Of a stretch of 64,000 bases of DNA, positions 1 through 64,000 are shown piece by piece (positions within the stretch are counted from its first letter, which is position 1; every line of letters starts with the position of its first letter). The notes below the pieces were generated by a model. The model saw only the letters and a program-made list of their open reading frames with translations. It was not told the DNA's origin and did not search any database. The stretch is from Leptolinea sp. Its GTDB lineage: Bacteria; Chloroflexota; Anaerolineae; Anaerolineales; Anaerolineaceae. Made by a program: the position numbers and the translations under genes. The stretch is from contig JAAZMZ010000023.1 of the NCBI GenBank assembly GCA_012798535.1, positions 62,001-126,000 of the forward strand, written 5' to 3'.

Positions 1-79
1 ACCCTTGGCGAGCTGCTTAGCATTGGAAATTTCACACGATATAAATGCAAATGAATTCATAAACAATCCTTTCCACGGA

Positions 80-1138
80 TTAAAGACACTGGATTCGTTC
101 CAATGCCGTAGTCAACACCTGGATTCCTTTCAAAAATTCAGAGAGCACAATGTGCTCATTTGCCGTATGATCCAGATTCGAATCTCCGGCTCCGTAAGCG
201 ATCATCGGGCAATTCCATACAGGTCCAACCAGATTCATATCAGATGTCCCGGTTTTCAGTTTGAATCCGGGTGCACCGCCGTTAGCACGAATGGCATGAA
301 GGAAACTTTTTACCAATGTTGTGTTCTTTTCACCCTGATAGGCTGGCATGTAATCGACAGTCTTAAAAACAGGTTGATTTCCGGCTTTTTCAGCAGCCTT
401 TGATAAGAGTCCCTCCAATAATGGCAGATCGACTTCTCTGGGAAGACGAATATTGATATCCAGAATGGCATTGTCTTCAAAGCCATCCGAGGTAGATCTC
501 ATTCCACGGATGGATGGGGATAGCCGGTCAAAAACCCTGGTTTTACCGGCGTTCAACTCTTCAATATCATTTGTCAGTTGATTCCAGAAACGAAATATCT
601 GGTCACAAGCACTGGTGATACCGGAAGCCGTATGGGATGAAGGTTGCACGATGGAGGCTTCCGACCAGAAGCTGCCTTTGTACCCAAGGGTGATCGATTC
701 CCAGCCGCTGGGTTCACCAATAACCACCATCTCAGGAGCAGGATAAGTTTTACACAGATGACGGGCGCCGAGTGAATCTCCCTCTTCACCCACCGCACCG
801 ATTACCGTGATCCGCCAGTCTGAAGTTAGTGATGCCTGTGCGCCCGCAAAAATAAAAGAGGCGAGTGGACCTTTCGCGTCCACAGCGCCTCTTCCATATA
901 GAATTTCGTTTTCCATTCGGACGGCAATTTTCCCCGGGACTGTATCAATATGCCCCAGTAAAAGGATTTCACGAGAGCCGCTGCCAATGGTGCCGACCGC
1001 GTTGCCTGCCTCATCCCGATGAGCCTGAAAACCAAACTGCCGCATGCTTTCAATCATGAAGCTGACCGCATCGGTTTCATACCCCGTAGGGCTGAAACGC
1101 TGCAACAGTTCGGTCAACAGGCGGATGGCATCCATCAT
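80..1138 (-). CDS. lysK: [LysW]-lysine/ornithine hydrolase (M20 family)
   Basis: Last enzyme of the LysW-carrier pathway. It releases free lysine (or ornithine) from the C-terminal glutamate of LysW. The 352-residue protein has the M20 metallopeptidase layout: LLLGHIDTVPG with metal-binding His and Asp, GRGAVDAKGPL with the bridging Asp, GAVGEEGDS with the catalytic Glu pair, and a late metal His in YGAGDSNLDHTANEH. The start shares one base with the lysJ stop (TAATG), so the two are translationally coupled at the promoter-distal end of the operon. It is closer to LysK than to ArgE or DapE because all other LysW-pathway genes precede it. Substrate (lysine, ornithine or both) cannot be read from the sequence. 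Bases 1-79 downstream contain no gene I can support. Confidence 0.9.
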   Translation of the reverse strand: MMDAIRLLTELLQRFSPTGYETDAVSFMIESMRQFGFQAHRDEAGNAVGTIGSGSREILLLGHIDTVPGKIAVRMENEILYGRGAVDAKGPLASFIFAGAQASLTSDWRITVIGAVGEEGDSLGARHLCKTYPAPEMVVIGEPSGWESITLGYKGSFWSEASIVQPSSHTASGITSACDQIFRFWNQLTNDIEELNAGKTRVFDRLSPSIRGMRSTSDGFEDNAILDINIRLPREVDLPLLEGLLSKAAEKAGNQPVFKTVDYMPAYQGEKNTTLVKSFLHAIRANGGAPGFKLKTGTSDMNLVGPVWNCPMIAYGAGDSNLDHTANEHIVLSEFLKGIQVLTTALERIQCL

Positions 1139-2364
1139 TATTCACAACCTTCAATGGATGAATTGAGTACCTTTTTTACCACGGAAACGACTAGGGAGAG
1201 TTCATCCTGCGTGATAACAAGCGGCGGCAGGAAGCGCATCACGGTCAAACCGGCCGGCAGTGCCATCACACCGTTCTCCATCAATTTCTGTAAATAGGGT
1301 GTCACTTTCTGTTTCAATTCAATTCCGACCATCAAACCTTTGCCGCGCACTTCACGGATTAATGGCGATTGAATGTTTGAGAGCTGTTCCATGAACCAGG
1401 CACCAAGTTCGGCGGCGCGCTCGGGAAGTTGATTCTCCTGAATGTAATCCAACGTGGCCAGGGAAGCGGCGCAGGCCAAAGGATTTCCTCCGAACGTGGA
1501 ACCATGCACCTGCGGCTGCAGATTGCCCATTCTGGATGAGAGCAAAGCTGCACCCATGGGGATGCCGCCGCCAATGGATTTTGCAAGGCATAGAATATCC
1601 GGTTCAAGACCATCATGTTGGAACGCAAACATCTTTCCGGTACGGCCAAAACCGGTTTGGACTTCATCCAGGATCAACAGACTACCTTTTTCGCGGCAGA
1701 TGGATTGAACGCCTTTCAGAAATTCGGATTTACCAGGATTCACGCCTCCTTCGCCCTGGACTACTTCAAGAAGCACAGCAGCAGTCTGATCATTGACTGC
1801 GGCTTCAAGTGCAGAAAGGTCATTATAGGGAATATGTTTGTATCCTGGAACGAGAGGTTCAAAGGGAGAGCGGTACTTCTTTTCCCAGGTGGCGGAAAGC
1901 GCACCAAAAGTCCTTCCGTGAAAACCGCGCATGGCTGCTACAACTTCGGTGCGTCCGGTCAACAGACGGGCAAACTTGATCCCGGCTTCAATGGCTTCCG
2001 TACCGGAATTGCATAAAAAGACGCGCGACATCCCGGTCAGAGAGCACAATTTTTCTTCCAATTCGGCACGCTGATTGTTATAGAACATCTCCGGGCAACT
2101 GATCAGTATCTGTGCCTGAGAGTAAAGTGCCTGAGCAATCACCGGATTGGCATGGCCGATATTGGCCGCACCCTGACCACCCACACAATCAATATATTCG
2201 CGGCCGTCGGCGTCCCACAGATGTGCGCCCTTTCCACGGACTATGGCAACCGGGCGTTTGCTGTAAACACCTGAGGTAAATAGTGCTTCCTTTTCCTGGA
2301 TTTTTTCAGAGGTTAAAGGTTCAAGATTCATTTCAATATGAGACAACAGGTAATCTGTTTGCAT
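1138..2364 (-). CDS. lysJ: [LysW]-aminoadipate/glutamate semialdehyde aminotransferase
   Basis: PLP-dependent class III aminotransferase (408 aa) that converts the LysW-bound semialdehyde to the amine, using glutamate as donor. Visible family signatures are the cofactor-contacting CNSGTEAIE, the ILDEVQTGFGRTG segment, and the Schiff-base lysine in CLAKSIGGGIPMGA. Length is normal for the ArgD/LysJ family. A GGAG ribosome-binding site lies upstream of the ATG. It follows lysZ by a short gap and overlaps lysK. By sequence alone it could be ArgD; the LysW neighbours make LysJ the better name. A second class III aminotransferase (rocD-like) lies near 61-62 kb, so this one is probably the biosynthetic enzyme. 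Confidence 0.9.
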   Translation of the reverse strand: MQTDYLLSHIEMNLEPLTSEKIQEKEALFTSGVYSKRPVAIVRGKGAHLWDADGREYIDCVGGQGAANIGHANPVIAQALYSQAQILISCPEMFYNNQRAELEEKLCSLTGMSRVFLCNSGTEAIEAGIKFARLLTGRTEVVAAMRGFHGRTFGALSATWEKKYRSPFEPLVPGYKHIPYNDLSALEAAVNDQTAAVLLEVVQGEGGVNPGKSEFLKGVQSICREKGSLLILDEVQTGFGRTGKMFAFQHDGLEPDILCLAKSIGGGIPMGAALLSSRMGNLQPQVHGSTFGGNPLACAASLATLDYIQENQLPERAAELGAWFMEQLSNIQSPLIREVRGKGLMVGIELKQKVTPYLQKLMENGVMALPAGLTVMRFLPPLVITQDELSLVVSVVKKVLNSSIEGCE

Positions 2365-2382
2365 GGTTTGTTTTCTCCAGAG

Positions 2383-3186
2383 TTATGAAATCACTGTTCC
2401 AGAACCGGCTAGCGCATTGTGAAGCGGATGCTCCACTCTGCCATCTGCAAAGATGACCCTGGGCACACCAATGTCAAGAGCTTCGCTGGCACTCAGAACT
2501 TTCTTCTTCATCCGGCCTTCAGCCAGTGAAAGCGCCTGCTCCAACCCATTACGGGGTATGTGTGGAATGACTGTACTTTCATCAGGAAAATTGCGCATCA
2601 ACCCGGGCACATTGGTTAAAATGATCAACTCGTCCGCATTGACCGCACCGGCCACCATGGCGGCAGCCCGGTCGGCATCCACATTTAGAGCAATTCCGTC
2701 AGGTGACATAGCCAGGGGGGAGATAACCGGAGTCAGACCGGATTCGACCAGTGTGGAAAGAAAACTACCATTTACATTTTCAATTTTCCCGGTGTAATCA
2801 TCCCGGAGAATCCGCTGGCGGCCATTTTCTACGATCCGGATGGCATCTTTTCTTTTCGCGATCATCAGGCGCGCGTCCAACCCGGACAGTCCTATGGCGT
2901 TCACTCCGGATTTTTGGAGACGTTCAACCAGCAGTGTGTTTATCCGCCCATTGGTAACCATGGCGAATATTTCCAGTGTATTGCGGTCGGTATAGCGGCT
3001 GGAAAAACCAGATTGATTGGTGACAAAACGGGGCGGAAAGCCTAGTTTTTCCGAGATTTCGTTGGTTTCTGCAGAACCGCCGTGGACGACCACCACGGGC
3101 TGCATTTTTGAAACGAGATCGGCAATATCGGCGCACACCGCATCCAGACCAACACCCTGAGAACCGCCAATTTTTACCACAAGCAT
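2383..3186 (-). CDS. lysZ: [LysW]-aminoadipate/glutamate kinase
   Basis: Amino-acid kinase of the ArgB/LysZ type (267 aa) that phosphorylates the side-chain carboxylate of the LysW-attached amino acid. The N-terminal KIGGSQG nucleotide-binding loop, VVVHGGSAE, and the C-terminal KKKVLSASEAL segment are all present. It lacks the N-terminal extension found in arginine-feedback-inhibited N-acetylglutamate kinases. It lies 24 bases after lysY in the same operon. No strong ribosome-binding site is visible; AAAGAAAACATC precedes the ATG, so translation may depend on coupling. Sequence alone would not separate LysZ from ArgB. Confidence 0.88.
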   Translation of the reverse strand: MLVVKIGGSQGVGLDAVCADIADLVSKMQPVVVVHGGSAETNEISEKLGFPPRFVTNQSGFSSRYTDRNTLEIFAMVTNGRINTLLVERLQKSGVNAIGLSGLDARLMIAKRKDAIRIVENGRQRILRDDYTGKIENVNGSFLSTLVESGLTPVISPLAMSPDGIALNVDADRAAAMVAGAVNADELIILTNVPGLMRNFPDESTVIPHIPRNGLEQALSLAEGRMKKKVLSASEALDIGVPRVIFADGRVEHPLHNALAGSGTVIS

Positions 3187-3210
3187 GATGTTTTCTTTTA
3201 CTCCGATGAT

Positions 3211-4242
3211 CTAAATGGGATGTAGTCCGCAAAAATCAAGGCCGGCGGTCTCTTTGAAGCCGCACATGATATTCATCGCCTGAACCGCGGAACCTGCCGC
3301 GCCTTTCATCAGGTTATCAATGGCCGCCATCCCGACAAGATGACCAGTTTCCGGGTCGAGATCAAAACCGACATCCACGAAGTTGGTGCCGGCCAGTATC
3401 TTGGGTTCGGGAACACGGTAGATACCACGGCGGTCTTTTACAAGACGGATAAAAGGCTCGGCTTCGGACCATTCGCGGTAAGCTTTCCAGAGGTCTTTTT
3501 CGGTAACTCCCGGTTTCACAAACGCATGAGCTGTGGCAAGAGCGCCTCTGATCAAATCTACAGAGGTCATGGTAAGGTGAACGTTGGGCAGTCCAAGTTC
3601 TTGCATAACCTCAGCCGTGTGGCGGTGGCCGTAAGGGGCGAATGTCCGCACCACATTGCTTCTCTCCGGATGATGCGATCCGGGATTGACGGAAGCTCCG
3701 CCTTCCGACGATCCGACTTTGATCTCGATAAAAATCGGCTGTGAGGGATCGACGAAACCATATTTAACACCGACGTATAACGACATGATAGAAGCCGTGG
3801 CATTGCAGCCCACTCCACTGATATAGGAAGCGGTTTTCATTTCCTCGCGGTGCAATTCTGGAAGGCCGTAAATAAACCTTTCGATCCATTGAGCCGCTTG
3901 ATGGTCACTTTCATAAAATTTTTTGTATAAAGATAAGTCTCTAAGGCGAAAATCTGCCGAGAGATCAATGATCTTGGGAGCGATCTTTGCATACTGGTCA
4001 ATATTCTTTTGAGTTTCACCGTGAGGCAGTGCCAGAAAAAGCACATCACATGGCTCCATGACCGTGCGCGAGGTGAATTTCAATTTGGTCTGTTTTCGCA
4101 GATTGGGATGCTGCTGATAGACATATTCACCAAGATGACTCTCGGAAGTGGCCTGGTTGACCTCAACATCTGGATGATTGAGCAACAGCCGGAGTAGTTC
4201 GCCCCCTGCGTAACCAGAGCCGCCAATAATGGATACTCTCAT
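3211..4242 (-). CDS. lysY: [LysW]-aminoadipyl/glutamyl phosphate reductase
   Basis: NADPH-dependent acyl-phosphate reductase (ArgC/LysY family, about 343 aa) that makes the LysW-bound semialdehyde. Features are the N-terminal Rossmann motif GGSGYAGGELLRLL, the catalytic cysteine in SGVGCNATASIMS, and a conserved HRHTAEVMQEL segment with the assisting His. The ORF track begins at a GTG at 4251. I prefer the ATG at 4242 because GGTAGG lies about 8 bases upstream and the protein then begins MRVSIIGG, as is usual for the family. That start lies just past the lysX stop. Confidence in the family is high; the substrate chain length is not determined. Confidence 0.9.
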   Translation of the reverse strand: MRVSIIGGSGYAGGELLRLLLNHPDVEVNQATSESHLGEYVYQQHPNLRKQTKLKFTSRTVMEPCDVLFLALPHGETQKNIDQYAKIAPKIIDLSADFRLRDLSLYKKFYESDHQAAQWIERFIYGLPELHREEMKTASYISGVGCNATASIMSLYVGVKYGFVDPSQPIFIEIKVGSSEGGASVNPGSHHPERSNVVRTFAPYGHRHTAEVMQELGLPNVHLTMTSVDLIRGALATAHAFVKPGVTEKDLWKAYREWSEAEPFIRLVKDRRGIYRVPEPKILAGTNFVDVGFDLDPETGHLVGMAAIDNLMKGAAGSAVQAMNIMCGFKETAGLDFCGLHPI

Positions 4243-4243
4243 C

Positions 4244-5206
4244 TCATGCACCTACCGTATGAAGAGGATATGCCGCAAGGTTGAGCGGTAAATGTTTTTC
4301 CAGGGAAGGAAGCTGCCCGGAAGAATGCTCCATACCACGGGCGGCTTCCAGGGTGTAATCAATGATCACTCCCGCGATGTCGATACCGGTCACCGGTGCC
4401 AGGGTATGAAATTCCATTGTATGGTTGACTTCATTCACCAGCAAACCATTCTCCTCATCTTCAAGGACATCCACAGCCAACACACCACCCCCCACGGCTT
4501 TTGCAGCCGCCTGGCAAATGGCATGCAGTTCGGGTGTAACCGGGCAGACCTCGCCCTGACCACCGCGGGCGGTATTGGTGATCCAGTGGGAGGATGTGCG
4601 ATAAATCGCACAGATCGTCTGATCGCCAACCACCATAGCGCGGATATCCCGTCCGGGTTTTTTCACATATTCTTGAATATAGAACACGGAATGTTGGAAA
4701 GATCCCAGTGTGTCTTTGTGTTCCAAAACGGCTTCAGCGGCGTCGCGGTCGTTTATCTTAGATAACAGACGTCCCCAGGAACCAACCACCGGTTTCAACA
4801 CAACGGGATACCCCATTTCTTCAATCGCTTCCAGTGCTGATTCGGGTGTGAAAGCCACTTTAACTCTGGGCTGCGGAATGCCGGCACGAGCCAGGGCGCT
4901 GGTAGTAGCCAGTTTGTCTCCGCAAACCTGGGCAACCGAAGCCATATTCACCGTCGGAATACCCCAGGAATTCAAGATGGATGTGGCATACAGACCGCGG
5001 GTGAAAGAAAGAGAACGTTCCAACACCACGTCATATTTCAACCAGGCGTCCGGATGAGTCACATCCATTTGGATATTACCGTCTTCAATTCGATCAAAAT
5101 CAACGCCTCGATGTTCCAGATTGGAAAGTAGCCATTTTTCTTCCACACGGATTCGAGAAAGTAATACACCGATTTTCGTTGATTTTGAGAATTTAGACGG
5201 TTTCAT
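4244..5206 (-). CDS. lysX: LysW-amino acid ligase (LysX/ArgX family, ATP-grasp)
   Basis: ATP-grasp ligase (320 aa, RimK-like) that joins the alpha-amino group of 2-aminoadipate or glutamate to the C-terminal glutamate of LysW. The ATP-grasp core is visible as [19 protein letters not shown], the [16 protein letters not shown] strand, and the metal-binding [13 protein letters not shown]. The [10 protein letters not shown] segment is typical of the family. The start sits 3 bases after lysW, whose last codons (TGGGGAGAA) double as the ribosome-binding site. NHTMEF resembles Thermus-type LysX as I remember it, but the residues around it have not been tested against characterised LysX and ArgX, so the preferred amino acid is open. 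Confidence 0.9.
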
Positions 5207-5208
5207 GA

Positions 5209-5385
5209 TTATTCTCCCCAGTCTTCCTGTTCCATGGGAGCCAGTTGCAGGGTGAGCGGGTCAAGACTGATCAGCTCAAGATCTACTCCACAATCGGAAC
5301 AAACAATAATCTCGCCTTCCATCACATCCATGAGGGTGAGTTCAGCATCACATTCCGGGCACTTCGCGATAATTTCTTCAGGCAT
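5209..5385 (-). CDS. lysW: Amino-group carrier protein LysW
   Basis: Small acidic carrier (58 aa) to which the growing lysine or ornithine precursor is attached. It has two CxxC pairs (KCPECDAEL and VCSDCGVDL) forming a zinc knuckle, and ends in EDWGE. The terminal glutamate is the attachment site known for this family. The ORF track starts 7 codons earlier at 5406. I choose the ATG at 5385 because AGGAGA lies directly upstream of it (AGAGGAGATTTGAAATG) and the family begins near this residue. It is the first gene of the lys operon, behind a terminator hairpin. Confidence 0.93.
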
Positions 5386-5416
5386 TTCAAATCTCCTCTG
5401 TTGCATTAGTAAATAA

Positions 5417-5442
5417 AAATCCCTCCGGGTTCGGAGGGATTT
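5417..5442 (-). terminator. Intrinsic terminator/attenuator in the lysW leader
   Basis: Read on the minus strand, AAATCCCTCCG-AACC-CGGAGGGATTT is a perfect 11-bp stem followed by a T-rich tract. It lies between the predicted lys promoter and lysW, so on that strand it can only act as an attenuator of the operon. No other minus-strand gene ends just upstream of it. Confidence 0.75.
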
Positions 5443-5473
5443 TGGTCATTTATGAGTGTTCTACTGCTTCACC

Positions 5474-5560
5474 CTAACGCAAAATTACCTCTCTCCCGAG
5501 GGTTTGGTCTTTTTCGCTTCGCTTCTTCAGCGGGATGAAGATAAATAATTTTGTGAACAT
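5474..5560 (-). other. Possible leader ORF with Lys/Arg codons (lys attenuator)
   Basis: A 28-codon ORF too short for the ORF track starts a few bases after the predicted transcription start and ends 32 bases before the attenuator hairpin. It reads MFTKLFIFIPLKKRSEKDQ and continues to a C-terminal arginine. It has a tandem Lys-Lys-Arg run and seven Lys/Arg codons in total. It has no ribosome-binding site, so it would have to be translated leaderless. It may be coincidence, or the stretch may be part of an intergenic repeat. Recorded because position, content and the hairpin together fit transcription attenuation by charged-tRNA supply. Confidence 0.3.
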
Positions 5561-5570
5561 ATTAGTTGAT

Positions 5571-5598
5571 AGTATACACGTAAAAATTTATATGTCAA
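5571..5598 (-). promoter_or_regulatory. Sigma70-type promoter of the lys operon
   Basis: On the minus strand TTGACA (5598-5593) and TATACT (5576-5571) are separated by 16 bases. The predicted start is near 5564, giving a leader of about 180 bases before lysW. The rest of the 5386-5819 gap (434 bases) holds this leader, AT-rich sequence, and a 7-bp inverted repeat (5756-5762 and 5780-5786, ACGAATA/TATTCGT) before the regulator gene. I see no other gene in the gap. Confidence 0.65.
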
Positions 5599-5819
5599 TA
5601 GTTTTCAAGAAATTTTGTCTTTTTTAATAATCTCCCTATAATATGGATCAATATGAGCATAGAAAGAAGTCGTTTAACAGACTTCACAAAATGATTATTA
5701 AAAAATGGAAAAAGCAAACTCAATGTATAAAATAATGGAGTGGCAATTATAAATAACGAATATGACCTCTACGCGTTATTATTCGTACAATAAATCAAAA
5801 CCACTTAGGTTTAATCCGC

Positions 5820-6815
5820 ATGCAAACGAATATTCAACTACATTCAGAAGAGGCATTTAGAATACTGGGAGATCCCCAGCGGGTAGAAATTATGCGCCGA
5901 CTGATCCAAAAACCAGCAACGATTTCGCAACTTGGACAGATTTTAGGACATCATCCCGCTCAAATCCGTTACCACATTTCCCAGTTGGAGAAGATTGGGC
6001 TTGTTGAACTGGTATTCGTGAGGAAAAATAAAAACTATAAAGAGAAATATTATCAAGCGACCACAAATTCAGTATTCCTTAATAAAGCCATATTCCCCTG
6101 GCCATCTGATAAGGGACAGATTGTAATACTGGGCGGGGATGGCCCTGCACTAAATTTGCTTATTGATCGAACAAATGAGAGTATTGGATCACATGTGTTT
6201 ATGACAATCCCCACAGGCAGCCTGGATAGCCTGATTTATTTGCGGGAGGGTTATTGCCAGATAGCAGGATGTCATCTCTTGGACCTAGAAACAGGAGATT
6301 TTAATATTTCGTATATCCGCCATTTGTTTTCAATAAAAAATATTACAGTGGTGACTGTTGCGTATCGCGATCTGGGTTTAATGTACGCCGAAGGAAATCC
6401 TCACAATATCAGCAGCGTTTCAGATGCTGTGAAAAAGAAACTTAAATTTGTAAATCGAAAACTCGGATCAGGAACACGCCTGAGATTTGACGGGATTCTT
6501 TCAGATTCAAGAATTGAATCAAAAGAAGTAATCGGATACGATCTGGAAGCCCAGACTCACAACGAAGTTGGTGAATATATACAAAAGGGAATGGTGGATG
6601 TTGGGCTGGGTATTGCCTCAGTGGCGCGGCAAATGCATCTTGGATTTCATTATTTGTTTTCTGAACGTTACGATCTGGTAATGTCAACTGAAACGTATCA
6701 ATCCGATTTTGTTCAAATTCTTGTCGAAAATTTGAAATCAAAGAAAACCCGAGAAGAAATCAAAAACCTGGGTGGATATGACCTTTCCCACGGAGGCCAG
6801 GTCCTGACATTCTAA
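5820..6815 (+). CDS. ArsR-type HTH regulator with PBP-like ligand domain
   Basis: One-component transcription factor of 331 aa. Residues 8-66 form an ArsR-like winged helix (EEAFRILGDPQRVEIMRRL, then HHPAQIRYHISQLEKIGLV). Residues about 97-325 resemble the PBP-like domain (PF12727 type) found in molybdate- and other ligand-sensing regulators: VILGGDGPALNLLIDR near its start, then FVNRKLGSGTRLRFDGIL and YIQKGMVDVGLGIASVAR. It is monocistronic, divergent from the lys operon, and convergent with the YfhO gene. No ABC transporter or molybdenum-cofactor gene is nearby, so the ligand is unknown. No good ribosome-binding site precedes the ATG. A 7-bp inverted repeat upstream could be its own operator. 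Confidence 0.8.
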   Translation: MQTNIQLHSEEAFRILGDPQRVEIMRRLIQKPATISQLGQILGHHPAQIRYHISQLEKIGLVELVFVRKNKNYKEKYYQATTNSVFLNKAIFPWPSDKGQIVILGGDGPALNLLIDRTNESIGSHVFMTIPTGSLDSLIYLREGYCQIAGCHLLDLETGDFNISYIRHLFSIKNITVVTVAYRDLGLMYAEGNPHNISSVSDAVKKKLKFVNRKLGSGTRLRFDGILSDSRIESKEVIGYDLEAQTHNEVGEYIQKGMVDVGLGIASVARQMHLGFHYLFSERYDLVMSTETYQSDFVQILVENLKSKKTREEIKNLGGYDLSHGGQVLTF

Positions 6816-6844
6816 ACAATTTGCCCATTCGAAGCTATTCATAT

Positions 6845-9433
6845 TCAGTCCTGTTTGGTCTGGGTTAATTGGGCAAGCGGAAATAGCTGTGGACTGTATT
6901 GAAAACGGACAATGGATCTCCCCGCAGGGATGGCGACCGATTTAAATGTATCAAATACTTTCAATAATACGGCAGGCTGCCCATTTATCTGAACGGTCCA
7001 GAAAGGATCCCAATTGTCAATAAAACTCAAGTAGCTATCCTGAGAGGATGAAACATCCAATTCCAATATGTCTCCGTTGTATTTCAGAAGATTATATGAA
7101 GCATCTACTGTCAGAGAATCTTCAACAAATTCTTTAATAGTGGTCTGATCGATTCTATTGGAAAAGAAAATGCGTTTTGCGGATTTGTCCTGGCCCAGAA
7201 GGATGTCGCGATATTCATATTCGAAGGCATGATCTTGAAAGAATTGAACATAACTTCTGAAATACCAGTCAGGCGAAGGACCTACTGAAAATCTGGGAGT
7301 AATTGATATATTCGTTTTCCCAATTGTCCTTGCAAAGTAAAAAGACTGCGGATCGATTTGTTCGGCAATATTGATCCTTCCCGGCGGATTCTCCTCCGGT
7401 ATGATATCGATCAACCATTGATAGGCACCAATTGGGAATAAATCGATTATAGAAATTGCAAAAAAAACAATCCCAAAGATGGGAATTTGAAACCGGGAAA
7501 AAAATTTACCAGATTTAAGAATAAAAAAGGAGATTAGCAAGAACAGGCATGCAATAATCAGGGAAAGATAGTACATCCAGATTCTAGAATCAACAAGATA
7601 AAAACTCACATCCCATTGTCCGTTAACGGGAATGGTATGCGCAAATAACGATGCTCCGATAACCAGGATTACTATTGCTCCAATTTTGAAAAAGCTCTTA
7701 AGGTGTTTTGGGGTAAATCCATTTGACGTAATCTCATGAAGTTGGATAGTTGCTGTATTTATACCTGCTGCCAGTACAAAACTTATCAAAGGCAAAAACA
7801 TGAGCGTAAAACGTCCCCAGTATCTGAAACCATAAAAGAACGGAAAATACTTCCAACAAATGACAAAGAGAGGTGAATCTTTTCCAATAGAGATGGATGC
7901 GAAGAAGAATAATAAAACGCCAAGGAAAATCTTGACTTCTTTTGACAGGTACCAGGGATTGACATAACCTCCTGATTCAAGGTCTCTTTTGCTGATCGCA
8001 AAGTAATAGAAAAAGAAGATCAATGGAAGAATACCGAAGTAGTACCAACCCTCGGGAGCAGCAACTGGTGGATAAACGAGAGACCCAAGATGATCAATCC
8101 AGGAAAAGGAATGTTCAGTGGAATAAAAGAAATCCCGCGTTCCTCTCCGATAAACGCTATTCAATAGAACCATCATATTCAGAAAATAAGGGATTAGCAA
8201 AATTACAGGAATCACCACGCTACAAAAAGGTTTGAAAAGCAGCGAAAAATTAAATTTCCATTTAGAAAAATCAATTTTCTTTCTGGATCGATTTATCAAC
8301 AGAACAAATAGGTAAGGGAGAAGAAGAAAAATCGAATAGTATTGATAATAGAGATAGCCAGCCGTCAGAAAGGAAAAGATAGAAAAAGAAAATCCAAAAT
8401 AGAAAAGGAGAGGTTTCTTTACAGAAGGATCCTTAAATTCTCTTGTGACAAAATATAGAATCCATGGAAGCCAGCAAATGGACTCAACGGCTTTGGTGAA
8501 ACGGATGATCTCTGTCGTCTGGTAGCTTACACTGATGATAAGAGCGGCTAATAGAGCACTGGTCTTTTTCCAGTGGAATTCGCTTAACCACATGAAGAGG
8601 CCTACACAATAGATCGAAAGTCCTGCAACAGTCCACCAGACGTGGTCGATCAAGCCGTAACTGCCTTTCCACCAGTACACTACGGCGAGTGGGATGTTCA
8701 GGGGGTATAACGCGCCTGTTTGTGGAGACACCAAAAATGGAAATCCTGCCGCCTCGGAAGGAGACCATAAAGGCAAACGAAAATGAACAAGGAAATCCAG
8801 AATGTAAACTTTATAGTAATAGGAAAATGGAACAAAATCGTTCCCTATGGACAATTGATGACCATTGAAGACCCACAAACGCGGAGTCATATATATGAAT
8901 GGGAAAAGTAAACAAAATATCCAGGCGTAATTAGATTTAAGTTTGAGATACAGCGGGTAAAAAAAACCGCGTAAACCGACCTCATTTGCTCTCTTAAAAC
9001 TAAAAAGCACGAGATACTGAATACCGATTAATAATACAAAAAGAAAAGTATAAAAGAGGCGTTGAAAATAAGCAAAATTATCCGTGCGAACAACTATTGG
9101 TGGAAATAGCAGGAAGAATATCAGGAGAAGAGAAAAAATCAGAATAAGTTTATATTTTTGTTGAAGAAATCGTAAGACCTTTGCCCTCAAATACGTAGAT
9201 AATTTTAAATTTGAGGAGAGTAACAAGAAAGCAACTGAGACTAGCGCTATGAATAAAACAAGTGAAATTCGAAGAGGAGAAACGGCGAACCCTGATGCAG
9301 CGCTGGTCTCACCAGGAATTCGATATGTTAAGAAGCTCGCAATAAACCCTTCTAGAGAAATAATGAAAAACAGGATACGATGTGCAACATCTTGCACATC
9401 TATGTGGGATAAAGGATGATCGCTGGAGGTCAT
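6845..9433 (-). CDS. YfhO-family polytopic membrane protein
   Basis: Large integral membrane protein (862 aa) with roughly a dozen or more hydrophobic helices spread over residues 20-690. A soluble beta-rich C-terminal domain follows: SYLSFIDNWDPFWTVQING, then GRSIVRFQYSPQLF. This architecture, with the D-x-W-x-G/N region at the end, matches the YfhO family (GT-C-like fold; YfhO of Bacillus is linked to lipoteichoic acid glycosylation). It follows the polyprenyl diphosphate synthase gene by 15 bases in the same operon, which suits a role using a polyprenyl-linked sugar donor; that link is inference. The actual sugar or acceptor is unknown. Confidence 0.72.
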   Translation of the reverse strand: MTSSDHPLSHIDVQDVAHRILFFIISLEGFIASFLTYRIPGETSAASGFAVSPLRISLVLFIALVSVAFLLLSSNLKLSTYLRAKVLRFLQQKYKLILIFSLLLIFFLLFPPIVVRTDNFAYFQRLFYTFLFVLLIGIQYLVLFSFKRANEVGLRGFFYPLYLKLKSNYAWIFCLLFPFIYMTPRLWVFNGHQLSIGNDFVPFSYYYKVYILDFLVHFRLPLWSPSEAAGFPFLVSPQTGALYPLNIPLAVVYWWKGSYGLIDHVWWTVAGLSIYCVGLFMWLSEFHWKKTSALLAALIISVSYQTTEIIRFTKAVESICWLPWILYFVTREFKDPSVKKPLLFYFGFSFSIFSFLTAGYLYYQYYSIFLLLPYLFVLLINRSRKKIDFSKWKFNFSLLFKPFCSVVIPVILLIPYFLNMMVLLNSVYRRGTRDFFYSTEHSFSWIDHLGSLVYPPVAAPEGWYYFGILPLIFFFYYFAISKRDLESGGYVNPWYLSKEVKIFLGVLLFFFASISIGKDSPLFVICWKYFPFFYGFRYWGRFTLMFLPLISFVLAAGINTATIQLHEITSNGFTPKHLKSFFKIGAIVILVIGASLFAHTIPVNGQWDVSFYLVDSRIWMYYLSLIIACLFLLISFFILKSGKFFSRFQIPIFGIVFFAISIIDLFPIGAYQWLIDIIPEENPPGRINIAEQIDPQSFYFARTIGKTNISITPRFSVGPSPDWYFRSYVQFFQDHAFEYEYRDILLGQDKSAKRIFFSNRIDQTTIKEFVEDSLTVDASYNLLKYNGDILELDVSSSQDSYLSFIDNWDPFWTVQINGQPAVLLKVFDTFKSVAIPAGRSIVRFQYSPQLFPLAQLTQTKQD

Positions 9434-9448
9434 ATTTAAAAATGTATT

Positions 9449-10435
9449 TCACTGGATCCGACGAGCCTGTGATAACGCCAGACTTTGCAGCATTTCTTTT
9501 TCTCGGCAATCGGGAAGTGGCGTGAGTGCCCTAATACCGCGATTGATAAAACTTTCTGCCATCTCATACGACTTTTCGATCACGCTATTATGATGAATGT
9601 CTTCGATCAACTGACTTATATCTGAAGGATCAGTAAGGCAACCGTCTGTAAGTATCTTCTTTACCAGAACATGATCAGGATTGGCTTCAAAGAAAAGTTC
9701 AGTGGGAAGGGTGATCAATCCCTGTCTGAGGTCGCTGCCGATCGGTTTGCCCAGAATCGACTCATCGCCTGTGAAATCCAGAATGTCATCTGCGATTTGA
9801 AAAGCCATGCCTATTTCTCTACCAAAAAGAGAAAGAGATTGAATGATATCCTGGCCGGCCTCGCTGATGATTCCCGTGGCTGTCGCGGAAGTTTCAAATA
9901 ATGAAGCGGTTTTGGCATAAATACGCTTGTAGTACTCGTCAATACCCGGTTTACAGCGAGGAGAAAACATCTGGCTGATCTCACCGTTGACAATCGTACT
10001 TAATGTATCAGAAAAAAGCTTCATTACTTCATTTGATTTAGTCTCAGAAGCCAACTTCGCAGCGGCTGCGAAGAGAAAATCACCTGTTAGAACGGTTGCA
10101 CCTGCCGACCATTTTGAGTTCAACGTTGGAGATCCGCGCCTGAGTATGGAACCGTCGATCAAATCATCATGGACCAGTGTGGCGGTGTGCAATAATTCAA
10201 TTGAAGCTGCCAGTGTGATGAGTCGATCATAGTCTGTATTCAAACATTTTCCGAGAAGAATAATAATGGTGGGGCGGATTCTTTTTCCACCGGCAGATAG
10301 AAGTAAATCTAGCGCAATGGCCAAATCAGTGTGAAAATTCTTTACCTGCCGACGGATAAGTTCCTCCATTACCAGAAGATCAGGTTTTACTTCGGAAAAG
10401 ACAGATTTGATATTGATCAATTCAGATGAGTCCAT
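9449..10435 (-). CDS. Polyprenyl diphosphate synthase (trans-prenyltransferase)
   Basis: Isoprenoid chain-elongating enzyme (328 aa) that condenses isopentenyl diphosphate onto an allylic primer. The first aspartate-rich motif is HDDLIDGSILRRG and the second is FQIADDILDFTGD; GGKRIRPTIIILLG precedes them. The residues just before the first motif (SIELLHTATLVHDD) lack very bulky side chains, which suits a long-chain (octaprenyl-type) product, but chain length is not certain. The start overlaps the tatD 3' end by 19 bases. The product could be the quinone side chain or a lipid carrier. Confidence 0.85.
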   Translation of the reverse strand: MDSSELINIKSVFSEVKPDLLVMEELIRRQVKNFHTDLAIALDLLLSAGGKRIRPTIIILLGKCLNTDYDRLITLAASIELLHTATLVHDDLIDGSILRRGSPTLNSKWSAGATVLTGDFLFAAAAKLASETKSNEVMKLFSDTLSTIVNGEISQMFSPRCKPGIDEYYKRIYAKTASLFETSATATGIISEAGQDIIQSLSLFGREIGMAFQIADDILDFTGDESILGKPIGSDLRQGLITLPTELFFEANPDHVLVKKILTDGCLTDPSDISQLIEDIHHNSVIEKSYEMAESFINRGIRALTPLPDCREKEMLQSLALSQARRIQ

Positions 10436-11220
10436 TGAAAAATCCTGGCAGCGTTACTGGTGGTGATCTCATGCACCCTGGCAAGGGGAACTTCCCAAAG
10501 ACGGGCAACCTCTTCCGCGATGATGGCTATGTTGGCTGGTTCGTTCCGTTTTCCTCTGAAAGGATGAGGAGTGAGGAATGGAGCGTCAGTTTCTAGAACA
10601 ATTTTATTACAATCAAATGATTTTAATGCATCTCGTTTATTGCCAACATTCTTATAGGTGATTGGACCGGCAATTCCTAGATAAAATCCAAGTGAAATTA
10701 CACGCTGGGCGAATTCAGATGAAGAACTGAAGGCGTGGATAATCCCGGCTGGAATCAGGGTTTGAATTTGTTGCTCATTGTGCGGGAGAAACCATCTGGC
10801 AAGTATGGTTTCAATCTCACGATCTGCATCCCGGTTATGAACAAGAACCGGCAGTTTCAGGGTACTGGCCAGATCAAGTTGAGCTTCCAGCGCAACGATT
10901 TGTTCAGATAACGGTACATCATCATGGTATTTGTCTAATCCGATCTCACCTATCGCGACGATCTTTGGATTATTGGCCAGTTGATGTAACCTGTCGATAT
11001 CTTTAAGAGTGAAACCGGCGCAGTCATTAGGATGTATGCCGATGGCGGCATAAATCTCAGGTATCCGGCTGCTGAGTTCCAGAACTTCTTCACTGGTGGT
11101 TGAATCGATTGCCGGAACTACAATTCGTGTAATTCCGGCTGATCTTGCCCGGTTTAAAACATCATCCAGATCTTCTTTAAAAGAATCGAAGTTGAGATGA
11201 CAATGGGTATCAATGATCAC
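10417..11220 (-). CDS. tatD: TatD family metal-dependent hydrolase
   Basis: Metal-dependent nuclease/hydrolase with a TIM-barrel fold (267 aa, normal length). The motifs occur in order: DTHCHLNFDSF (metal His pair), GEIGLDKYHDD (Glu ligand), VLVHNRDADREIE, IIHAFSSSSEF, and LETDAPFLTPHPFRG with the last Asp ligand. TatD proteins have 3'-5' exonuclease activity in quality control and repair. It is co-transcribed between the phosphohexomutase and polyprenyl synthase genes; this neighbourhood says little about function. Confidence 0.9.
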   Translation of the reverse strand: MIIDTHCHLNFDSFKEDLDDVLNRARSAGITRIVVPAIDSTTSEEVLELSSRIPEIYAAIGIHPNDCAGFTLKDIDRLHQLANNPKIVAIGEIGLDKYHDDVPLSEQIVALEAQLDLASTLKLPVLVHNRDADREIETILARWFLPHNEQQIQTLIPAGIIHAFSSSSEFAQRVISLGFYLGIAGPITYKNVGNKRDALKSFDCNKIVLETDAPFLTPHPFRGKRNEPANIAIIAEEVARLWEVPLARVHEITTSNAARIFQWTHLN

Positions 11221-11226
11221 AAAAAC

Positions 11227-12648
11227 CTACGAGAGACCGGCAATTTTCAATCCATCCTGTAAAATCGCCTGTACTTTTTCTTTGTGCGTGGTTTCCGTAT
11301 AGACCCGCATTATCGGTTCTGTTCCTGAGAACCGGATCAGCATCCAACCACCATCATCCAGAACGAATTTATACCCATCAGATGTATCCAATCGAACCAC
11401 ACCCAACCCGCCGATTGTCTTTGGTTTCGCGTTCAGGATCATTGTCTCCCGATTCTTTCGATCCCCGGAAAAACTGCGATCCACACGATCGTAATAATGT
11501 GGTCCAACAATGGAATACAACTCGTCAATTAATTCCGTCGGTTTTTTCCCGGTTTTTACCATCAGATCAAGAAAATACAGGCCGGCTAAAATCCCATCAC
11601 GTTCGGGAACATTACCGCGAAAAGCGAAACCGCCTGATTCCTCTCCACCGATCATGGCATCTGTTTCGGTCATTTTTGGTGCGACGTATTTGAACCCAAC
11701 ACCGGTTTCATAAACTGGGACGTCATATTTCTTCCCCAGCTTGTCCAACATGCAGGTTGTAGAAAGTGTCCGGACAATGGCTCCGCGTTCCCCCCGAATT
11801 TCAAGCAGATAATAGGCTAAAAGAGCATAGACCTGAAGCTGATTGACAAAGTTTCCTTTTTCATCTCCGATGCCAACTCTATCTGCGTCTCCATCCGTTA
11901 TGACCAAAACATCGGCTTTTCGGTCAACTGTTGTTTGAAGCCCTACATTTATGTTGGGTGGGATAGGTTCCGGTCGTTTCATCTCAGGGAATGAAGGGTT
12001 GCGGGTGTTATGTATCTCTGTGATCGTGGTTTTTCCACCATTTAGAATTTGAGTAAACCAACCGGCACCATTACCCCACATCGTATCGACGATTATCTTG
12101 AGGCCGGCTTTTTTTATAGGTTCGACGTCGATAAGATCCTTTAGATGCTCAAGATAATCTGGAGCAGGATCGAATTTCACAAGTACACCTTTTTCGTATG
12201 CCTCATCGGCCGGCATGCGTTTTACGTCTGTCATTGAATCGGGTATGCCTTTTTCGATCTGGATCAATCCCTGTGGATCGATAGCTCCACCGGTGAAATT
12301 TCGAACCTTGAATCCGTTATCTGTCGGAGGGTTATGAGAGGCCGTTATATTGATTGCTCCGGCTGCTTTGCGGTGAACAACTGAGTAAGCGATAACCGGA
12401 GTGGGCGTGGCATCGTTTGTGAGATAGACTTTCAATCCATTTCCGGCGAGTATTTCAGCGGCCGCCAGAGCGAAATTTTCAGACCCAAATCTTTTATCAT
12501 GTCCAACAATAAACCATTTGCCTTTATTTCCGGTGGTGATCATATAATTCGCGTAGCCCTGGGCGCAGCGGCGAACATTATCGAATGTGTAGTCTTCTGC
12601 AATAACTCCACGCCATCCATCGGTACCAAAATGAATTTGAAAAGTCAT
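11227..12648 (-). CDS. Phosphoglucomutase/phosphomannomutase family protein
   Basis: Alpha-D-phosphohexomutase (473 aa). The sequence shows an N-terminal [14 protein letters not shown], the phosphoserine loop [14 protein letters not shown], the metal loop [13 protein letters not shown], the sugar-binding [12 protein letters not shown], and the phosphate-binding [12 protein letters not shown] near the C-terminus. It interconverts hexose 1- and 6-phosphates, but the sugar (glucose, mannose or glucosamine) is not decided by these motifs. It is the first gene of a four-gene minus-strand operon with tatD, the prenyl synthase and the YfhO protein, suggesting supply of sugar-1-phosphate for the cell envelope. 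Confidence 0.87.
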
Positions 12649-12682
12649 AGTGACCTCTTTTATATTAAGGATAGATAAAAAG

Positions 12683-12730
12683 ATTATATCAGTCAGGTGA
12701 TGTGAGCGAAAGTTAGCCGCATGCTATAAT
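12683..12730. promoter_or_regulatory. Divergent promoter region (pgm operon / cysteine desulfurase)
   Basis: Two perfect TATAAT hexamers face away from each other in the 101-base gap. The minus-strand one at 12683-12688 points to the phosphohexomutase gene and the plus-strand one at 12725-12730 points to the cysteine desulfurase gene. Neither has a good -35 box at 17 bases, so both are weak or activator-dependent predictions. Confidence 0.4.
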
Positions 12731-12749
12731 CCGAGTTTATTGGTGAAGA

Positions 12750-13901
12750 ATGAACAAACCTGTATATTTTGATTACGCTGCTACAACCCCTGTGGATGAA
12801 AATGTGTTGAAAACAATGCTTCCGTTCTTTTCCACGGATTTTGGGAATCCATCCTCTGTGCACGTGTGGGGTCAAAAAGCGGAAGCAGCCCTGGAACTAT
12901 CACGACAGGTTTGCGCAGAACTCCTGAATACAACTATTAATAATATACTCTTTACCTCAGGCGGATCAGAGAGTGACAATCTGGCTTTGCGCGGAAGTGC
13001 TTTCCATCGACGTAAAACGAGAGATGCCGACGAGATCATCACTACACCGGTGGAACATCCCGCTATTGGAAATACTGCCAGGCAGTTACGGGATGAATTT
13101 GGTTTCAAATTGATCCTCCTTCCGGTGGACAAATATGGAATGGTTGATCCGGAGGATGTAAAGAGACACCTGACAAAAAAGACCGCAATTGTTTCCATCA
13201 TTTATGGGAATAACGAGATAGGAACTGTCAATCCAATTAAAGAAATTGGAAAAAGGTGTCAGGAGATGGGGATACCTTTCCACAGTGATGCTGTACAGGC
13301 CGCTGCACATTTACACATGGATATGCAAAGAGATAAATTGAATCTTATCTCCATTGGGGCTCATAAAATGTACGGACCTAAGGGCACAGGCCTGCTGGGA
13401 ATGAATGCCACGGATGAGCTCTTGCCGGCACAGACCGGTGGGGGGCAGGAATTTCACTTGCGAGCTGGGACTCAGAATATCCCTTTGATCATTGGATTAA
13501 GCGAGGCTTTGAGTAACGCTCAGAAAACAGTCGATCAGAGAAATGCGAAGAGTATTGCTCTGCGAAATCGTTTAATTGAGCAGGTGTTGGATGAGATACC
13601 GAATGCCTATTTGACAGGTCACCCCGTAAACCGTCTACCCAATCATGCCAGCTTTGTTTTTGATGCTATTGATGGAAACCGATTATTAATGCTGCTGGAT
13701 ACGCGGGGATTTGCCTGTTCGTCCGGCTCGGCATGCAAAGTTGGCTCACCAAATCCATCTGAAGTACTGCTGGCCATGGGATATAAACCCGAATTGGCAC
13801 TTGGTTCACTGCGCATCACACTTGGCAAAGAATCCACCGTAGAACAGGTGGATGATCTGGTGCTTGCCATAATTGAATCGATAAAACGAATTCGCAAATG
13901 A
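12750..13901 (+). CDS. Cysteine desulfurase (NifS/IscS family)
   Basis: PLP enzyme (383 aa) that abstracts sulfur from cysteine as a protein persulfide. Signatures are FDYAATTPVDENVL at the N-terminus, the cofactor-contacting HSDAVQAAAHL, the PLP lysine in IGAHKMYGPKGTG, and the catalytic cysteine in SSGSACKVGSPNPSEVL. The short loop around the active-site Cys is of the NifS/IscS type, not SufS. The stop overlaps the start of mnmA (ATGA), so its main job here is probably to provide sulfur for tRNA 2-thiolation, though it may also serve Fe-S assembly. Confidence 0.92.
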   Translation: MNKPVYFDYAATTPVDENVLKTMLPFFSTDFGNPSSVHVWGQKAEAALELSRQVCAELLNTTINNILFTSGGSESDNLALRGSAFHRRKTRDADEIITTPVEHPAIGNTARQLRDEFGFKLILLPVDKYGMVDPEDVKRHLTKKTAIVSIIYGNNEIGTVNPIKEIGKRCQEMGIPFHSDAVQAAAHLHMDMQRDKLNLISIGAHKMYGPKGTGLLGMNATDELLPAQTGGGQEFHLRAGTQNIPLIIGLSEALSNAQKTVDQRNAKSIALRNRLIEQVLDEIPNAYLTGHPVNRLPNHASFVFDAIDGNRLLMLLDTRGFACSSGSACKVGSPNPSEVLLAMGYKPELALGSLRITLGKESTVEQVDDLVLAIIESIKRIRK

Positions 13902-14986
13902 AGAATATCTCCTCAAAAAAGGTCGTTATTGCCATGAGCGGCGGGGTAGACAGTTCCGTGGCGGCGCTGGTACTAAAACAGCAGGGATATGATATAACAG
14001 GCGTCTTACTGCGTACATGGACCGAACCTGAAAAGGAATGCCTGAATAGCTGTTGTACGCCAGAATCAATGGCAGCGGCAAGAAATGTTGCGGCGATTCT
14101 GAATATTCCGTTTTATGTGATCGATGCGAGAGATATATTTCATACCGAGATCGTAGATTTTTTCATTGATGGTTATCGCAGGGGAATAACACCCAATCCT
14201 TGCGTGCGCTGCAATCAGGTGATCCGTTGGGGATATCTGTTGGAAGAAGCCCATAATATGGGTGCTTCGCATCTGGCGACAGGCCATTATGCCCGCATTG
14301 TGTTCGGTGATACCGGGAGTGTAATTTTAAAAAAGGGATTGGATGAGGGGAAGGACCAATCCTATGTCCTATCAGGATTATCACCGGAACAGTTAAGATG
14401 TACCATTTTGCCAATTGGAGAAATGAAGAAATCAGAAGTTAGGGAGATTGCCCGGCAATCTGGTTTAACAACAGCGGAAAAGAAAGACAGTCAGGATCTC
14501 TGCTTCCTGGCCGGTGATGATTATCGACATTTTTTACGAAGAAATGCCGCTGATATTTTCAAATCGGGAGAAATTTTGGATACATCCGGACGAACAATTG
14601 GCAGACACAACGGCTTGCCCGATTTTACAATTGGACAACGCAAAGGATTGGGAGCGATTCAAGAGCCTTATTATGTGATTCACAAAGACATCGAAAAAAA
14701 TGTCCTGATAGCAGGAAAAGCAGAAGAATTAGGCGCCAATGCCTGTTTTGTTGAAAATATGAATTGGATCACCGATCCAGACACTATTGCCTTCAATTCA
14801 ATACAGGTGAAAATACGATATAAAGCACCGGCTGTTCCGGCAACCATAGAGTTACCCGGAAATGGGTCTGTTTGTGTAAAATTCAATAGAGATCTTCGCG
14901 ACATTACCCCGGGCCAACAGGCGGCATTTTACGATAAGGATAATTGCCTGGGGGGAGGTCAGATCTCACAGGTATTTTCACTATGA
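13898..14986 (+). CDS. mnmA: tRNA-specific 2-thiouridylase
   Basis: ATP-dependent enzyme (362 aa) that thiolates U34 of tRNAs for Lys, Glu and Gln. The PP-loop MSGGVDSSVAALVLKQQGY is at the N-terminus. The first catalytic cysteine is in TPNPCVRCNQVIRW and the second in DSQDLCFLAGDDY. A C-terminal beta-barrel (TIGQRKGLGAIQEPYYVI and following) completes the family layout. It overlaps the upstream cysteine desulfurase by 4 bases. Together with trmFO about 2 kb away on the other strand, this part of the genome is rich in tRNA uridine modification. Confidence 0.94.
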   Translation: MKNISSKKVVIAMSGGVDSSVAALVLKQQGYDITGVLLRTWTEPEKECLNSCCTPESMAAARNVAAILNIPFYVIDARDIFHTEIVDFFIDGYRRGITPNPCVRCNQVIRWGYLLEEAHNMGASHLATGHYARIVFGDTGSVILKKGLDEGKDQSYVLSGLSPEQLRCTILPIGEMKKSEVREIARQSGLTTAEKKDSQDLCFLAGDDYRHFLRRNAADIFKSGEILDTSGRTIGRHNGLPDFTIGQRKGLGAIQEPYYVIHKDIEKNVLIAGKAEELGANACFVENMNWITDPDTIAFNSIQVKIRYKAPAVPATIELPGNGSVCVKFNRDLRDITPGQQAAFYDKDNCLGGGQISQVFSL

Positions 14987-15255
14987 CGCTCCCGGCTTTT
15001 CTCTTTGGTGTATTGGTCTCCACCTTTTTAGGCGCGGCTTTCCATTTATGGAAGGGCGGTAATTTATCCACTCTGTTGTTGGATATATTGGTGAGCTGGA
15101 TTGGATTCTGGCTTGGACATATTGCCGGGGTATTTGCCGGTCTGGCGATTGGGACTCTGGGTCCGCTTCGTCTGGGCTCGGCTGTGGTTGGTGCCATTAT
15201 TTTCCTTTCACTGGGATACTGGTTATTCCAGGAAGAGCAGACGGGAAAAAAGTAA
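14983..15255 (+). CDS. Small membrane protein, unknown function
   Basis: A 90-aa hydrophobic protein that I do not recognise. Three probable membrane helices lie around residues 3-20, 28-48 and 55-85, separated by HLWKGG and a short Gly-rich turn (GLAIGTLGPLRLG). The ORF track begins at a TTG inside mnmA. I prefer the ATG at 14983, which overlaps the mnmA stop (ATGA) and follows GGGGGAGG. Position suggests co-translation with mnmA, but no functional link is evident. Confidence 0.65.
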   Translation: MTLPAFLFGVLVSTFLGAAFHLWKGGNLSTLLLDILVSWIGFWLGHIAGVFAGLAIGTLGPLRLGSAVVGAIIFLSLGYWLFQEEQTGKK

Positions 15256-15259
15256 AAAA

Positions 15260-15288
15260 AAACCTCCTCTATAATAGAGAAGGTTTCG
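15260..15288 (-). terminator. Intrinsic terminator of the cold-shock gene
   Basis: On the minus strand AACCTTCTCTA-TTA-TAGAGGAGGTT is followed by a run of T residues. It lies about 20 bases beyond the end of the csp gene and also faces the end of the small membrane protein gene, so it may serve both strands. Confidence 0.75.
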
Positions 15289-15307
15289 TTATTTCATTAC
15301 ATTTTAT

Positions 15308-15517
15308 TTATACAATTTTAACGTGGACAGCCTGTAAACCTTTCGGGCTTTTCTCAATGGAGAATTCCACTTTTTGACCTTCTTCAAGGTTTTTAAAACC
15401 CTCGGCATCGATCGCCGAGTAGTGGACAAACACATCGGGAGCTCCATTACGCTGAATAAAGCCATATCCCTTGCTCGTGTTGAACCACTTTACTGTGCCG
15501 GTTTCGCTATCGCTCAT
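15308..15517 (-). CDS. Cold-shock domain protein
   Basis: Single-stranded nucleic-acid binding protein of 69 aa, the standard CspA length. It shows [15 protein letters not shown] (RNP-1) and DVFVHYSAI (RNP-2) and the usual [19 protein letters not shown] tail. It acts as an RNA chaperone in the cytoplasm. It is monocistronic, with its own promoter about 190 bases upstream and a long leader, as is common for cold-shock genes. Confidence 0.95.
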
Positions 15518-15676
15518 TGGAATACACTCCTGAAACTAAGAACGGATGATGGATTGGCCTCGGTGTCTGAATTAAAAGTCAAGGATGCGGCAGGCTTAAA
15601 ACAAAAACCCCGGCCTGCCGTTCGGTTTAACAGACCGGTTCCCTCGTCTTTGATGCAAGTACACACGCGCCATACT
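15518..15676 (-). promoter_or_regulatory. Long structured 5' leader of the cold-shock gene
   Basis: The predicted transcript carries a leader of about 159 bases. It contains an 8-bp perfect inverted repeat (GCCTGCCG/CGGCAGGC at 15588-15595 and 15613-15620) around a U-rich loop. Long folded leaders that switch shape with temperature are known for cspA mRNAs. That this one does so is inference. Confidence 0.5.
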
Positions 15677-15682
15677 TTAAAT

Positions 15683-15711
15683 ATTCTATGAAATTGAAAA
15701 CATTCTGTCAA
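15683..15711 (-). promoter_or_regulatory. Sigma70-type promoter of the cold-shock gene
   Basis: TTGACA (15711-15706) and TAGAAT (15688-15683) on the minus strand with a 17-base spacer. Predicted start near 15676. Confidence 0.75.
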
Positions 15712-15721
15712 TAGCCACTTT

Positions 15722-16609
15722 TTAAGAAATGACTATTAAATACGCATACAGTGTGTCTCCGACTCTTTGAAGACTTGTCACGCTGACGTTTTCAATATCA
15801 TCAAATATCGTATGCCAGTTTGGATCAATAATATCAATTAAATCGACAGATGGCACACCTGCTTCTAAAAATGGGACATGGTCATCGATGATGCTGTACG
15901 TAGAAGGATTTAGAAAATGATCATCATACTCAAATTGATCTGCCGTGGATTGGATCTGTTGATAGATGAATTGATCCGAATTTGAAGGGGGCTGGATGGT
16001 TTGGTTGTAGCCTCCCACCATATCCAACAAGATCAATAGCTCAGGATGATAACTTTCCTGCCGTGAGAATTCTCTGCTGCCAAGTATCCAATCCCAGCCG
16101 GGAATATCTCCCTGATCTTCGATATCAAAAAATAACAATCCGATATTTGAGGATTGTGCATCAGTCAGTACACGGGACAATTCAAGCAGCACGACGGTGC
16201 TGGAACCGCCGTCGTTGGCTCCCGGTACTGGTAAATAACGCCTGTCAGGATCTGGATCACGATCAGCATGCATTCTGGAGTCATAATGTGATGCCAGAAG
16301 AATTTTTGGCTGGCCATTACCTCTTGTTGCGAGAATGTTGATACAGGGATGGCCTTCAACAATCCCTGGAAGCTGTTGGACGATCCAGCCGTTCTTGATC
16401 AACTGATGAGTAATAAAACCTACAGCCTGAGAATGACTCTCAGTACTGGGAACTCTTGCACCTGATCCTTGCAACCTGACAAGAAGAGAAAAAGCCCGCT
16501 GTCCATCGAACGCAGTTTTTCTTAAAAAGGTTTTCGCAAAACATATCAATAGAAGGAGGCATATAAAAATAAGACTGAGTTTCTCGAAAATCCTGGTTTT
16601 TTGATTCAT
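15722..16609 (-). CDS. M28 family peptidase, glutaminyl-cyclase-like, membrane-anchored
   Basis: Zinc-dependent M28 protein (295 aa). A single hydrophobic helix near residues 10-29 (LSLIFICLLLLICFAKTFL) suggests export with an N-terminal anchor. Metal-site motifs are ASHYDSRMH (His), PGANDGGSSTVVLLEL (bridging Asp), FFDIEDQGD (acidic pair) and DDHVPFLEAGVPSVDLID (late His). The last motif and the DWILGSREF segment resemble glutaminyl-peptide cyclotransferases more than aminopeptidases. In glutaminyl cyclases the acidic pair is usually Glu-Glu and here it is Glu-Asp. It overlaps the trmFO stop by 4 bases. Cyclase against peptidase activity is not settled. Confidence 0.75.
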   Translation of the reverse strand: MNQKTRIFEKLSLIFICLLLLICFAKTFLRKTAFDGQRAFSLLVRLQGSGARVPSTESHSQAVGFITHQLIKNGWIVQQLPGIVEGHPCINILATRGNGQPKILLASHYDSRMHADRDPDPDRRYLPVPGANDGGSSTVVLLELSRVLTDAQSSNIGLLFFDIEDQGDIPGWDWILGSREFSRQESYHPELLILLDMVGGYNQTIQPPSNSDQFIYQQIQSTADQFEYDDHFLNPSTYSIIDDHVPFLEAGVPSVDLIDIIDPNWHTIFDDIENVSVTSLQRVGDTLYAYLIVIS

Positions 16610-17967
16610 TTGGTTTTAATTAAATCCATGTTCTCATTCAGGAAATCGTCCATTGCGCGTATGGCCGTCTGAATATGCCTGGCAGCTCTCTCCTGACGAA
16701 TGACAAACCGGTTCTCCAGTTCGGGAAGAATTCCAAAGCTGGCTTTTATGGGTTGAAATCTCTCGGCAGGAGTCTCCGTAATATAACGATATAACGCACC
16801 GATCATGGTTGCAGAAGGAAAGATAAGCATCTTCCGGCCGGATATAAAATTGGCTGCATTTATTCCCGCCAATAGGCCGGATGCAATATTCCCCAGATAA
16901 CCTTCAATACCGGTGATTTGTCCGGCAAGAAACAGATCTGAGCGTGTCTTTGTTTGAGATGTGGTTTGAAGAAGAGATGGAGAGGAAATATATGTGTTTC
17001 GGTGCATTTGCCCAAAGCGAGAAAACTCTGCACCCGCCAAACCTGGAACCATGCGAAAGACAAGTTTTTGAGAGGGAATCGTCAGGTTGGTTTGAAATCC
17101 CACCATATTGTAAAGTGAACCGGAATGATTATCCTGACGAAGCTGTAAAACCGCATACGGCCGCTGTCCAGTTCGGGAATCCATCAACCCAATTGGGCGC
17201 ATCGGACCAAAGCAAAGCGATTGATGCCCCCGGGCAGCGATCACTTCAACAGGCAGGCAGCCTTCAAAGAATTTGCCTTTTCCGGCATTAACACCGGTGT
17301 GGATTTCATTTTCAAAATTTTGCAATGGAGTGCGTTCTGCCGATATCAATGCATCGACAAAACAATCATATTCCTCTTTTGTGAACGGACAATTTATATA
17401 ATCAGACGAATGCCCTTTTTCCGCCTCAAAACGAGATGCATAGAAGGCCACCGAAAAATCAATGCTCTCTTTATAGATTATTGGAGCAACAGCATCATAG
17501 AAAAAGAGGTTATTCTTTCCCGAAAACCGGATCAAAGCATCTGAAAGGCCTGGAGAGGTGAGCGGCCCGGAGGCTATGATCGTCGGTGAATCCGGAATTT
17601 CTCTGATTTCTTTTCGGATAACACGAATTTTTGGATGGTTAAGAATGACCTGTTCGACACTGGCAGAAAATAAATCCCGATCAACGGAAAGGGAACTGCC
17701 TGATGGTACACATGTTTCCAGAGCAATTCGCACGAGTAATGAGTTTAATCTGCTCAATTCGGCAAATAACAAACCCGTAGCTCTATCCGGCAAACGGGAG
17801 CCCAGAGAATTGGAACAGACCAGTTCCGCCAGCCGCGAAGAGATATGCGCTGGTGAAGTAACTTTCGGGCGCATTTCGTATAGCACCACATCGATACCTC
17901 GTTCAGCTGCCTGAAAAGCCGCTTCACAGCCTGCTAACCCGCCTCCAATTATGATCAATTCTGCCAT
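16606..17967 (-). CDS. trmFO: FADH2/folate-dependent tRNA (uracil-54-C5)-methyltransferase
   Basis: Flavoprotein that methylates U54 of tRNA with methylenetetrahydrofolate. The N-terminal dinucleotide-binding motif is IIGGGLAGCEAAFQAAERG, followed by VVLYEMRPKVTSPAH. The conserved ELVCSNSLGS and AGQITGIEGYLGNIASGLL segments are present. The ORF track begins at 18024. I choose the ATG at 17967 (MAELIIIGGG, 453 aa), because the family begins there and the earlier start would run into the divergent rpoN sigma54 promoter. The product is a bacterial alternative to SAM-dependent TrmA and is typical of Firmicutes, Chloroflexota and similar groups. Confidence 0.93.
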   Translation of the reverse strand: MAELIIIGGGLAGCEAAFQAAERGIDVVLYEMRPKVTSPAHISSRLAELVCSNSLGSRLPDRATGLLFAELSRLNSLLVRIALETCVPSGSSLSVDRDLFSASVEQVILNHPKIRVIRKEIREIPDSPTIIASGPLTSPGLSDALIRFSGKNNLFFYDAVAPIIYKESIDFSVAFYASRFEAEKGHSSDYINCPFTKEEYDCFVDALISAERTPLQNFENEIHTGVNAGKGKFFEGCLPVEVIAARGHQSLCFGPMRPIGLMDSRTGQRPYAVLQLRQDNHSGSLYNMVGFQTNLTIPSQKLVFRMVPGLAGAEFSRFGQMHRNTYISSPSLLQTTSQTKTRSDLFLAGQITGIEGYLGNIASGLLAGINAANFISGRKMLIFPSATMIGALYRYITETPAERFQPIKASFGILPELENRFVIRQERAARHIQTAIRAMDDFLNENMDLIKTK

Positions 17968-18007
17968 GTGCTGAGTTTCCCTGATGCTGATTTTACTTGA
18001 AAAAGTT

Positions 18008-18023
18008 TGGCACAGAACTTGCA
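18008..18023 (+). promoter_or_regulatory. Sigma54 (-24/-12) promoter upstream of rpoN
   Basis: TGGCAC-AGAAC-TTGCA places GG (18009-18010) and GC (18021-18022) exactly 10 bases apart, matching the sigma54 consensus at almost every position. The predicted start is near 18034, 35 bases before the preferred rpoN ATG. This implies that sigma54 drives its own gene. Confidence 0.85.
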
Positions 18024-18068
18024 CTTATAAACCTTAACGGATATACTGATCGGAAGGTTAGGGATGCT

Positions 18069-19478
18069 ATGTTTCAAACACACCAACAATCTCTTCGACC
18101 ATTAACGACGGCGCATCTCGCCCAGACCATGACTCTTTTGAGTCTTACGGCGGATGAACTAAGGGAACAGATTGAATCAGAATTGGCGTCAAATCCGGCG
18201 CTGGAATTACTAGAAGAACGCCGCTGTCCAACCTGTCACCGCCTGCTTCCTCCCAGAGGTGCCTGTCCAACCTGTAGTTCACCAAAATCAGAAGAAATCG
18301 AAGAACCGATTGTATTTGTTTCACCAAGAGAAGATTTTAACTTCAGTGGCGGAATGACCGGTGAGGATATGCCTGAGGATAATTATTCCTCAACAGTTGA
18401 AGACCTTCCTACATTTGTTCTGCGACAGATCGCCTCTGAATTGGATAATTCGGAACGAACCATAGCGGCGTACTTTCTCACACATCTGGATGATGATGGA
18501 TTATTGACGATTCCACTGATAGAAATCGCACGTTATTTCCATGTACCACTTTCAAAAGTGGAAGAAATACAGAAGAAAATCCAGAGAGCCGAACCCTACG
18601 GAGTAGGTTCCTGCTCACCCCAGGAAGCTTTACTGGCACAACTCGATCTTCTTGAAGAAAGTCGTGAAATACCTCCTCTGGCACGCTCTATCATCGAAAA
18701 GGAAATGAGTTTGCTATCGCGTCATCAATACGCCGAACTGGCAAGGGCATTCAAGGTTAGTTTGCGAACAATTCATCAAACTGTAGCTTTCATCACCGAA
18801 AACCTTAATCCATTCCCGGCCAGATCGCACTGGGGTGATATGCGGCAATCTACGGAGATGCCTCCACAGGTTTACCATCGTCCAGATATTTTGATGAGTT
18901 TTCTCAATGATGATCCATCAAAACCACTGGTAATAGAAATTATCATGCCTTTAAATGGTACTTTACGAGTAAATCCGATGTTCAGATCTGCGATCCATGA
19001 AGCCGACCAGGACAAGAAAGATGATTGGAAAAATGATCTTGAGCGGGCTTCTTTGTTTGTTAAATGTTTGCAGCAACGAAATCATACAATTACACGATTA
19101 ATGCATCGGGTGGCTGCGTTACAACGCAATTTCATCTGCAGAGGCGAGAAATATCTTAAACCTGTAACCCGAGCCCAGTTATCCACAGAATTAGGTGTGC
19201 ATGAATCAACAATTTCACGCGCCGTCGCCAACAAAGCCGTTCAATTACCCAATGGTCGGATCATCCCTCTGGCAATGTTTTTTGACCGCTCATTGAATGT
19301 AAGACAGGTTTTAAAGGAAATCATTGAGAAAGAAGCTCATTCACTTAGCGACACTGAGATTTCTGAGTTATTATCAGAACAGGGCTATCAAGTCGCACGG
19401 AGAACTGTAGCCAAGTATCGAGCGATGGAAGGAATCTTGCCCGCACACCTAAGGAGACCTGCACCCGGCGTGGGATGA
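18069..19478 (+). CDS. rpoN: RNA polymerase sigma-54 factor with inserted zinc-ribbon-like motif
   Basis: Alternative sigma factor (469 aa from this start) that needs an AAA+ activator for open-complex formation. Region I is seen as LRPLTTAHLAQTMTLLSLTADELREQIE. The core-binding domain follows, then the HTH (STELGVHESTISRAVANKAV) and the RpoN box VARRTVAKYR near the C-terminus. The ORF track starts at 17997. I reject that start because it would contain the sigma54 promoter; the ATG at 18069 follows GGAAGG/AGGG and begins close to region I. Odd feature: two CxxC pairs (RRCPTCHRLLPPRGACPTC, residues about 51-69) are inserted just after region I. It is the first gene of an rpoN-kinase-activator operon. 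Confidence 0.93.
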   Translation: MFQTHQQSLRPLTTAHLAQTMTLLSLTADELREQIESELASNPALELLEERRCPTCHRLLPPRGACPTCSSPKSEEIEEPIVFVSPREDFNFSGGMTGEDMPEDNYSSTVEDLPTFVLRQIASELDNSERTIAAYFLTHLDDDGLLTIPLIEIARYFHVPLSKVEEIQKKIQRAEPYGVGSCSPQEALLAQLDLLEESREIPPLARSIIEKEMSLLSRHQYAELARAFKVSLRTIHQTVAFITENLNPFPARSHWGDMRQSTEMPPQVYHRPDILMSFLNDDPSKPLVIEIIMPLNGTLRVNPMFRSAIHEADQDKKDDWKNDLERASLFVKCLQQRNHTITRLMHRVAALQRNFICRGEKYLKPVTRAQLSTELGVHESTISRAVANKAVQLPNGRIIPLAMFFDRSLNVRQVLKEIIEKEAHSLSDTEISELLSEQGYQVARRTVAKYRAMEGILPAHLRRPAPGVG

Positions 19479-21421
19479 GTGATGCCAATTTCAACAATCC
19501 GTTAAATCCTGCGATCAGTCGTTTACGAATTCCAGGCATTCAAGAATTTTCATTTTTATTGAATGCCTTCAGTGAAGCGGCGATAGTTTTGGATTTAAGG
19601 ACTTTATTTATCTATCAATCAAACCCGGCTTTTATTCAACTTACGGCTTTTTCACAAATTGAATTGGCCGGATTATCCGTGGTAGATATTCTCCCTGATT
19701 TCTCACAGGAATTCTTTATTTCCGGAGAACCACTAACCGCCAGCCTGATGCGCCGGAAGAGAAATCCGATCCCGGTGATCGTTCAGGGTACAATTTTGAA
19801 TGCAGAGAGAACCTGGGGGTTATTGACTTTTATTCCCGAGGCAAAACACGCCGAATCGCAGGGCGCCTGGCAATCCGACCTGTTCTCAGGATTAATGGAT
19901 CTGGCGACAATACGCGAAGAACCGGATCTTGAAAAGTCGTTACTGAAAGGTTTTGGGATAACGAAACTGATCACCCGGGCTAAGAAGATCTGTATCTACA
20001 AAGCTGACAGCCAGCAACCTCGCCTAATCCGTATCTCTTTCGACAAACAATCCGAGATATTTCCTGAAATATTGCCATCAAGTGACCTTGTTCAGCTATC
20101 CACAGCCTCCATGTGGATTCCAGGCAGGAAAGTGGTTGCAGAGGTACAGCGCGCAGCCCTAGTTGCCAATCTCAGCTACGTGGCAACCATCCCGCTGGGA
20201 CAGAAAAATGCCCTGTTCGGATTACTTGTTGTGGGTGATCAGGAAGGCCAACCGTCTGAACGGCTGGAAAATATTCTATATGTCCTTTCTGCTCACCTGA
20301 CGGCGGCATTACAGCATTTTATTCTGATCGATAATCTCCGCAAAGAAGTGCAAAACCAAAAACTGACAGCGGATATTCGTGGAACAGTTTTTGAACACAG
20401 CCAGGAAGGCATCCTTTTCATTTCACGTGAATTGCATATTCTCGAAATCAATCCCGCTGCCGAATGGATGCTGCAGTACGCCGCCTGGGAAGTGAAAAAT
20501 CAACCGGTGGCAAACGTGATAATTGGACCAGATCGGATGATGACCGTACTAGAATCATGCTTACAAGGTATACCCACGCATAATATGGGTAATGTATCCG
20601 TGCACCGGCGAAACGGGCAATCGTTCCCGGCGCATATCCAGGTCATTCCGGTGATGAAAGAAAAGGAACTAATCGGAATTGTTATGTTCATCCGGGATAT
20701 CAGCGAACATGAACAGATACGTCTGCGCAGCCAGCAGCTGGAACAACGGGCACTACTGGGAGAATTCACAGCGATCTTTGCCCACGAGGTACGTAATCCA
20801 ATCAACAATATTTCCACAGGGCTGCAGTTGATTTCCGCTCGCTTGCCGGAAGAAGATGTCAATCTGGATGTTTTGAATCGTATGCTCGGCGATTGCACAC
20901 GGTTGGATCATTTGATGGAATCCATTCTCGCTTTTTCGAAACCGCAGGAATTACGGCTCGAAAAAATCGAGATCGATAAATTTCTACAACGGATCCTTGA
21001 CCGGTGGCGTCCCAGATTGGCCCGGGTAAACGTGCAACCGTTCTTTTCGGCTGCGCAGGATCTGCCATCGATCAATGGAGATCCAAGAGCTTTGGAACAG
21101 GTTTTTACTAATCTCATTTCCAATGCCATTGATGCTATGAGCCAAAATGGCGGCACATTGGCTGTTCATGTCAATCCGGATCATTCATTACCTAACCGGC
21201 CGCAGGTTGAGGTAAGCGTATCGGATAATGGCCCTGGAATTCCCGATGAAATAAAAGAGAGGATGTTCGAACCGTTCGTGACGACAAAATCACACGGTAC
21301 CGGTCTCGGATTGGCCATTACAAAAAGGATAATAACTGCCCATCAGGGAAATATCACGGTAAAATCCTTCCCGGGGGGAACTATTTTCCACGTTTATTTA
21401 CCTGCCAGCAGCGGAGAATGA
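19475..21421 (+). CDS. Soluble PAS/GAF sensor histidine kinase (NtrB-like)
   Basis: Two-component sensor kinase (648 aa) with no membrane helix, so it reads a cytoplasmic signal. Domain order: PAS at about 25-120 ([20 protein letters not shown]), GAF-like at about 130-290, a second PAS at about 305-415 ([20 protein letters not shown]), HisKA with phospho-acceptor His437 in [12 protein letters not shown], and HATPase_c with [18 protein letters not shown] and [16 protein letters not shown]. It overlaps rpoN by 4 bases (ATGA) and is followed 3 bases later by its presumed partner. The NtrB-like layout and the sigma54 context make it the likely controller of the activator. The ligand is unknown. 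Confidence 0.9.
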
Positions 21422-21424
21422 AGA

Positions 21425-22594
21425 ATGAGCACAAACGTTTTAATTGTCGATGATGAAGAGAACGCGAGAAGGAATATCGGTGAATATCTTTCTGCAAAAG
21501 GCTATGAGGTAACCGGCGCCGGCACTTTGAAAGAAGCACGGGATATGATCATGAATGGAGTGGGGGATGTCATTCTGCTGGACGTTCAATTGCCTGATGG
21601 ATATGGTCCTAATCTGTTATATGAGGTAGATTCACTACCGGCGAGACCGCCGATCATTGTGATCACGGGGTATGGTGATATCGAAACGGCTGTGGATGCC
21701 ATGAAAAATGGTGCACATGATTTTCTAACAAAACCTGTGAATATGTCTCAATTGGAACAGTCCATCCTCAGAGCGCAGGAGATAGTCTCCATGCGTCGAG
21801 AGCTGGCTTATCTGCGGCAGAAACAGAAGAATATAGATTTTGTTGTAGGAAATAATCCAAAAGTCAAAACAGTCATTGAACATGCTCACCGGGCTGCACA
21901 GGCTTCCGTTTCTGTTCTGATCACAGGAGAGACGGGCACTGGAAAAGAAGTGTTGGCGCAATTCATCCATAAATCTGGACCTCGTGCGAACAAGCAGTTT
22001 GTTGCCATCAATTGCGCTGCCATCCAACCCACCGTGCTTGAATCTGAATTGTTCGGTTACGAAAAAGGCGCGTTCACAGGCGCGGATGTAAGGAAACACG
22101 GTCTGATGGAAATAGCTGACGGGGGTGTATTGTTCCTGGATGAAATATCAAAGATGCCACTGGAGATCCAATCAAAACTGCTGCGAGCTGTAGAAGATAA
22201 AGCCATTCGCCGGGTTGGAGGAACGACAACGAACAAGGTGGATATTCAGGTAATATCGGCGTCTAATCGAGACCTATTAAAAATGATGAAGGATGGGGAG
22301 TTCAGAGAAGATCTGTATTACAGGCTAAAAGTTGTCGATCTTGATCTTCCGCCATTGCGTGAGAGAAAAGAAGATATTCCTGAACTCGTCGGTTTTTTCA
22401 TGAGAGAGCAAAACGCACGGCAAGGCTTGAATATCACCGATATAACTCCAAGAGCCATGCAGGCATTGATGGCATACGATTGGCCGGGTAACATTCGCGA
22501 GCTTAATCACGATATTGAACGCGCCATGTTATTTTGTGATGATCCGGTATTAGATATCAACCATCTGCCTTTGGATCTTCAAACAGTAAAATAA
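21425..22594 (+). CDS. Sigma54-dependent response regulator lacking a DNA-binding domain
   Basis: NtrC-family activator (389 aa). The receiver domain spans about 1-120 with phospho-acceptor Asp53 in VILLDVQLPDG and the TKPVNMS segment. The AAA+ domain spans about 140-375, with Walker A GETGTGKE at 168-175, the sigma54-contacting GAFTGA at 215-220, and the arginine-finger region FREDLYYRLKV. Family members usually run to 450-480 residues and end in a Fis-type HTH. This one stops right after the AAA+ lid at LPLDLQTVK, and the next bases are a sigma54 promoter, so no HTH is encoded. DNA-binding-free activators such as Helicobacter FlgR are known. Confidence 0.92.
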   Translation: MSTNVLIVDDEENARRNIGEYLSAKGYEVTGAGTLKEARDMIMNGVGDVILLDVQLPDGYGPNLLYEVDSLPARPPIIVITGYGDIETAVDAMKNGAHDFLTKPVNMSQLEQSILRAQEIVSMRRELAYLRQKQKNIDFVVGNNPKVKTVIEHAHRAAQASVSVLITGETGTGKEVLAQFIHKSGPRANKQFVAINCAAIQPTVLESELFGYEKGAFTGADVRKHGLMEIADGGVLFLDEISKMPLEIQSKLLRAVEDKAIRRVGGTTTNKVDIQVISASNRDLLKMMKDGEFREDLYYRLKVVDLDLPPLRERKEDIPELVGFFMREQNARQGLNITDITPRAMQALMAYDWPGNIRELNHDIERAMLFCDDPVLDINHLPLDLQTVK

Positions 22595-22600
22595 AATCCG

Positions 22601-22616
22601 TGGCATGTAAATTGCA
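22601..22616 (+). promoter_or_regulatory. Sigma54 promoter of the mini-protein/TPR/C25 operon
   Basis: TGGCAT-GTAAA-TTGCA has GG (22602-22603) and GC (22614-22615) 10 bases apart. The predicted start is near 22627, giving a 26-base leader with a free AGGAGG before the ATG at 22653. It lies only 7 bases past the activator's stop codon. Confidence 0.85.
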
Positions 22617-22652
22617 ACAATCCTCCTGTAGATAGTATTCAGGAGGATTGTT
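22616..22652 (+). repeat. 13-bp perfect inverted repeat hiding the ribosome-binding site
   Basis: AACAATCCTCCTG (22616-22628) and CAGGAGGATTGTT (22640-22652) are exact reverse complements with an 11-base loop. The right arm carries the Shine-Dalgarno AGGAGG of the next gene. A transcript reading through from rpoN-kinase-activator would fold it shut. A transcript from the sigma54 promoter starts at the end of the left arm and would not. It could alternatively be a DNA operator. Confidence 0.8.
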
Positions 22653-22973
22653 ATGTCCATATTCTCTGTCAATGATATTTTCCTGGCGATGGCAGTTTTC
22701 CTTTTCATCATCGGGATTTTTTCGATTGCATCAGGGATTTTTGTGCTGGTAGCCAAAATCGCGGGCGGTGATCTGCGAACGATTGCAAGGCAGACAACAG
22801 CTCTAGCCCAAAAAGGATTAACAGAGGAGATCAGCGGTCTGGTGGGGAATGCCACGGCATTAATCGTGGCGATCAATGATCTGGTTAAAACGGCCTCAGG
22901 AATAGGTGTGTTTCTCATCATGGTGGGAATTGTTGCGATCGGAGTCGCTCTTGGAATTCTTACCCAGCTATAA
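22653..22973 (+). CDS. Two-helix small membrane protein, unknown function
   Basis: 106-aa protein that I cannot place in a family. Two membrane helices are visible, at about 6-38 (IFLAMAVFLFIIGIFSIAS and following) and about 82-104 (GIGVFLIMVGIVAIGVALGIL). Between them lies an amphipathic stretch rich in Ala, Thr and Leu (residues 40-75, ARQTTALAQKGLTEEISGLV). It has an excellent AGGAGG start site. It is first in the sigma54-driven operon with the TPR protein and C25-like peptidase, so it may recruit or anchor that module at the membrane; this is inference. Confidence 0.75.
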   Translation: MSIFSVNDIFLAMAVFLFIIGIFSIASGIFVLVAKIAGGDLRTIARQTTALAQKGLTEEISGLVGNATALIVAINDLVKTASGIGVFLIMVGIVAIGVALGILTQL

Positions 22974-23001
22974 ATAATTCTCTGAAGATAACGGAGATAA
23001 C

Positions 23002-25356
23002 ATGCAACCTGCGGATTTGGTTACGAAGATTAACCGTATATTTGGTGAAGAAGATGCTGCTTTATTGATCTCGGCTCTACGACAAGATGCGCTGGTTTGG
23101 AATGCCATTCAAGATGAAACCCTGGCGGTGGGTTTAACGCAAGAATCAAAAGCACGATTGAATGAGTGGACTCCCGCGGCGATATTTTGTCTGTCTGAGA
23201 ATATCCCGTCACCGGCTGATTTAAAGAATCTGAGCCTGGGACTAGATGGAAATATCCGTCAGTTATCCATACAAAACTATGAGACTGTTTGCCGTGGAAA
23301 TAAACCTCCAAAAGATTTGAAACAGGCAGGCTATGCCGCCCTGGCATTACGTGAGCGGCGAAAGCTGGTAAAAAGCTGGGATGGCTTGGCTGAAGAAATG
23401 GAATCCAATCAGGCAATATCCGAGCAGGAAGTCATCAGTGTATGGGGCACTGTGATTTCAATTCTGGCTGGCATCATTTCCGATGAAAATGGACTGTTCG
23501 AGGAAATTCTTGGATTACCGGGTAAAGTAGGCAGAGAACTTGTGAGCCATGCGATATTGTCACTACCGGTTTCGTTGAAAGAAAAGATCAATGTACTATC
23601 CGGCCTGATGATCAAACTTGATCTGGCAGGTCAAATCGACTGGCTGCAAGCCCTGGCTTTACGGGGTGAAATTCGATTAAGCGAGCAATTGGCAAAATTG
23701 CTGATTGCCAATTCCGCATCCAATCTGTTAAATGGATTTCTGGCAACTGAATTATCCTCTTTGGATTTACCCCAGGTCGCAGCGAAAGCTGTACGACTGC
23801 AACAGGCTGCGACGCTGTATCAACTTGCCGGTAAAGAAATTGAAGCCAATCGATTTCTTAATTCTGCGGCAGATACAATCTCTTACCTCAACACGGGTAT
23901 TCGACTGCAGCAGGCCGGAATACAAAATGTTCTTCCGGAAAAAGAGGGAACAGGGAAAAGAGTATCCGGAGAAGAAATCACTGATAACGTAGCCGGATTG
24001 CAGGGAGAATTGTTACTGGCTGCGGCTGCCGGGAGCAGTAGAATTTCGTCAAAAGGTCTGCCGGGAAAATTCGGCAGATGTTTTCAAGAACTACGAGAAG
24101 CGGGAAAACTTGTCCTATCAGGGGAGTTGGATCGCGCCAGGGGACTGGCGTACCCGGCAATCGAAGCCTTTATGCAATTCATATCTTCGGCAAATTCAAA
24201 CTACAGTCCGAAGTTCCTGATCAATTGGCAGCCGGAAGAATTTGTTGAACTACTGGTTAATTTGAATTACCTGAAAGAAGCGGCTGTGGCGGCAGAGTGG
24301 TTCTTGCGTTATCAACCAACAAATGCTAGATTGCTGGGATTGCTCGGGGATCTTTTCACACGAGAAAATCAGCCGGAGCGGGCAGCAAAATCACTATCTC
24401 TGGCCGTTTCGTTAAATCCGAACGATTCATCGAATCGAAGACTACTGGCAAGGCTGCATGAAACAAACGGAAATTATTCCGGAGCCATGGATGAGTGGAA
24501 GAGGATTGTTGATGTAACCGAGAATTCAAATATCGATGATCAGATGAATCTGGCAAAAACCGCTTATCGCGCTGAAGAGTATAAACAAACCTTCAACATC
24601 TGCAAAACGATTCTGGAGAAAGATCCATTCCACGGGCTGGCCTGTTCCTACTTAGGCCAATCGGCCGCCGTACTGGGTGATGATCAGACGGCAAATGAAT
24701 TCCTGCAAAAATCGGTACTACTGGCACCTGACTCCAGCGAAGTCTGGCTGGCATTATCCCGCTATCAAAAACAAAAAGGTGAATTACAGAAGGCTTACGA
24801 GACTTTACGTTCTGCGTCTGCGTCTTTGCCCGATTCTTCAGAAATCAATCTGGAACTGGCATTAATGAGCATGGAGACTGGCAGACCATCAGAAGCGTTG
24901 CCACATCTGAGACTGGCTGCCACGATCCAACCGGAAAATCTGGAAGTTGCCACTCTGTTGATAAATGCTCTGCTTACTCTGGGGCATCAGGAGGAAGCCA
25001 GGGAATTGTTGGGTAACATTCGGAAACGCTGGCCCGAAGATATCGATCTTGCGAAAACTCACGGTTTATTACTGCAGGATGCCGGACAATATCGGGATGC
25101 TATAGCTCCGTTACAACTCGTTAATCGAAAGAATCCGACTGACGAAGACGCCGCCGTTGGACTTTGCCTTTCACAACTCGAATCAAAACTGGACTCTCTA
25201 GTAGTGGAAGGTAAACCCAGACTAAATATAAATTTGGCAGAGATTGCCCAGATCATTTCCACATTGCTTGGCAAGAATGCCGAATCGATACGCGGACATC
25301 TCATCCTTGGCGCGCTGCAATATGCGATGGGTAATCTTGATAAAGCGTTTGATTAA
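23002..25356 (+). CDS. Giant TPR-repeat protein, N-terminal part (ends at in-frame TAA)
   Basis: 784-residue reading frame with no signal peptide or membrane helix. Residues 1-360 are helical and not recognisable. From about 390 onward tetratricopeptide repeats follow one another, for example LGDLFTRENQPERAAKSLSL, LGQSAAVLGDDQTANEFLQK and LSRYQKQKGELQKAYETLRS. The frame stops at TAA 25354-25356 in the middle of a repeat (GNLDKAFD-stop-FKAAAELS). The same frame then continues open for about another thousand codons, so this is the first part of an interrupted protein of about 1,807 residues. It is expected to act as a large protein-protein scaffold. The AACGGAGATAAC upstream serves as ribosome-binding site. 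Confidence 0.85.
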   Translation: MQPADLVTKINRIFGEEDAALLISALRQDALVWNAIQDETLAVGLTQESKARLNEWTPAAIFCLSENIPSPADLKNLSLGLDGNIRQLSIQNYETVCRGNKPPKDLKQAGYAALALRERRKLVKSWDGLAEEMESNQAISEQEVISVWGTVISILAGIISDENGLFEEILGLPGKVGRELVSHAILSLPVSLKEKINVLSGLMIKLDLAGQIDWLQALALRGEIRLSEQLAKLLIANSASNLLNGFLATELSSLDLPQVAAKAVRLQQAATLYQLAGKEIEANRFLNSAADTISYLNTGIRLQQAGIQNVLPEKEGTGKRVSGEEITDNVAGLQGELLLAAAAGSSRISSKGLPGKFGRCFQELREAGKLVLSGELDRARGLAYPAIEAFMQFISSANSNYSPKFLINWQPEEFVELLVNLNYLKEAAVAAEWFLRYQPTNARLLGLLGDLFTRENQPERAAKSLSLAVSLNPNDSSNRRLLARLHETNGNYSGAMDEWKRIVDVTENSNIDDQMNLAKTAYRAEEYKQTFNICKTILEKDPFHGLACSYLGQSAAVLGDDQTANEFLQKSVLLAPDSSEVWLALSRYQKQKGELQKAYETLRSASASLPDSSEINLELALMSMETGRPSEALPHLRLAATIQPENLEVATLLINALLTLGHQEEARELLGNIRKRWPEDIDLAKTHGLLLQDAGQYRDAIAPLQLVNRKNPTDEDAAVGLCLSQLESKLDSLVVEGKPRLNINLAEIAQIISTLLGKNAESIRGHLILGALQYAMGNLDKAFD
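25354..25356 (+). other. Single in-frame stop codon inside the TPR gene
   Basis: Frame reads GAT-TAA-TTC across the junction. Translation on both sides is continuous TPR sequence, and the TAA sits at a position where helix-B residues such as Tyr or His are common. One base change from TAT or TAC would give it. It may be a real nonsense mutation, a readthrough site or a sequencing error. Confidence 0.9.
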
Positions 25357-25422
25357 TTCAAAGCTGCTGCCGAGTTATCAAAAAATGGCGATGAAGACCT
25401 TCATTGGATTGCTCAGGGAGGT

Positions 25423-28400
25423 TTGGGGCGGACGGCATTGGCACTGGATAAACCGGAAGTGGCATTGGCCGTTCTCGATGAAGCCACCACGGCAAATCCA
25501 AAGAATATCACTCTGCAAAGATTGCTCGTTCCAGCCTATCTAAAAGCTAATCTCCCGCAGGAAGCATTGATCACTGCCCAGCATGCCCTTGAAATGGCGC
25601 CTGATGATGTCGAAAATCTTGTATGGTATGCGCAGACCATGTTGAATACAGGCAACAGAGAAGAAGCTGTTAAAACCATACGGAAAGCCTCAGATGGATT
25701 AAACGGCGAAGCAGATAGTCTGATCAAACTGGCTGCCCTGGGTATGAATCTGGACGAAAAACATGCGGCGCGGAAGTCATTGATCGAATTGAGTACTTTG
25801 CCGGGAGTAAACCCGGATGACCTGGTAAGAGCATCGCACATTCAAATGCAGCTGGGCGATTTTTCAGGAGCAGGTGAAAACCTTTCACGTGCTATCAGAC
25901 AAACAGAATCATCCAATCCACAATGGTTATTCGAACTGGCCTGCCTGCAGAAAAACGTAGGGGATACCGGGGCAGCTCAGGAGGCTGTAAAACGGGCTCT
26001 TATCGCAGATCCATTATCTTCAGAGAACTGGTTAATCCAGGCGGATATGTTCGAAGAGATGGGCAGACATCAAAGTGCGCTTGAGTGTCTGGAAAAAGCG
26101 ATTGGTTTAATTGGCGATGAGAATCGATCTGCAGAAAAATCTCTACCAGATGAGATGAATTCAATTTTTGCCAGATACAAAGACATTTCCAAAGCTGAAA
26201 TCCATACCAGGTTTTCACACCTGATGTACCAGATCGGCAATCTGACCGGAGCACTGGTACATGCCGAACAGGCTTTGGAATTAGAGCCGCAAAATTTACA
26301 CATACGATTGCTTGCGACTCGTTTGGCTGAAGCTTTGCTTCTTGGCGACCGCGCCTGCACAATTGCAGAATTACCCGACGAACAAGCACAAATTTCAGAA
26401 ACAGAAGAGATCTCTTCCGACGAACGCGATGAAGCCGCAGAAATCCTGTCAATAAAAGCATGTCGTTATCTGGCAGAACAGAAACTGGCCGAAGCGGAGG
26501 AGATTTATCAAAAGATCTGCCGGCTATCACCGAACAGTTTTGTAAAAGAAAACATTGAGATTCGTCTGGCTGCGGCTAATGGAAATTTGAATGAAGTAAA
26601 AGATTTAATCGACAGCCATGTCGTGCAACATGTTCTGAGCAGTAAAAAGGCCAGAAATGATCTCCAATTGAGTGGGATATCGATCGCGGCTGCAGAAGCC
26701 GCCCTGGCCGTAGAAAGATGGGACCTGGCTTTGAAACTGGTCGATCAAATTGTTGCCAGTCATTCCCTGGAGCCGGCTGCTCATCTGGCTTATGCACGTG
26801 CACTTGTGAGAACGGCAGAAGAATACGTGCTGAGAAATGAACTGGGCTTAAAAAAACATCTACCGTCAGGTGACGCTCTTAATGAAAGCCATCAGAACAA
26901 GTTCGAGGCTGAAATCACGGCAGCGGGAAAGGGTTCAACATCAGATGAAGTTTCCCGGTGGGAAAAACGCGGTCAGCTTGTATTTGGAGGAAAAGCCGGT
27001 CTGGAAAAAGTGGCTGCAGATGAGCTGCATAATGAAGAGGATCAAGCAGCCTACCTGCAGGCATTGCGTACAGCTCATCGTATAGACGATGTTATCAGCA
27101 TCGGTGAAAAGGTAGCAGAAACCCCACAAATTCTATTGCAAATGGCGCTGGCCTATGCTGAGAAGAACCCCAGGGTTGGTTTAGATCTTTGCCTGCATAT
27201 GAACGAAATCGCAAAACCATCACCTGTTACACTGGCAGTATCAGCCCGGCTGGCGGAATTGAGTGAAGAAGCCGGTCAGGCTGTGGACTTCTTGAATCAA
27301 GCAATGGAGCAATATCCAGATGAATCGGCCTGGAGAGCCTGGCTGGCTGCATTGCTGGAAAAGCAAAAGGATTTTGATAATGCCACGTATCACCTGGAAG
27401 AGGCCGTAGCTATATCTCCGGATTCTCCTCATAACTGGCAGGCTCTGGGAAAACTCTACATCAAGAACAAACAAAATCATCAGGCTATTCATGCGTTTTC
27501 AAAAGCAGTCGAATTGGATCCACAGAATCCGGATGCCATGCTTTCACTGGCATCTTCCTACCGCGCGGCCGGTGAAATACAGGATGCTCTGGATTGCATT
27601 GATAAGGCCATCGAGTTGAATGTCAGGCCAGAGAATGCTTTCCTGTTAAAGGGGGAGATTTCCCGTGATCTTGGAAATCTGAATGATGCGGTGGAATTTT
27701 CGAAGAGTGCGTTGAAAGCCAATCCCAAGAGCCAGGATGCCTATCTATTCCTTGCCCAGACACAACGTGTTGCGGGAAAAGTGAATGATGCCGTAAACAC
27801 CATTGAGCAAGCCATTAGTACTCTTGGTGCGAATGTTGAGCTGCTAATCGAAAAAGCGAAGATCATACACACCTTCAAAGGTGCGAGGGAAGTGCTTCCA
27901 TTCTTGCAGGAATTAGCTTCCCAGTTTCCAAAGAATGGTGAAATACTCGGTATGCTCGCAAAAGTGATGGCTGAATCTGGTGATCTGATCAATGCTGAAA
28001 GAACCGCACTGGAGAGTCTGAAAATTCAACCTCACCAACCGGACCTCAATCTTTTTGTAGGCAAGATATTGCGGAAATCAGGTCAGCTTGACAAGGCTGT
28101 CCATCATTTTGGTCAGGCTGTTGATCAATCACATCTGGACATTGAAGCTGTTATTGAACTGGCACAGACTCATCAGGAACAGCGGGAATACGAAAAGGCT
28201 CTAGAAGCTTTCCAGATGGCAATCCAGATAGCACCTCGAGATATTCGGGCTTACACAGGTGCTGCTGCTATTTATCGCGAAAGTAAGGATTACAACCATG
28301 CGGAAGAAATGCTGCGCCGGGCGGCTGAAATAGATCCATCCAACCTGTCTATCCGCCGTCAGTTGGGTGCGGTGGTGGCACTAAACCTGGTACATACTAC

Positions 28401-28425
28401 TCAGGAGGCTCAGACACTGGCATGA
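25423..28425 (+). CDS. Giant TPR-repeat protein, C-terminal part (same frame as upstream ORF)
   Basis: Open frame continuing from the stop at 25356; the first available start in the track is a TTG at 25423. AGGGAGG precedes it, but only 2 bases away, which is too close for normal initiation. About 1,000 residues of nearly uninterrupted TPR repeats follow, for example LGKLYIKNKQNHQAIHAFSK, LASSYRAAGEIQDALDCIDK and GAAAIYRESKDYNHAEEMLR. No second disruption occurs, which argues that the region is under selection or only recently separated. The stop overlaps the start of the peptidase gene (ATGA), so translation of this part normally feeds the peptidase. How it would be translated past the TAA is unclear. 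Confidence 0.82.
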   Translation: MGRTALALDKPEVALAVLDEATTANPKNITLQRLLVPAYLKANLPQEALITAQHALEMAPDDVENLVWYAQTMLNTGNREEAVKTIRKASDGLNGEADSLIKLAALGMNLDEKHAARKSLIELSTLPGVNPDDLVRASHIQMQLGDFSGAGENLSRAIRQTESSNPQWLFELACLQKNVGDTGAAQEAVKRALIADPLSSENWLIQADMFEEMGRHQSALECLEKAIGLIGDENRSAEKSLPDEMNSIFARYKDISKAEIHTRFSHLMYQIGNLTGALVHAEQALELEPQNLHIRLLATRLAEALLLGDRACTIAELPDEQAQISETEEISSDERDEAAEILSIKACRYLAEQKLAEAEEIYQKICRLSPNSFVKENIEIRLAAANGNLNEVKDLIDSHVVQHVLSSKKARNDLQLSGISIAAAEAALAVERWDLALKLVDQIVASHSLEPAAHLAYARALVRTAEEYVLRNELGLKKHLPSGDALNESHQNKFEAEITAAGKGSTSDEVSRWEKRGQLVFGGKAGLEKVAADELHNEEDQAAYLQALRTAHRIDDVISIGEKVAETPQILLQMALAYAEKNPRVGLDLCLHMNEIAKPSPVTLAVSARLAELSEEAGQAVDFLNQAMEQYPDESAWRAWLAALLEKQKDFDNATYHLEEAVAISPDSPHNWQALGKLYIKNKQNHQAIHAFSKAVELDPQNPDAMLSLASSYRAAGEIQDALDCIDKAIELNVRPENAFLLKGEISRDLGNLNDAVEFSKSALKANPKSQDAYLFLAQTQRVAGKVNDAVNTIEQAISTLGANVELLIEKAKIIHTFKGAREVLPFLQELASQFPKNGEILGMLAKVMAESGDLINAERTALESLKIQPHQPDLNLFVGKILRKSGQLDKAVHHFGQAVDQSHLDIEAVIELAQTHQEQREYEKALEAFQMAIQIAPRDIRAYTGAAAIYRESKDYNHAEEMLRRAAEIDPSNLSIRRQLGAVVALNLVHTTQEAQTLA

Positions 28426-31223
28426 ATTCATTATCTGGTTCATCATCGGTTCCGAAAACCTTAAATAACGAGCAATTTTGCCAGTTGTTGGAAAAAGCTA
28501 TCCAGATTCCGCAACCGAGATTTGTGCGTCAGGCGGCAGCAGCCTGGCTGGGTATGTGCCCCGGAGATTTGAAGATTCAGGGATATATGGCAGCCGCTCA
28601 ACTCTTTGAAGGAAAAAAAGAACAGGCTGCCGAGATCATACAGAAAGTTCTTAAGATCGACCCGGAATTTAGAGAAGGTTATGAAGTCCTATTAAAATGC
28701 CTTCCTGAAAACGCATCCTCGCGCGCGGGGATACTTTCGAATATCTATATTCTGGGTGGAAAAATCACTTCTGCTGCAGAACAACCTGAATGGGTGCAAA
28801 ACTTGCGAGCGGCACGCCTATCCTATATCAATCAGCAGGTGAGTACGGCGGAAAAATATCTGCATAAAGCTATTGGCGCGGCAAACGATAATGTGCTCTG
28901 TGCAATTCTACATTTACAAATTACACGCGCAAATTCTGATACACAGGCAGTCCAAAATCTTGCCAGCCTGTATTCCCAACGGTGGCCAGATTGTGTGCTG
29001 TTTTCTTTGTATCTGGCTGAAGCACAGATGGAATTGGGGAGCGAGGTGCTGGCTGTTAACCTGCTTCATGACAGCGCCGCAAAAGACTCCGGTGCGCAGG
29101 TTGCTGTTCGAATCTGGGGCAAGGAATTTCCATATAAATCAATCTGGCCGGAAATCAACAATTTTGAGTTCAATATTCCCGTTCCATCTAGCGTCGCGGC
29201 AATTATGGGATGGAATCAACTGGGTACCGGCGGTGTAACGGAAGCTTCAAAACCAACACCTGTGGAATTGAAAAGGCCAATTCGACCAGAACCAATTGTG
29301 AACAAACCTCCAAGTGTTGAGACTGTATCAACAAAGAAGACGGAAACACCAATCCATTTCCAACCTGTTAACCAATCGAAAGGAACACCAGCCAGTGAAA
29401 AGCCGCATTATGATATCCGAAACCTGTTTAAGCCGGTGAAAATTACCGTCAACACCAGTGGTATGCTGAATGCTGCAGGGAAAGCTGTTTCTACTGTTTC
29501 ATCCATGCTCCAGACCCCAAAAATCGATAAACCGGTTCGGGATGTTCCAATCGCAAAAGTAAAAGAAGAACTGCGGCGTGTAGCAATAAATCTGGATAAA
29601 TCGGGAATAGCCACCTCTGACCACCGCTTTCCGGTGATGGTGATTCTTTCATTGAGGTCCGGATTGGAAAAACAATTTGGACAACAGACATTATCCGTAA
29701 TCGATACTGAATTGAGAACACTGGCAGCGAATATTGGGAAAATGCCTGAATGGAGCGCCAGAGTAATCTACGCGGATGATCCGGACAGTACCGGGAAAAT
29801 TGGGCTTAATCCCGTTGAAAATGGAGATCCCTGGAAGATAAAGCTACTGCTCACAGATCTGGATGGAATTCTGGCGAAAAAGGGCGAAATGATCGGTTCA
29901 CTATTGATCATCGGCGGACCTGAGGTAGTTCCATTTCACCGATTACCAAATCCAACCGATGATCTGGATGACGAGGTATTGTCAGACAGCCCCTATTCGA
30001 CATGTGATTCGAATTACTTTGTGCCTGAATGGTCGGTATCACGGCTCCCCGGTGGAAAAGGACCAGATGCAGGGCTATTGTTGGAGGAAATTAGAAGACT
30101 TAATCAGTCAGTTCAAAATAAGAAGCAACAATTCAAAATTGATTTCCACCTACCGCCATTACCGCTGTTTAGTGTATTTCAAACTCTGTTGACCAGGTAT
30201 CCGGTATTTGGAAATTATCCAATGTTTGGTTATACGGCCGAGATTTGGAAGCGTTCTTCGGAAGAGGTTTTCTTACAGATCAATAAGTCAAAAAACATTC
30301 TGTCTTCACCTCCTCTGAACAGTGATACTGTTCCCGGTATGCAGGCGGTTAGTGCGCCGGTGAGTTATTTTAATCTGCACGGATTGGTGGACTCTTCCGA
30401 ATGGTACGGGCAGCGTGATACTTCCATTACCCAGGATGGACCTGATTATCCGGTTGCCATCAAACCCGATGATCTGTACCGCTCAACTCAGGAAAACGGC
30501 ATAATCTTCAGCGAAGCCTGCTATGGCGGCCATATTTCCGGAAAAGGTGAAGAGGATTCCATTGCATTGAAATTCTTGGCAACCGGATCTGCATGTGTGG
30601 TTGGCTCGACCTGTACTTCCTACGGAGCTGTATCATTGCCACTGATAGGTGCCGATCTGCTAGGTTTTCATTTCTTGAAGCATCTGGATGCAGGAATGTC
30701 GACAGGTGAAGCTCTCTATCAAGCCCGCCTTGATTTCATTCAGGAAATGCAGAAACGGCAGGGCTATTTGGATGGCGAAGATCAGAAAACACTGATCTCC
30801 TTTGTGATGTATGGAAATCCTTTCTCGACTGTAAGAAAGAGCACCAACAATTCAAAAACGATACATCGGTTTACTTTGTCTTCTGAAGTATGTCCAGTTT
30901 GTACGAAAGAATACGAAACAGAATTACCAAAACGCATGGGCGAAGAGACTCTGGCAAAGATAAAACAGGTGGTCGAGCCATATCTTCCTGGTTTGAACAA
31001 TGCGGAAATGCACTATAGCCGAATACACACAGAATGCAGCGGAAAGAATCATTCCTGCCCAACATCAGAAATTCATCTGAAAGGCAAACCCCAGGCTCGT
31101 TCCGGGAAGATGGTCGTATCCATTCGAAAGTCGATCACCAGCGCCAATCGTACCCATCCACATTTCGCGCGGGTTACTCTGGACAGCCGGGGAAAAATGG
31201 TAAAGCTGGCGGTTTCACGATAA
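28422..31223 (+). CDS. Cytoplasmic C25/caspase-like cysteine peptidase with helical N-terminus and Cys-rich tail
   Basis: 933-aa protein with no signal peptide. Residues 1-250 are helical, repeat-like sequence. About 260-340 is a Pro/Lys-rich linker. About 390-800 resembles peptidase family C25 (gingipain-like, clan CD): LLIIGGPEVVPFHRLP, a Tyr/Asp-rich SDSPYSTCDSNYFVPEW, WSVSRLPGG, the catalytic His653 in YFNLHGLVDSSEWYG and Cys700 in FSEACYGGHISG. The C-terminal segment has CPVC and a later Cys/His cluster (HTECSGKNHSC), probably zinc-binding. Gingipains are secreted, whereas this is intracellular and co-translated with a TPR scaffold. That recalls TPR-CHAT and caspase-like signalling proteases. 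Substrate is unknown. Confidence 0.78.
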   Translation: MNSLSGSSSVPKTLNNEQFCQLLEKAIQIPQPRFVRQAAAAWLGMCPGDLKIQGYMAAAQLFEGKKEQAAEIIQKVLKIDPEFREGYEVLLKCLPENASSRAGILSNIYILGGKITSAAEQPEWVQNLRAARLSYINQQVSTAEKYLHKAIGAANDNVLCAILHLQITRANSDTQAVQNLASLYSQRWPDCVLFSLYLAEAQMELGSEVLAVNLLHDSAAKDSGAQVAVRIWGKEFPYKSIWPEINNFEFNIPVPSSVAAIMGWNQLGTGGVTEASKPTPVELKRPIRPEPIVNKPPSVETVSTKKTETPIHFQPVNQSKGTPASEKPHYDIRNLFKPVKITVNTSGMLNAAGKAVSTVSSMLQTPKIDKPVRDVPIAKVKEELRRVAINLDKSGIATSDHRFPVMVILSLRSGLEKQFGQQTLSVIDTELRTLAANIGKMPEWSARVIYADDPDSTGKIGLNPVENGDPWKIKLLLTDLDGILAKKGEMIGSLLIIGGPEVVPFHRLPNPTDDLDDEVLSDSPYSTCDSNYFVPEWSVSRLPGGKGPDAGLLLEEIRRLNQSVQNKKQQFKIDFHLPPLPLFSVFQTLLTRYPVFGNYPMFGYTAEIWKRSSEEVFLQINKSKNILSSPPLNSDTVPGMQAVSAPVSYFNLHGLVDSSEWYGQRDTSITQDGPDYPVAIKPDDLYRSTQENGIIFSEACYGGHISGKGEEDSIALKFLATGSACVVGSTCTSYGAVSLPLIGADLLGFHFLKHLDAGMSTGEALYQARLDFIQEMQKRQGYLDGEDQKTLISFVMYGNPFSTVRKSTNNSKTIHRFTLSSEVCPVCTKEYETELPKRMGEETLAKIKQVVEPYLPGLNNAEMHYSRIHTECSGKNHSCPTSEIHLKGKPQARSGKMVVSIRKSITSANRTHPHFARVTLDSRGKMVKLAVSR

Positions 31224-31238
31224 ATATCTGATATTCAA

Positions 31239-31274
31239 ATGAAGCTCCCGTTTTATTGATAGCGGGAGCTTCAT
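31239..31274 (+). terminator. Hairpin between the C25 operon and alaS
   Basis: ATGAAGCTCCCG and CGGGAGCTTCAT form a perfect 12-bp stem with a 12-base loop directly after the peptidase gene. There is no T tract, so intrinsic termination may be weak. The loop and right arm overlap the alaS promoter. Confidence 0.55.
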
Positions 31275-31284
31275 CACGTATAAT
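31256..31284 (+). promoter_or_regulatory. Sigma70-type promoter of alaS
   Basis: TTGATA (31256-31261) and TATAAT (31279-31284) with a 17-base spacer, about 47 bases before the alaS ATG. It overlaps the hairpin that follows the peptidase operon. Confidence 0.75.
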
Positions 31285-31330
31285 AGCTGGGCTGTATGTT
31301 TCATATTCTATGAGATAGAGGTAAATTCTC

Positions 31331-34066
31331 ATGCCCGTAAAAATGACCGGCGCTGAAATCCGCCAATCATTTATTGATTTCTTTACCGAAAAGAACCATA
31401 CTTTTGTTCCATCATCATCTCTGGTACCGGGAGGGGATCAAACACTCCTGTTTACAAATGCCGGAATGGTGCAATTCAAGGAAGTCTTCCTGGGTACGGA
31501 TAAAAGGCCATATCGACGGGCAACCAATTCCCAGAAATGTATGCGCGTTGCCGGGAAGCACAATGATCTGGATGATGTCGGACGAGATGACACCCACCAT
31601 ACATTCTTTGAAATGCTGGGTAACTGGTCATTTGGCGATTACTATAAAGACGAAGCCATTCAATGGGCATGGGAATTATTGACTGAACGGTGGGGATTGG
31701 ATAAATCCGTTCTCTGGACCACCTGTTTCAAAGACGAAAAGAATGAGATCCCAACGGATGAAGAAGCAGCCAGCACCTGGCGAAAACAACCGGGAATTGA
31801 TCCTACCCATGTTTTGTATTTCGGCCGTAAAGAAAACTTCTGGGAAATGGCTGAAACAGGTCCGTGTGGGCCCTGCAGCGAAATCCATATCGATCTTGGT
31901 CCGAAATTCTGTAACCGGAAAGATGAGCCTGGACATGTCTGCTCGGTGAACGGCAATTGCAGACGATTCATGGAATTGTGGAATCTCGTTTTTATTCAAT
32001 ACAATCGAATTAATGCGAAACAGCTTGATCCACTGCCTGAACGGCATGTGGATACGGGAATGGGATTGGAACGTATCGTATCTGTCATGCAGGGGGTAGA
32101 TTCGAATTACAAAACCGATTTACTCTCACCGATGTTGGATGAAGTACAGCGATTAACCGGGCATTCATCAGGAGAACGAAGCGCAAATTTGACTCCATAT
32201 CGAGTTGTGGCAGATCACGCTCGGGCAGCCACCTTCCTGATATCGGATGGCGTTGTACCTGGAAATCTTGGACGAAATTACATCTGCCGGATGATCATTC
32301 GACGTGCGGCTCGTTTTGGAAGCAAAATCGGTTTAAATGAACCGTTCCTGGCAAAAATCGCTGACCAGGTTATTAAGAATTATCAGGCTGCGTATCCTGA
32401 GCTGGGGAAAAATCGAGAGACAATTCTGACGAGTATCACCCGCGAGGAGGAACGATTCCAGCGCACTGTTGAAACCGGATTGAGTGTTCTGGAAGACCAT
32501 TTGGCGGAAATGAAATCAGAAAAGAAGAGAGTGCTGGATGGCGCTGTGGTTTTTGATTTGTATGCAACACATGGCCTGCCTCTTGAAATAACACGAGATA
32601 TCGTCCGCGAACAAGGATTTGAAGTGGATGAGAACGGTTTCCGGAAAGCCATGGAAGAACACCGCCTGGCTTCGGGAGCGGGAAAAGTCTTTGGAAAGAT
32701 GGGTGGCGAAGATGTGGATATTTACAGGGATATCCTCGAAAAACTTCAATCAGAAAAACTCCTGGGACCGCAGGGAGTGGCCTACGATCCTTATTCTACA
32801 TTTGATGTTGAAGGAAAGATTCTGGCGCTTGTACACAACGGTGAAGCCGTAAACTCAGCAGCCATTGACGACGATGTTGAAGTTGTGCTTCCAAGAACCT
32901 GTTTCTATGTGGAATCCGGTGGGCAAGTTTCCGACACAGGACTCATACGATCGATGGAAAATGGTAACTGGGAAATTGAAGTAACCGATACCCGTAAACC
33001 GGCGGCCGGGGTAATTATTCATGCAGGCAAAGTTAAAAAGGGAAAGCCGCAGGTGGGTGATGCGGCTGTGGCTGAGGTTGACCTGGAACGACGGTGGGAT
33101 ATTATGCGCAATCATACGGCCACACACCTGCTTCATTCGAAACTTCGGAAAGTTCTGGGGAATCATGCCCGGCAGGCGGGTTCTTTGGTGGCTCCGGATA
33201 GACTGCGTTTCGATTTTACTCACCCGGATGCTCTGACCTCCAGTCAGTTGGAAACCATTGAACGCATGGTGAATGAAGAGATCCTGGAAAACTACCGGTT
33301 GAAGATCACCACAAAAGCATTGAATGATGCAATTTCCGAGGGCGCAACAGCTTTGTTTGGCGAAAAGTATGGTGATGTTGTACGGACCATTGCCATAGGC
33401 GGTGATACCCCGTTTTCCTATGAGTTATGCGGTGGAACACATGTTACGGAAACCGGAGATCTGGGCAGCTTTTTGATCGCGAGTGAAGGAAGCGCGGCCG
33501 CCGGGATACGCCGCATCGAAGCTGTAACCGGCCGCAAAGCCTATGATCTTATTCAGAAACGTTTCAGGGATTTAAAAACATCCGCGGCTCTGTTGAATGC
33601 ACCGGTGGATGAAGTCACGGCAAGAATTCAGAACCTGATGGAACAATTGGATGAAGAGAAAAAAGAAGTTGCCAGAATCCGTCAGGAAATGGTGGGCAAT
33701 GCCTTCTCTAAACAATTGGAAAAAGCTGAAATGATTGCCGATGCTGCCGTTCTGGCCGTGGAACTTCCTTCGGCAGACGCTGATACGTTAAGGAATATGA
33801 GTGATCAATTCAGGGATAAATACAAAAGTGGTGTATTTGTAGCCGGAAGCATAATAGAAGGCCGCCCTCTACTGATTGCCTCTGTCACAGATGATCTGGT
33901 GAAGAAGCGGATCAATGCCGGTGAAATCGTGCGTACCATCAGTAAGGAAATTGATGGAAGCGGCGGTGGAAGGCCAAATCTGGCACAAGCAGGCGGAAAG
34001 AACCCCGCCGGTTTACAGAAAGCCCTTGAACTGGTCATGCCCATCGTTAAATCAAAACTTGGATAA
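31331..34066 (+). CDS. alaS: Alanine--tRNA ligase
   Basis: Class II aminoacyl-tRNA synthetase (911 aa). The catalytic domain starts MTGAEIRQSFIDFFTEKNHT, with DDTHHTFFEMLGNWSFGDYY as motif 1/2 region. The editing domain has HTATHLLHSKLR and the zinc/editing cysteine in YELCGGTHV. The C-terminal Ala-binding DHHA1 domain ends GGGRPNLAQAGGKNP. It is slightly longer than the Escherichia coli enzyme (876 aa). It contains a Cys-rich insertion in the catalytic half (CNRKDEPGHVCSVNGNC), seen in other bacterial AlaRS proteins of this long type. It is monocistronic, with its own promoter and a strong terminator. Confidence 0.96.
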   Translation: MPVKMTGAEIRQSFIDFFTEKNHTFVPSSSLVPGGDQTLLFTNAGMVQFKEVFLGTDKRPYRRATNSQKCMRVAGKHNDLDDVGRDDTHHTFFEMLGNWSFGDYYKDEAIQWAWELLTERWGLDKSVLWTTCFKDEKNEIPTDEEAASTWRKQPGIDPTHVLYFGRKENFWEMAETGPCGPCSEIHIDLGPKFCNRKDEPGHVCSVNGNCRRFMELWNLVFIQYNRINAKQLDPLPERHVDTGMGLERIVSVMQGVDSNYKTDLLSPMLDEVQRLTGHSSGERSANLTPYRVVADHARAATFLISDGVVPGNLGRNYICRMIIRRAARFGSKIGLNEPFLAKIADQVIKNYQAAYPELGKNRETILTSITREEERFQRTVETGLSVLEDHLAEMKSEKKRVLDGAVVFDLYATHGLPLEITRDIVREQGFEVDENGFRKAMEEHRLASGAGKVFGKMGGEDVDIYRDILEKLQSEKLLGPQGVAYDPYSTFDVEGKILALVHNGEAVNSAAIDDDVEVVLPRTCFYVESGGQVSDTGLIRSMENGNWEIEVTDTRKPAAGVIIHAGKVKKGKPQVGDAAVAEVDLERRWDIMRNHTATHLLHSKLRKVLGNHARQAGSLVAPDRLRFDFTHPDALTSSQLETIERMVNEEILENYRLKITTKALNDAISEGATALFGEKYGDVVRTIAIGGDTPFSYELCGGTHVTETGDLGSFLIASEGSAAAGIRRIEAVTGRKAYDLIQKRFRDLKTSAALLNAPVDEVTARIQNLMEQLDEEKKEVARIRQEMVGNAFSKQLEKAEMIADAAVLAVELPSADADTLRNMSDQFRDKYKSGVFVAGSIIEGRPLLIASVTDDLVKKRINAGEIVRTISKEIDGSGGGRPNLAQAGGKNPAGLQKALELVMPIVKSKLG

Positions 34067-34070
34067 ATGT

Positions 34071-34109
34071 GAAAAAGCCCCGGTCATTGCAAAGATCGGG
34101 GCTTTTTTT
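34071..34109 (+). terminator. Intrinsic terminator of alaS (probably bidirectional)
   Basis: AAAAAGCCCCGGTC-ATTGCAAA-GATCGGGGCTTTTTTT: a strong GC stem flanked by A and T tracts. It sits between the convergent alaS and pepA genes and can serve both strands. Confidence 0.9.
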
Positions 34110-34121
34110 GTGTAACATACG

Positions 34122-35561
34122 TTACTTAATCCTTTCAATTGTCTCAAGTAACAGACGAATACCAAAACCTGTAGGGCCCTTACCACACCAGGGTTTTTCT
34201 TTATCCGTATCAGCGACAGCGGCGATATCGAGATGCGCCCAGGGAATCTTATCAGAAACGGATTGTTTCAAGAATGTGGCGCCTACGATTGTCTGTGCTT
34301 CGCGAGGGCCAGAATTCTTCATATCGGCCTCATCACTCTTAATGAGATCAAAATATTCTTCATCCATAGGCAGGCGCCACACTCTTTCGCCTGTAGTCTC
34401 TCCAACTGCGCAGATGGCATCGGCCAACTCGTCAGAATTGGATAAAAGACCGGCTCTGAATGTTCCCAGGGCGATTTTGACACCGCCCGTGAGGGTAGCC
34501 ATATCAACGATGGCTTTTGGTCCGTGTTCCTTTTGCGTATAGGCAATAGCATCAGCCAGAATCAATCTTCCTTCCGCATCTGTCGATACAATCTCTACAG
34601 TATGACCTGAAAGCAAAGTAAGAATGTCGTCCGGGCGATACGCCTCACCGGAGATCAAATTCTCAGCCGTGGGGATAACAGCAACAAGGTTGACTTTCAT
34701 CTGCAGCCTGGATGCGGCTATCAAAACAGCCAGTACTGAAATTCCTCCGGCTTTATCGAATTTCATACCCTGAATGGATTCTGCACCTTTAAGGGAATAG
34801 CCGCCACTATCGAAGGTTATGGCTTTGCCTACCAGAGAAATGGGGGAGGCATTACCGTTGCCATGATATTTGACAATGATCAACCGTGGTTTCACAGAAC
34901 TTCCCTGGCCCACAGCCGCGATTCCACCGGAACCCATGGAAACAAGTTCGGGATATTCAATAATCTGACAACCTAATCCATACGCTTCAGCCAGAACACG
35001 GATACGCTCCTCCATCAATTGAGGATTGACCACATTCCCCGGTTCATGAATCCAGTCCCTCGCCAGGTCCACAGCTTCACCCAGAATGGAAGCACGTTTG
35101 ATCTCGCTATCCAACTTCGGAAGAGCCGCATGAGATTTTATATAAATCCATACCTTTTGCCGTTCTTTTTTATTTCGGGTGATATATCGATCAAACTTGA
35201 ATCCTCCAATACAGAATCCTTCAAGTAACGCACGAAGAATCTGGTCATCCCCGGAGAATTGAGGTTGAGTAAGATCACAGCCGATCTTCTGGAGGTTGTG
35301 AGATATGCACCAGCGGGCGAAGGATGCGGACGCTTTACGATACGTGTCAGGCTGAACTTTTTCCTTTTCTCCGAGCGAAACAACATAACGCCGCGTATTT
35401 CCCTCGGATGAAACAGAGACAGATCCGAGCTTCTTATCAGTGGCAACCGTCATGTCTAGATTTTCGGCGTATTCAAAAACCAGTTCTGGTAATTCTGCCG
35501 GCAGTGACTCTAGAGCCTCCAATTTTATGCGGGCTTCTGTGATAATTTCATTGATTTTCAT
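34122..35561 (-). CDS. pepA: Leucyl aminopeptidase (M17 family)
   Basis: Cytosolic di-metal aminopeptidase (479 aa) that removes N-terminal residues from peptides. The catalytic domain shows AITFDSGGYSLK (metal Asp and nearby Lys), KFDKAGGISVLAV, and the signature VSTDAEGRLILADAIAY, where the family normally has NTDAEGRL. The N-terminal half (about 1-160) is the poorly conserved M17 N domain. The gene overlaps the upstream metallophosphoesterase by 4 bases. The Asn-to-Ser change at the start of the signature is the only oddity. Confidence 0.9.
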   Translation of the reverse strand: MKINEIITEARIKLEALESLPAELPELVFEYAENLDMTVATDKKLGSVSVSSEGNTRRYVVSLGEKEKVQPDTYRKASASFARWCISHNLQKIGCDLTQPQFSGDDQILRALLEGFCIGGFKFDRYITRNKKERQKVWIYIKSHAALPKLDSEIKRASILGEAVDLARDWIHEPGNVVNPQLMEERIRVLAEAYGLGCQIIEYPELVSMGSGGIAAVGQGSSVKPRLIIVKYHGNGNASPISLVGKAITFDSGGYSLKGAESIQGMKFDKAGGISVLAVLIAASRLQMKVNLVAVIPTAENLISGEAYRPDDILTLLSGHTVEIVSTDAEGRLILADAIAYTQKEHGPKAIVDMATLTGGVKIALGTFRAGLLSNSDELADAICAVGETTGERVWRLPMDEEYFDLIKSDEADMKNSGPREAQTIVGATFLKQSVSDKIPWAHLDIAAVADTDKEKPWCGKGPTGFGIRLLLETIERIK

Positions 35562-36712
35562 TTTGCATCCTTATGATTTATTCCTGTGATTTCCCAGACG
35601 ACAATTTCCGGCGGGCAAAGAAAACGAACACGCGGAGCGGATAATCCTTCCAGTCCAAGTCCGCGAATAATATACAAGACTAATTTCCCTAAGGAATATC
35701 TTCCGGATTGAAATTTCAATCCGTAAAGCGAACCAGTAAAGAGCGGGCCTGTCAAAGGCAGACAAACCTGACCCCCGTGTGTATGGCCGGAAAGTTGGAG
35801 GTCAACTTGCCCGTCCGTGATAAGTGGCGCGATATCAGGAGAATGATGAAGCAGAATACGAAACCCGGAAGGGGTTGTTTTCAGAAGCTCATTCAAACGG
35901 GGAGCATCCTTATGGGGAGCATGGGTGCATTCCAATCCGATCACCTGCAAGGTTCCACCATTTCCATCCAGAAATACGACAGCATCGTTTAATAGCCTAA
36001 CGGGCGTTTCATCGAGAAGATGCGGAAAATTCTCCGGCAGATCCACGGCAGGACTGCCACTTACACCAAATATTCCGAGAGGTGCGCGCCATTCACGAAG
36101 GACGGCTTTTAAATCAGACCAGGCTTGCGGATTGCGGATCGAGGAAAGACTGAGATAGTCGCCGGAAAATAGAATGGCATCAGGGGAAATATCACGGATC
36201 AAACCATTCAACTTCTCTTCTCGTATGGATAATCGTTCCAGATGAAGATCCCCAATATGCAGAATGGCAAACCGTGACGCAGGCGGCAATTTATTCGTTT
36301 CTATCTTCTGCCGGGTTACTGAAATGCGATAAGGTTCAAACCAGAAGGCATATATCTGAAGTATGCATCCCAGAATTTGCAGTGGAATCCAGATGATAGG
36401 CGCCGTGAATAGTACGGGAAGTATGCGGAACAAAGCGAGGAAGAAAACCTGGGGTTTTACAGGGCCGTACGATCTATGAAATTTGGGGAGAAGCGAGATG
36501 GAAATCCAATCGAAGAGTATAAAAACGAGAAAAATCAGGCAGAATAATCCATTCGCGAGATATCCCAAAAAGGAAAGAGCTACCATTAAAAAGAAAAACA
36601 GGGCTGAAGGAATTTCATCCAAAGCCATGGTTTTATGCAAAAGCACATCAAACAGATTACCTGTCTGACCGGGAAAAATTTCCCGATCAGAAAAATCTTT
36701 AGCTTCGATCAC
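35558..36712 (-). CDS. Membrane-anchored metallophosphoesterase, GNHD motif degenerate
   Basis: Calcineurin-like phosphoesterase (384 aa) with two to four hydrophobic helices in residues 25-130 and a C-terminal catalytic domain. Metal motifs seen are LHIGDLHLERL (D-x-H), LFSGDYLS (GD), LLHHSPD (His) and LSGHTHGGQV (GHTH), as in YkuE-like membrane phosphoesterases. The central GNHD/E motif, which provides a metal-ligand Asn and the catalytic His, is replaced by GVSGSPAVD at the expected position. The protein may have altered or no hydrolase activity. It lies in an operon with a DJ-1/PfpI protein upstream and pepA downstream, with 4-base overlaps on both sides. Confidence 0.8.
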   Translation of the reverse strand: MIEAKDFSDREIFPGQTGNLFDVLLHKTMALDEIPSALFFFLMVALSFLGYLANGLFCLIFLVFILFDWISISLLPKFHRSYGPVKPQVFFLALFRILPVLFTAPIIWIPLQILGCILQIYAFWFEPYRISVTRQKIETNKLPPASRFAILHIGDLHLERLSIREEKLNGLIRDISPDAILFSGDYLSLSSIRNPQAWSDLKAVLREWRAPLGIFGVSGSPAVDLPENFPHLLDETPVRLLNDAVVFLDGNGGTLQVIGLECTHAPHKDAPRLNELLKTTPSGFRILLHHSPDIAPLITDGQVDLQLSGHTHGGQVCLPLTGPLFTGSLYGLKFQSGRYSLGKLVLYIIRGLGLEGLSAPRVRFLCPPEIVVWEITGINHKDAK

Positions 36713-37266
36713 TTCTTTGTATTTTCCCCTTGCGCCGGTTGAGCTTTATTTGCGAAAGCCTGGACCAGTTCCCGGCAAAAATCGGGAATATCCGCTACCA
36801 CCCGGCCAAATACCACATTTCTGCTGCGCAAAGCCGGTAAATTCTTCCAATTCGCTCCGGCATTGACCATGTCATCTCGGATGCCTTCACTGCCAGTCGC
36901 ATCAAGACCGCTTACAATCCCGGCGCTAATACCCACAAGACCCGCATGACAGATCATACCGATGATCTTCTCCTGGTGATAGAAATCCGCGACAAAGCGT
37001 TTTACAGATTCGTACCGCCTGATCTTATCAGGTGCCCAGCCTCCTGGAATGACCAGGCCATCATATTCGCCGGCATCCACGTCATCGAAGCCAATATCCG
37101 CCGTTGCTGAAAGATTATTCTTACCACGGTATGTCTCACCGGCGGTGATTCCGGCTACGATCACATCTGCTCCGGCTTCCTGCAAACGCATTAATGGAAC
37201 CCAAAACTCCAGATCTTCAAAACCCGGGCCAACAAGAAAAAGGATATGCATGCCATCCAATTCCAT
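36709..37266 (-). CDS. DJ-1/PfpI family protein
   Basis: Glutamine-amidotransferase-fold protein (185 aa). The nucleophilic cysteine lies in IGMICHAGLVGISAG, with GLVIPGGWAPDKIR before it and an acidic residue in FLVGPGFEDLEFWVPL that would pair with the Cys. Members include PfpI-type peptidases and glyoxalase III-like deglycases; the exact activity cannot be assigned. The start is supported by AGGAG 7 bases upstream. First gene of the PfpI-phosphoesterase-pepA operon. Confidence 0.85.
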   Translation of the reverse strand: MELDGMHILFLVGPGFEDLEFWVPLMRLQEAGADVIVAGITAGETYRGKNNLSATADIGFDDVDAGEYDGLVIPGGWAPDKIRRYESVKRFVADFYHQEKIIGMICHAGLVGISAGIVSGLDATGSEGIRDDMVNAGANWKNLPALRSRNVVFGRVVADIPDFCRELVQAFANKAQPAQGENTKK

Positions 37267-37321
37267 GATGAACTCCTGATGAGAAAAATTAGGGAGGCTG
37301 ATGTACAGCCTCCCTGTTATT

Positions 37322-38788
37322 TTACTCTGCTTTTTCCGGCAGCCAGCAGCAAAGAACCAAATCTTTGGCCGCCTTCACTTCATCCAGCCTGCGGATGGGA
37401 GTTTTATGCGGTGCTGTCAATAGAAGTTCCGGTTTCTCATGGGCTTCTCTGGCGATCGCCAGCATGGCTTCGGCAAATGCATCCAGAGTCTGAATGCTTT
37501 CTGTCTCTGTCGGTTCTATCATTAAAGCTTCGTGAACGATCAACGGGAAATAGTTGGTTGGCGGATGGAAATCATAATCCATCAGACGTTTGGCAATATC
37601 CAGCGCGTGAACATCAGGAACGTCAGGAAAGATACCTTCAAGAACAAATTCATGCATACACACGCGGTCATAGGGTAATTTATAGGCTGATCTGATCTTC
37701 GATAGCAAGTAATTTGCATTCAACACAGCCAGCTCGGACACACGCCGTAATCCATCTGCGCCATGCATCATGATGTAAGTATAGGCGCGAACAAACATAC
37801 CGAACTGCCCATTAAAAGCTTTCACCCGCCCAATGGATTTTTCCGGTTGATAGAACCCAAAAAGTGGAGGCATTTCATCATCGCCTTCCTCAATGACAGC
37901 CACCAGAGGGCCGGGAAGGAATTCTTTTAATGCTTCGCAAACACCCACAGGACCAGAGCCGGGACCCCCACCACCATGCGGGGTTGAAAAAGTCTTATGC
38001 AGGTTGAAGTGCATAACATCGATGCCTAGGTCACCCGGACGGACAATTCCGAGAAGAGCATTCAAATTGGCACCGTCGCCATATACCAGACCACCGGATT
38101 TGTGCACGATATCTATTACCTGCAGGATGTTTTCATCAAAAAGACCCAGCGTATTCGGATTGGTCAGCATGATGCCTGCAACTGTATCATCACACGCGGC
38201 CTTCAAAGCTTCCAGGTCTGCATTCCCGCGGGCATCGGTTGGAATACCGACAACCTCAAAGCCGATCATGGCAGAACTGGCCGGATTGGTGCCGTGAGCG
38301 GAATCGGGGATGAGCATCTTGGTGCGTTTTGTATCTCTCCGGGATTGATGATACGCGCGGATGATTGTGACTCCGGTAAATTCGCCCTGCGCTCCGGCAG
38401 AAGGCTGCAGCGAGACACTCGCGAAACCGGCGATCTCCTTCAGTAGTTCCTGGAGGTTATACATGAGGGCGAGGTTGCCCTGAATGGACTCAATGGGTTG
38501 AAGAGGATGGCTGAAGGCAAAACCTGGCAATCGGGCCATAGCTTCATTCACCCGCGGATTGTATTTCATGGTGCAGGAACCCAGAGGATAGAATCCTTCA
38601 TCAACGGAATAATTCAGGTGAGATAGATGCATGTAATGCCTGATGACATCCACCTCAGACAATTCTGGAAGAGGGATATCTTTCCGCACGAAACCGGCCG
38701 GGAGTTCGACAGATGGAACATCAGCATCTGGGAATTGCACACCCGGCCGACCGGGAGAGGATAATTCATAAACAGTCTTCTCAGTCAT
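37322..38788 (-). CDS. gcvPB: Glycine dehydrogenase (decarboxylating) subunit 2
   Basis: PLP-binding half of the two-subunit P protein of the glycine cleavage system (488 aa). The PLP lysine is in DVMHFNLHKTFSTPHGGGGPG, and the N-terminal LGSCTMKYNPRVNE segment is conserved. Together with GcvPA it decarboxylates glycine and passes the aminomethyl group to lipoylated GcvH. It overlaps gcvPA by 8 bases. No gcvT or lipoyl-protein dehydrogenase gene lies in the window, so these must be elsewhere. Confidence 0.95.
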   Translation of the reverse strand: MTEKTVYELSSPGRPGVQFPDADVPSVELPAGFVRKDIPLPELSEVDVIRHYMHLSHLNYSVDEGFYPLGSCTMKYNPRVNEAMARLPGFAFSHPLQPIESIQGNLALMYNLQELLKEIAGFASVSLQPSAGAQGEFTGVTIIRAYHQSRRDTKRTKMLIPDSAHGTNPASSAMIGFEVVGIPTDARGNADLEALKAACDDTVAGIMLTNPNTLGLFDENILQVIDIVHKSGGLVYGDGANLNALLGIVRPGDLGIDVMHFNLHKTFSTPHGGGGPGSGPVGVCEALKEFLPGPLVAVIEEGDDEMPPLFGFYQPEKSIGRVKAFNGQFGMFVRAYTYIMMHGADGLRRVSELAVLNANYLLSKIRSAYKLPYDRVCMHEFVLEGIFPDVPDVHALDIAKRLMDYDFHPPTNYFPLIVHEALMIEPTETESIQTLDAFAEAMLAIAREAHEKPELLLTAPHKTPIRRLDEVKAAKDLVLCCWLPEKAE

Positions 38789-40130
38789 GGGGATTCTCCC
38801 GCAAGATTTCTACAAAATAATCAATATCGTCTTTTGAATTCATCTCGGTCACAGCGATAAGCATGGATTTCTTCAGAGAAGGAAAATCCTTTCCCAGCTC
38901 ATAGCCGCCAAGAATCCCGTGTTCCAGAAGGTGAGAATTCAACTCGGAGACCGGAATAGGACATTCAATCATAAATTCGTTAAAGAAGGGCTGCTCGGTC
39001 TTTACTTTATATCCGGGGATGGAAGCGATTTGCCCAGCGGCATAATGCGCCTTTTGATAGCATAGTTCCGCAATTTTCCTTAATCCCTGCTTGCCGACAA
39101 GAGAAAGATAAACAGCCGATGCGAGAGCCATCAAACCTTGATTGGTGCAAATGTTGGATGTGGCTTTCTCTCTTCGAATGTGCTGTTCACGGGCCGTCAG
39201 GGTGAGGACATAACCGCGTTTACCATCCTGATCTACAGTTTCGCCAACCAGACGTCCGGAAATCTTACGAACAAGTTCTTTTTTCGTGGCAAACAGACCG
39301 AGATATGGCCCGCCCATAGAAAGGGGAATACCAAGAGGTTGGCCTTCGCCGGTCACGATATCTGCGCCAAAATCAGAGGGTGGCTTAAGAAGACCAAGGG
39401 CGATGGGATTGATCGAAACAGCCACCAGAGCGCCTTCTTTATGTGCGACATCCACTAGCTTCGTATAGTCATATATTCTACCTAAGAAGTCAGGATATTG
39501 CACCAAAACAAGAGCCGTACTCGAATCGATCAACTCAATCAATTTATCCGGAGATTCACGAAGATTATTCTCTGCGTCGCCGACAATTTCGAGGTCGGAG
39601 AAACCCCGGGTGTAGGTACGAATGGTTTCTCGATATTGGGGATGTAGAGCAGGTGAAACTACCATCTTCGGACGTTTCCCACGGAAATGGGCGTGTGCCA
39701 GAATGACAGCTTCCGCGGCAGCGGTTGCTCCATCGTAATGAGACGCATTACAGGCATCCATACCGGTCAAATTGGCAATCATTGACTGATATTCAAAGAT
39801 TGCCTGCAATGTGCCCTGAGAGATTTCTGGCTGATAGGGTGTATAGGCAGTAAAGAATTCGCCACGGCTGATTACAGTGTCAACGGCAGCTGGGATAAAG
39901 TGATTGTAGGCACCGGCTCCCAGAAAACAGAGCATATCCTTTACAGAACCATTCCCACTGGCCAGATCACCCAATTCGGCCGTGATTTCCATTTCTGTCT
40001 TTGCCGGAGGTAGGTCCAATTTGGGGAATCTGAATTTCTTCGGAACAGCTTCGAACAGTTCCTCAACCTTTTTTACCCCGACCGCGTGCAGCATCTCGTC
40101 CCGTTCGGAACTGGTATGCGGGGTGAACAT
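38781..40130 (-). CDS. gcvPA: Glycine dehydrogenase (decarboxylating) subunit 1
   Basis: First subunit of the split P protein (449 aa). It begins MFTPHTSSERDEML and has the conserved CFLGAGAYNHFIPA, FTAYTPYQPEISQGTLQ and TNICTNQGLMALASAVYLS segments of the family. The ORF track uses a TTG one codon earlier. The ATG at 40130 overlaps the gcvH stop as TGATG, which supports it. It sits in the middle of gcvH-gcvPA-gcvPB under glycine riboswitch control. Confidence 0.95.
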   Translation of the reverse strand: MFTPHTSSERDEMLHAVGVKKVEELFEAVPKKFRFPKLDLPPAKTEMEITAELGDLASGNGSVKDMLCFLGAGAYNHFIPAAVDTVISRGEFFTAYTPYQPEISQGTLQAIFEYQSMIANLTGMDACNASHYDGATAAAEAVILAHAHFRGKRPKMVVSPALHPQYRETIRTYTRGFSDLEIVGDAENNLRESPDKLIELIDSSTALVLVQYPDFLGRIYDYTKLVDVAHKEGALVAVSINPIALGLLKPPSDFGADIVTGEGQPLGIPLSMGGPYLGLFATKKELVRKISGRLVGETVDQDGKRGYVLTLTAREQHIRREKATSNICTNQGLMALASAVYLSLVGKQGLRKIAELCYQKAHYAAGQIASIPGYKVKTEQPFFNEFMIECPIPVSELNSHLLEHGILGGYELGKDFPSLKKSMLIAVTEMNSKDDIDYFVEILRENPHD

Positions 40131-40522
40131 CAATGGCTCCGATCTTTCAGGAATTTTTCATAGTCCGCGGCGGTCATCAAACCATTTAACTCCGCTGGAT
40201 CTGACATCTCCAGCTTTAACATCCAGGCCTTTCCATAAGGATCGGTATTTACGAGCTCGGGTGTCTTTGAAAGATCTTCATTTACGGCCACGACTTTTCC
40301 AGAAACAGGGAGATTCACGTCAGCGGCGGCTTTCACGGATTCGATCGTGGCACAGGTTGTCCCTTTTTTAGCCGAATCACCTTCAGCCAGGACAACCTCA
40401 ACAAAAACAACATCGGAGAGTTGTTCCTGAGCATAATCCGAAACACCGATAGTAGCGGTTTTGCCTTCTACTTTGACCCATTCATCTGTGGCGGTGTATT
40501 TATAATCGGCAGGTACATTCAT
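40130..40522 (-). CDS. gcvH: Glycine cleavage system H protein
   Basis: Lipoyl carrier protein (130 aa) that shuttles the aminomethyl group between the P and T proteins. The lipoylation lysine is in CATIESVKAAADVNLPVSG (lysine of the ESVKA motif), and the N-terminal YTATDEWVKVEGKTATIGV is typical. AAAGGAG precedes the ATG. First gene behind the tandem glycine riboswitch. Confidence 0.96.
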   Translation of the reverse strand: MNVPADYKYTATDEWVKVEGKTATIGVSDYAQEQLSDVVFVEVVLAEGDSAKKGTTCATIESVKAAADVNLPVSGKVVAVNEDLSKTPELVNTDPYGKAWMLKLEMSDPAELNGLMTAADYEKFLKDRSH

Positions 40523-40578
40523 GGTAATTCTCCTTTTAGATTTGGGTTTTTAACACACAACAGGTTCAACCAGATAAT

Positions 40579-40745
40579 CTCTGTCTTTAACCTGAGAGAT
40601 TCGTTGCAAATACAACTTGCCCCTTCGGTGGAAATACCCTTTCCAGAGGAGATCACAGAGGGGTCCTTTTACCTGAGAGATTCATCCACGTTTCTGAAGC
40701 GTCGATTTGCCCCTTCGGTTCCGTAAAACGGCCTCTTCCCCGCTG
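40579..40745 (-). ncRNA. Tandem glycine riboswitch
   Basis: Two glycine aptamers lie in series upstream of gcvH on the minus strand. Each has the conserved ACCGAAGGGGCAA core and a closing CTCTCAGGT(A/T) strand. The promoter-proximal aptamer covers about 40666-40745 and the second about 40579-40665. Two-aptamer glycine riboswitches normally turn on gcv expression when glycine is high. No terminator is visible between aptamer two and gcvH, so control may act on translation. This riboswitch and the two promoters account for most of the 431-base gap. Confidence 0.95.
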
Positions 40746-40793
40746 CATCCATTATTCATCTGTCATCCCCCACAACAACTGCTGATTAAGTTC

Positions 40794-40799
40794 ATTATA
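40794..40799 (-). promoter_or_regulatory. -10 element of the gcv operon
   Basis: TATAAT on the minus strand, with the predicted start near 40787, about 40 bases before the first aptamer. No good -35 box is visible. Confidence 0.45.
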
Positions 40800-40890
40800 T
40801 CAAAGAAGAATTTCAACGCGTGTAGTACGTTATTAACGGAAATCGATAACATAAGTAATATAAGCCATCATCAGATTCGAGTAAAAGGAG

Positions 40891-40919
40891 TATAATTTGA
40901 ATTCGCGCCAATGGCGCGA
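40891..40919 (+). promoter_or_regulatory. typA -10 box with adjacent palindrome
   Basis: TATAAT at 40891-40896 is followed by a perfect palindrome TCGCGCC-AAT-GGCGCGA at 40903-40919, overlapping the expected transcription start. The -35 region is poor. The palindrome may be an operator or a 5' stem on the mRNA. Confidence 0.45.
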
Positions 40920-40953
40920 TTTGTTTTCTTAAAAGCCAAGGGAAGAGAGTTGT

Positions 40954-42807
40954 ATGCTTATTGAACGAGATGATATACGCAACGTGGCTATCATCGCGCA
41001 CGTTGATCATGGCAAGACCACACTGGTAGATGGTTTATTAAAACAGGCGAGAGTATTCCGTGAAAATCAACAGGTTATGGAGCGCGTTATGGATTCCAAT
41101 GACCTGGAACGGGAACGGGGCATCACCATACTTGCAAAGAACACATCTGTGGTCATTCCTGATCCGAGCACTAACAAACCGGTAAAGATCAATATTGTCG
41201 ATACACCCGGGCATGCCGATTTTGGCGGCGAGGTCGAACGTGTGATGAACATGGTCGACGGAGTACTGCTTCTTGTCGACGCGGCAGAAGGTCCCATGCC
41301 ACAGACTCGCTTTGTACTCAAAAAAGCACTCGAGATGGGTCATAAAGCTATTGTGGTCATTAATAAGATGGACCGTAAAGATGCCGAACCCGATCGGACG
41401 CTGAACGATACATTTGATCTTTTTATTGAACTGGGAGCAAACGAAGAACAGGCTGATTTCCCGGTGATCTATGCCAATGCGATAACGCAGCAGGCTGGAT
41501 TGACTCAGGAACTCTCTGCTGACCTGCAGCCGCTCTTCAAAGCCATTCTTGATCATATCCCCGCGCCTAAAGTTGACCTGGATGCGCCATTCCAGATGCT
41601 GGTTACCAATTTGGGATATGACGACTATCGTGGTGTGACGGCTGTTGGCCGAATATTCGCAGGAAAGGTAAATGCCGGGCAGGATGTCGCCCGTATTAAA
41701 GTCAACGGTGAGATCGTACCGGAGAAGATTAAATATCTCTACACCCATCAAGGACTAGATAAAGTCGCCATCGACGAAGCATCCGCGGGAGACATCATTT
41801 CTATTGCGGGATTGGAAGGTATTGGGATCGGGGAAACACTTGCCGATGCCACGACACCCATCGCTTTGCCTCCAATACTGGTAGAAGAGCCCACCGTTAA
41901 AATGACATTTGCCGTGAATAACTCTCCCTTTAAAGGTAGAGAAGGTAAATGGAGCACCAGCCGTAATTTGCGTGAAAGATTATTGAACGAATTGCGCAAT
42001 AACGTAGCCTTGCGGGTGGATGAAACGGAAAGCCCGGACACCTTCATTGTTTCAGGTCGTGGTGAACTTCACCTGGCGATATTGATTGAAACCATGCGGC
42101 GTGAAGGCTATGAATTCCAGGTTTCGAAACCGGAAGTAATCTTGAAAGACGGTCCGGATGGCAAACCGCTGGAACCTTATGAAGAATTACATATTGAAAC
42201 CAGCCAGGATACTGTTGGGATCGTCGTCGAAATGCTGGGTGTCCGGCGCGGCAAAATGCTGGATATGATCAATACCAATGAAAACACCGTGCGTTTGACC
42301 TATATCATTCCCACCCGTGGATTACTTGGTTTTCGCTATCAATTTCTCACAGCGACTCGCGGTAACGGTATCATGAACACGCTGTTCCACGGATACGGGC
42401 CATTCACCGGTGCCTTTACCACAAGAGCAACCGGATCAATTGTAGCCTGGGATAGTGGTATGACAACCACTTATGGATTAAAGAATGCTGAAGAACGAGG
42501 AACGCTGTTTCTGGGAGCCGGTGTTGAAGTATACGAAGGCATGGTAGTTGGAGAACGTGCCCAACCGGGTGATCTATCTGTAAATGTATGTAAAAAGAAA
42601 CACCTCACCAACATGCGTTCATCCAACAAAGATATCGAAATCCGGCTGACTCCTCCGCGGAACATGAGCCTGGATGAGGCTATTGAATATCTCGAAGAAG
42701 ATGAATTGTTGGAAGTAACCCCCATAAACTTTCGGATACGAAAGAAAATTCTGGAAACCGAAGAACGCGGCAAGCAGTCTAAGAAAGCTAAAGAAGAAGT
42801 CGAGTAA
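40954..42807 (+). CDS. typA: Ribosome-associated GTPase TypA/BipA
   Basis: Translational GTPase (617 aa, normal length). G motifs: [15 protein letters not shown] (G1), [11 protein letters not shown] (G2 region), [12 protein letters not shown] (G3) and [10 protein letters not shown] (G4). Elongation-factor-like domains II and III/V follow, and the C-terminal domain unique to TypA begins near [19 protein letters not shown]. BipA acts in 50S subunit assembly and stress or low-temperature growth. The gene is monocistronic with its own terminator. Confidence 0.96.
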
Positions 42808-42809
42808 AC

Positions 42810-42837
42810 AAAAACCGGGATTGTCCCGGTTTTTATT
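42810..42837 (+). terminator. Intrinsic terminator of typA
   Basis: AAAAACCGGGA-TTG-TCCCGGTTTTTATTT, a stable stem directly after the stop codon. The A/T flanks would also let it work for the convergent small gene. Confidence 0.9.
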
Positions 42838-42864
42838 TGACAATAACTTGAGAATCACGCCGGC

Positions 42865-43059
42865 CTATTTACTTGATTCTTTCTGGCTCTTACTTCCAAT
42901 TTCCACAAGCTGGATTTGCACCTGATAGCGTTTGCCCTCGATTTCCATTTTGCCGTTGGCATAGTACCCTCTCGAGCCAGTCTTAAACTCCTTCGGCGGG
43001 AGTGCCATCACATTGAGCAATGTTCCTTCATTATTCTTAATTTCTGCCATTATGACCAT
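42865..43059 (-). CDS. Conserved-looking 64-aa protein, unknown function
   Basis: Small charged protein that I do not recognise. From the ATG at 43059 it reads MVIMAEIKNNEGTLLNVMAL and then KTGSRGYYANGKMEIEGKRY, with alternating beta-type residues and a Lys/Ser-rich tail. The ORF track starts 51 codons earlier. The ATG at 43059 is preceded by GGAGG at normal distance, whereas the upstream start runs through the glmS promoter region. Its strong ribosome-binding site suggests it is real. The pattern could be a single-domain OB- or SH3-like protein, but that is only a guess. Confidence 0.6.
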   Translation of the reverse strand: MVIMAEIKNNEGTLLNVMALPPKEFKTGSRGYYANGKMEIEGKRYQVQIQLVEIGSKSQKESSK

Positions 43060-43173
43060 TTTTGCCTCCACAATCAGTGTATTTATTATACGGGAGATGT
43101 GGATTTTTTCAGGTATAATGCCGGTAATTGGAGGCTGCCTATAAGAAAATTCATAATATATTGACATGGGAAA

Positions 43174-43345
43174 AATAGCGCATGGTCCACTGGGCAGATG
43201 GGGGAACTTCAACCGGCGGATGACGAGGATGAGGGTTCTTCACTGCAAAGTGAAGTTAACCGGAATGTATTCCGGGAAAATCGACAGGTCAGCGGATGCC
43301 CTCCAGAAGAAATTCTGATTTCCCAAAACGTATTTGGAAATAAAG
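43174..43345 (+). ncRNA. glmS ribozyme (glucosamine-6-phosphate-activated)
   Basis: Upstream of glmS. The sequence matches the core of the known ribozyme in order: ATA-GCGC at the cleavage site (predicted cut between A43177 and G43178), GACGAGGATGAGGGTT, ATCGA, and GCGGATGCCCTCC. Between the GGGTT and ATCGA elements lie two extra hairpins (CTTCACT..AGTGAAG and CCGGAAT-GT-ATTCCGG). The ribozyme cleaves the glmS mRNA when glucosamine-6-phosphate binds. It fills much of the 353-base gap 43060-43412. The rest holds a TATAAT at 43114-43119 and the glmS ribosome-binding site. Confidence 0.88.
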
Positions 43346-43412
43346 CACATCACATCTTTGAATGCGATAGTAATAATGTATTCGCAAGATCGTTCTATGT
43401 TGGAGGACAACC

Positions 43413-45257
43413 ATGTGCGGTATTGTTGGCTATATCGGCGGTAATGATGCGACACCGATTATTTTAAATGGATTACACAAGCTGGAGTACCGTGGTTACG
43501 ATTCTGCCGGGATTGCGGTGCTTAACGAAAAGCAAGAAATCGAAGTCCGGCGTGATGCCGGTAAACTGGAGAACCTAAGAAACCTGATCACCCGCGATCC
43601 AATCTGCGGTAATGTAGGGATCGGGCATACCCGCTGGGCTACTCATGGTGTGCCGAGCGCGCGGAATGCACACCCTCATATCGGTTCCACGGGACGGGTG
43701 GTGGTGGTACATAACGGCATCGTTGAGAATTATCAAGAGTTACAGGAGGAATTAACCTCTGAAGGGATTGAATTCAACTCAGATACCGACACCGAGACAA
43801 TTGTTCACCTGATTGAGAGGTACTACTCTAATTCAACCAATCTGGAAGAAGCTGTACGCAAGACATTGCAGCAGATACGCGGCGCTCACGGGATTGTCGT
43901 GCTGTCTTCTAATGAACCGGATAAGATCATTGCTGCCCGCATCGGGAATGCTGGTGGAGTGGTGATCGGTTATGGTGAAAATGAAATGTTCATTGCTTCA
44001 GATATCCCGGCCATTTTAGAGCAAACTCGCCGGATGTCATTTCTCGAATCTCGCCAGATGGCGGTTGTCACTCGAACTGGTGTCAGCGTGAAAACGCTGG
44101 ATGGAGCACCGATAACTCCTTCTATCCAGACGATCAACTGGGATCCAATTGCCGCGGAAAAAGGCGAGTACCGTCATTTCATGCAAAAAGAAATCCACGA
44201 ACAGGTGCGCAGCCTGACTGATACTCTGGCCGGCCGGGTTGATTTTGATAAAGGATTGATCCAGCTCCCACAGTTGAATTTAACTGCAGAAGCGGCTCGT
44301 AAGATAAACAAGATCATCATTACTGCCTGTGGAACGGCACAGCATGCCGGCCTGGTAGGAAAGATCTTGATCGAAAAAATAGCCAGGATACCGGTGGAAG
44401 TGGATATTGCTTCAGAATTTCGATATCGTGATCCGATCATTATACCCGGAACGGTCGTCCTGTCCATCAGCCAATCTGGTGAAACGGCCGATACACTGGC
44501 AGCCATGGAAGAAGGGCGGATGAAAGGCGCCACCATCTGGTCTATCGTAAATGCCATCGGTTCACAGGCTATGCGGGTTTCAGACGGGTTCATTTCCATG
44601 CAGGTCGGTCCGGAGATCGGTGTGGCTTCCACAAAGGCGTTTACAGCACCGCTGGTCGACCTCTATTTGCTAGCCATTTTACTGGCCGACCTGCGCGGCA
44701 CCTTACCCGTCGATCAACGGAAAAAAATGGTCAACGACCTGCGCCTGGTACCTGACCTGGCGGGAAAATGCCTGCAGCATGAACAGGAGGTTATGGCCAT
44801 CGCTTATGAACTGAAAGATGCCAGAAATGCTCTTTATCTTGGAAGGGGCATCAATATGCCGATTGCCTACGAAGGTGCTCTAAAACTGAAGGAAATCTCT
44901 TATATTCATGCGGAAGGGTACCCGGCAGGTGAAATGAAACACGGACCTATTGCATTGATCGATAAAGATATGCCGGTGATCGCTCTTGCACCGCAGGACC
45001 CATGGTATGAAAAAATGGCCAGCCAGATCGAACAGGCCAAAGCCCGCGGCGGAAAAGTCTATGCTGTTGCCACCGAAGGTGACCGGAATGTTGAACATCT
45101 GGCCGATAGCTGTCTGTGGATACCGGCAATACCCTGGATGCTCAGTCCGGTCATGACTGTCATCCCGTTGCAAATGTTGGCGTATCACATTGCTTCCATT
45201 CGTGGATTGGATGTCGACCAACCGAGAAACCTTGCAAAGTCAGTTACAGTGGAATAG
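43413..45257 (+). CDS. glmS: Glutamine--fructose-6-phosphate aminotransferase (isomerizing)
   Basis: Makes glucosamine-6-phosphate for peptidoglycan and other amino sugars (614 aa). The N-terminal class II glutaminase begins with the catalytic Cys in MCGIVGYIGGN, followed by LEYRGYDSAGIAV and HTRWATHG. Two SIS sugar-isomerase domains follow, with ITACGTAQHAGLVGK, LSISQSGETADTLAAM and GRGINMPIAYEGALKLKEIS. It ends DQPRNLAKSVTVE, the canonical C-terminus. GGAGG lies 7 bases before the ATG. Expression is predicted to be controlled by the glmS ribozyme. Confidence 0.97.
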   Translation: MCGIVGYIGGNDATPIILNGLHKLEYRGYDSAGIAVLNEKQEIEVRRDAGKLENLRNLITRDPICGNVGIGHTRWATHGVPSARNAHPHIGSTGRVVVVHNGIVENYQELQEELTSEGIEFNSDTDTETIVHLIERYYSNSTNLEEAVRKTLQQIRGAHGIVVLSSNEPDKIIAARIGNAGGVVIGYGENEMFIASDIPAILEQTRRMSFLESRQMAVVTRTGVSVKTLDGAPITPSIQTINWDPIAAEKGEYRHFMQKEIHEQVRSLTDTLAGRVDFDKGLIQLPQLNLTAEAARKINKIIITACGTAQHAGLVGKILIEKIARIPVEVDIASEFRYRDPIIIPGTVVLSISQSGETADTLAAMEEGRMKGATIWSIVNAIGSQAMRVSDGFISMQVGPEIGVASTKAFTAPLVDLYLLAILLADLRGTLPVDQRKKMVNDLRLVPDLAGKCLQHEQEVMAIAYELKDARNALYLGRGINMPIAYEGALKLKEISYIHAEGYPAGEMKHGPIALIDKDMPVIALAPQDPWYEKMASQIEQAKARGGKVYAVATEGDRNVEHLADSCLWIPAIPWMLSPVMTVIPLQMLAYHIASIRGLDVDQPRNLAKSVTVE

Positions 45258-45285
45258 AACATCAGCAACACATATTGCAGGTATG

Positions 45286-45318
45286 AAGGAGGAGATCGTT
45301 GCATCTCCTCCTTTTTCT
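45286..45318 (+). terminator. Intrinsic terminator of glmS
   Basis: AAGGAGGAGAT-CGTTGC-ATCTCCTCCTTTTTCTTT: 11-bp perfect stem plus T tract. Confidence 0.92.
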
Positions 45319-45348
45319 TTACCTATCACAATATGATATTCTCAATAT

Positions 45349-46818
45349 ATGAAGCAGATTCTTGGAATTATTCTGTCTTTGATCATAATACTGGCATGTA
45401 ATCTCACACAAGCCGGCTCGTTTTCTGGAATTTCCCCGATTTTGACAGCTACTGCCAATGCCCGGATATCTACCGTTGAATCCGGGATACCTGGAGGGAG
45501 CGATATTTTGGAGAAAGACCCATCCATGTATAAGGTTCAATCCGGTGATACGGTTCCGGCCCTCGCTGCTCGTTTTCGAACCACTGAAACGGATATCGAA
45601 TCGAAAAACGCCTTCATTCTGCAGGGTGATTATTCCACGACACTGCCTGCCAGAATGCCTCTGCACATTGATTTTCCGACCGGGGTGGATACATATCAGA
45701 TAATGCACATTATTCCGAATACATATTTTATTTATGGACCATCCCAGAAGGATTTTGATGTGCAGGCTTTTATCGATCATACTAACGGATGGTTAAAAAA
45801 CTATATTGACCGTTCCAGCGGAAACGATGTAAGTGGAGTGCAGATCCTTCGTGCGACTGCCGAGAATTACTCCATCTCTCCTCGATTGCTGATCACGCTT
45901 CTGGAATACCAGTTACATGCACTGACCAATCCAGATCTGCCCCCATCATTTTATCTTGGGAGCAAAGAAACTAACCGGAAGACACTCGGGAAACAACTTT
46001 CATGGGCAGCTAATAAATTAAATAACGGCTATTATGGATGGCGGAACGGCAAACAGACACATTTCACAGATATATCCGGTTATTCCATTTCACCGGATCC
46101 GCGTGACAATGCGGCCTCAGTAGCATTGATTTACTATTTCTCGCAATTTTTATCCGGTGAAGAACTAGAACAGATATTATCACCACAAGGTTTCGTCACT
46201 ACCTACGCATCACTCTTTGGACAAATCAATCCAGAGGCGGATAACGAACTCTCCATTTTCCCGGACAATTTGCAACAACCTGAATTGATTTTGCCGTTGC
46301 AGCCCGGAGTGAAATGGGCTTTCACCGGTGGACCGCATTCCGGATGGGGAACCGGTTTCCCCTATGCGGCCATCGATTTCGCACCACCTGCTAACACCGC
46401 CGGTTGTGATCCATCACCCTATCAGGCTATTTCTGCCAGCGATGGCATAATATCTCGGGTGGAGGATGGGCTTGTCGTAATTGATCTGGATGGGGATGGA
46501 TTTCCTCAAACCGGTTGGAATATCCTTTATCTACATCTGGCACCTGATCGCAACCTGAAAACTGGTATGTCCATCGTAAAAGGAGATAACCTGGGTCATC
46601 CGTCCTGCCTGGGTGGGAATTCGAATGGCAGGAATATCCATATCGCGAGGCTTTATAACGGGGAATGGATTCCGGCAGATGGGGTAATCCCGATGAATTT
46701 GGGAGGTTGGGTAGCTTCGGCCGGTGAAAAAGAATATAAAGGCATCCTCTCTAAAGAGAATAAAATATTAAAATCTAGTAATGTCGGAGAGTGGTTCAGT
46801 CAGCTGCTGGTTGATTGA
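45349..46818 (+). CDS. LysM-domain M23 peptidase lipoprotein
   Basis: Predicted exported cell-wall hydrolase (489 aa). Residues 1-20 form a signal peptide ending in a lipobox-like SLIIILACN. A LysM-like domain follows at about 60-105 (YKVQSGDTVPALAARFRTTE). The middle (about 130-310) is helical and of unknown fold. The C-terminal M23 domain at about 320-450 shows the first metal His and Asp in GGPHSGWGTGFPYAAIDFAP and the later LYLHLAPDR. The HLH-type second motif is present, so it could be catalytic. It is monocistronic. No clear partner is nearby. Confidence 0.78.
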   Translation: MKQILGIILSLIIILACNLTQAGSFSGISPILTATANARISTVESGIPGGSDILEKDPSMYKVQSGDTVPALAARFRTTETDIESKNAFILQGDYSTTLPARMPLHIDFPTGVDTYQIMHIIPNTYFIYGPSQKDFDVQAFIDHTNGWLKNYIDRSSGNDVSGVQILRATAENYSISPRLLITLLEYQLHALTNPDLPPSFYLGSKETNRKTLGKQLSWAANKLNNGYYGWRNGKQTHFTDISGYSISPDPRDNAASVALIYYFSQFLSGEELEQILSPQGFVTTYASLFGQINPEADNELSIFPDNLQQPELILPLQPGVKWAFTGGPHSGWGTGFPYAAIDFAPPANTAGCDPSPYQAISASDGIISRVEDGLVVIDLDGDGFPQTGWNILYLHLAPDRNLKTGMSIVKGDNLGHPSCLGGNSNGRNIHIARLYNGEWIPADGVIPMNLGGWVASAGEKEYKGILSKENKILKSSNVGEWFSQLLVD

Positions 46819-46843
46819 TACGGGATTCTGGTTGAGTTAATAA

Positions 46844-47644
46844 TTATGATTTTATATATTGTGCATAGATGTATCCTATGTCGTCATGTACAACATTGGG
46901 TTTTACTTCCACGGAAAAACCGCCATTTTTGAGATGTGATAAAAGTTCATCATGGTGATGCGAGGTTATGGAATCATGATATTCCATCACAATGCGCTTG
47001 AATCTGGAGAGTTCTTGATTAGAAAGGGGAAGAAGAATAGCGAATTCCCCCCCTTCACAATCCATTTTTAATAAATCGACTGTTTCGATGTCATGCTGTT
47101 TTATGAAATCCAGCAACACAATGGTAGATACGGGTATCCCTGTTTGAGAATCATTCTGGGCAGAGTACTGCAGTGGATTGCCGGATGAGGTATCCATCAC
47201 CAAATTTCCGGGTATGGAGGAAACCGCGGCACCAACAGGATAGATATTTGTCAGCCCATTGCAATCGATATTCTTTTGAAACATGCTGAAGGATTCTGGA
47301 AAAGGTTCAAATCCGTATATTCTGGAATGAGGACATTTACTACCGGCTTGAATCGCAAATTCACCGATTCCGGCTCCAATATCCAGAATGACATTCAGTG
47401 ATTCCGGAGAAGTCTCATTCAATCTGTAAAAATCATCAAGAAACGATTCTTTTATTGACCAGACATCCATCCCATTTCGGATGGAGAAGGTCACACCAGA
47501 GTTTTTCAGTTTTACCGTTCCATGTATTCCTGAATTACCGGAAATATCCAATAAACTTACCAAAACTCGATAGGGATGATAGAAACCGCGTACTATTGAA
47601 ACAATCGAATGAAAATAATATCGAAAAGCAGCGAATTTGATCAT
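46844..47644 (-). CDS. FkbM family methyltransferase
   Basis: SAM-dependent methyltransferase of the FkbM type (266 aa from the ATG at 47644). SAM-binding motif I is VILDIGAGIGEFAIQAG, followed by YGFEPFPESFSMFQKN and the family-specific VDLLKMDCEGGEFAIL. FkbM proteins O-methylate sugars or polyketides. The ORF track start at 47737 lies within the upstream regulator gene. I prefer MIKFAAFRYYF just after that gene's stop. It is transcribed after the winged-helix regulator, but no glycan cluster surrounds it, so the substrate is unknown. Confidence 0.78.
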   Translation of the reverse strand: MIKFAAFRYYFHSIVSIVRGFYHPYRVLVSLLDISGNSGIHGTVKLKNSGVTFSIRNGMDVWSIKESFLDDFYRLNETSPESLNVILDIGAGIGEFAIQAGSKCPHSRIYGFEPFPESFSMFQKNIDCNGLTNIYPVGAAVSSIPGNLVMDTSSGNPLQYSAQNDSQTGIPVSTIVLLDFIKQHDIETVDLLKMDCEGGEFAILLPLSNQELSRFKRIVMEYHDSITSHHHDELLSHLKNGGFSVEVKPNVVHDDIGYIYAQYIKS

Positions 47645-47655
47645 AGAACTCAATT

Positions 47656-48279
47656 TTACCTGTTTGTATTTTCTTTCACAACAAAACGGCAGTTTCCCTG
47701 CAAGTTCTGCCAATCCATAGGATGCTGCAATTCCCATATAGAGGCATTAAGCTCGCGTAACAGGTAAGCATCCATTGCGCACAAAATCTCATTATTCTCG
47801 CGGATTTCACGATACGGACAATTGGCGAATTTTATGACCGGTCCTGTCTTCCCGGCTTCCCAACTGGCACGGTACTGGTTTTCACTCAACCATTGGGTAA
47901 GCTCACGGATGTTCATCGGTATTCCAGATTCTACTGGCTTCTCTCCAATGATCAATCTTGCCAGTCGCTGTTCAGCTTTTTCATTGTCATCTCGAAAGTG
48001 GAACAAAAATTGTCTGAGCAGAGTATTGCATAAAGATTGAATGCTGTTTTCCTGCATATTATTTACGCGCCGGAAGAGTGTGGCTTTCCGGCCAGCTTTT
48101 AGTCCAGCCCTGGTATTCCGAAATTCCTGAACCACTCCCAGTGTTCGCAATTTTCTCAGGTGATAACGCACGGTGGGTTCTTCGATGCAACATTCAAGAG
48201 CCAACTCATGAGCACTCTTATTTTGAGAATAATCCATTTTGCTGAGGATCAATTCAGTCGTAGAAATTCTTCCAGACAT
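47656..48279 (-). CDS. Winged-helix regulator with C-terminal Cys cluster (SufR/COG2345-like)
   Basis: Transcription factor of 207 aa. The N-terminal winged helix (about 5-65) shows ELALECCIEEPTVRYHLRKL and LGVVQEFRNTRAGLKAGRKA. The C-terminal part carries FANCPYREIRENNEILCAMD and later LQGNCRFVV. This Cys spacing is conserved in the SufR/COG2345 regulators, where it binds an Fe-S cluster. The target may be the divergent nuo genes, which encode Fe-S proteins and start 104 bases away; this is inference from position. Confidence 0.7.
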   Translation of the reverse strand: MSGRISTTELILSKMDYSQNKSAHELALECCIEEPTVRYHLRKLRTLGVVQEFRNTRAGLKAGRKATLFRRVNNMQENSIQSLCNTLLRQFLFHFRDDNEKAEQRLARLIIGEKPVESGIPMNIRELTQWLSENQYRASWEAGKTGPVIKFANCPYREIRENNEILCAMDAYLLRELNASIWELQHPMDWQNLQGNCRFVVKENTNR

Positions 48280-48312
48280 TATTATGTAAACAATCCTTTA
48301 CCTAATTATAAC

Positions 48313-48340
48313 TTGACATGATTTATCGGGATGATAGAAT
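48313..48340 (+). promoter_or_regulatory. Sigma70-type promoter of the nuo cluster
   Basis: TTGACA (48313-48318) and TAGAAT (48335-48340) with a 16-base spacer. The predicted start lies about 35 bases before nuoB. Confidence 0.65.
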
Positions 48341-48382
48341 AACTCCATAAATCGGTGTTCTTATATCCAAGGTAGGCGTTCT

Positions 48383-49066
48383 GTGTCGGATAATACGCTT
48401 AATTCCCCGGAATTTGATATTCCACCTGAAATTCAACCTGCTGTGGCGATCACATCATTGGATCGAATCTACAACTGGAGCAGACGGAACTCACTTTGGC
48501 CGATGATGTTCGGGCTGGCATGCTGCGCCATTGAAATGATCTGTACCGCGGCAAGCCGTTATGATCTTTCCAGATTTGGCATGGAAGTCATGCGTCCAAG
48601 TCCAAGACAGGCGGATGTGATGATTATTTCCGGAACTGTCACCAAAAAAATGGTCCCTCAGATCGTCCGGTTATATAACCAGATGGCAGAACCTAAATAC
48701 GTATTATCAATGGGTGCATGTGCGAACGGTGGCGGACCTTTCAAAGAAGGATACAGTGTAGTTCCAGGGATTGACCGTTATCTACCGGTGGATGTGTATA
48801 TTCCTGGTTGTCCTCCCACACCTCAGGCATTGCTCAATGGATTGATCACACTTCAAAAGAAGATCGATACGGAATCATTAAAAAATGTCCGCTGGTATAA
48901 AAAAGAAGCTGTTCCTCCTATACCCATTCCTGTTCTTGGCCCGGATCTTATGGACCCGAAGCAGTATGATGAAATATCCCGAATAAGCCGGCAAGATGTA
49001 TCCGAAAATAATCCAACCGATCCAAAGCCGGAAATGGATAATCCAGGTGAGGCTGAGATATCCTGA
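48383..49066 (+). CDS. nuoB: NADH-quinone oxidoreductase subunit B
   Basis: Complex I subunit carrying the terminal N2 4Fe-4S cluster (227 aa, GTG start). The ligands are GLACCAIEM (two Cys), [10 protein letters not shown] and [11 protein letters not shown]. The protein has an N-terminal extension and an unusual acidic/Pro-rich C-terminal tail of about 50 residues compared with the usual 160-200 aa. It overlaps nuoCD (GATGAG junction). Confidence 0.92.
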
Positions 49067-50808
49067 TGAGTGACCAGACAGATCTCGATAAAGAATTTAT
49101 TCTTTCCGCGCGTTATCCTGGAAACGTTATAGAGGATACTCGATCGGGATATTCCGGTTATCTGGTCAACCGGGGTTTTCTCTTGAATTTTGCGCGATCA
49201 ATCCGAGATGAACTCGGATTTGATTATTTGTCCATGGTGACCGCAGTTGATTATTACCCTGAAGACATGATGGAAATTGTTTATTTAGTGTATCGTACCA
49301 CTGGCGGACCGGGATTGTTGTTTAAGGTTCAGATGAATCGATCAAATCCAAGTGTTCCCAGTCTGTGTGGAATATATCCGGGTGCGGAATTGCAGGAAAG
49401 AGAAATCTTCGATATGTTCGGTGTAAACTTCGAAGATCACCCTGATCAACGTCGAATATTGACCTGGGAAGGTTTTCAAGGGCATCCGCTTCGCAAAGAT
49501 TGGATCGAGCCTTTATTCGAAGAAGAGGTCAAACCGTATAAGACCCGCTGGCCGGAAGGGTCCTACAGCCGCGCGGAAGAAAAAAACCCATTTGGAAACA
49601 ATGTGAAATATCCGGCCGGTTTTGAACCTGAACAATGTAACTTCGCCGGGGAAGAAGAGTTATACAACAGTCTTAGAAACACGGCTAATGGATTGAACAG
49701 CCACCTTAAGACTGACCAGATCATAGTCAATCTGGGTCCACAGCATCCATCCACGCATGGCGTGTTTCGTATGGCGGTTCTTATGGAAGGTGAAACGATC
49801 CTGGAATTGAAACCGGTGATGGGATATCTGCACCGCAACCATGAAAAAATCGCTGAGAGAAACACTTACCTACAGACCATGCCATACACAGACCGATTGG
49901 ATTATCTATCCTCCATGAGCAACAATTTCGGGTACGCTCTGGCTGTTGAAAAATTGCTCGACATTACTCCACCCGAACGAGCAGATTACATCCGGGTAAT
50001 TATGGCGGAATTAACCCGTATTAGCAGCCATATTATGACCACAGGTTTCTTACTAAACGATCTGGGTGCGTTTTATACACCGGCCCTCTATACGTTGGAA
50101 GAACGTGAATTGATTCTGGATATTTTCGAAGAGGTTTCCGGCTCACGGATGATGTGCAACTACTTTCGATTTGGTGGTGTAGTTCGCGATGTAACAGAAA
50201 ATGTTGTGGAAAAAATCAGAAAGCTGGTATTTGATCGGCTTCCAAGGAAAATCGATGAGCTGGATACATATCTGACACATAACGAGATTGTCAGGGTACG
50301 TACCGAAGGTGTTGGAGTACTGACAGCAGATGAAGCTGCCGCATATTCAGCCAGCGGACCGCAATTGCGGGCTTCTGGTGTTCCCTACGATGTACGAAAA
50401 GCCGATCCATATTCCGTTTATGATCGCTTCGATTTTGATATTGCCGTTCGTTATCACGGTGATATTTATGACCGCTACATGGTTCGTCTGGATGAAATGC
50501 GACAAAGTCTGCGCATAATTCAACAGGCCATCCATGATTTGCCAGGTGGGCCTGTGATGAATGGTAAGCCGCAATACCTGGTACGTGTACCGGCAGGTGA
50601 AGCGTACGGCCGGGTAGAAGGACCAAAAGGCGAACTTGGATATTTTGTAATTTCAAATGGCAAGCCCAACCCACAGCGTTATCATGTCCGTGCACCGTCT
50701 TTCATCAATATCACATCGCTGAGCAAAATATGCCGGGGAGGAAAACTGGCGGATGCAATCGCCGTGTTGGGTTCTCTGGATATTATTCTGGGTGAAGTGG
50801 ACCGGTAG
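49066..50808 (+). CDS. nuoCD: Fused NADH-quinone oxidoreductase subunit C/D
   Basis: 580-aa fusion of complex I subunits C and D. The C part (about 1-170) contains the signature REIFDMFGVNFEDHPDQRRI. The D part (about 210-580) starts IVNLGPQHPSTHGVFRM and contains GYLHRNHEKIAERNTYLQTM and the C-terminal YRVRAPSF-like YHVRAPSFINI. The D subunit lines the quinone pocket with NuoB. NuoC/NuoD fusion is known in several bacteria including Escherichia coli. The 15-base gap to the next gene carries a weak GGAGAG start site. Confidence 0.94.
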   Translation: MSDQTDLDKEFILSARYPGNVIEDTRSGYSGYLVNRGFLLNFARSIRDELGFDYLSMVTAVDYYPEDMMEIVYLVYRTTGGPGLLFKVQMNRSNPSVPSLCGIYPGAELQEREIFDMFGVNFEDHPDQRRILTWEGFQGHPLRKDWIEPLFEEEVKPYKTRWPEGSYSRAEEKNPFGNNVKYPAGFEPEQCNFAGEEELYNSLRNTANGLNSHLKTDQIIVNLGPQHPSTHGVFRMAVLMEGETILELKPVMGYLHRNHEKIAERNTYLQTMPYTDRLDYLSSMSNNFGYALAVEKLLDITPPERADYIRVIMAELTRISSHIMTTGFLLNDLGAFYTPALYTLEERELILDIFEEVSGSRMMCNYFRFGGVVRDVTENVVEKIRKLVFDRLPRKIDELDTYLTHNEIVRVRTEGVGVLTADEAAAYSASGPQLRASGVPYDVRKADPYSVYDRFDFDIAVRYHGDIYDRYMVRLDEMRQSLRIIQQAIHDLPGGPVMNGKPQYLVRVPAGEAYGRVEGPKGELGYFVISNGKPNPQRYHVRAPSFINITSLSKICRGGKLADAIAVLGSLDIILGEVDR

Positions 50809-50822
50809 GTGGAGAGATTCTC

Positions 50823-51470
50823 ATGAATGGTTCGGGAATTATTCGCGGTTTACTTATACCCTTAAAACATTTCTTTGAAACTTATATTGATGACCTGAAA
50901 TGGCTGGGAAAAAAGTACTACAAGCCTGAGGGTATTGCGCTTCGTTCATCTACCGAAACCAGAGGAATTTTTTCAATTCAATACCCGGAAGAAAGACTCC
51001 CAATACCGGAGGAATTTCGATTTGTACCATTTCTCGTTTATGATGAAGAATCAGACGGTACAAAAAAATTGAGATGCACGGCCTGCGGAATCTGTTCAAA
51101 AGTCTGCCCGCCGCAATGCATATGGATCGAACGCAGCACTAATCCGGTGACTGGAAAACCAAAAGCCAGTCCGGCAAAATTCACTATTGATATTGATCTG
51201 TGTATGAATTGCGGCTTTTGCGCCGAATTTTGTCCGTTCAATGCTATTCGCATGGATCATAATTACGAGTTGGCCAACACCGATCGCCGTGAAAATGATG
51301 TGCTTGACAAAGACAGATTGATGAAATCGGCCAATTATTACGCAAGCATCCGTCCCACATATTATGCCAGTGAAGAACAGATCAAAGCGGAAAAAGCCGC
51401 ATCATCACACACAAATATGCCCGCTGAAGGGGAGTCCGTACCAACGAATTTAGGAAACTTCGATGTATAA
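50823..51470 (+). CDS. nuoI: NuoI-like 2[4Fe-4S] ferredoxin subunit
   Basis: Electron-transfer subunit of complex I (215 aa). Two cluster motifs are CTACGICSKVCPPQCIWIE and CMNCGFCAEFCPFNAIRMD. The N-terminus (GIIRGLLIPLKHFFETY) is the amphipathic helix typical of NuoI and related hydrogenase subunits. No other complex I genes (A, E-H, J-N) follow here. It could also belong to a membrane-bound hydrogenase-like complex, but NuoB and NuoCD neighbours favour complex I. Confidence 0.87.
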   Translation: MNGSGIIRGLLIPLKHFFETYIDDLKWLGKKYYKPEGIALRSSTETRGIFSIQYPEERLPIPEEFRFVPFLVYDEESDGTKKLRCTACGICSKVCPPQCIWIERSTNPVTGKPKASPAKFTIDIDLCMNCGFCAEFCPFNAIRMDHNYELANTDRRENDVLDKDRLMKSANYYASIRPTYYASEEQIKAEKAASSHTNMPAEGESVPTNLGNFDV

Positions 51471-51786
51471 TCCAGAAACTGAAGTGTTATTCCCCAGTAA
51501 AGCTATCGGGAGTCTGTCCAGGTTACGCGGCAAGACCTGGCAAGAATTGGTCAAGCAGGTAGAAGAAAGACCGGTACAGTCTTCCGAACAAACGGCATTT
51601 TTACTGATGATGATAAAGATCAGCAGTTGCGTCACCTGCAATGTGGATTCATTTCGGGCCATGCGTGGGTGTCCGGCCTGTGCCCAGTTGAACATTCGGC
51701 ATTTTAAGGGCAGCGATGACGACCTGGTTCATCTTTATCAACAAATTCTCATAGACACGAAATTATATATGTCAAAAAGGAAATAA
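51463..51786 (+). CDS. Small cysteine-motif protein, unknown function
   Basis: 107-aa protein that I cannot assign. Residues about 50-75 hold two Cys pairs, [21 protein letters not shown], which may bind zinc or an Fe-S cluster. The N-terminal half is helical. It overlaps nuoI by 8 bases and is followed 7 bases later by the Mrp ATPase, so it could be an assembly or electron-transfer factor of this cluster. The stop-start overlap and single-strand context make it likely to be real. Confidence 0.7.
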
Positions 51787-51793
51787 AAATACA

Positions 51794-52870
51794 ATGAACT
51801 CAGTAACACAAGAACAAGTACTCGCGGCTCTTTCTACCGTTCAAGAACCCGAATTGCACAGGGACCTTGTCTCATTGAATATGATCAAAGACATCGCCAT
51901 CCAGAATGGCGATGTCCACTTCACCGTGCAACTGACGACACCCGCCTGTCCACTGCGAGGACAGATACAAAATGAAGCGAAATCTGCTGTTATGAAAATT
52001 CCCGGTGTGAAGAATGTGATTGTAGAAATGAAAGCGCAGGTGGTATCCGATGGACGGGATCGAAAACCGCTAGGTCTTTCGATAAAGAACGCTGTTGCCA
52101 TTGCTTCCGGAAAGGGCGGTGTCGGAAAATCAACAGTGGCAGTCAATCTTGCCATTACTCTTGCCAGACAGGGTGCAAAAGTTGGATTATTGGATGCCGA
52201 TATCTACGGACCTAACATTCCAACGATGATGGGTGTGGATCGTATGCCGGATCCAGCTGGAGAAAAGATGATCCCAGCCGATGTTTATGGCGTCAAAGTA
52301 ATGTCAATTGGATTTCTGGTAAAACCTGGACAACCCTTGATCTGGCGGGGGCCTATGCTGCACTCCACAATTCGTCAGTTTCTGGCCGATGTGGAATGGG
52401 GGGATCTGGATTATCTGATCATTGATTTACCACCAGGAACGGGAGACGCACAGTTAAGTCTGGCACAATCAATTGCCTTAAGCGGAGCACTTATAGTGAC
52501 ACTCCCTCAGGCCGTTTCTCTGGAAGATGCGAACCGTGGTCTGCAAATGTTTAAAGTATTAAATGTTCCTATCCTCGGAGTAGTTGAGAATATGAGTTAT
52601 CTTGAATTACCCGATGGCACAAAAATGGATGTGTTTGGCAGCGGAGGCGGTGAGACCCTGGCACATGAATCAGATGTACCATTCCTGGGAGTTATTCCCA
52701 TGGATCCTGATGTACGCAAAGGCGGCGACGCCGGTTCGCCTGTAGTCGTGTCTTTACCTGATTCTCCTGCTGCGAAAGCGTTATCAGACATTGCCGGGAA
52801 GATCGCCGCAAAATTAAGTGTTGCCGCCATAACAGGCAATGGTGGAGTGACCATCAAGATGGTTGGATAG
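51794..52870 (+). CDS. mrp: Mrp/NBP35-type P-loop ATPase with MIP18 (DUF59) domain
   Basis: Fe-S cluster carrier ATPase (358 aa). The N-terminal 85 residues form a MIP18/DUF59 domain ([20 protein letters not shown]). The deviant Walker A is [17 protein letters not shown], followed by [17 protein letters not shown] and [16 protein letters not shown]. Mrp-type proteins deliver Fe-S clusters, and the mitochondrial relative Ind1 serves complex I; position after nuoI fits that. The CxxC usual near the C-terminus of bacterial Mrp is not evident, as in some other members. Confidence 0.88.
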
Positions 52871-52880
52871 GAGCAAACGC

Positions 52881-53732
52881 ATGCCGCAATTAATTGTTGG
52901 CGTCAGATTCAATCCGATCGGTAAGATTTATCATTTTGATAGCGGGAAGATCACCGATCTTACCCTGGGTGATTATGTGGTTGTAGAAACCAGCCGCGGG
53001 AAACAGCTCGGGCAGGTTTCGCAGATAATTTCTGATCCTGGGAATCCTCCTGAAGGCGGTTGGAAGTTGATCGAACGGCGTGCTACGCCACGCGATCTGG
53101 TAACACGCCAGAGTTGGCAATCAAAAGAACCCGAAGTGGTTGATTTTACCCGTCAGCGTTCGAAAGAATTGCGGCTGAATGGAGTCAAAATCATCTCATC
53201 GGAATACAGTTTTGATGGCAACCGCCTGACCGTCTTTTTCAGCACAGAAACCGAAGAAAAGGCGGATCTTAAATCTCTTCGCCAGGATGTGCAACGTCGT
53301 TTTGCGCCGGTACAGGTAGATTTGCGTCAAATTGGTCCTCGCGATGTATCCAAGAGTATCTGTGGGATTGGCGCTTGCGGCCTGGAAAAGCGATGTTGCT
53401 GCCAGTTCCTGTCTGAGTTCAGTTCCATTTCGATCCGCATGGCAAAAGAGCAGGGCATTTCCCTTACTCCAGGTGAGATCACGGGTATGTGTGGCCGCTT
53501 ACGATGCTGCCTTGCTTACGAGTTCGAACAGTATTCAGAAGCTCGCTCACATCTGCCCAAACGGAATAAAGAGGTTGTAACACCCGCCGGTACGGGAAAA
53601 GTTATCGATATCCGCCCACTTCAGGAAATGGTCACCGTAGATATTCCTGAAATCGGTGTTCGGGAATTTCACGCCTCCGAAATTACATTCACATCACAGA
53701 CAGAGGAAAAATCAGGTGCAAAGCGGAATTGA
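52881..53732 (+). CDS. PSP1 domain protein (RicT/YaaT family)
   Basis: Soluble protein of 283 aa from the ATG at 52881. AGGAG precedes this start, while the track start at 52863 lies inside mrp. The N-terminal PSP1 domain shows VRFNPIGKIYHFD and DYVVVETSRGKQLGQV. The Cys-rich end CGIGACGLEKRCCCQF and MCGRLRCCLAYE matches RicT, which in Bacillus forms an Fe-S-containing complex with RicA and RicF and affects RNA processing. No RicA or RicF genes are nearby. Its place after mrp suggests a cofactor link. Confidence 0.85.
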   Translation: MPQLIVGVRFNPIGKIYHFDSGKITDLTLGDYVVVETSRGKQLGQVSQIISDPGNPPEGGWKLIERRATPRDLVTRQSWQSKEPEVVDFTRQRSKELRLNGVKIISSEYSFDGNRLTVFFSTETEEKADLKSLRQDVQRRFAPVQVDLRQIGPRDVSKSICGIGACGLEKRCCCQFLSEFSSISIRMAKEQGISLTPGEITGMCGRLRCCLAYEFEQYSEARSHLPKRNKEVVTPAGTGKVIDIRPLQEMVTVDIPEIGVREFHASEITFTSQTEEKSGAKRN

Positions 53733-54447
53733 AGGTTGGTCGGATAAGAAAAAAATCCTGGTAGTACTGGCACATCCGGATGATCCAGAATTTTTCTGTG
53801 GCGCGACTCTGGCAGGTTGGTCGAAAGACGGACATGAAATTTATTATTGTCTGATCACCAGCGGAAACAAAGGATCGGATGATCCATCTATCACACCGAA
53901 TGAATTGGCTATTCTGCGTGCGGAAGAACAAAAACAGGCAGCAGCGGTCATCGGCGTCAACCGTATTGAGAACCTGGGATACGACGATGGGACGTTACAG
54001 GCGGATCTAAAAGTACGAAAAGATGTCGTGCGGGTTATTCGTCAGGTAAAGCCTGATATTCTTGTCTCCTGTGATCCCACCAATTATTTCCCAAATGAAG
54101 GTTATATCAACCATCCAGACCATCGGGCAGCCGGGCAAATCGCCCTGGATGCCGTATTTCCAGCCAGCGGGAATCGTATGTTTTTCCCGGAATTATTAAC
54201 GGAAGAGAAACTCGAGCCACATTCAGTTGATGAAGTCTGGCTTTCGTTGACATCTCAACCCAACATTACGCTGGATATAACCGATACATTTGAAATCAAA
54301 CTGAATGCGCTGAAAAAACACCGCAGCCAAATCGGAGATCCGATTGCGTTTGAAAAACGGCTCAGGACAACACGGCATACAAAAGATTCGACAGATGAAT
54401 TACCCCGGTACGAAGAATCATTCAAGAGAATCATCTTTCGAAAATAG
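53716..54447 (+). CDS. PIG-L family deacetylase
   Basis: Zinc-dependent N-acetylglucosaminyl-deacetylase-like protein (243 aa). The first metal motif is VLAHPDDPEFFCGATLAG and the second is INHPDHRAAGQIALDAVF. The GTG at 53716 is my chosen start: AGAGG precedes it and the protein begins about 17 residues before the fold, as in relatives. The track start at 53656 is inside the PSP1 gene. It overlaps that gene by 17 bases. PIG-L enzymes deacetylate sugars or glycolipids, including bacillithiol- and mycothiol-type precursors; the substrate here is unknown. Confidence 0.82.
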   Translation: MQSGIEGWSDKKKILVVLAHPDDPEFFCGATLAGWSKDGHEIYYCLITSGNKGSDDPSITPNELAILRAEEQKQAAAVIGVNRIENLGYDDGTLQADLKVRKDVVRVIRQVKPDILVSCDPTNYFPNEGYINHPDHRAAGQIALDAVFPASGNRMFFPELLTEEKLEPHSVDEVWLSLTSQPNITLDITDTFEIKLNALKKHRSQIGDPIAFEKRLRTTRHTKDSTDELPRYEESFKRIIFRK

Positions 54448-54474
54448 CAATTAATCAAAATAAGGAATCCTGGA

Positions 54475-54503
54475 TTGACATATCAATTCGGGAAGGATAT
54501 AAT
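54475..54503 (+). promoter_or_regulatory. Sigma70-type promoter of the gntR-korAB operon
   Basis: TTGACA (54475-54480) and TATAAT (54498-54503) with an ideal 17-base spacer. An inverted repeat CTTAAT/ATTAAG (54512-54517 and 54527-54532) overlaps the expected start and could be the GntR operator. Confidence 0.8.
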
Positions 54504-54549
54504 TTAATCATCTTAATTATCTTATTATTAAGAGCATATCTCTGATCTT

Positions 54550-55239
54550 ATGTCGGAAATCTACCTGAACACGTTTCTCCAATATCTGGCAGATCATAAC
54601 AAACAGGATGGCTGTCGTCTTCCTTCTCTCAGTGAACTGAGCAAAGCCACGCAGACAAGCATTCCCAGTCTTCGTGAACAACTTGAAGTCGCCAGGGCCT
54701 TTGGTTTTGTTGAAGTCAAACCTAAAACCGGTATTCGCAAGAACCGATACCAATTTACCCCCGCCGTAACGGCCAGTCTATCTTATGCCGTTAAAGAAGA
54801 TCGGCGGCGTTTTGATGCTTTTGCCGATTTGCGTAAACATATCGAAGCAGCCTATTTCGAAGAAGCGGCGGCTCTTTTAACAAAAGAGGATATTGAATCC
54901 CTTTTTCAATTAATACAGGCTGCGAGGCAGAAGCTGGCTCATAAACCTGTTGAAATCCCATTCTACGAGCATCGAGATTTTCATTTATTGATGTATAGCA
55001 GATTGGAAAATCCTTTTGTAACTGGTCTTTTAGAAGCTTACTGGTATATGTATGAAGAAGTTGGATTGAATCGATACACCGGGATTGATTATCAGGTCAG
55101 AGTCTGGGAATACCACGAAAAAATTGTTGAATCGATCCAACTGGGAGAGTTCTCCAACAGCAAGAAAACCCTGCTTGAACACATGATCTTACTGAATCAA
55201 CGTCCACTGGAAAAAGCAAAAAACGATCATTTTGAATGA
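54550..55239 (+). CDS. GntR family regulator, FadR/FCD type
   Basis: 229-aa transcription factor. The winged-helix domain is in residues 5-70 (LPSLSELSKATQTSIPSLRE, then RAFGFVEVKPKTGI). The C-terminal all-helical FCD domain follows (FADLRKHIEAAYFEEAAALL, then EHRDFHLLMYSRLENPFVTG), where an Asp and His residues would bind a metal with a small organic acid. It is the first gene of the operon with korA and korB and overlaps korA's upstream region, so it probably senses a carboxylate related to their reaction and controls its own operon. Confidence 0.85.
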   Translation: MSEIYLNTFLQYLADHNKQDGCRLPSLSELSKATQTSIPSLREQLEVARAFGFVEVKPKTGIRKNRYQFTPAVTASLSYAVKEDRRRFDAFADLRKHIEAAYFEEAAALLTKEDIESLFQLIQAARQKLAHKPVEIPFYEHRDFHLLMYSRLENPFVTGLLEAYWYMYEEVGLNRYTGIDYQVRVWEYHEKIVESIQLGEFSNSKKTLLEHMILLNQRPLEKAKNDHFE

Positions 55240-55252
55240 TCCAGAGGAAAAT

Positions 55253-57055
55253 ATGAATTCCATTATCAATGATTTTAATTTGACCATCAGCACAATTAAC
55301 GGCTCGGGAAGTGCCACCGCGAATACAACTCTTTTACGGGCAATTTTCAAGATGGGGATACCCGTTTCCGGGAAGAATATTTTTCCTTCGAATATTCAGG
55401 GACAACCAACCTGGTTCACGATCCGGATAAATCAGTCTGGATTTGTTGCCCGGCAGGAAAAAGATGACATTGTGGTCGCCATGAATCCCACAACCATTCA
55501 AAATGAGCTTGAATCGGTTTGCCCAGGCGGGGTGCTGTTTTTTGCCGACCATATCCATCTACCATCAAACCGGTCAGACATAACCATATATCCAATGCCG
55601 GTAAAACAGATCATGCATGATTCGGAAATACAGCCTTCTATGCGTGATTATGTGGCCAATATGGTCTATGTCGGTATTGTCGGGCATATCCTTGATCTCG
55701 ATATGGATAAGGTACGGCTTGCCCTGGACTATCATTTCAAGGGTAAGGAATCGGCTGTCACCGCAAATTGGAAAATTATAGAAGCATCCATCGACTGGAC
55801 AAAAGCAAATATAAAAAAACAGGATCCCTATAGACTGAAGACATTGAATCCCTTGAACGATTACATAATGACAGATGGAAACACTGCCGCCGCTCTGGGA
55901 GCTATCTTTGGTGGGGTGCAATTCAATGCCTGGTACCCGATTACCCCGGCCACCAGCATTTCCGAGTCATTGAATGAATATTTACCGCAATTACGGCGCG
56001 ACCCTACCACAGGCAAGGATAATTATGTAGTTATCCAGGCGGAGGATGAGTTATCGGCAATCGGTATGGCGATCGGAGCTGGCTTTTCAGGTTTACGTGC
56101 CATGACCTCGACTTCAGGCCCGGGTTTGTCTCTGATGTCAGAGTATCTCGGTTTGGCCTATTATTCAGAAACCCCGGTGGTTATCTGGGATGTACAGCGT
56201 GTTGGACCATCGACGGGTCTTCCCACCCGGACAGCCCAGGGTGATCTCACTCAGACCTACTTCATCAGCCATGGAGATACCCAATTCCCAATTTTGATAC
56301 CGGGTACAGTCGATGAATGTTTCGAATTTGGCTGGAAGGCGTTTGATATCGCTGAGAGATTGCAGTCACCAGTAATTGTTCTCTCTGACCTTGACCTGGG
56401 CATGAATGAATGGATGACACACAAATTCGAATATCCGAATAAACCAATGGACAGAGGAAAAATCCTCTGGGAAGAGGACCTGGAAAGGCTGTTGAAAGAA
56501 AGATCTGGAGACTGGGGGCGTTATCTGGATATTGACGGGGATGGTATTCCCTATCGTACCGTTCCAGGCAACACTCACCCGAAGAGTCCTTATCTGGCAA
56601 GGGGTACCGGGCATGATGAGTACGCACGATATACAGAAGATAACGTAGCGTGGGAAAATGGACAAACGCGTCTGTTAAGAAAACTTGAAAAAGCAAAAGA
56701 ATTCCTGCCTCCACCGATCATAACAAAAGAAAAAGAAGCTTCATTTGGGATTATTGGCTACGGATCGACAGAATTGTCCATTCTCGAAGCACAGGATTTC
56801 TATCATAAAGAGGGTATATCGACAAATTTTGCGCGAATCAGATCTATCCCATTTTCAACTGAAATAAAAAGATTCATAACTGAAAATAAGCGTATCTATG
56901 TGATCGAAAACAACCGAGATGGACAAATGTGTCAGTTGTTACAGATTATCTACCCCGAAATGGCCGGAAAATTCATCAAAATTTGTCATGTTGACGGATT
57001 ACCGTTGACGGCTCGATGGATTTGTGAAGCGATCAATTCGCATCAGGAGAGATAA
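55253..57055 (+). CDS. korA: 2-oxoacid:ferredoxin oxidoreductase, fused gamma-alpha subunit
   Basis: 600-aa subunit containing the gamma domain fused to the N-terminus of alpha. Gamma domain at about 1-190: INGSGSATANTTLLRAIFKM and VARQEKDDIVVAMNP. Alpha domain: DGNTAAALGAIFGGVQFNAW, YPITPATSISESLNEYLP, and TSTSGPGLSLMSEYLGLAYY. Such enzymes convert a 2-oxoacid plus CoA to acyl-CoA, CO2 and reduced ferredoxin. 2-Oxoglutarate is the likely but unproven substrate. I choose the ATG at 55253 with AGAGG upstream. It has a 2-base gap to korB. Confidence 0.87.
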   Translation: MNSIINDFNLTISTINGSGSATANTTLLRAIFKMGIPVSGKNIFPSNIQGQPTWFTIRINQSGFVARQEKDDIVVAMNPTTIQNELESVCPGGVLFFADHIHLPSNRSDITIYPMPVKQIMHDSEIQPSMRDYVANMVYVGIVGHILDLDMDKVRLALDYHFKGKESAVTANWKIIEASIDWTKANIKKQDPYRLKTLNPLNDYIMTDGNTAAALGAIFGGVQFNAWYPITPATSISESLNEYLPQLRRDPTTGKDNYVVIQAEDELSAIGMAIGAGFSGLRAMTSTSGPGLSLMSEYLGLAYYSETPVVIWDVQRVGPSTGLPTRTAQGDLTQTYFISHGDTQFPILIPGTVDECFEFGWKAFDIAERLQSPVIVLSDLDLGMNEWMTHKFEYPNKPMDRGKILWEEDLERLLKERSGDWGRYLDIDGDGIPYRTVPGNTHPKSPYLARGTGHDEYARYTEDNVAWENGQTRLLRKLEKAKEFLPPPIITKEKEASFGIIGYGSTELSILEAQDFYHKEGISTNFARIRSIPFSTEIKRFITENKRIYVIENNRDGQMCQLLQIIYPEMAGKFIKICHVDGLPLTARWICEAINSHQER

Positions 57056-57057
57056 CC

Positions 57058-58104
57058 ATGACCGATACTCCTTTAACTTCGGTTTCACCGACCAATCTAA
57101 TAGGCCTGACCCGGGCCGATTACAAAGGTGCCGTGAGTACGTTATGTCAGGGATGCGGTCATAATTCCATAGCGAACCAGATCATTGCGGCGTGTTATGA
57201 ACTAAATATCAAACCCGAAAAAACTATGAAGTTTTCAGGGATTGGATGCTCCAGTAAAAGCCCGACTTACTTTCTAGGTCATTCCTTCGGTTTCAATGGT
57301 TTACACGGCAGAATGCCATCCCTGGCACAGGGAGCCGGTTTTGGCGATACATCCATGCGGATCATCGGGGTAAGCGGAGATGGTGACACAGCCAGTATCG
57401 GTTTTGGTCAGTTCAAGCATCTGTCAAGGCGAAATTTCCCAATGACCTATATTGTGGAAAATAACGGTGTATACGGCCTGACAAAAGGGCAGTTCTCCGC
57501 TACTGCGGAACGGGGAAAAACCCTGAAGAAACAGGGCACCAGCCGCTATTTACCGGTTGATATCTGCATGGAAGCATTGATCTCAAATGCGTCTTTTGTT
57601 GCGCGCTCTTTTGCCGGTGACCCCCGGCAGGTTAAAGATCTTATTAAGGCTGCATTGAGTCATCGTGGATTGAGTGTGTTGGATATCATCAGCCCCTGCG
57701 TGACATTCTACAATCTGGATACCTCGCTGCATTCATACTCCTGGGGAAAAGACCACGAATCTCATCTCCACGAACTGTCATTTGTTCCTCCCCGCGAAGA
57801 AATTATGATCGAGGATTTCGAAGAAAATACCATTCGTGAGATCGAATTGCATGATGGATCGACAATAGTCTTGAAGAAACTGGATGTTGAATATGATCCC
57901 ACCAATCGCTGGGATGCGATGCATATGCTGGAAGAAGCCTATCTTAATGACTGGCTGGTTACCGGATTGATTTATGTGGATCCAGATCAACCATCAATGT
58001 ATGACCTGTATAATCTCGTCGACAAACCATTGAATCGACTGACAGAAAAAGAATTACGGCCATCAGAAGAAGCACTTAATAAAATAAACGCCAGAATGTT
58101 TTAA
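57058..58104 (+). CDS. korB: 2-oxoacid:ferredoxin oxidoreductase beta subunit
   Basis: Thiamine-diphosphate subunit (348 aa). The Cys ligands of its single 4Fe-4S cluster are seen in STLCQGCGHNSIANQ and GIGCSSKSP, with a further Cys in the C-terminal half (IISPCVTFYN). The TPP motif is GVSGDGDTASIGFGQFKHLSRRN followed by VENNGVYGLTKGQFSAT. It pairs with korA. It is convergent with the pyruvate kinase gene; no clear terminator stands in the 63-base gap. Confidence 0.9.
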   Translation: MTDTPLTSVSPTNLIGLTRADYKGAVSTLCQGCGHNSIANQIIAACYELNIKPEKTMKFSGIGCSSKSPTYFLGHSFGFNGLHGRMPSLAQGAGFGDTSMRIIGVSGDGDTASIGFGQFKHLSRRNFPMTYIVENNGVYGLTKGQFSATAERGKTLKKQGTSRYLPVDICMEALISNASFVARSFAGDPRQVKDLIKAALSHRGLSVLDIISPCVTFYNLDTSLHSYSWGKDHESHLHELSFVPPREEIMIEDFEENTIREIELHDGSTIVLKKLDVEYDPTNRWDAMHMLEEAYLNDWLVTGLIYVDPDQPSMYDLYNLVDKPLNRLTEKELRPSEEALNKINARMF

Positions 58105-58167
58105 AGGGAAAACGATAGCACCGCATTTTTGTTTGGTACTGGCGTTTTATTTGCTGGTGGATTCTGG

Positions 58168-59619
58168 TTATTTGTTTCTTCCCAGCGTGTGTAAAAGTAC
58201 GAAGTTCGGAGGCAGGTTCTTACCGACCGGGAAACCTGAAATCAGAATAACCTGCTGACCGGCTTTCATCAGAGATGATTCTATGATGGCATTTTCTACC
58301 GTCTGGATCATTGATTCAACTGTTGATGCAAATGGCACCAAAAAGGGTGTGATTCCCCAGTAGAGACCAAGCCGCTGATATGTACGTTTATCCGGAGTAA
58401 AAGCCAGTACAGGGACATCAGGTCTCACTTTTGACATGACACGTGCTGTGTGCCCGCCGCGTGTAAATACGGCGATACAGGTGACATCGGTGTCCTGGGC
58501 GAGTTCTTTGGCCGCTCTGGCCAGGGAATATGAATCATCCTGCAAACTGAGGGGATCAGGAATAGGATGACAGTGTCCCCATTCCGCATTATGAGCTTCT
58601 GCTTCCTGGATGATGGCATCCATCATCTTTACCGCATCCACCGGGTAATCACCACTGGCAGTTTCGCCTGAAAGCATCACTGCGTCTGAGCCATCAAAAA
58701 TCGCGTTGGCTACATCTGAGGCTTCAGCCCGGGTGGGGCGGGGATTATGCATCATCGATTCAAGCATCTGAGTGGCTGTTATCACCTGACGCGACTTTTT
58801 CGTTGCAGCTTCAATGATCAGCTTCTGCATAATGGGAACAGTTTGCGGTGAAGTTTCCACTCCAAGATCACCCCGCGCGACCATAACGCCATCCGAAGCA
58901 TCCAGAATAGCCTCCAGGTCATCAATGGCTTCCGGTCTTTCGAGCTTGGCGATTATGCGGGTATCCGTCCGTGCTGGATTGATATCAAAGATAGCTTTTC
59001 GAACAATTTTTATATCATTCGCCGAGCGGACAAAGGAAATAGCCACATAATCGACTTCCTCCTGCAGTCCGAAAGTCAGGTCTTCTTTGTCTTTCTCTGT
59101 GAAACCGGGAATTAAGATATCTGCTCCCGGCAGGTTCACACCTTTGTGAGAGGTCAATCTTCCACCGAGTTTTACCGTCGATTGGACAGAATCGGATTTT
59201 ATGGCAGTGACCTGTAATTCCAATCGGCCGTCATCCAGCAGAATCCGGCTGCCAGAGTGTACAGAACGGGCCAGTTCGGGAACTTCCATCGGAATTACGT
59301 GGTCAATTCCCTCTGATAACGCACCTGCTTTGGACGTCAATAATACAGATTGCCCGGCAACCAGATCAATTCCTGCATCTGGAAGTAATCCAACTCTCAT
59401 TTTGGGCCCCTGCAGATCCTGCAAGATGGATATGGGTTTCTTGATCTCCTGCGATATCTGGCGAACCATGCCGATCCGGCGATGATGATCTTCGTGGGTG
59501 CCATGGGAAAAATTCAACCGAACAACATCAACACCCGCCAGAAGAAGTTCTTTTAGCTTCTCCAGTGTGTCACAGGCCGGTCCAATAGTAGCTACAATCT
59601 TTGCTTTTCGACTGTTCAT
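58168..59619 (-). CDS. pyk: Pyruvate kinase
   Basis: Glycolytic enzyme (483 aa) that transfers phosphate from PEP to ADP. Visible motifs: KIVATIGPACDTLEKL, VVRLNFSHGTHEDH, the active-site KLERPEAIDDLEAILDASDG, MVARGDLGVE, and TATQMLESMMHNPRPTRAE. The C-terminal domain is of the normal short type without the extra PEP-utiliser domain. It is last in the fmdB-argF-rocD-CoA-transferase-pyk stretch, 3 bases after the preceding stop. Confidence 0.95.
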   Translation of the reverse strand: MNSRKAKIVATIGPACDTLEKLKELLLAGVDVVRLNFSHGTHEDHHRRIGMVRQISQEIKKPISILQDLQGPKMRVGLLPDAGIDLVAGQSVLLTSKAGALSEGIDHVIPMEVPELARSVHSGSRILLDDGRLELQVTAIKSDSVQSTVKLGGRLTSHKGVNLPGADILIPGFTEKDKEDLTFGLQEEVDYVAISFVRSANDIKIVRKAIFDINPARTDTRIIAKLERPEAIDDLEAILDASDGVMVARGDLGVETSPQTVPIMQKLIIEAATKKSRQVITATQMLESMMHNPRPTRAEASDVANAIFDGSDAVMLSGETASGDYPVDAVKMMDAIIQEAEAHNAEWGHCHPIPDPLSLQDDSYSLARAAKELAQDTDVTCIAVFTRGGHTARVMSKVRPDVPVLAFTPDKRTYQRLGLYWGITPFLVPFASTVESMIQTVENAIIESSLMKAGQQVILISGFPVGKNLPPNFVLLHTLGRNK

Positions 59620-59622
59620 AGT

Positions 59623-60936
59623 CTATTCGATATAACGTAAGTTTTTAGCTTCATGGGTTAATTCTTCACGAAAATCGGGGTGGGCGATGGAAATTAATGC
59701 CTGGGCACGCTGCCGGAAAGACTTTCCATATAGATCAACCATACCATATTCTGTGACAACATAGTGAATATGGTTCCGGGTTGTAACTACACCAGCACCT
59801 GGTTTCAGCATGGGAACGATCTTATTGTGGATTTTTCCGCTGGCATCCATGGAGGTGCTGGGAAGTGCAATAATAGGCATTCCTTCTTCCGCCAGTGAAG
59901 ACCCATAGATGAAATCAACTTGGCCGCCAGGGCCGCTGTATATCTTTGTACCGATAGAATCTGAACAGACTTGTCCGGTGAGATCAATTTCTATCGCGGA
60001 ATTTATTGCGACCATTTTCCGATTTTTCGCAATGATCAGGGGATTATTCACATACTCAGTGCGTTGGATTTCTACCAGTGGGTTGTTGTCACACCAGCGG
60101 TGTAACACCCTTGAGCCAAGCAGGAAACCTGTAGTAATCTTGTCTTTATGCAGAGTTTTTTGGGAGTTGTTTATCACACCTTTTTTAACAAGATCAATCA
60201 CACCGTCTGAGATCAATTCCGAATGAATTCCCAGATCCTTTTTATCGTTAAGATACTTTAAGACTGCATTCGGGATATCACCAATACCGAGCTGCAATGT
60301 GGCACCGTCTGTGATCCTCTCTGCAATATACTGGCCGATCTTCTCCGTCACCGGGTCAGAATCCAGATCGGGCATGGGAATCTCAGCGAGAGGATAATTG
60401 ACCGGAACGATGGCGGAGAGTTTGCTGATGTGTACCAGAGTATCACCCAACATTCGAGGCATTTGTTCGTTTATCTCACCAATCATAATCTTTGCAGATT
60501 CGGCCGGACCCTTCGTTAATCCGCTTTCGACTCCATACGTACAGAAACCCTGCTCATCGGGTGGTGAAAGATGCACAAATGCGACGTCTACCGGCAAAAT
60601 ACCCTTCATGAACAATAAAGGGTATTCCGATAAAAACACCGGAGTGTAGTCTGCACGGCATTCGTGAATAGCTTTACGGACATTCGCGCTGACAAACAAT
60701 GAATTTATCCGCAAGTGGCCTGCCATACAGGGATCGACGTACTCCGAACCGATGATTGTCAATGCCTGACAAACCTCAACATCGTGTAATTCTGGAGCCC
60801 GGCGGATAAGTGCAGATAACAACTCACGGGGAACAGAGCAGTTTGATGTGAGATAAATCCGCTGGCCGGATTGAACAAAGCGAATGGCTTCATCAGCCGA
60901 GACTATTCTGTCTGCGTACTCGGTTTTCCAATCCAT
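59623..60936 (-). CDS. Acetyl-CoA hydrolase/transferase family protein (4-hydroxybutyrate CoA-transferase-like)
   Basis: CoA-transferase of 437 aa. N-terminal QSGQRIYLTSNCSVPRELL and the two Rossmann-like halves of the family are seen, with TLQLGIGDIPNAVLKYLND, LGIHSELISDGVIDLVKKG, and the CoA-site GPGGQVDFIYGSSLAEEG. The catalytic Glu of this family normally lies in the GIGxxPxAV..LGIHSE region and is present. It could make acyl-CoA from acetate, succinate or 4-hydroxybutyrate. Neighbours are pyruvate kinase and ornithine aminotransferase, which does not fix the substrate. Confidence 0.82.
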   Translation of the reverse strand: MDWKTEYADRIVSADEAIRFVQSGQRIYLTSNCSVPRELLSALIRRAPELHDVEVCQALTIIGSEYVDPCMAGHLRINSLFVSANVRKAIHECRADYTPVFLSEYPLLFMKGILPVDVAFVHLSPPDEQGFCTYGVESGLTKGPAESAKIMIGEINEQMPRMLGDTLVHISKLSAIVPVNYPLAEIPMPDLDSDPVTEKIGQYIAERITDGATLQLGIGDIPNAVLKYLNDKKDLGIHSELISDGVIDLVKKGVINNSQKTLHKDKITTGFLLGSRVLHRWCDNNPLVEIQRTEYVNNPLIIAKNRKMVAINSAIEIDLTGQVCSDSIGTKIYSGPGGQVDFIYGSSLAEEGMPIIALPSTSMDASGKIHNKIVPMLKPGAGVVTTRNHIHYVVTEYGMVDLYGKSFRQRAQALISIAHPDFREELTHEAKNLRYIE

Positions 60937-60949
60937 ATCCTTACCCCGA

Positions 60950-62152
60950 TCAGTTTTCTAACAGGACGCCGCGTATCTTTTCCAATGCCCAGTCTATTGT
61001 AGGCCGGTCAATAATCAGCGGAGGAGCAAAGCGGATAATATTTTCGTGGGTTTCCTTGGCCAGAATTCCCCTGGCTTTGAGCGCTTCGCAGTATTTACGC
61101 GCTCCGCCGGCTTCCGGCTTCATTTCCACGCCGATAAGCAGCCCGCGTCCGCGCACTTCTCGTATCTTTGGACTGTTGATCTCAGCCAGTTGCTCGATAA
61201 AATACTCACCCTGAATGGCGGCATTCTCGATCATTTTTTCTTCGACAAGAACTTTCAATGATTCGCGGGCAACCGCAGCGGCCAGAGGATTACCGCCGAA
61301 GGTTGAACCGTGTTCGCCCGGATGGATCAAACCCAGAATGGGTTTGTCCGCCAGAACAGCAGATACCGGATAAAAACCACCGCCCAGTGCTTTTCCAAGA
61401 ATGACCAGATCCGCTCTCACATTTTCATGCTGTGTGGCCAATAACTTCCCGGTTCTCCCCAAACCCGTCTGTATCTCGTCAGCGATAAAAAGTATATTTT
61501 CTCTTGTGCATATATCTCTGACATTTTTCAGGTAGCCAGCCGGTGGAATGTTTACGCCGGCTTCTCCCTGGATTGGTTCAATCATCACAGCCACCGTATT
61601 AGGGGTGATGGCATTTTCCAGGGATTTCGCATCGCCAAAGGGAACAGAAATAAAACCGGGAGTGTGCGGTCCAAAATCATCTTTGTACAATGGTTCAGAT
61701 GAAAAGGAGATGATGGAAATGGTTCTGCCGTGAAAATTTCCTTCGGCAACGATGATTTCTGCTTTGCCACGCGGAACCTTCTTGGAGACATATCCCCATT
61801 TCCTTGCCACTTTCAGGGCTGTTTCAACTGCCTCAGCACCGCTGTTCATCGGCAAAACCATTTCATACCCGGTCAGATCAGATAATTCCTTATAAAACAG
61901 AGCCAGTTGATCGTTTCTAAATGCCCTTGATGTCAGGGTCAATTTCCCCGCCTGTTCAATCAATGCTTTCAGTATTCGCGGATGAACATGCCCTTGATTC
62001 AATGCTGAATATGAGCTTAGGCAATCCAGATACTTATTTCCATCAACATCGAAAACCCAGACACCTTCTCCACGAGTGAGAACAACATCCAACGGATGGT
62101 AGTTGTGTGCGCCGATTCTTTCTTCGAGGTCGATGAATTCCTGGCTTCTCAT
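60950..62152 (-). CDS. rocD: Ornithine--oxo-acid transaminase (class III)
   Basis: PLP aminotransferase (400 aa). It resembles ornithine aminotransferase: N-terminal [35 protein letters not shown], the [18 protein letters not shown] loop, [16 protein letters not shown], and the PLP lysine in [20 protein letters not shown]. It moves the delta-amino group of ornithine to 2-oxoglutarate, giving glutamate semialdehyde for proline or degradation. Directly upstream in the same operon is argF, so both compete for ornithine. AGGAC before the ATG is the likely start site. Confidence 0.88.
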
Positions 62153-62160
62153 AGTAGTCC

Positions 62161-63084
62161 TTATCGGAATAGACTGACAAGAATGGCTTTTTGGGCATGC
62201 ATACGATTATGCGCCTGTGGGAAGAGAACAGAATGTGGTCCATCGGCCACCTCATCCGTGATCTCCTGTCCACGATGCGCCGGAAGACAGTGCATAACGA
62301 TTACATTAGGTGAAGCTTCAGCGACCAGTTTTGCATTGACCTGGTAGGGAGGGAAGACTTTTTTACGTTTTTCGGTTTCTTCCTCCTGTCCCATGCTTGT
62401 CCAGGTATCGGTATAGATTACATCCGCGCCTTTGACAGCCTCGTGCGGATCACGCATCATCCGAATGGATACACCTGATTTGGCGGCAAATGTCTTGCCT
62501 TCATTCAAAGCTTTCTCGGAGAGATCATAGCCTTCAGGGGAGGCAATCGTAAAGTTGGCACCCAATTTTGAGCAGAAATGCAGAAGTGAAACGGCGACAT
62601 TATTTCCATCACCGATGTAACTCACATTCAGCCCCTTGATGCGGTTGAACTTCTCGAAGATAGTCAATGCATCAGCCATACCCTGGCAGGGATGATCGTA
62701 ATCACTGAGACCGTTGATCACCGGAATATCGGCCCATTTGGCCAGATCAAGCACATGCTGGTGGGCAAAAACCCGTGCCATGATGATATCCACGTAACCT
62801 GCCAGCACGCGGGCGACATCTGCTACAGACTCGCGTTGACCTAGACCAATTTCATTCGGAGAAAGGTAGAGTGCATCGCCGCCAAGATGACGCATGGCCA
62901 TATCGAAACTGACCCGTGTTCGCAGGCTTGGTTTCTGAAAGATCATTCCCAACACCTTGCCCTTTAAGATCGGTTTATTCTCACCCTTTTCGCGTCTTTC
63001 TTTTTTCAATTCCACGGCAAGGTCAAGAATACTCTGTAACGCTTCCGGGGTACTATCCGCGATGGAAATAAAATCTTTCTTCAT
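62161..63084 (-). CDS. argF: Ornithine carbamoyltransferase
   Basis: Transcarbamylase (307 aa) that makes citrulline from ornithine and carbamoyl phosphate. The carbamoyl-phosphate site is [16 protein letters not shown], and the ornithine site [11 protein letters not shown] is specific for ornithine enzymes as opposed to aspartate transcarbamylase. [27 protein letters not shown] is also conserved. It is translated after the zinc-ribbon gene and before rocD. Confidence 0.95.
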
Positions 63085-63105
63085 AGAAATCTCCTTTTCA
63101 GTTTA

Positions 63106-63336
63106 TTAATGGTGGCAGGAACCGCAAGATCCACCGCTGCAACCGCCACAACCCGAATGTCCGGTGGAAATCGAAGCAGAGTCCCCAGCAGATTTCGCAT
63201 AGAATTTCGATATCATCCGGTGTGTATTTTCACTCTGGCATGTTGTGCAAACGGCAGGCTGATCCGCATCAGAAAAACAACGGCGGACTTCAAAAGTCTG
63301 CCGGCAATCCAAACACTCAAATTCATAAATAGGCAT
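63106..63336 (-). CDS. FmdB family zinc-ribbon protein
   Basis: 76-aa regulator-like protein. MPIYEFECLDCRQTFEVRR and VCTTCQSENTHRMISKF carry the two CxxC pairs of the FmdB/Zn-ribbon fold. The C-terminal third is a Gly/Ser/Cys/His-rich tail, GCGGCSGGSCGSCHH. Function of the family is poorly known. It is the first gene of the argF-rocD operon. AAGGAG lies 7 bases before the ATG. Confidence 0.85.
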   Translation of the reverse strand: MPIYEFECLDCRQTFEVRRCFSDADQPAVCTTCQSENTHRMISKFYAKSAGDSASISTGHSGCGGCSGGSCGSCHH

Positions 63337-63353
63337 ATTTGACTCCTTTTTTG

Positions 63354-63382
63354 ATTCTACCGCCCGAGCAGGGTGATGTCAA
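63354..63382 (-). promoter_or_regulatory. Sigma70-type promoter of the fmdB-argF-rocD operon
   Basis: On the minus strand TTGACA (63382-63377) and TAGAAT (63359-63354) with a 17-base spacer. The predicted start is near 63347, leaving a very short leader that begins with the ribosome-binding site. Confidence 0.78.
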
Positions 63383-63390
63383 TTTGACAT
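63376..63390. promoter_or_regulatory. Palindromic site ATGTCAA-T-TTGACAT
   Basis: A perfect 7-bp inverted repeat around one base, which overlaps the -35 box of the fmdB-argF promoter. It also offers a TTGACA facing the phnD-like gene, though no good -10 box follows on that strand. It may be a shared operator for the two divergent units. Confidence 0.55.
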
Positions 63391-63529
63391 ACCAAATACA
63401 TCAAGACATTACTATACATCCAACGTCTTTGTTCTATTTGTTAACATCCTGATAATCATCGTTTGCTTGCTCTTAAAAAAGAATCGGACTATTATTTTAT
63501 ATATTCCAATTCTTCCAAAGGAGAGAAAT

Positions 63530-64000
63530 ATGCAAAAGAAGAGTCGTCTTGTTTTTGTTCTCATAGCGCTGCTGACTATAGCTTCTGTTCTATTGACAGC
63601 CTGTCAGCCAACCCCTGCGCCAACGGAAGCCCCAAAACCAGCTGCTGCAGAACCCACAAAAGCACCTGAGCCAACCAAAGCTCCCGAAGCGACAAAAGCC
63701 CCGGAAGAACCTGCCGTTGGTACAAAAGATCATCCCATTAAAGTTCTCTTTGTCCCATCCACTGATGCCAATGTAATTGTCACAGGTGGAAAGATCATGG
63801 CAGACGCATTGAAGAAAGCCACCGGCTATGAATTCGAAGTTTCTGTGCCGACTTCCTATGCCGCCACTATCGAAGAGATGTGTGCGTCTCCTGCAGACAC
63901 CATGGGATTTATCCCGGGTCTTGGTTATGTTCTGGCCAACAAGCTGTGTGGCGTTGATGCCGCGTTTAAGGCTGTCCGCTATGGATCATCTGTTTACTGG
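63530..64000 (+). CDS. PhnD-like phosphate/phosphonate ABC transporter lipoprotein (partial)
   Basis: The gene runs off the window end; 157 codons are visible. It is in a different frame from the ORF track entry at 63463. AAAGGAGAG precedes the ATG. A lipoprotein signal ends at the lipobox LLTAC, followed by a long Pro/Ala/Glu/Lys/Thr linker with repeats of the TKAPE type. The binding domain then begins HPIKVLFVPSTDANVIVTGG and continues KIMADALKKATGYEFEVSVP, which matches PhnD/PhnS-type periplasmic-binding proteins for phosphonate, phosphite or phosphate. The permease and ATPase genes should follow outside the window. Confidence 0.85.
   Translation, partial: MQKKSRLVFVLIALLTIASVLLTACQPTPAPTEAPKPAAAEPTKAPEPTKAPEATKAPEEPAVGTKDHPIKVLFVPSTDANVIVTGGKIMADALKKATGYEFEVSVPTSYAATIEEMCASPADTMGFIPGLGYVLANKLCGVDAAFKAVRYGSSVYW

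Follow-up and report, generated by a model that had tools for sequence, protein, structure and literature searches.

The sigma-54 holoenzyme sits on its promoters as a silent closed complex until an AAA+ activator remodels that complex, and it is usually studied in bacteria where many activators share one sigma factor. Autoregulation of rpoN, the gene for this sigma factor, is as such already known in other bacteria, being negative in Pseudomonas and rhizobia, and positive in Rhodobacter capsulatus. A 2025 survey found sigma-54 promoters before rpoN to be enriched in Bacilli, Clostridia, Planctomycetia, Proteobacteria and others, citing Geobacter sulfurreducens and Dokdonia MED134 as documented cases, with no mention of Chloroflexota in its main text (PMC12316311). 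Given these enrichments in many classes, the statement in a first-pass annotation of the DNA studied here that rpoN is usually expressed constitutively is too strong (PMC12316311). In Escherichia coli, sigma-54 represses the overlapping sigma-70 promoters of argT, chaC, mdfA and patA, with competition seen in vitro using purified proteins (PMC4551910). CtcC of Chlamydia has been reported as a sigma-54 activator without a DNA-binding domain (PMC7482065), and in T4 the ribosome-site hairpins of I-TevI, soc and e are broken by an internal late promoter (PMC2988022). A literature search for sigma-54 in Anaerolineae gave incidental mentions only, and little seems to be known of it in these anaerobes.

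In this work, we analyzed the rpoN locus in a window of 64,000 nucleotides (positions 62001-126000 of contig C45) from a Leptolinea genome of 3.5 Mb (Anaerolineaceae, Chloroflexota), and compared it with the corresponding loci of the order Anaerolineales. Our results point, with a probability that we put at about 0.68, to an overlapping dual promoter that drives an operon of rpoN, kinase and activator in Leptolinea and in the order, with occlusion between the two promoters and a conditional sign of feedback.

Gene order and proteins of the rpoN operon

The genes are arranged in the order trmFO (divergent), rpoN, PAS histidine kinase, sigma-54 activator, small membrane protein and TPR proteins, the first five having these positions:

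16606-17967, minus strand: trmFO, with its ATG at 17967 and a TIGR00137 match above the cut-off; the divergent neighbour that bounds the intergenic gap
18069-19478, plus strand: rpoN (sigma-54), 469 aa, with Pfam PF00309, PF04963 and PF04552
19475-21421, plus strand: PAS histidine kinase, AtoS/NtrB-like by profile matches, with a 4-nt overlap with the rpoN stop
21425-22594, plus strand: sigma-54 activator, 389 aa, receiver and AAA+ with GAFTGA, without a C-terminal HTH
22653-22973, plus strand: small membrane protein, 106 aa, first gene of a predicted sigma-54-only unit

The 4-nt overlap between rpoN and the kinase gene, and the start of the activator gene 3 nt further on, make these three genes one tight unit. 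The small membrane protein matched no Pfam family, and its homologue adjoins the rpoN operon in most relatives. A search of positions 17900-23050 against Rfam gave no match.

The RpoN protein is 90% identical to that of Leptolinea tardivitalis and 88% to that of Leptolinea sp. HRD-7, its closest named relatives. It scores 255.7 bits against TIGR02395, under the cut-off of 277 for that model, and its RpoN box is intact (ARRTVAKYR), the box being found as RRTV/IxKYR in 48 of 48 full-length RpoNs. This sigma-54 and the GAFTGA activator form a functional-looking set within the same genome. Between the activator-interacting and core-binding domains lies a zinc-ribbon-like CxxC...CxxC insert (CPTCHRLLPPRGACPTC, approximately 18219-18280), which all 48 full-length homologues read also contain; it is visible as well in several RpoNs from other Chloroflexota families.

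Apart from the activator, no protein of the genome matches PF00158 strongly, the other hits (about 1e-8) lying in large AAA+ proteins of ClpB size. The activator stops at residue 389, and its profile match ends at position 391 of 461 of AtoC, so that it consists of a receiver and an AAA+ domain without a C-terminal HTH, as in the CtcC type. In nearly all relatives read, GAFTGA is present and the HTH absent, and in most of them the protein ends 171-196 aa past GAFTGA. Lacking a DNA-binding domain, the activator presumably acts from solution and would need no upstream enhancer; in the locus comparison, no conserved block that might be an enhancer was evident just upstream of the rpoN sigma-54 element. 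At one locus (L110, genome G043), the activator frame runs into membrane-protein-like sequence, with 340 aa past GAFTGA where about 175 are usual; it may be a fusion with the small membrane protein.

The sigma-54 element before rpoN and a proposed overlapping sigma-A promoter

The gap between trmFO and rpoN, measured from ATG 17967 to ATG 18069, is 101 bp long and holds the following features:

18008-18023, plus strand: sigma-54 -24/-12 element TGGCAC-N5-TTGCA (TGGCACAGAACTTGCA), exact consensus, with a predicted start at about 18034
18019-18024, plus strand: proposed sigma-A -35 TTGCAC, 17 bp from TATACT and overlapping the sigma-54 -12 element
18042-18047, plus strand: sigma-A -10 TATACT, in the same register at 26 of 48 loci, with a predicted start at about 18054

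The first-pass annotation had placed TGGCAC-N5-TTGCA 46 bases before the rpoN ATG and held that it fixes the start codons of both genes. The sequence confirms the distance, counted from the end of the element, and the second claim also holds, since the longer in-frame ORFs (GTG 18024, TTG 17997) overlap the element; RpoN proteins of relatives align from M1, in agreement with ATG 18069. The element stands immediately 5' of rpoN, in the correct orientation and with no intervening gene. Its GG (-25/-24) and GC (-13/-12) are 10 bp apart, and G18010 to C18022 gives the correct -24 to -12 spacing. The consensus TGGCAYN5TTGCW occurs twice in the 64-kb window, at 18008 and 22601, against 0.17 expected from shuffles, and 14 times in the whole genome against 2 for the reversed control, the corresponding ratios in two other Leptolinea genomes being 11:4 and 18:1. 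Loose matches with 2 mismatches were at chance level (33 against 31.5) and were discarded.

Upstream regions of rpoN were compared at 49 loci of the order, with RpoN identities of 36-100%. The element was found at 48 of them, scoring between 22 of 22 weighted points at best and 19 at worst, with one or two weaker cases (L107, L070) being ambiguous, and 36 of the 49 carry the exact TGGCAYN5TTGCW. Positions G2, G3, A5, T12, T13, G14 and C15 of the 16-mer are the same at all 48 loci; GG, A and TTGC are thus invariant, which agrees with the earlier expectation that GG and GC would be the most conserved bases in an alignment of related genomes. Such conservation argues strongly that sigma-54 binding ahead of rpoN has been selected for. 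L110 is the sole rpoN locus where no convincing sigma-54 site was seen. Among Chloroflexota rpoN genes outside the order the site is patchy, being present for instance at L132, L134 and L144 and absent in many, so that no claim is made for the phylum. Upstream of the element, a motif resembling TTTTACCA occurs at 17988-17998 and in relatives, some of them genomes that lack rpoN. On the opposite strand, where it reads TGGTAAAA, it could serve trmFO as an extended -10.

TATACT or TATAAT lies exactly 17 bp past the hexamer TTGCAN at 26 of 48 loci, where base composition predicts 0.05. With near matches included, a -10 is present at 16-18 bp in 33 of 48, the two promoters thus overlapping with a weak -35, and a -10-like hexamer occurs anywhere in the scanned stretch at 45 of 48 (16 in shuffles). 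The 17-bp spacer is unconserved, which argues that its length is kept and not its sequence. By the second sigma-54 site, TATA[AC]T was found at the same register in none of 29 loci, and hence a -10 at 17 bp is not general to sigma-54 promoters here. In this genome, TTGACA-N16-18-TATAMT exceeds its reversed control by 31:1 and about one quarter of the matches have TATACT, so that this hexamer can be taken as a housekeeping -10 here. The -35 matches TTGACA at 3 of 6 positions (TTGCAC), or at 4 of 6 in the many relatives with TTGCAA; the sigma-A promoter could thus be a weak one, or depend on an extended -10. A sigma-70 promoter scan missed TTGCAC-17-TATACT on account of this poor -35, and conservation and spacing were used in its place. 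The overlap is not universal, as the -10 stands at other spacings or is not evident at about 15 of the 48 loci; where the -10 sits elsewhere (spacers of 12 and 21-32) the sigma-54 element is kept, which argues for selection on the element in its own right. Most simply read, TTGC would play two parts in an overlapping dual promoter, as the -12 of sigma-54 and as the -35 of sigma-A.

The second sigma-54 site and further sites in Leptolinea

The other match in the window lies between the activator gene and the small membrane protein gene, next to an inverted repeat:

22601-22616, plus strand: second sigma-54 site (TGGCATGTAAATTGCA), 7 bp past the activator gene, with a predicted start at about 22627
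22616-22652, plus strand: inverted repeat (AACAATCCTCCTG / CAGGAGGATTGTT), with the Shine-Dalgarno inside its 3' arm, which runs up to the ATG

This site is conserved at 29 of 42 testable loci. The repeat starts right after its -12, and the 3' arm supplies the small membrane protein gene with its Shine-Dalgarno, often extending as far as the start codon in relatives. An uninterrupted stem of at least 8 bp is present at 24 of 29 loci (mean 10.9 against 6.1 shuffled). Furthermore, own arms form 8.7 Watson-Crick pairs against 5.4 for arms swapped between genomes (p = 0.0002), which indicates covariation. The predicted sigma-54 start is placed where the 5' arm ends, so that the hairpin should form only in transcripts coming through from rpoN; the fold z is -4.37 for such read-through transcripts and 0.16 for those made from the predicted start. 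We propose that the hairpin would keep ribosomes from translating the sigma-54-only unit on transcripts that run on from the rpoN operon; alternatively, it may act by transcription termination with the same outcome, a run of T being seen past the stem in a few genomes. No hairpin was found at the rpoN sigma-54 site (stem of 5.9 bp against 6.0 shuffled).

Exact predicted sites were also found directly before dnaN in three Leptolinea species (L003/L159/L162), before polA in two (L001/L179), and in three species each before a GH25 lysozyme gene (L153/L171/L185) and an ftsL-like gene of the dcw cluster, arranged as mraZ-rsmH-[site]-ftsL-ftsI (L004/L160/L175). A membrane protein gene is likewise preceded by predicted sites in three species, and the exact sites L002/L158/L177 belong with this set at genes for replication, division and the cell wall. 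Elsewhere in the family no such site precedes dnaN or polA, and these genes were rejected as order-wide sigma-54 targets, the sites being limited to Leptolinea. The predicted sites suggest a genus with sigma-54 wired to replication and division. Sigma-54 consensus sites within ORFs are conserved in three Leptolinea species as well (L009/L161/L170 and L008/L165/L172), one of them about 313 bp before an ORF resembling an EAL/HDOD protein. More speculatively, the whole might form a closed sigma-54 circuit, with the operon promoter as both target and roadblock, the hairpin as insulation, and replication and division genes (dnaN, polA, ftsL-ftsI) recruited in Leptolinea, a view that we hold to be possible but doubtful.

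Control of rpoN and comparison with known systems

Under the dual-promoter reading, the sigma-A holoenzyme would use TTGCAC and TATACT for basal expression of rpoN, kinase and activator, and would supply what a sigma factor dependent on self-activation alone lacks. The sigma-54 holoenzyme bound at 18008-18023 would cover the sigma-A -35. As long as the activator is unphosphorylated, the closed complex would stay shut and block sigma-A, giving negative feedback; since sigma-54 within a sigma-70 footprint represses in E. coli (PMC4551910), repression of the sigma-A promoter is expected of the Leptolinea element whenever the activator is off. Once the kinase phosphorylates the activator, the same sigma-54 complex would fire from about 18034, with positive feedback on rpoN, kinase and activator together. 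Sigma-54 thus probably tunes its own production, as a brake with the activator off and an accelerator with the activator on, the sign of autoregulation probably depending, by analogy, on phosphorylation of the activator.

The first-pass annotation had predicted positive autoactivation and, with the adjacent kinase and activator, a bistable switch. The sigma-54 site before rpoN and the presence of both partners in the same operon stand; the autoactivation and the switch are not supported in that form, as the element overlaps a conserved sigma-A promoter, and conservation is silent on the sign of autoregulation, as is sequence on bistability. A simple autoactivation, with rpoN expressed mainly by sigma-54 and its activator, a switch possible through the kinase, and TATACT either incidental or a bootstrap for the loop, would fit a perfect, invariant -24/-12 element and a sole activator within the operon, but a -10 that recurs so regularly at 17 bp can hardly be incidental, and a loop of this kind has no way of starting from zero; we regard it as unlikely. 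Somewhat less likely still is a purely negative role, in which the site would be a sigma-54 "operator" that occludes the sigma-A promoter and never fires. The overlapping geometry suits this role, as do sigma-54 repression at overlapping sigma-70 promoters and the C at -12 in all repressive motifs (PMC4551910); however, nothing obvious would prevent a full-consensus element from firing with an activator devoid of a DNA-binding domain, and a similar sequence is seen at the second site, which is purely of the sigma-54 type.

That the element is conserved for a reason other than sigma-54, either as a sigma-A -35 with an upstream protein site or as an element of trmFO, we consider very improbable, even though TTGC overlaps the -35 and trmFO diverges from the same gap. 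The GG-N10-GC spacing is invariant at the 48 loci, even with the -10 elsewhere, and the same motif precedes the neighbouring operon. Moreover, the element is absent upstream of trmFO in five of five Anaerolineales genomes without detected rpoN, which leaves a trmFO-side function unsupported.

Most of the order has a single sigma-54 and a single true activator, which are encoded side by side and seem to control their own expression. In such a minimal system, the setting of sigma-54 levels and the closed complex as a physiological repressor become testable, and the second site offers a compact way of insulating neighbouring operons. New in this locus are the conservation throughout an order of Chloroflexota, the geometry of the dual promoter and the hairpin as a proposed insulator; we found no description of a conserved sigma-A overlap at rpoN itself, of a whole system under such a promoter, or of the hairpin boundary.

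The rpoN genes of the recent survey share with Leptolinea a preceding sigma-54 promoter, implying autoregulation (PMC12316311); in Leptolinea the operon also includes the activator and the kinase, and a sigma-A promoter overlaps the site. As in the E. coli cases, a -24/-12 element lies inside the footprint of the housekeeping promoter; the promoters there belong to other genes (PMC4551910), while in Leptolinea it is rpoN itself that is targeted, in a geometry shared across the order. Chlamydia CtcB/CtcC likewise constitutes one two-component pair whose activator has no DNA-binding domain (PMC7482065), the difference being that the Leptolinea pair shares its operon with rpoN, which is preceded by a sigma-54 site. 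Finally, in T4, read-through mRNA hides the Shine-Dalgarno and a local promoter starting inside the hairpin frees it, as is predicted for the Leptolinea hairpin; in Leptolinea that local promoter would be of the sigma-54 type, on a bacterial chromosome and order-wide (PMC2988022).
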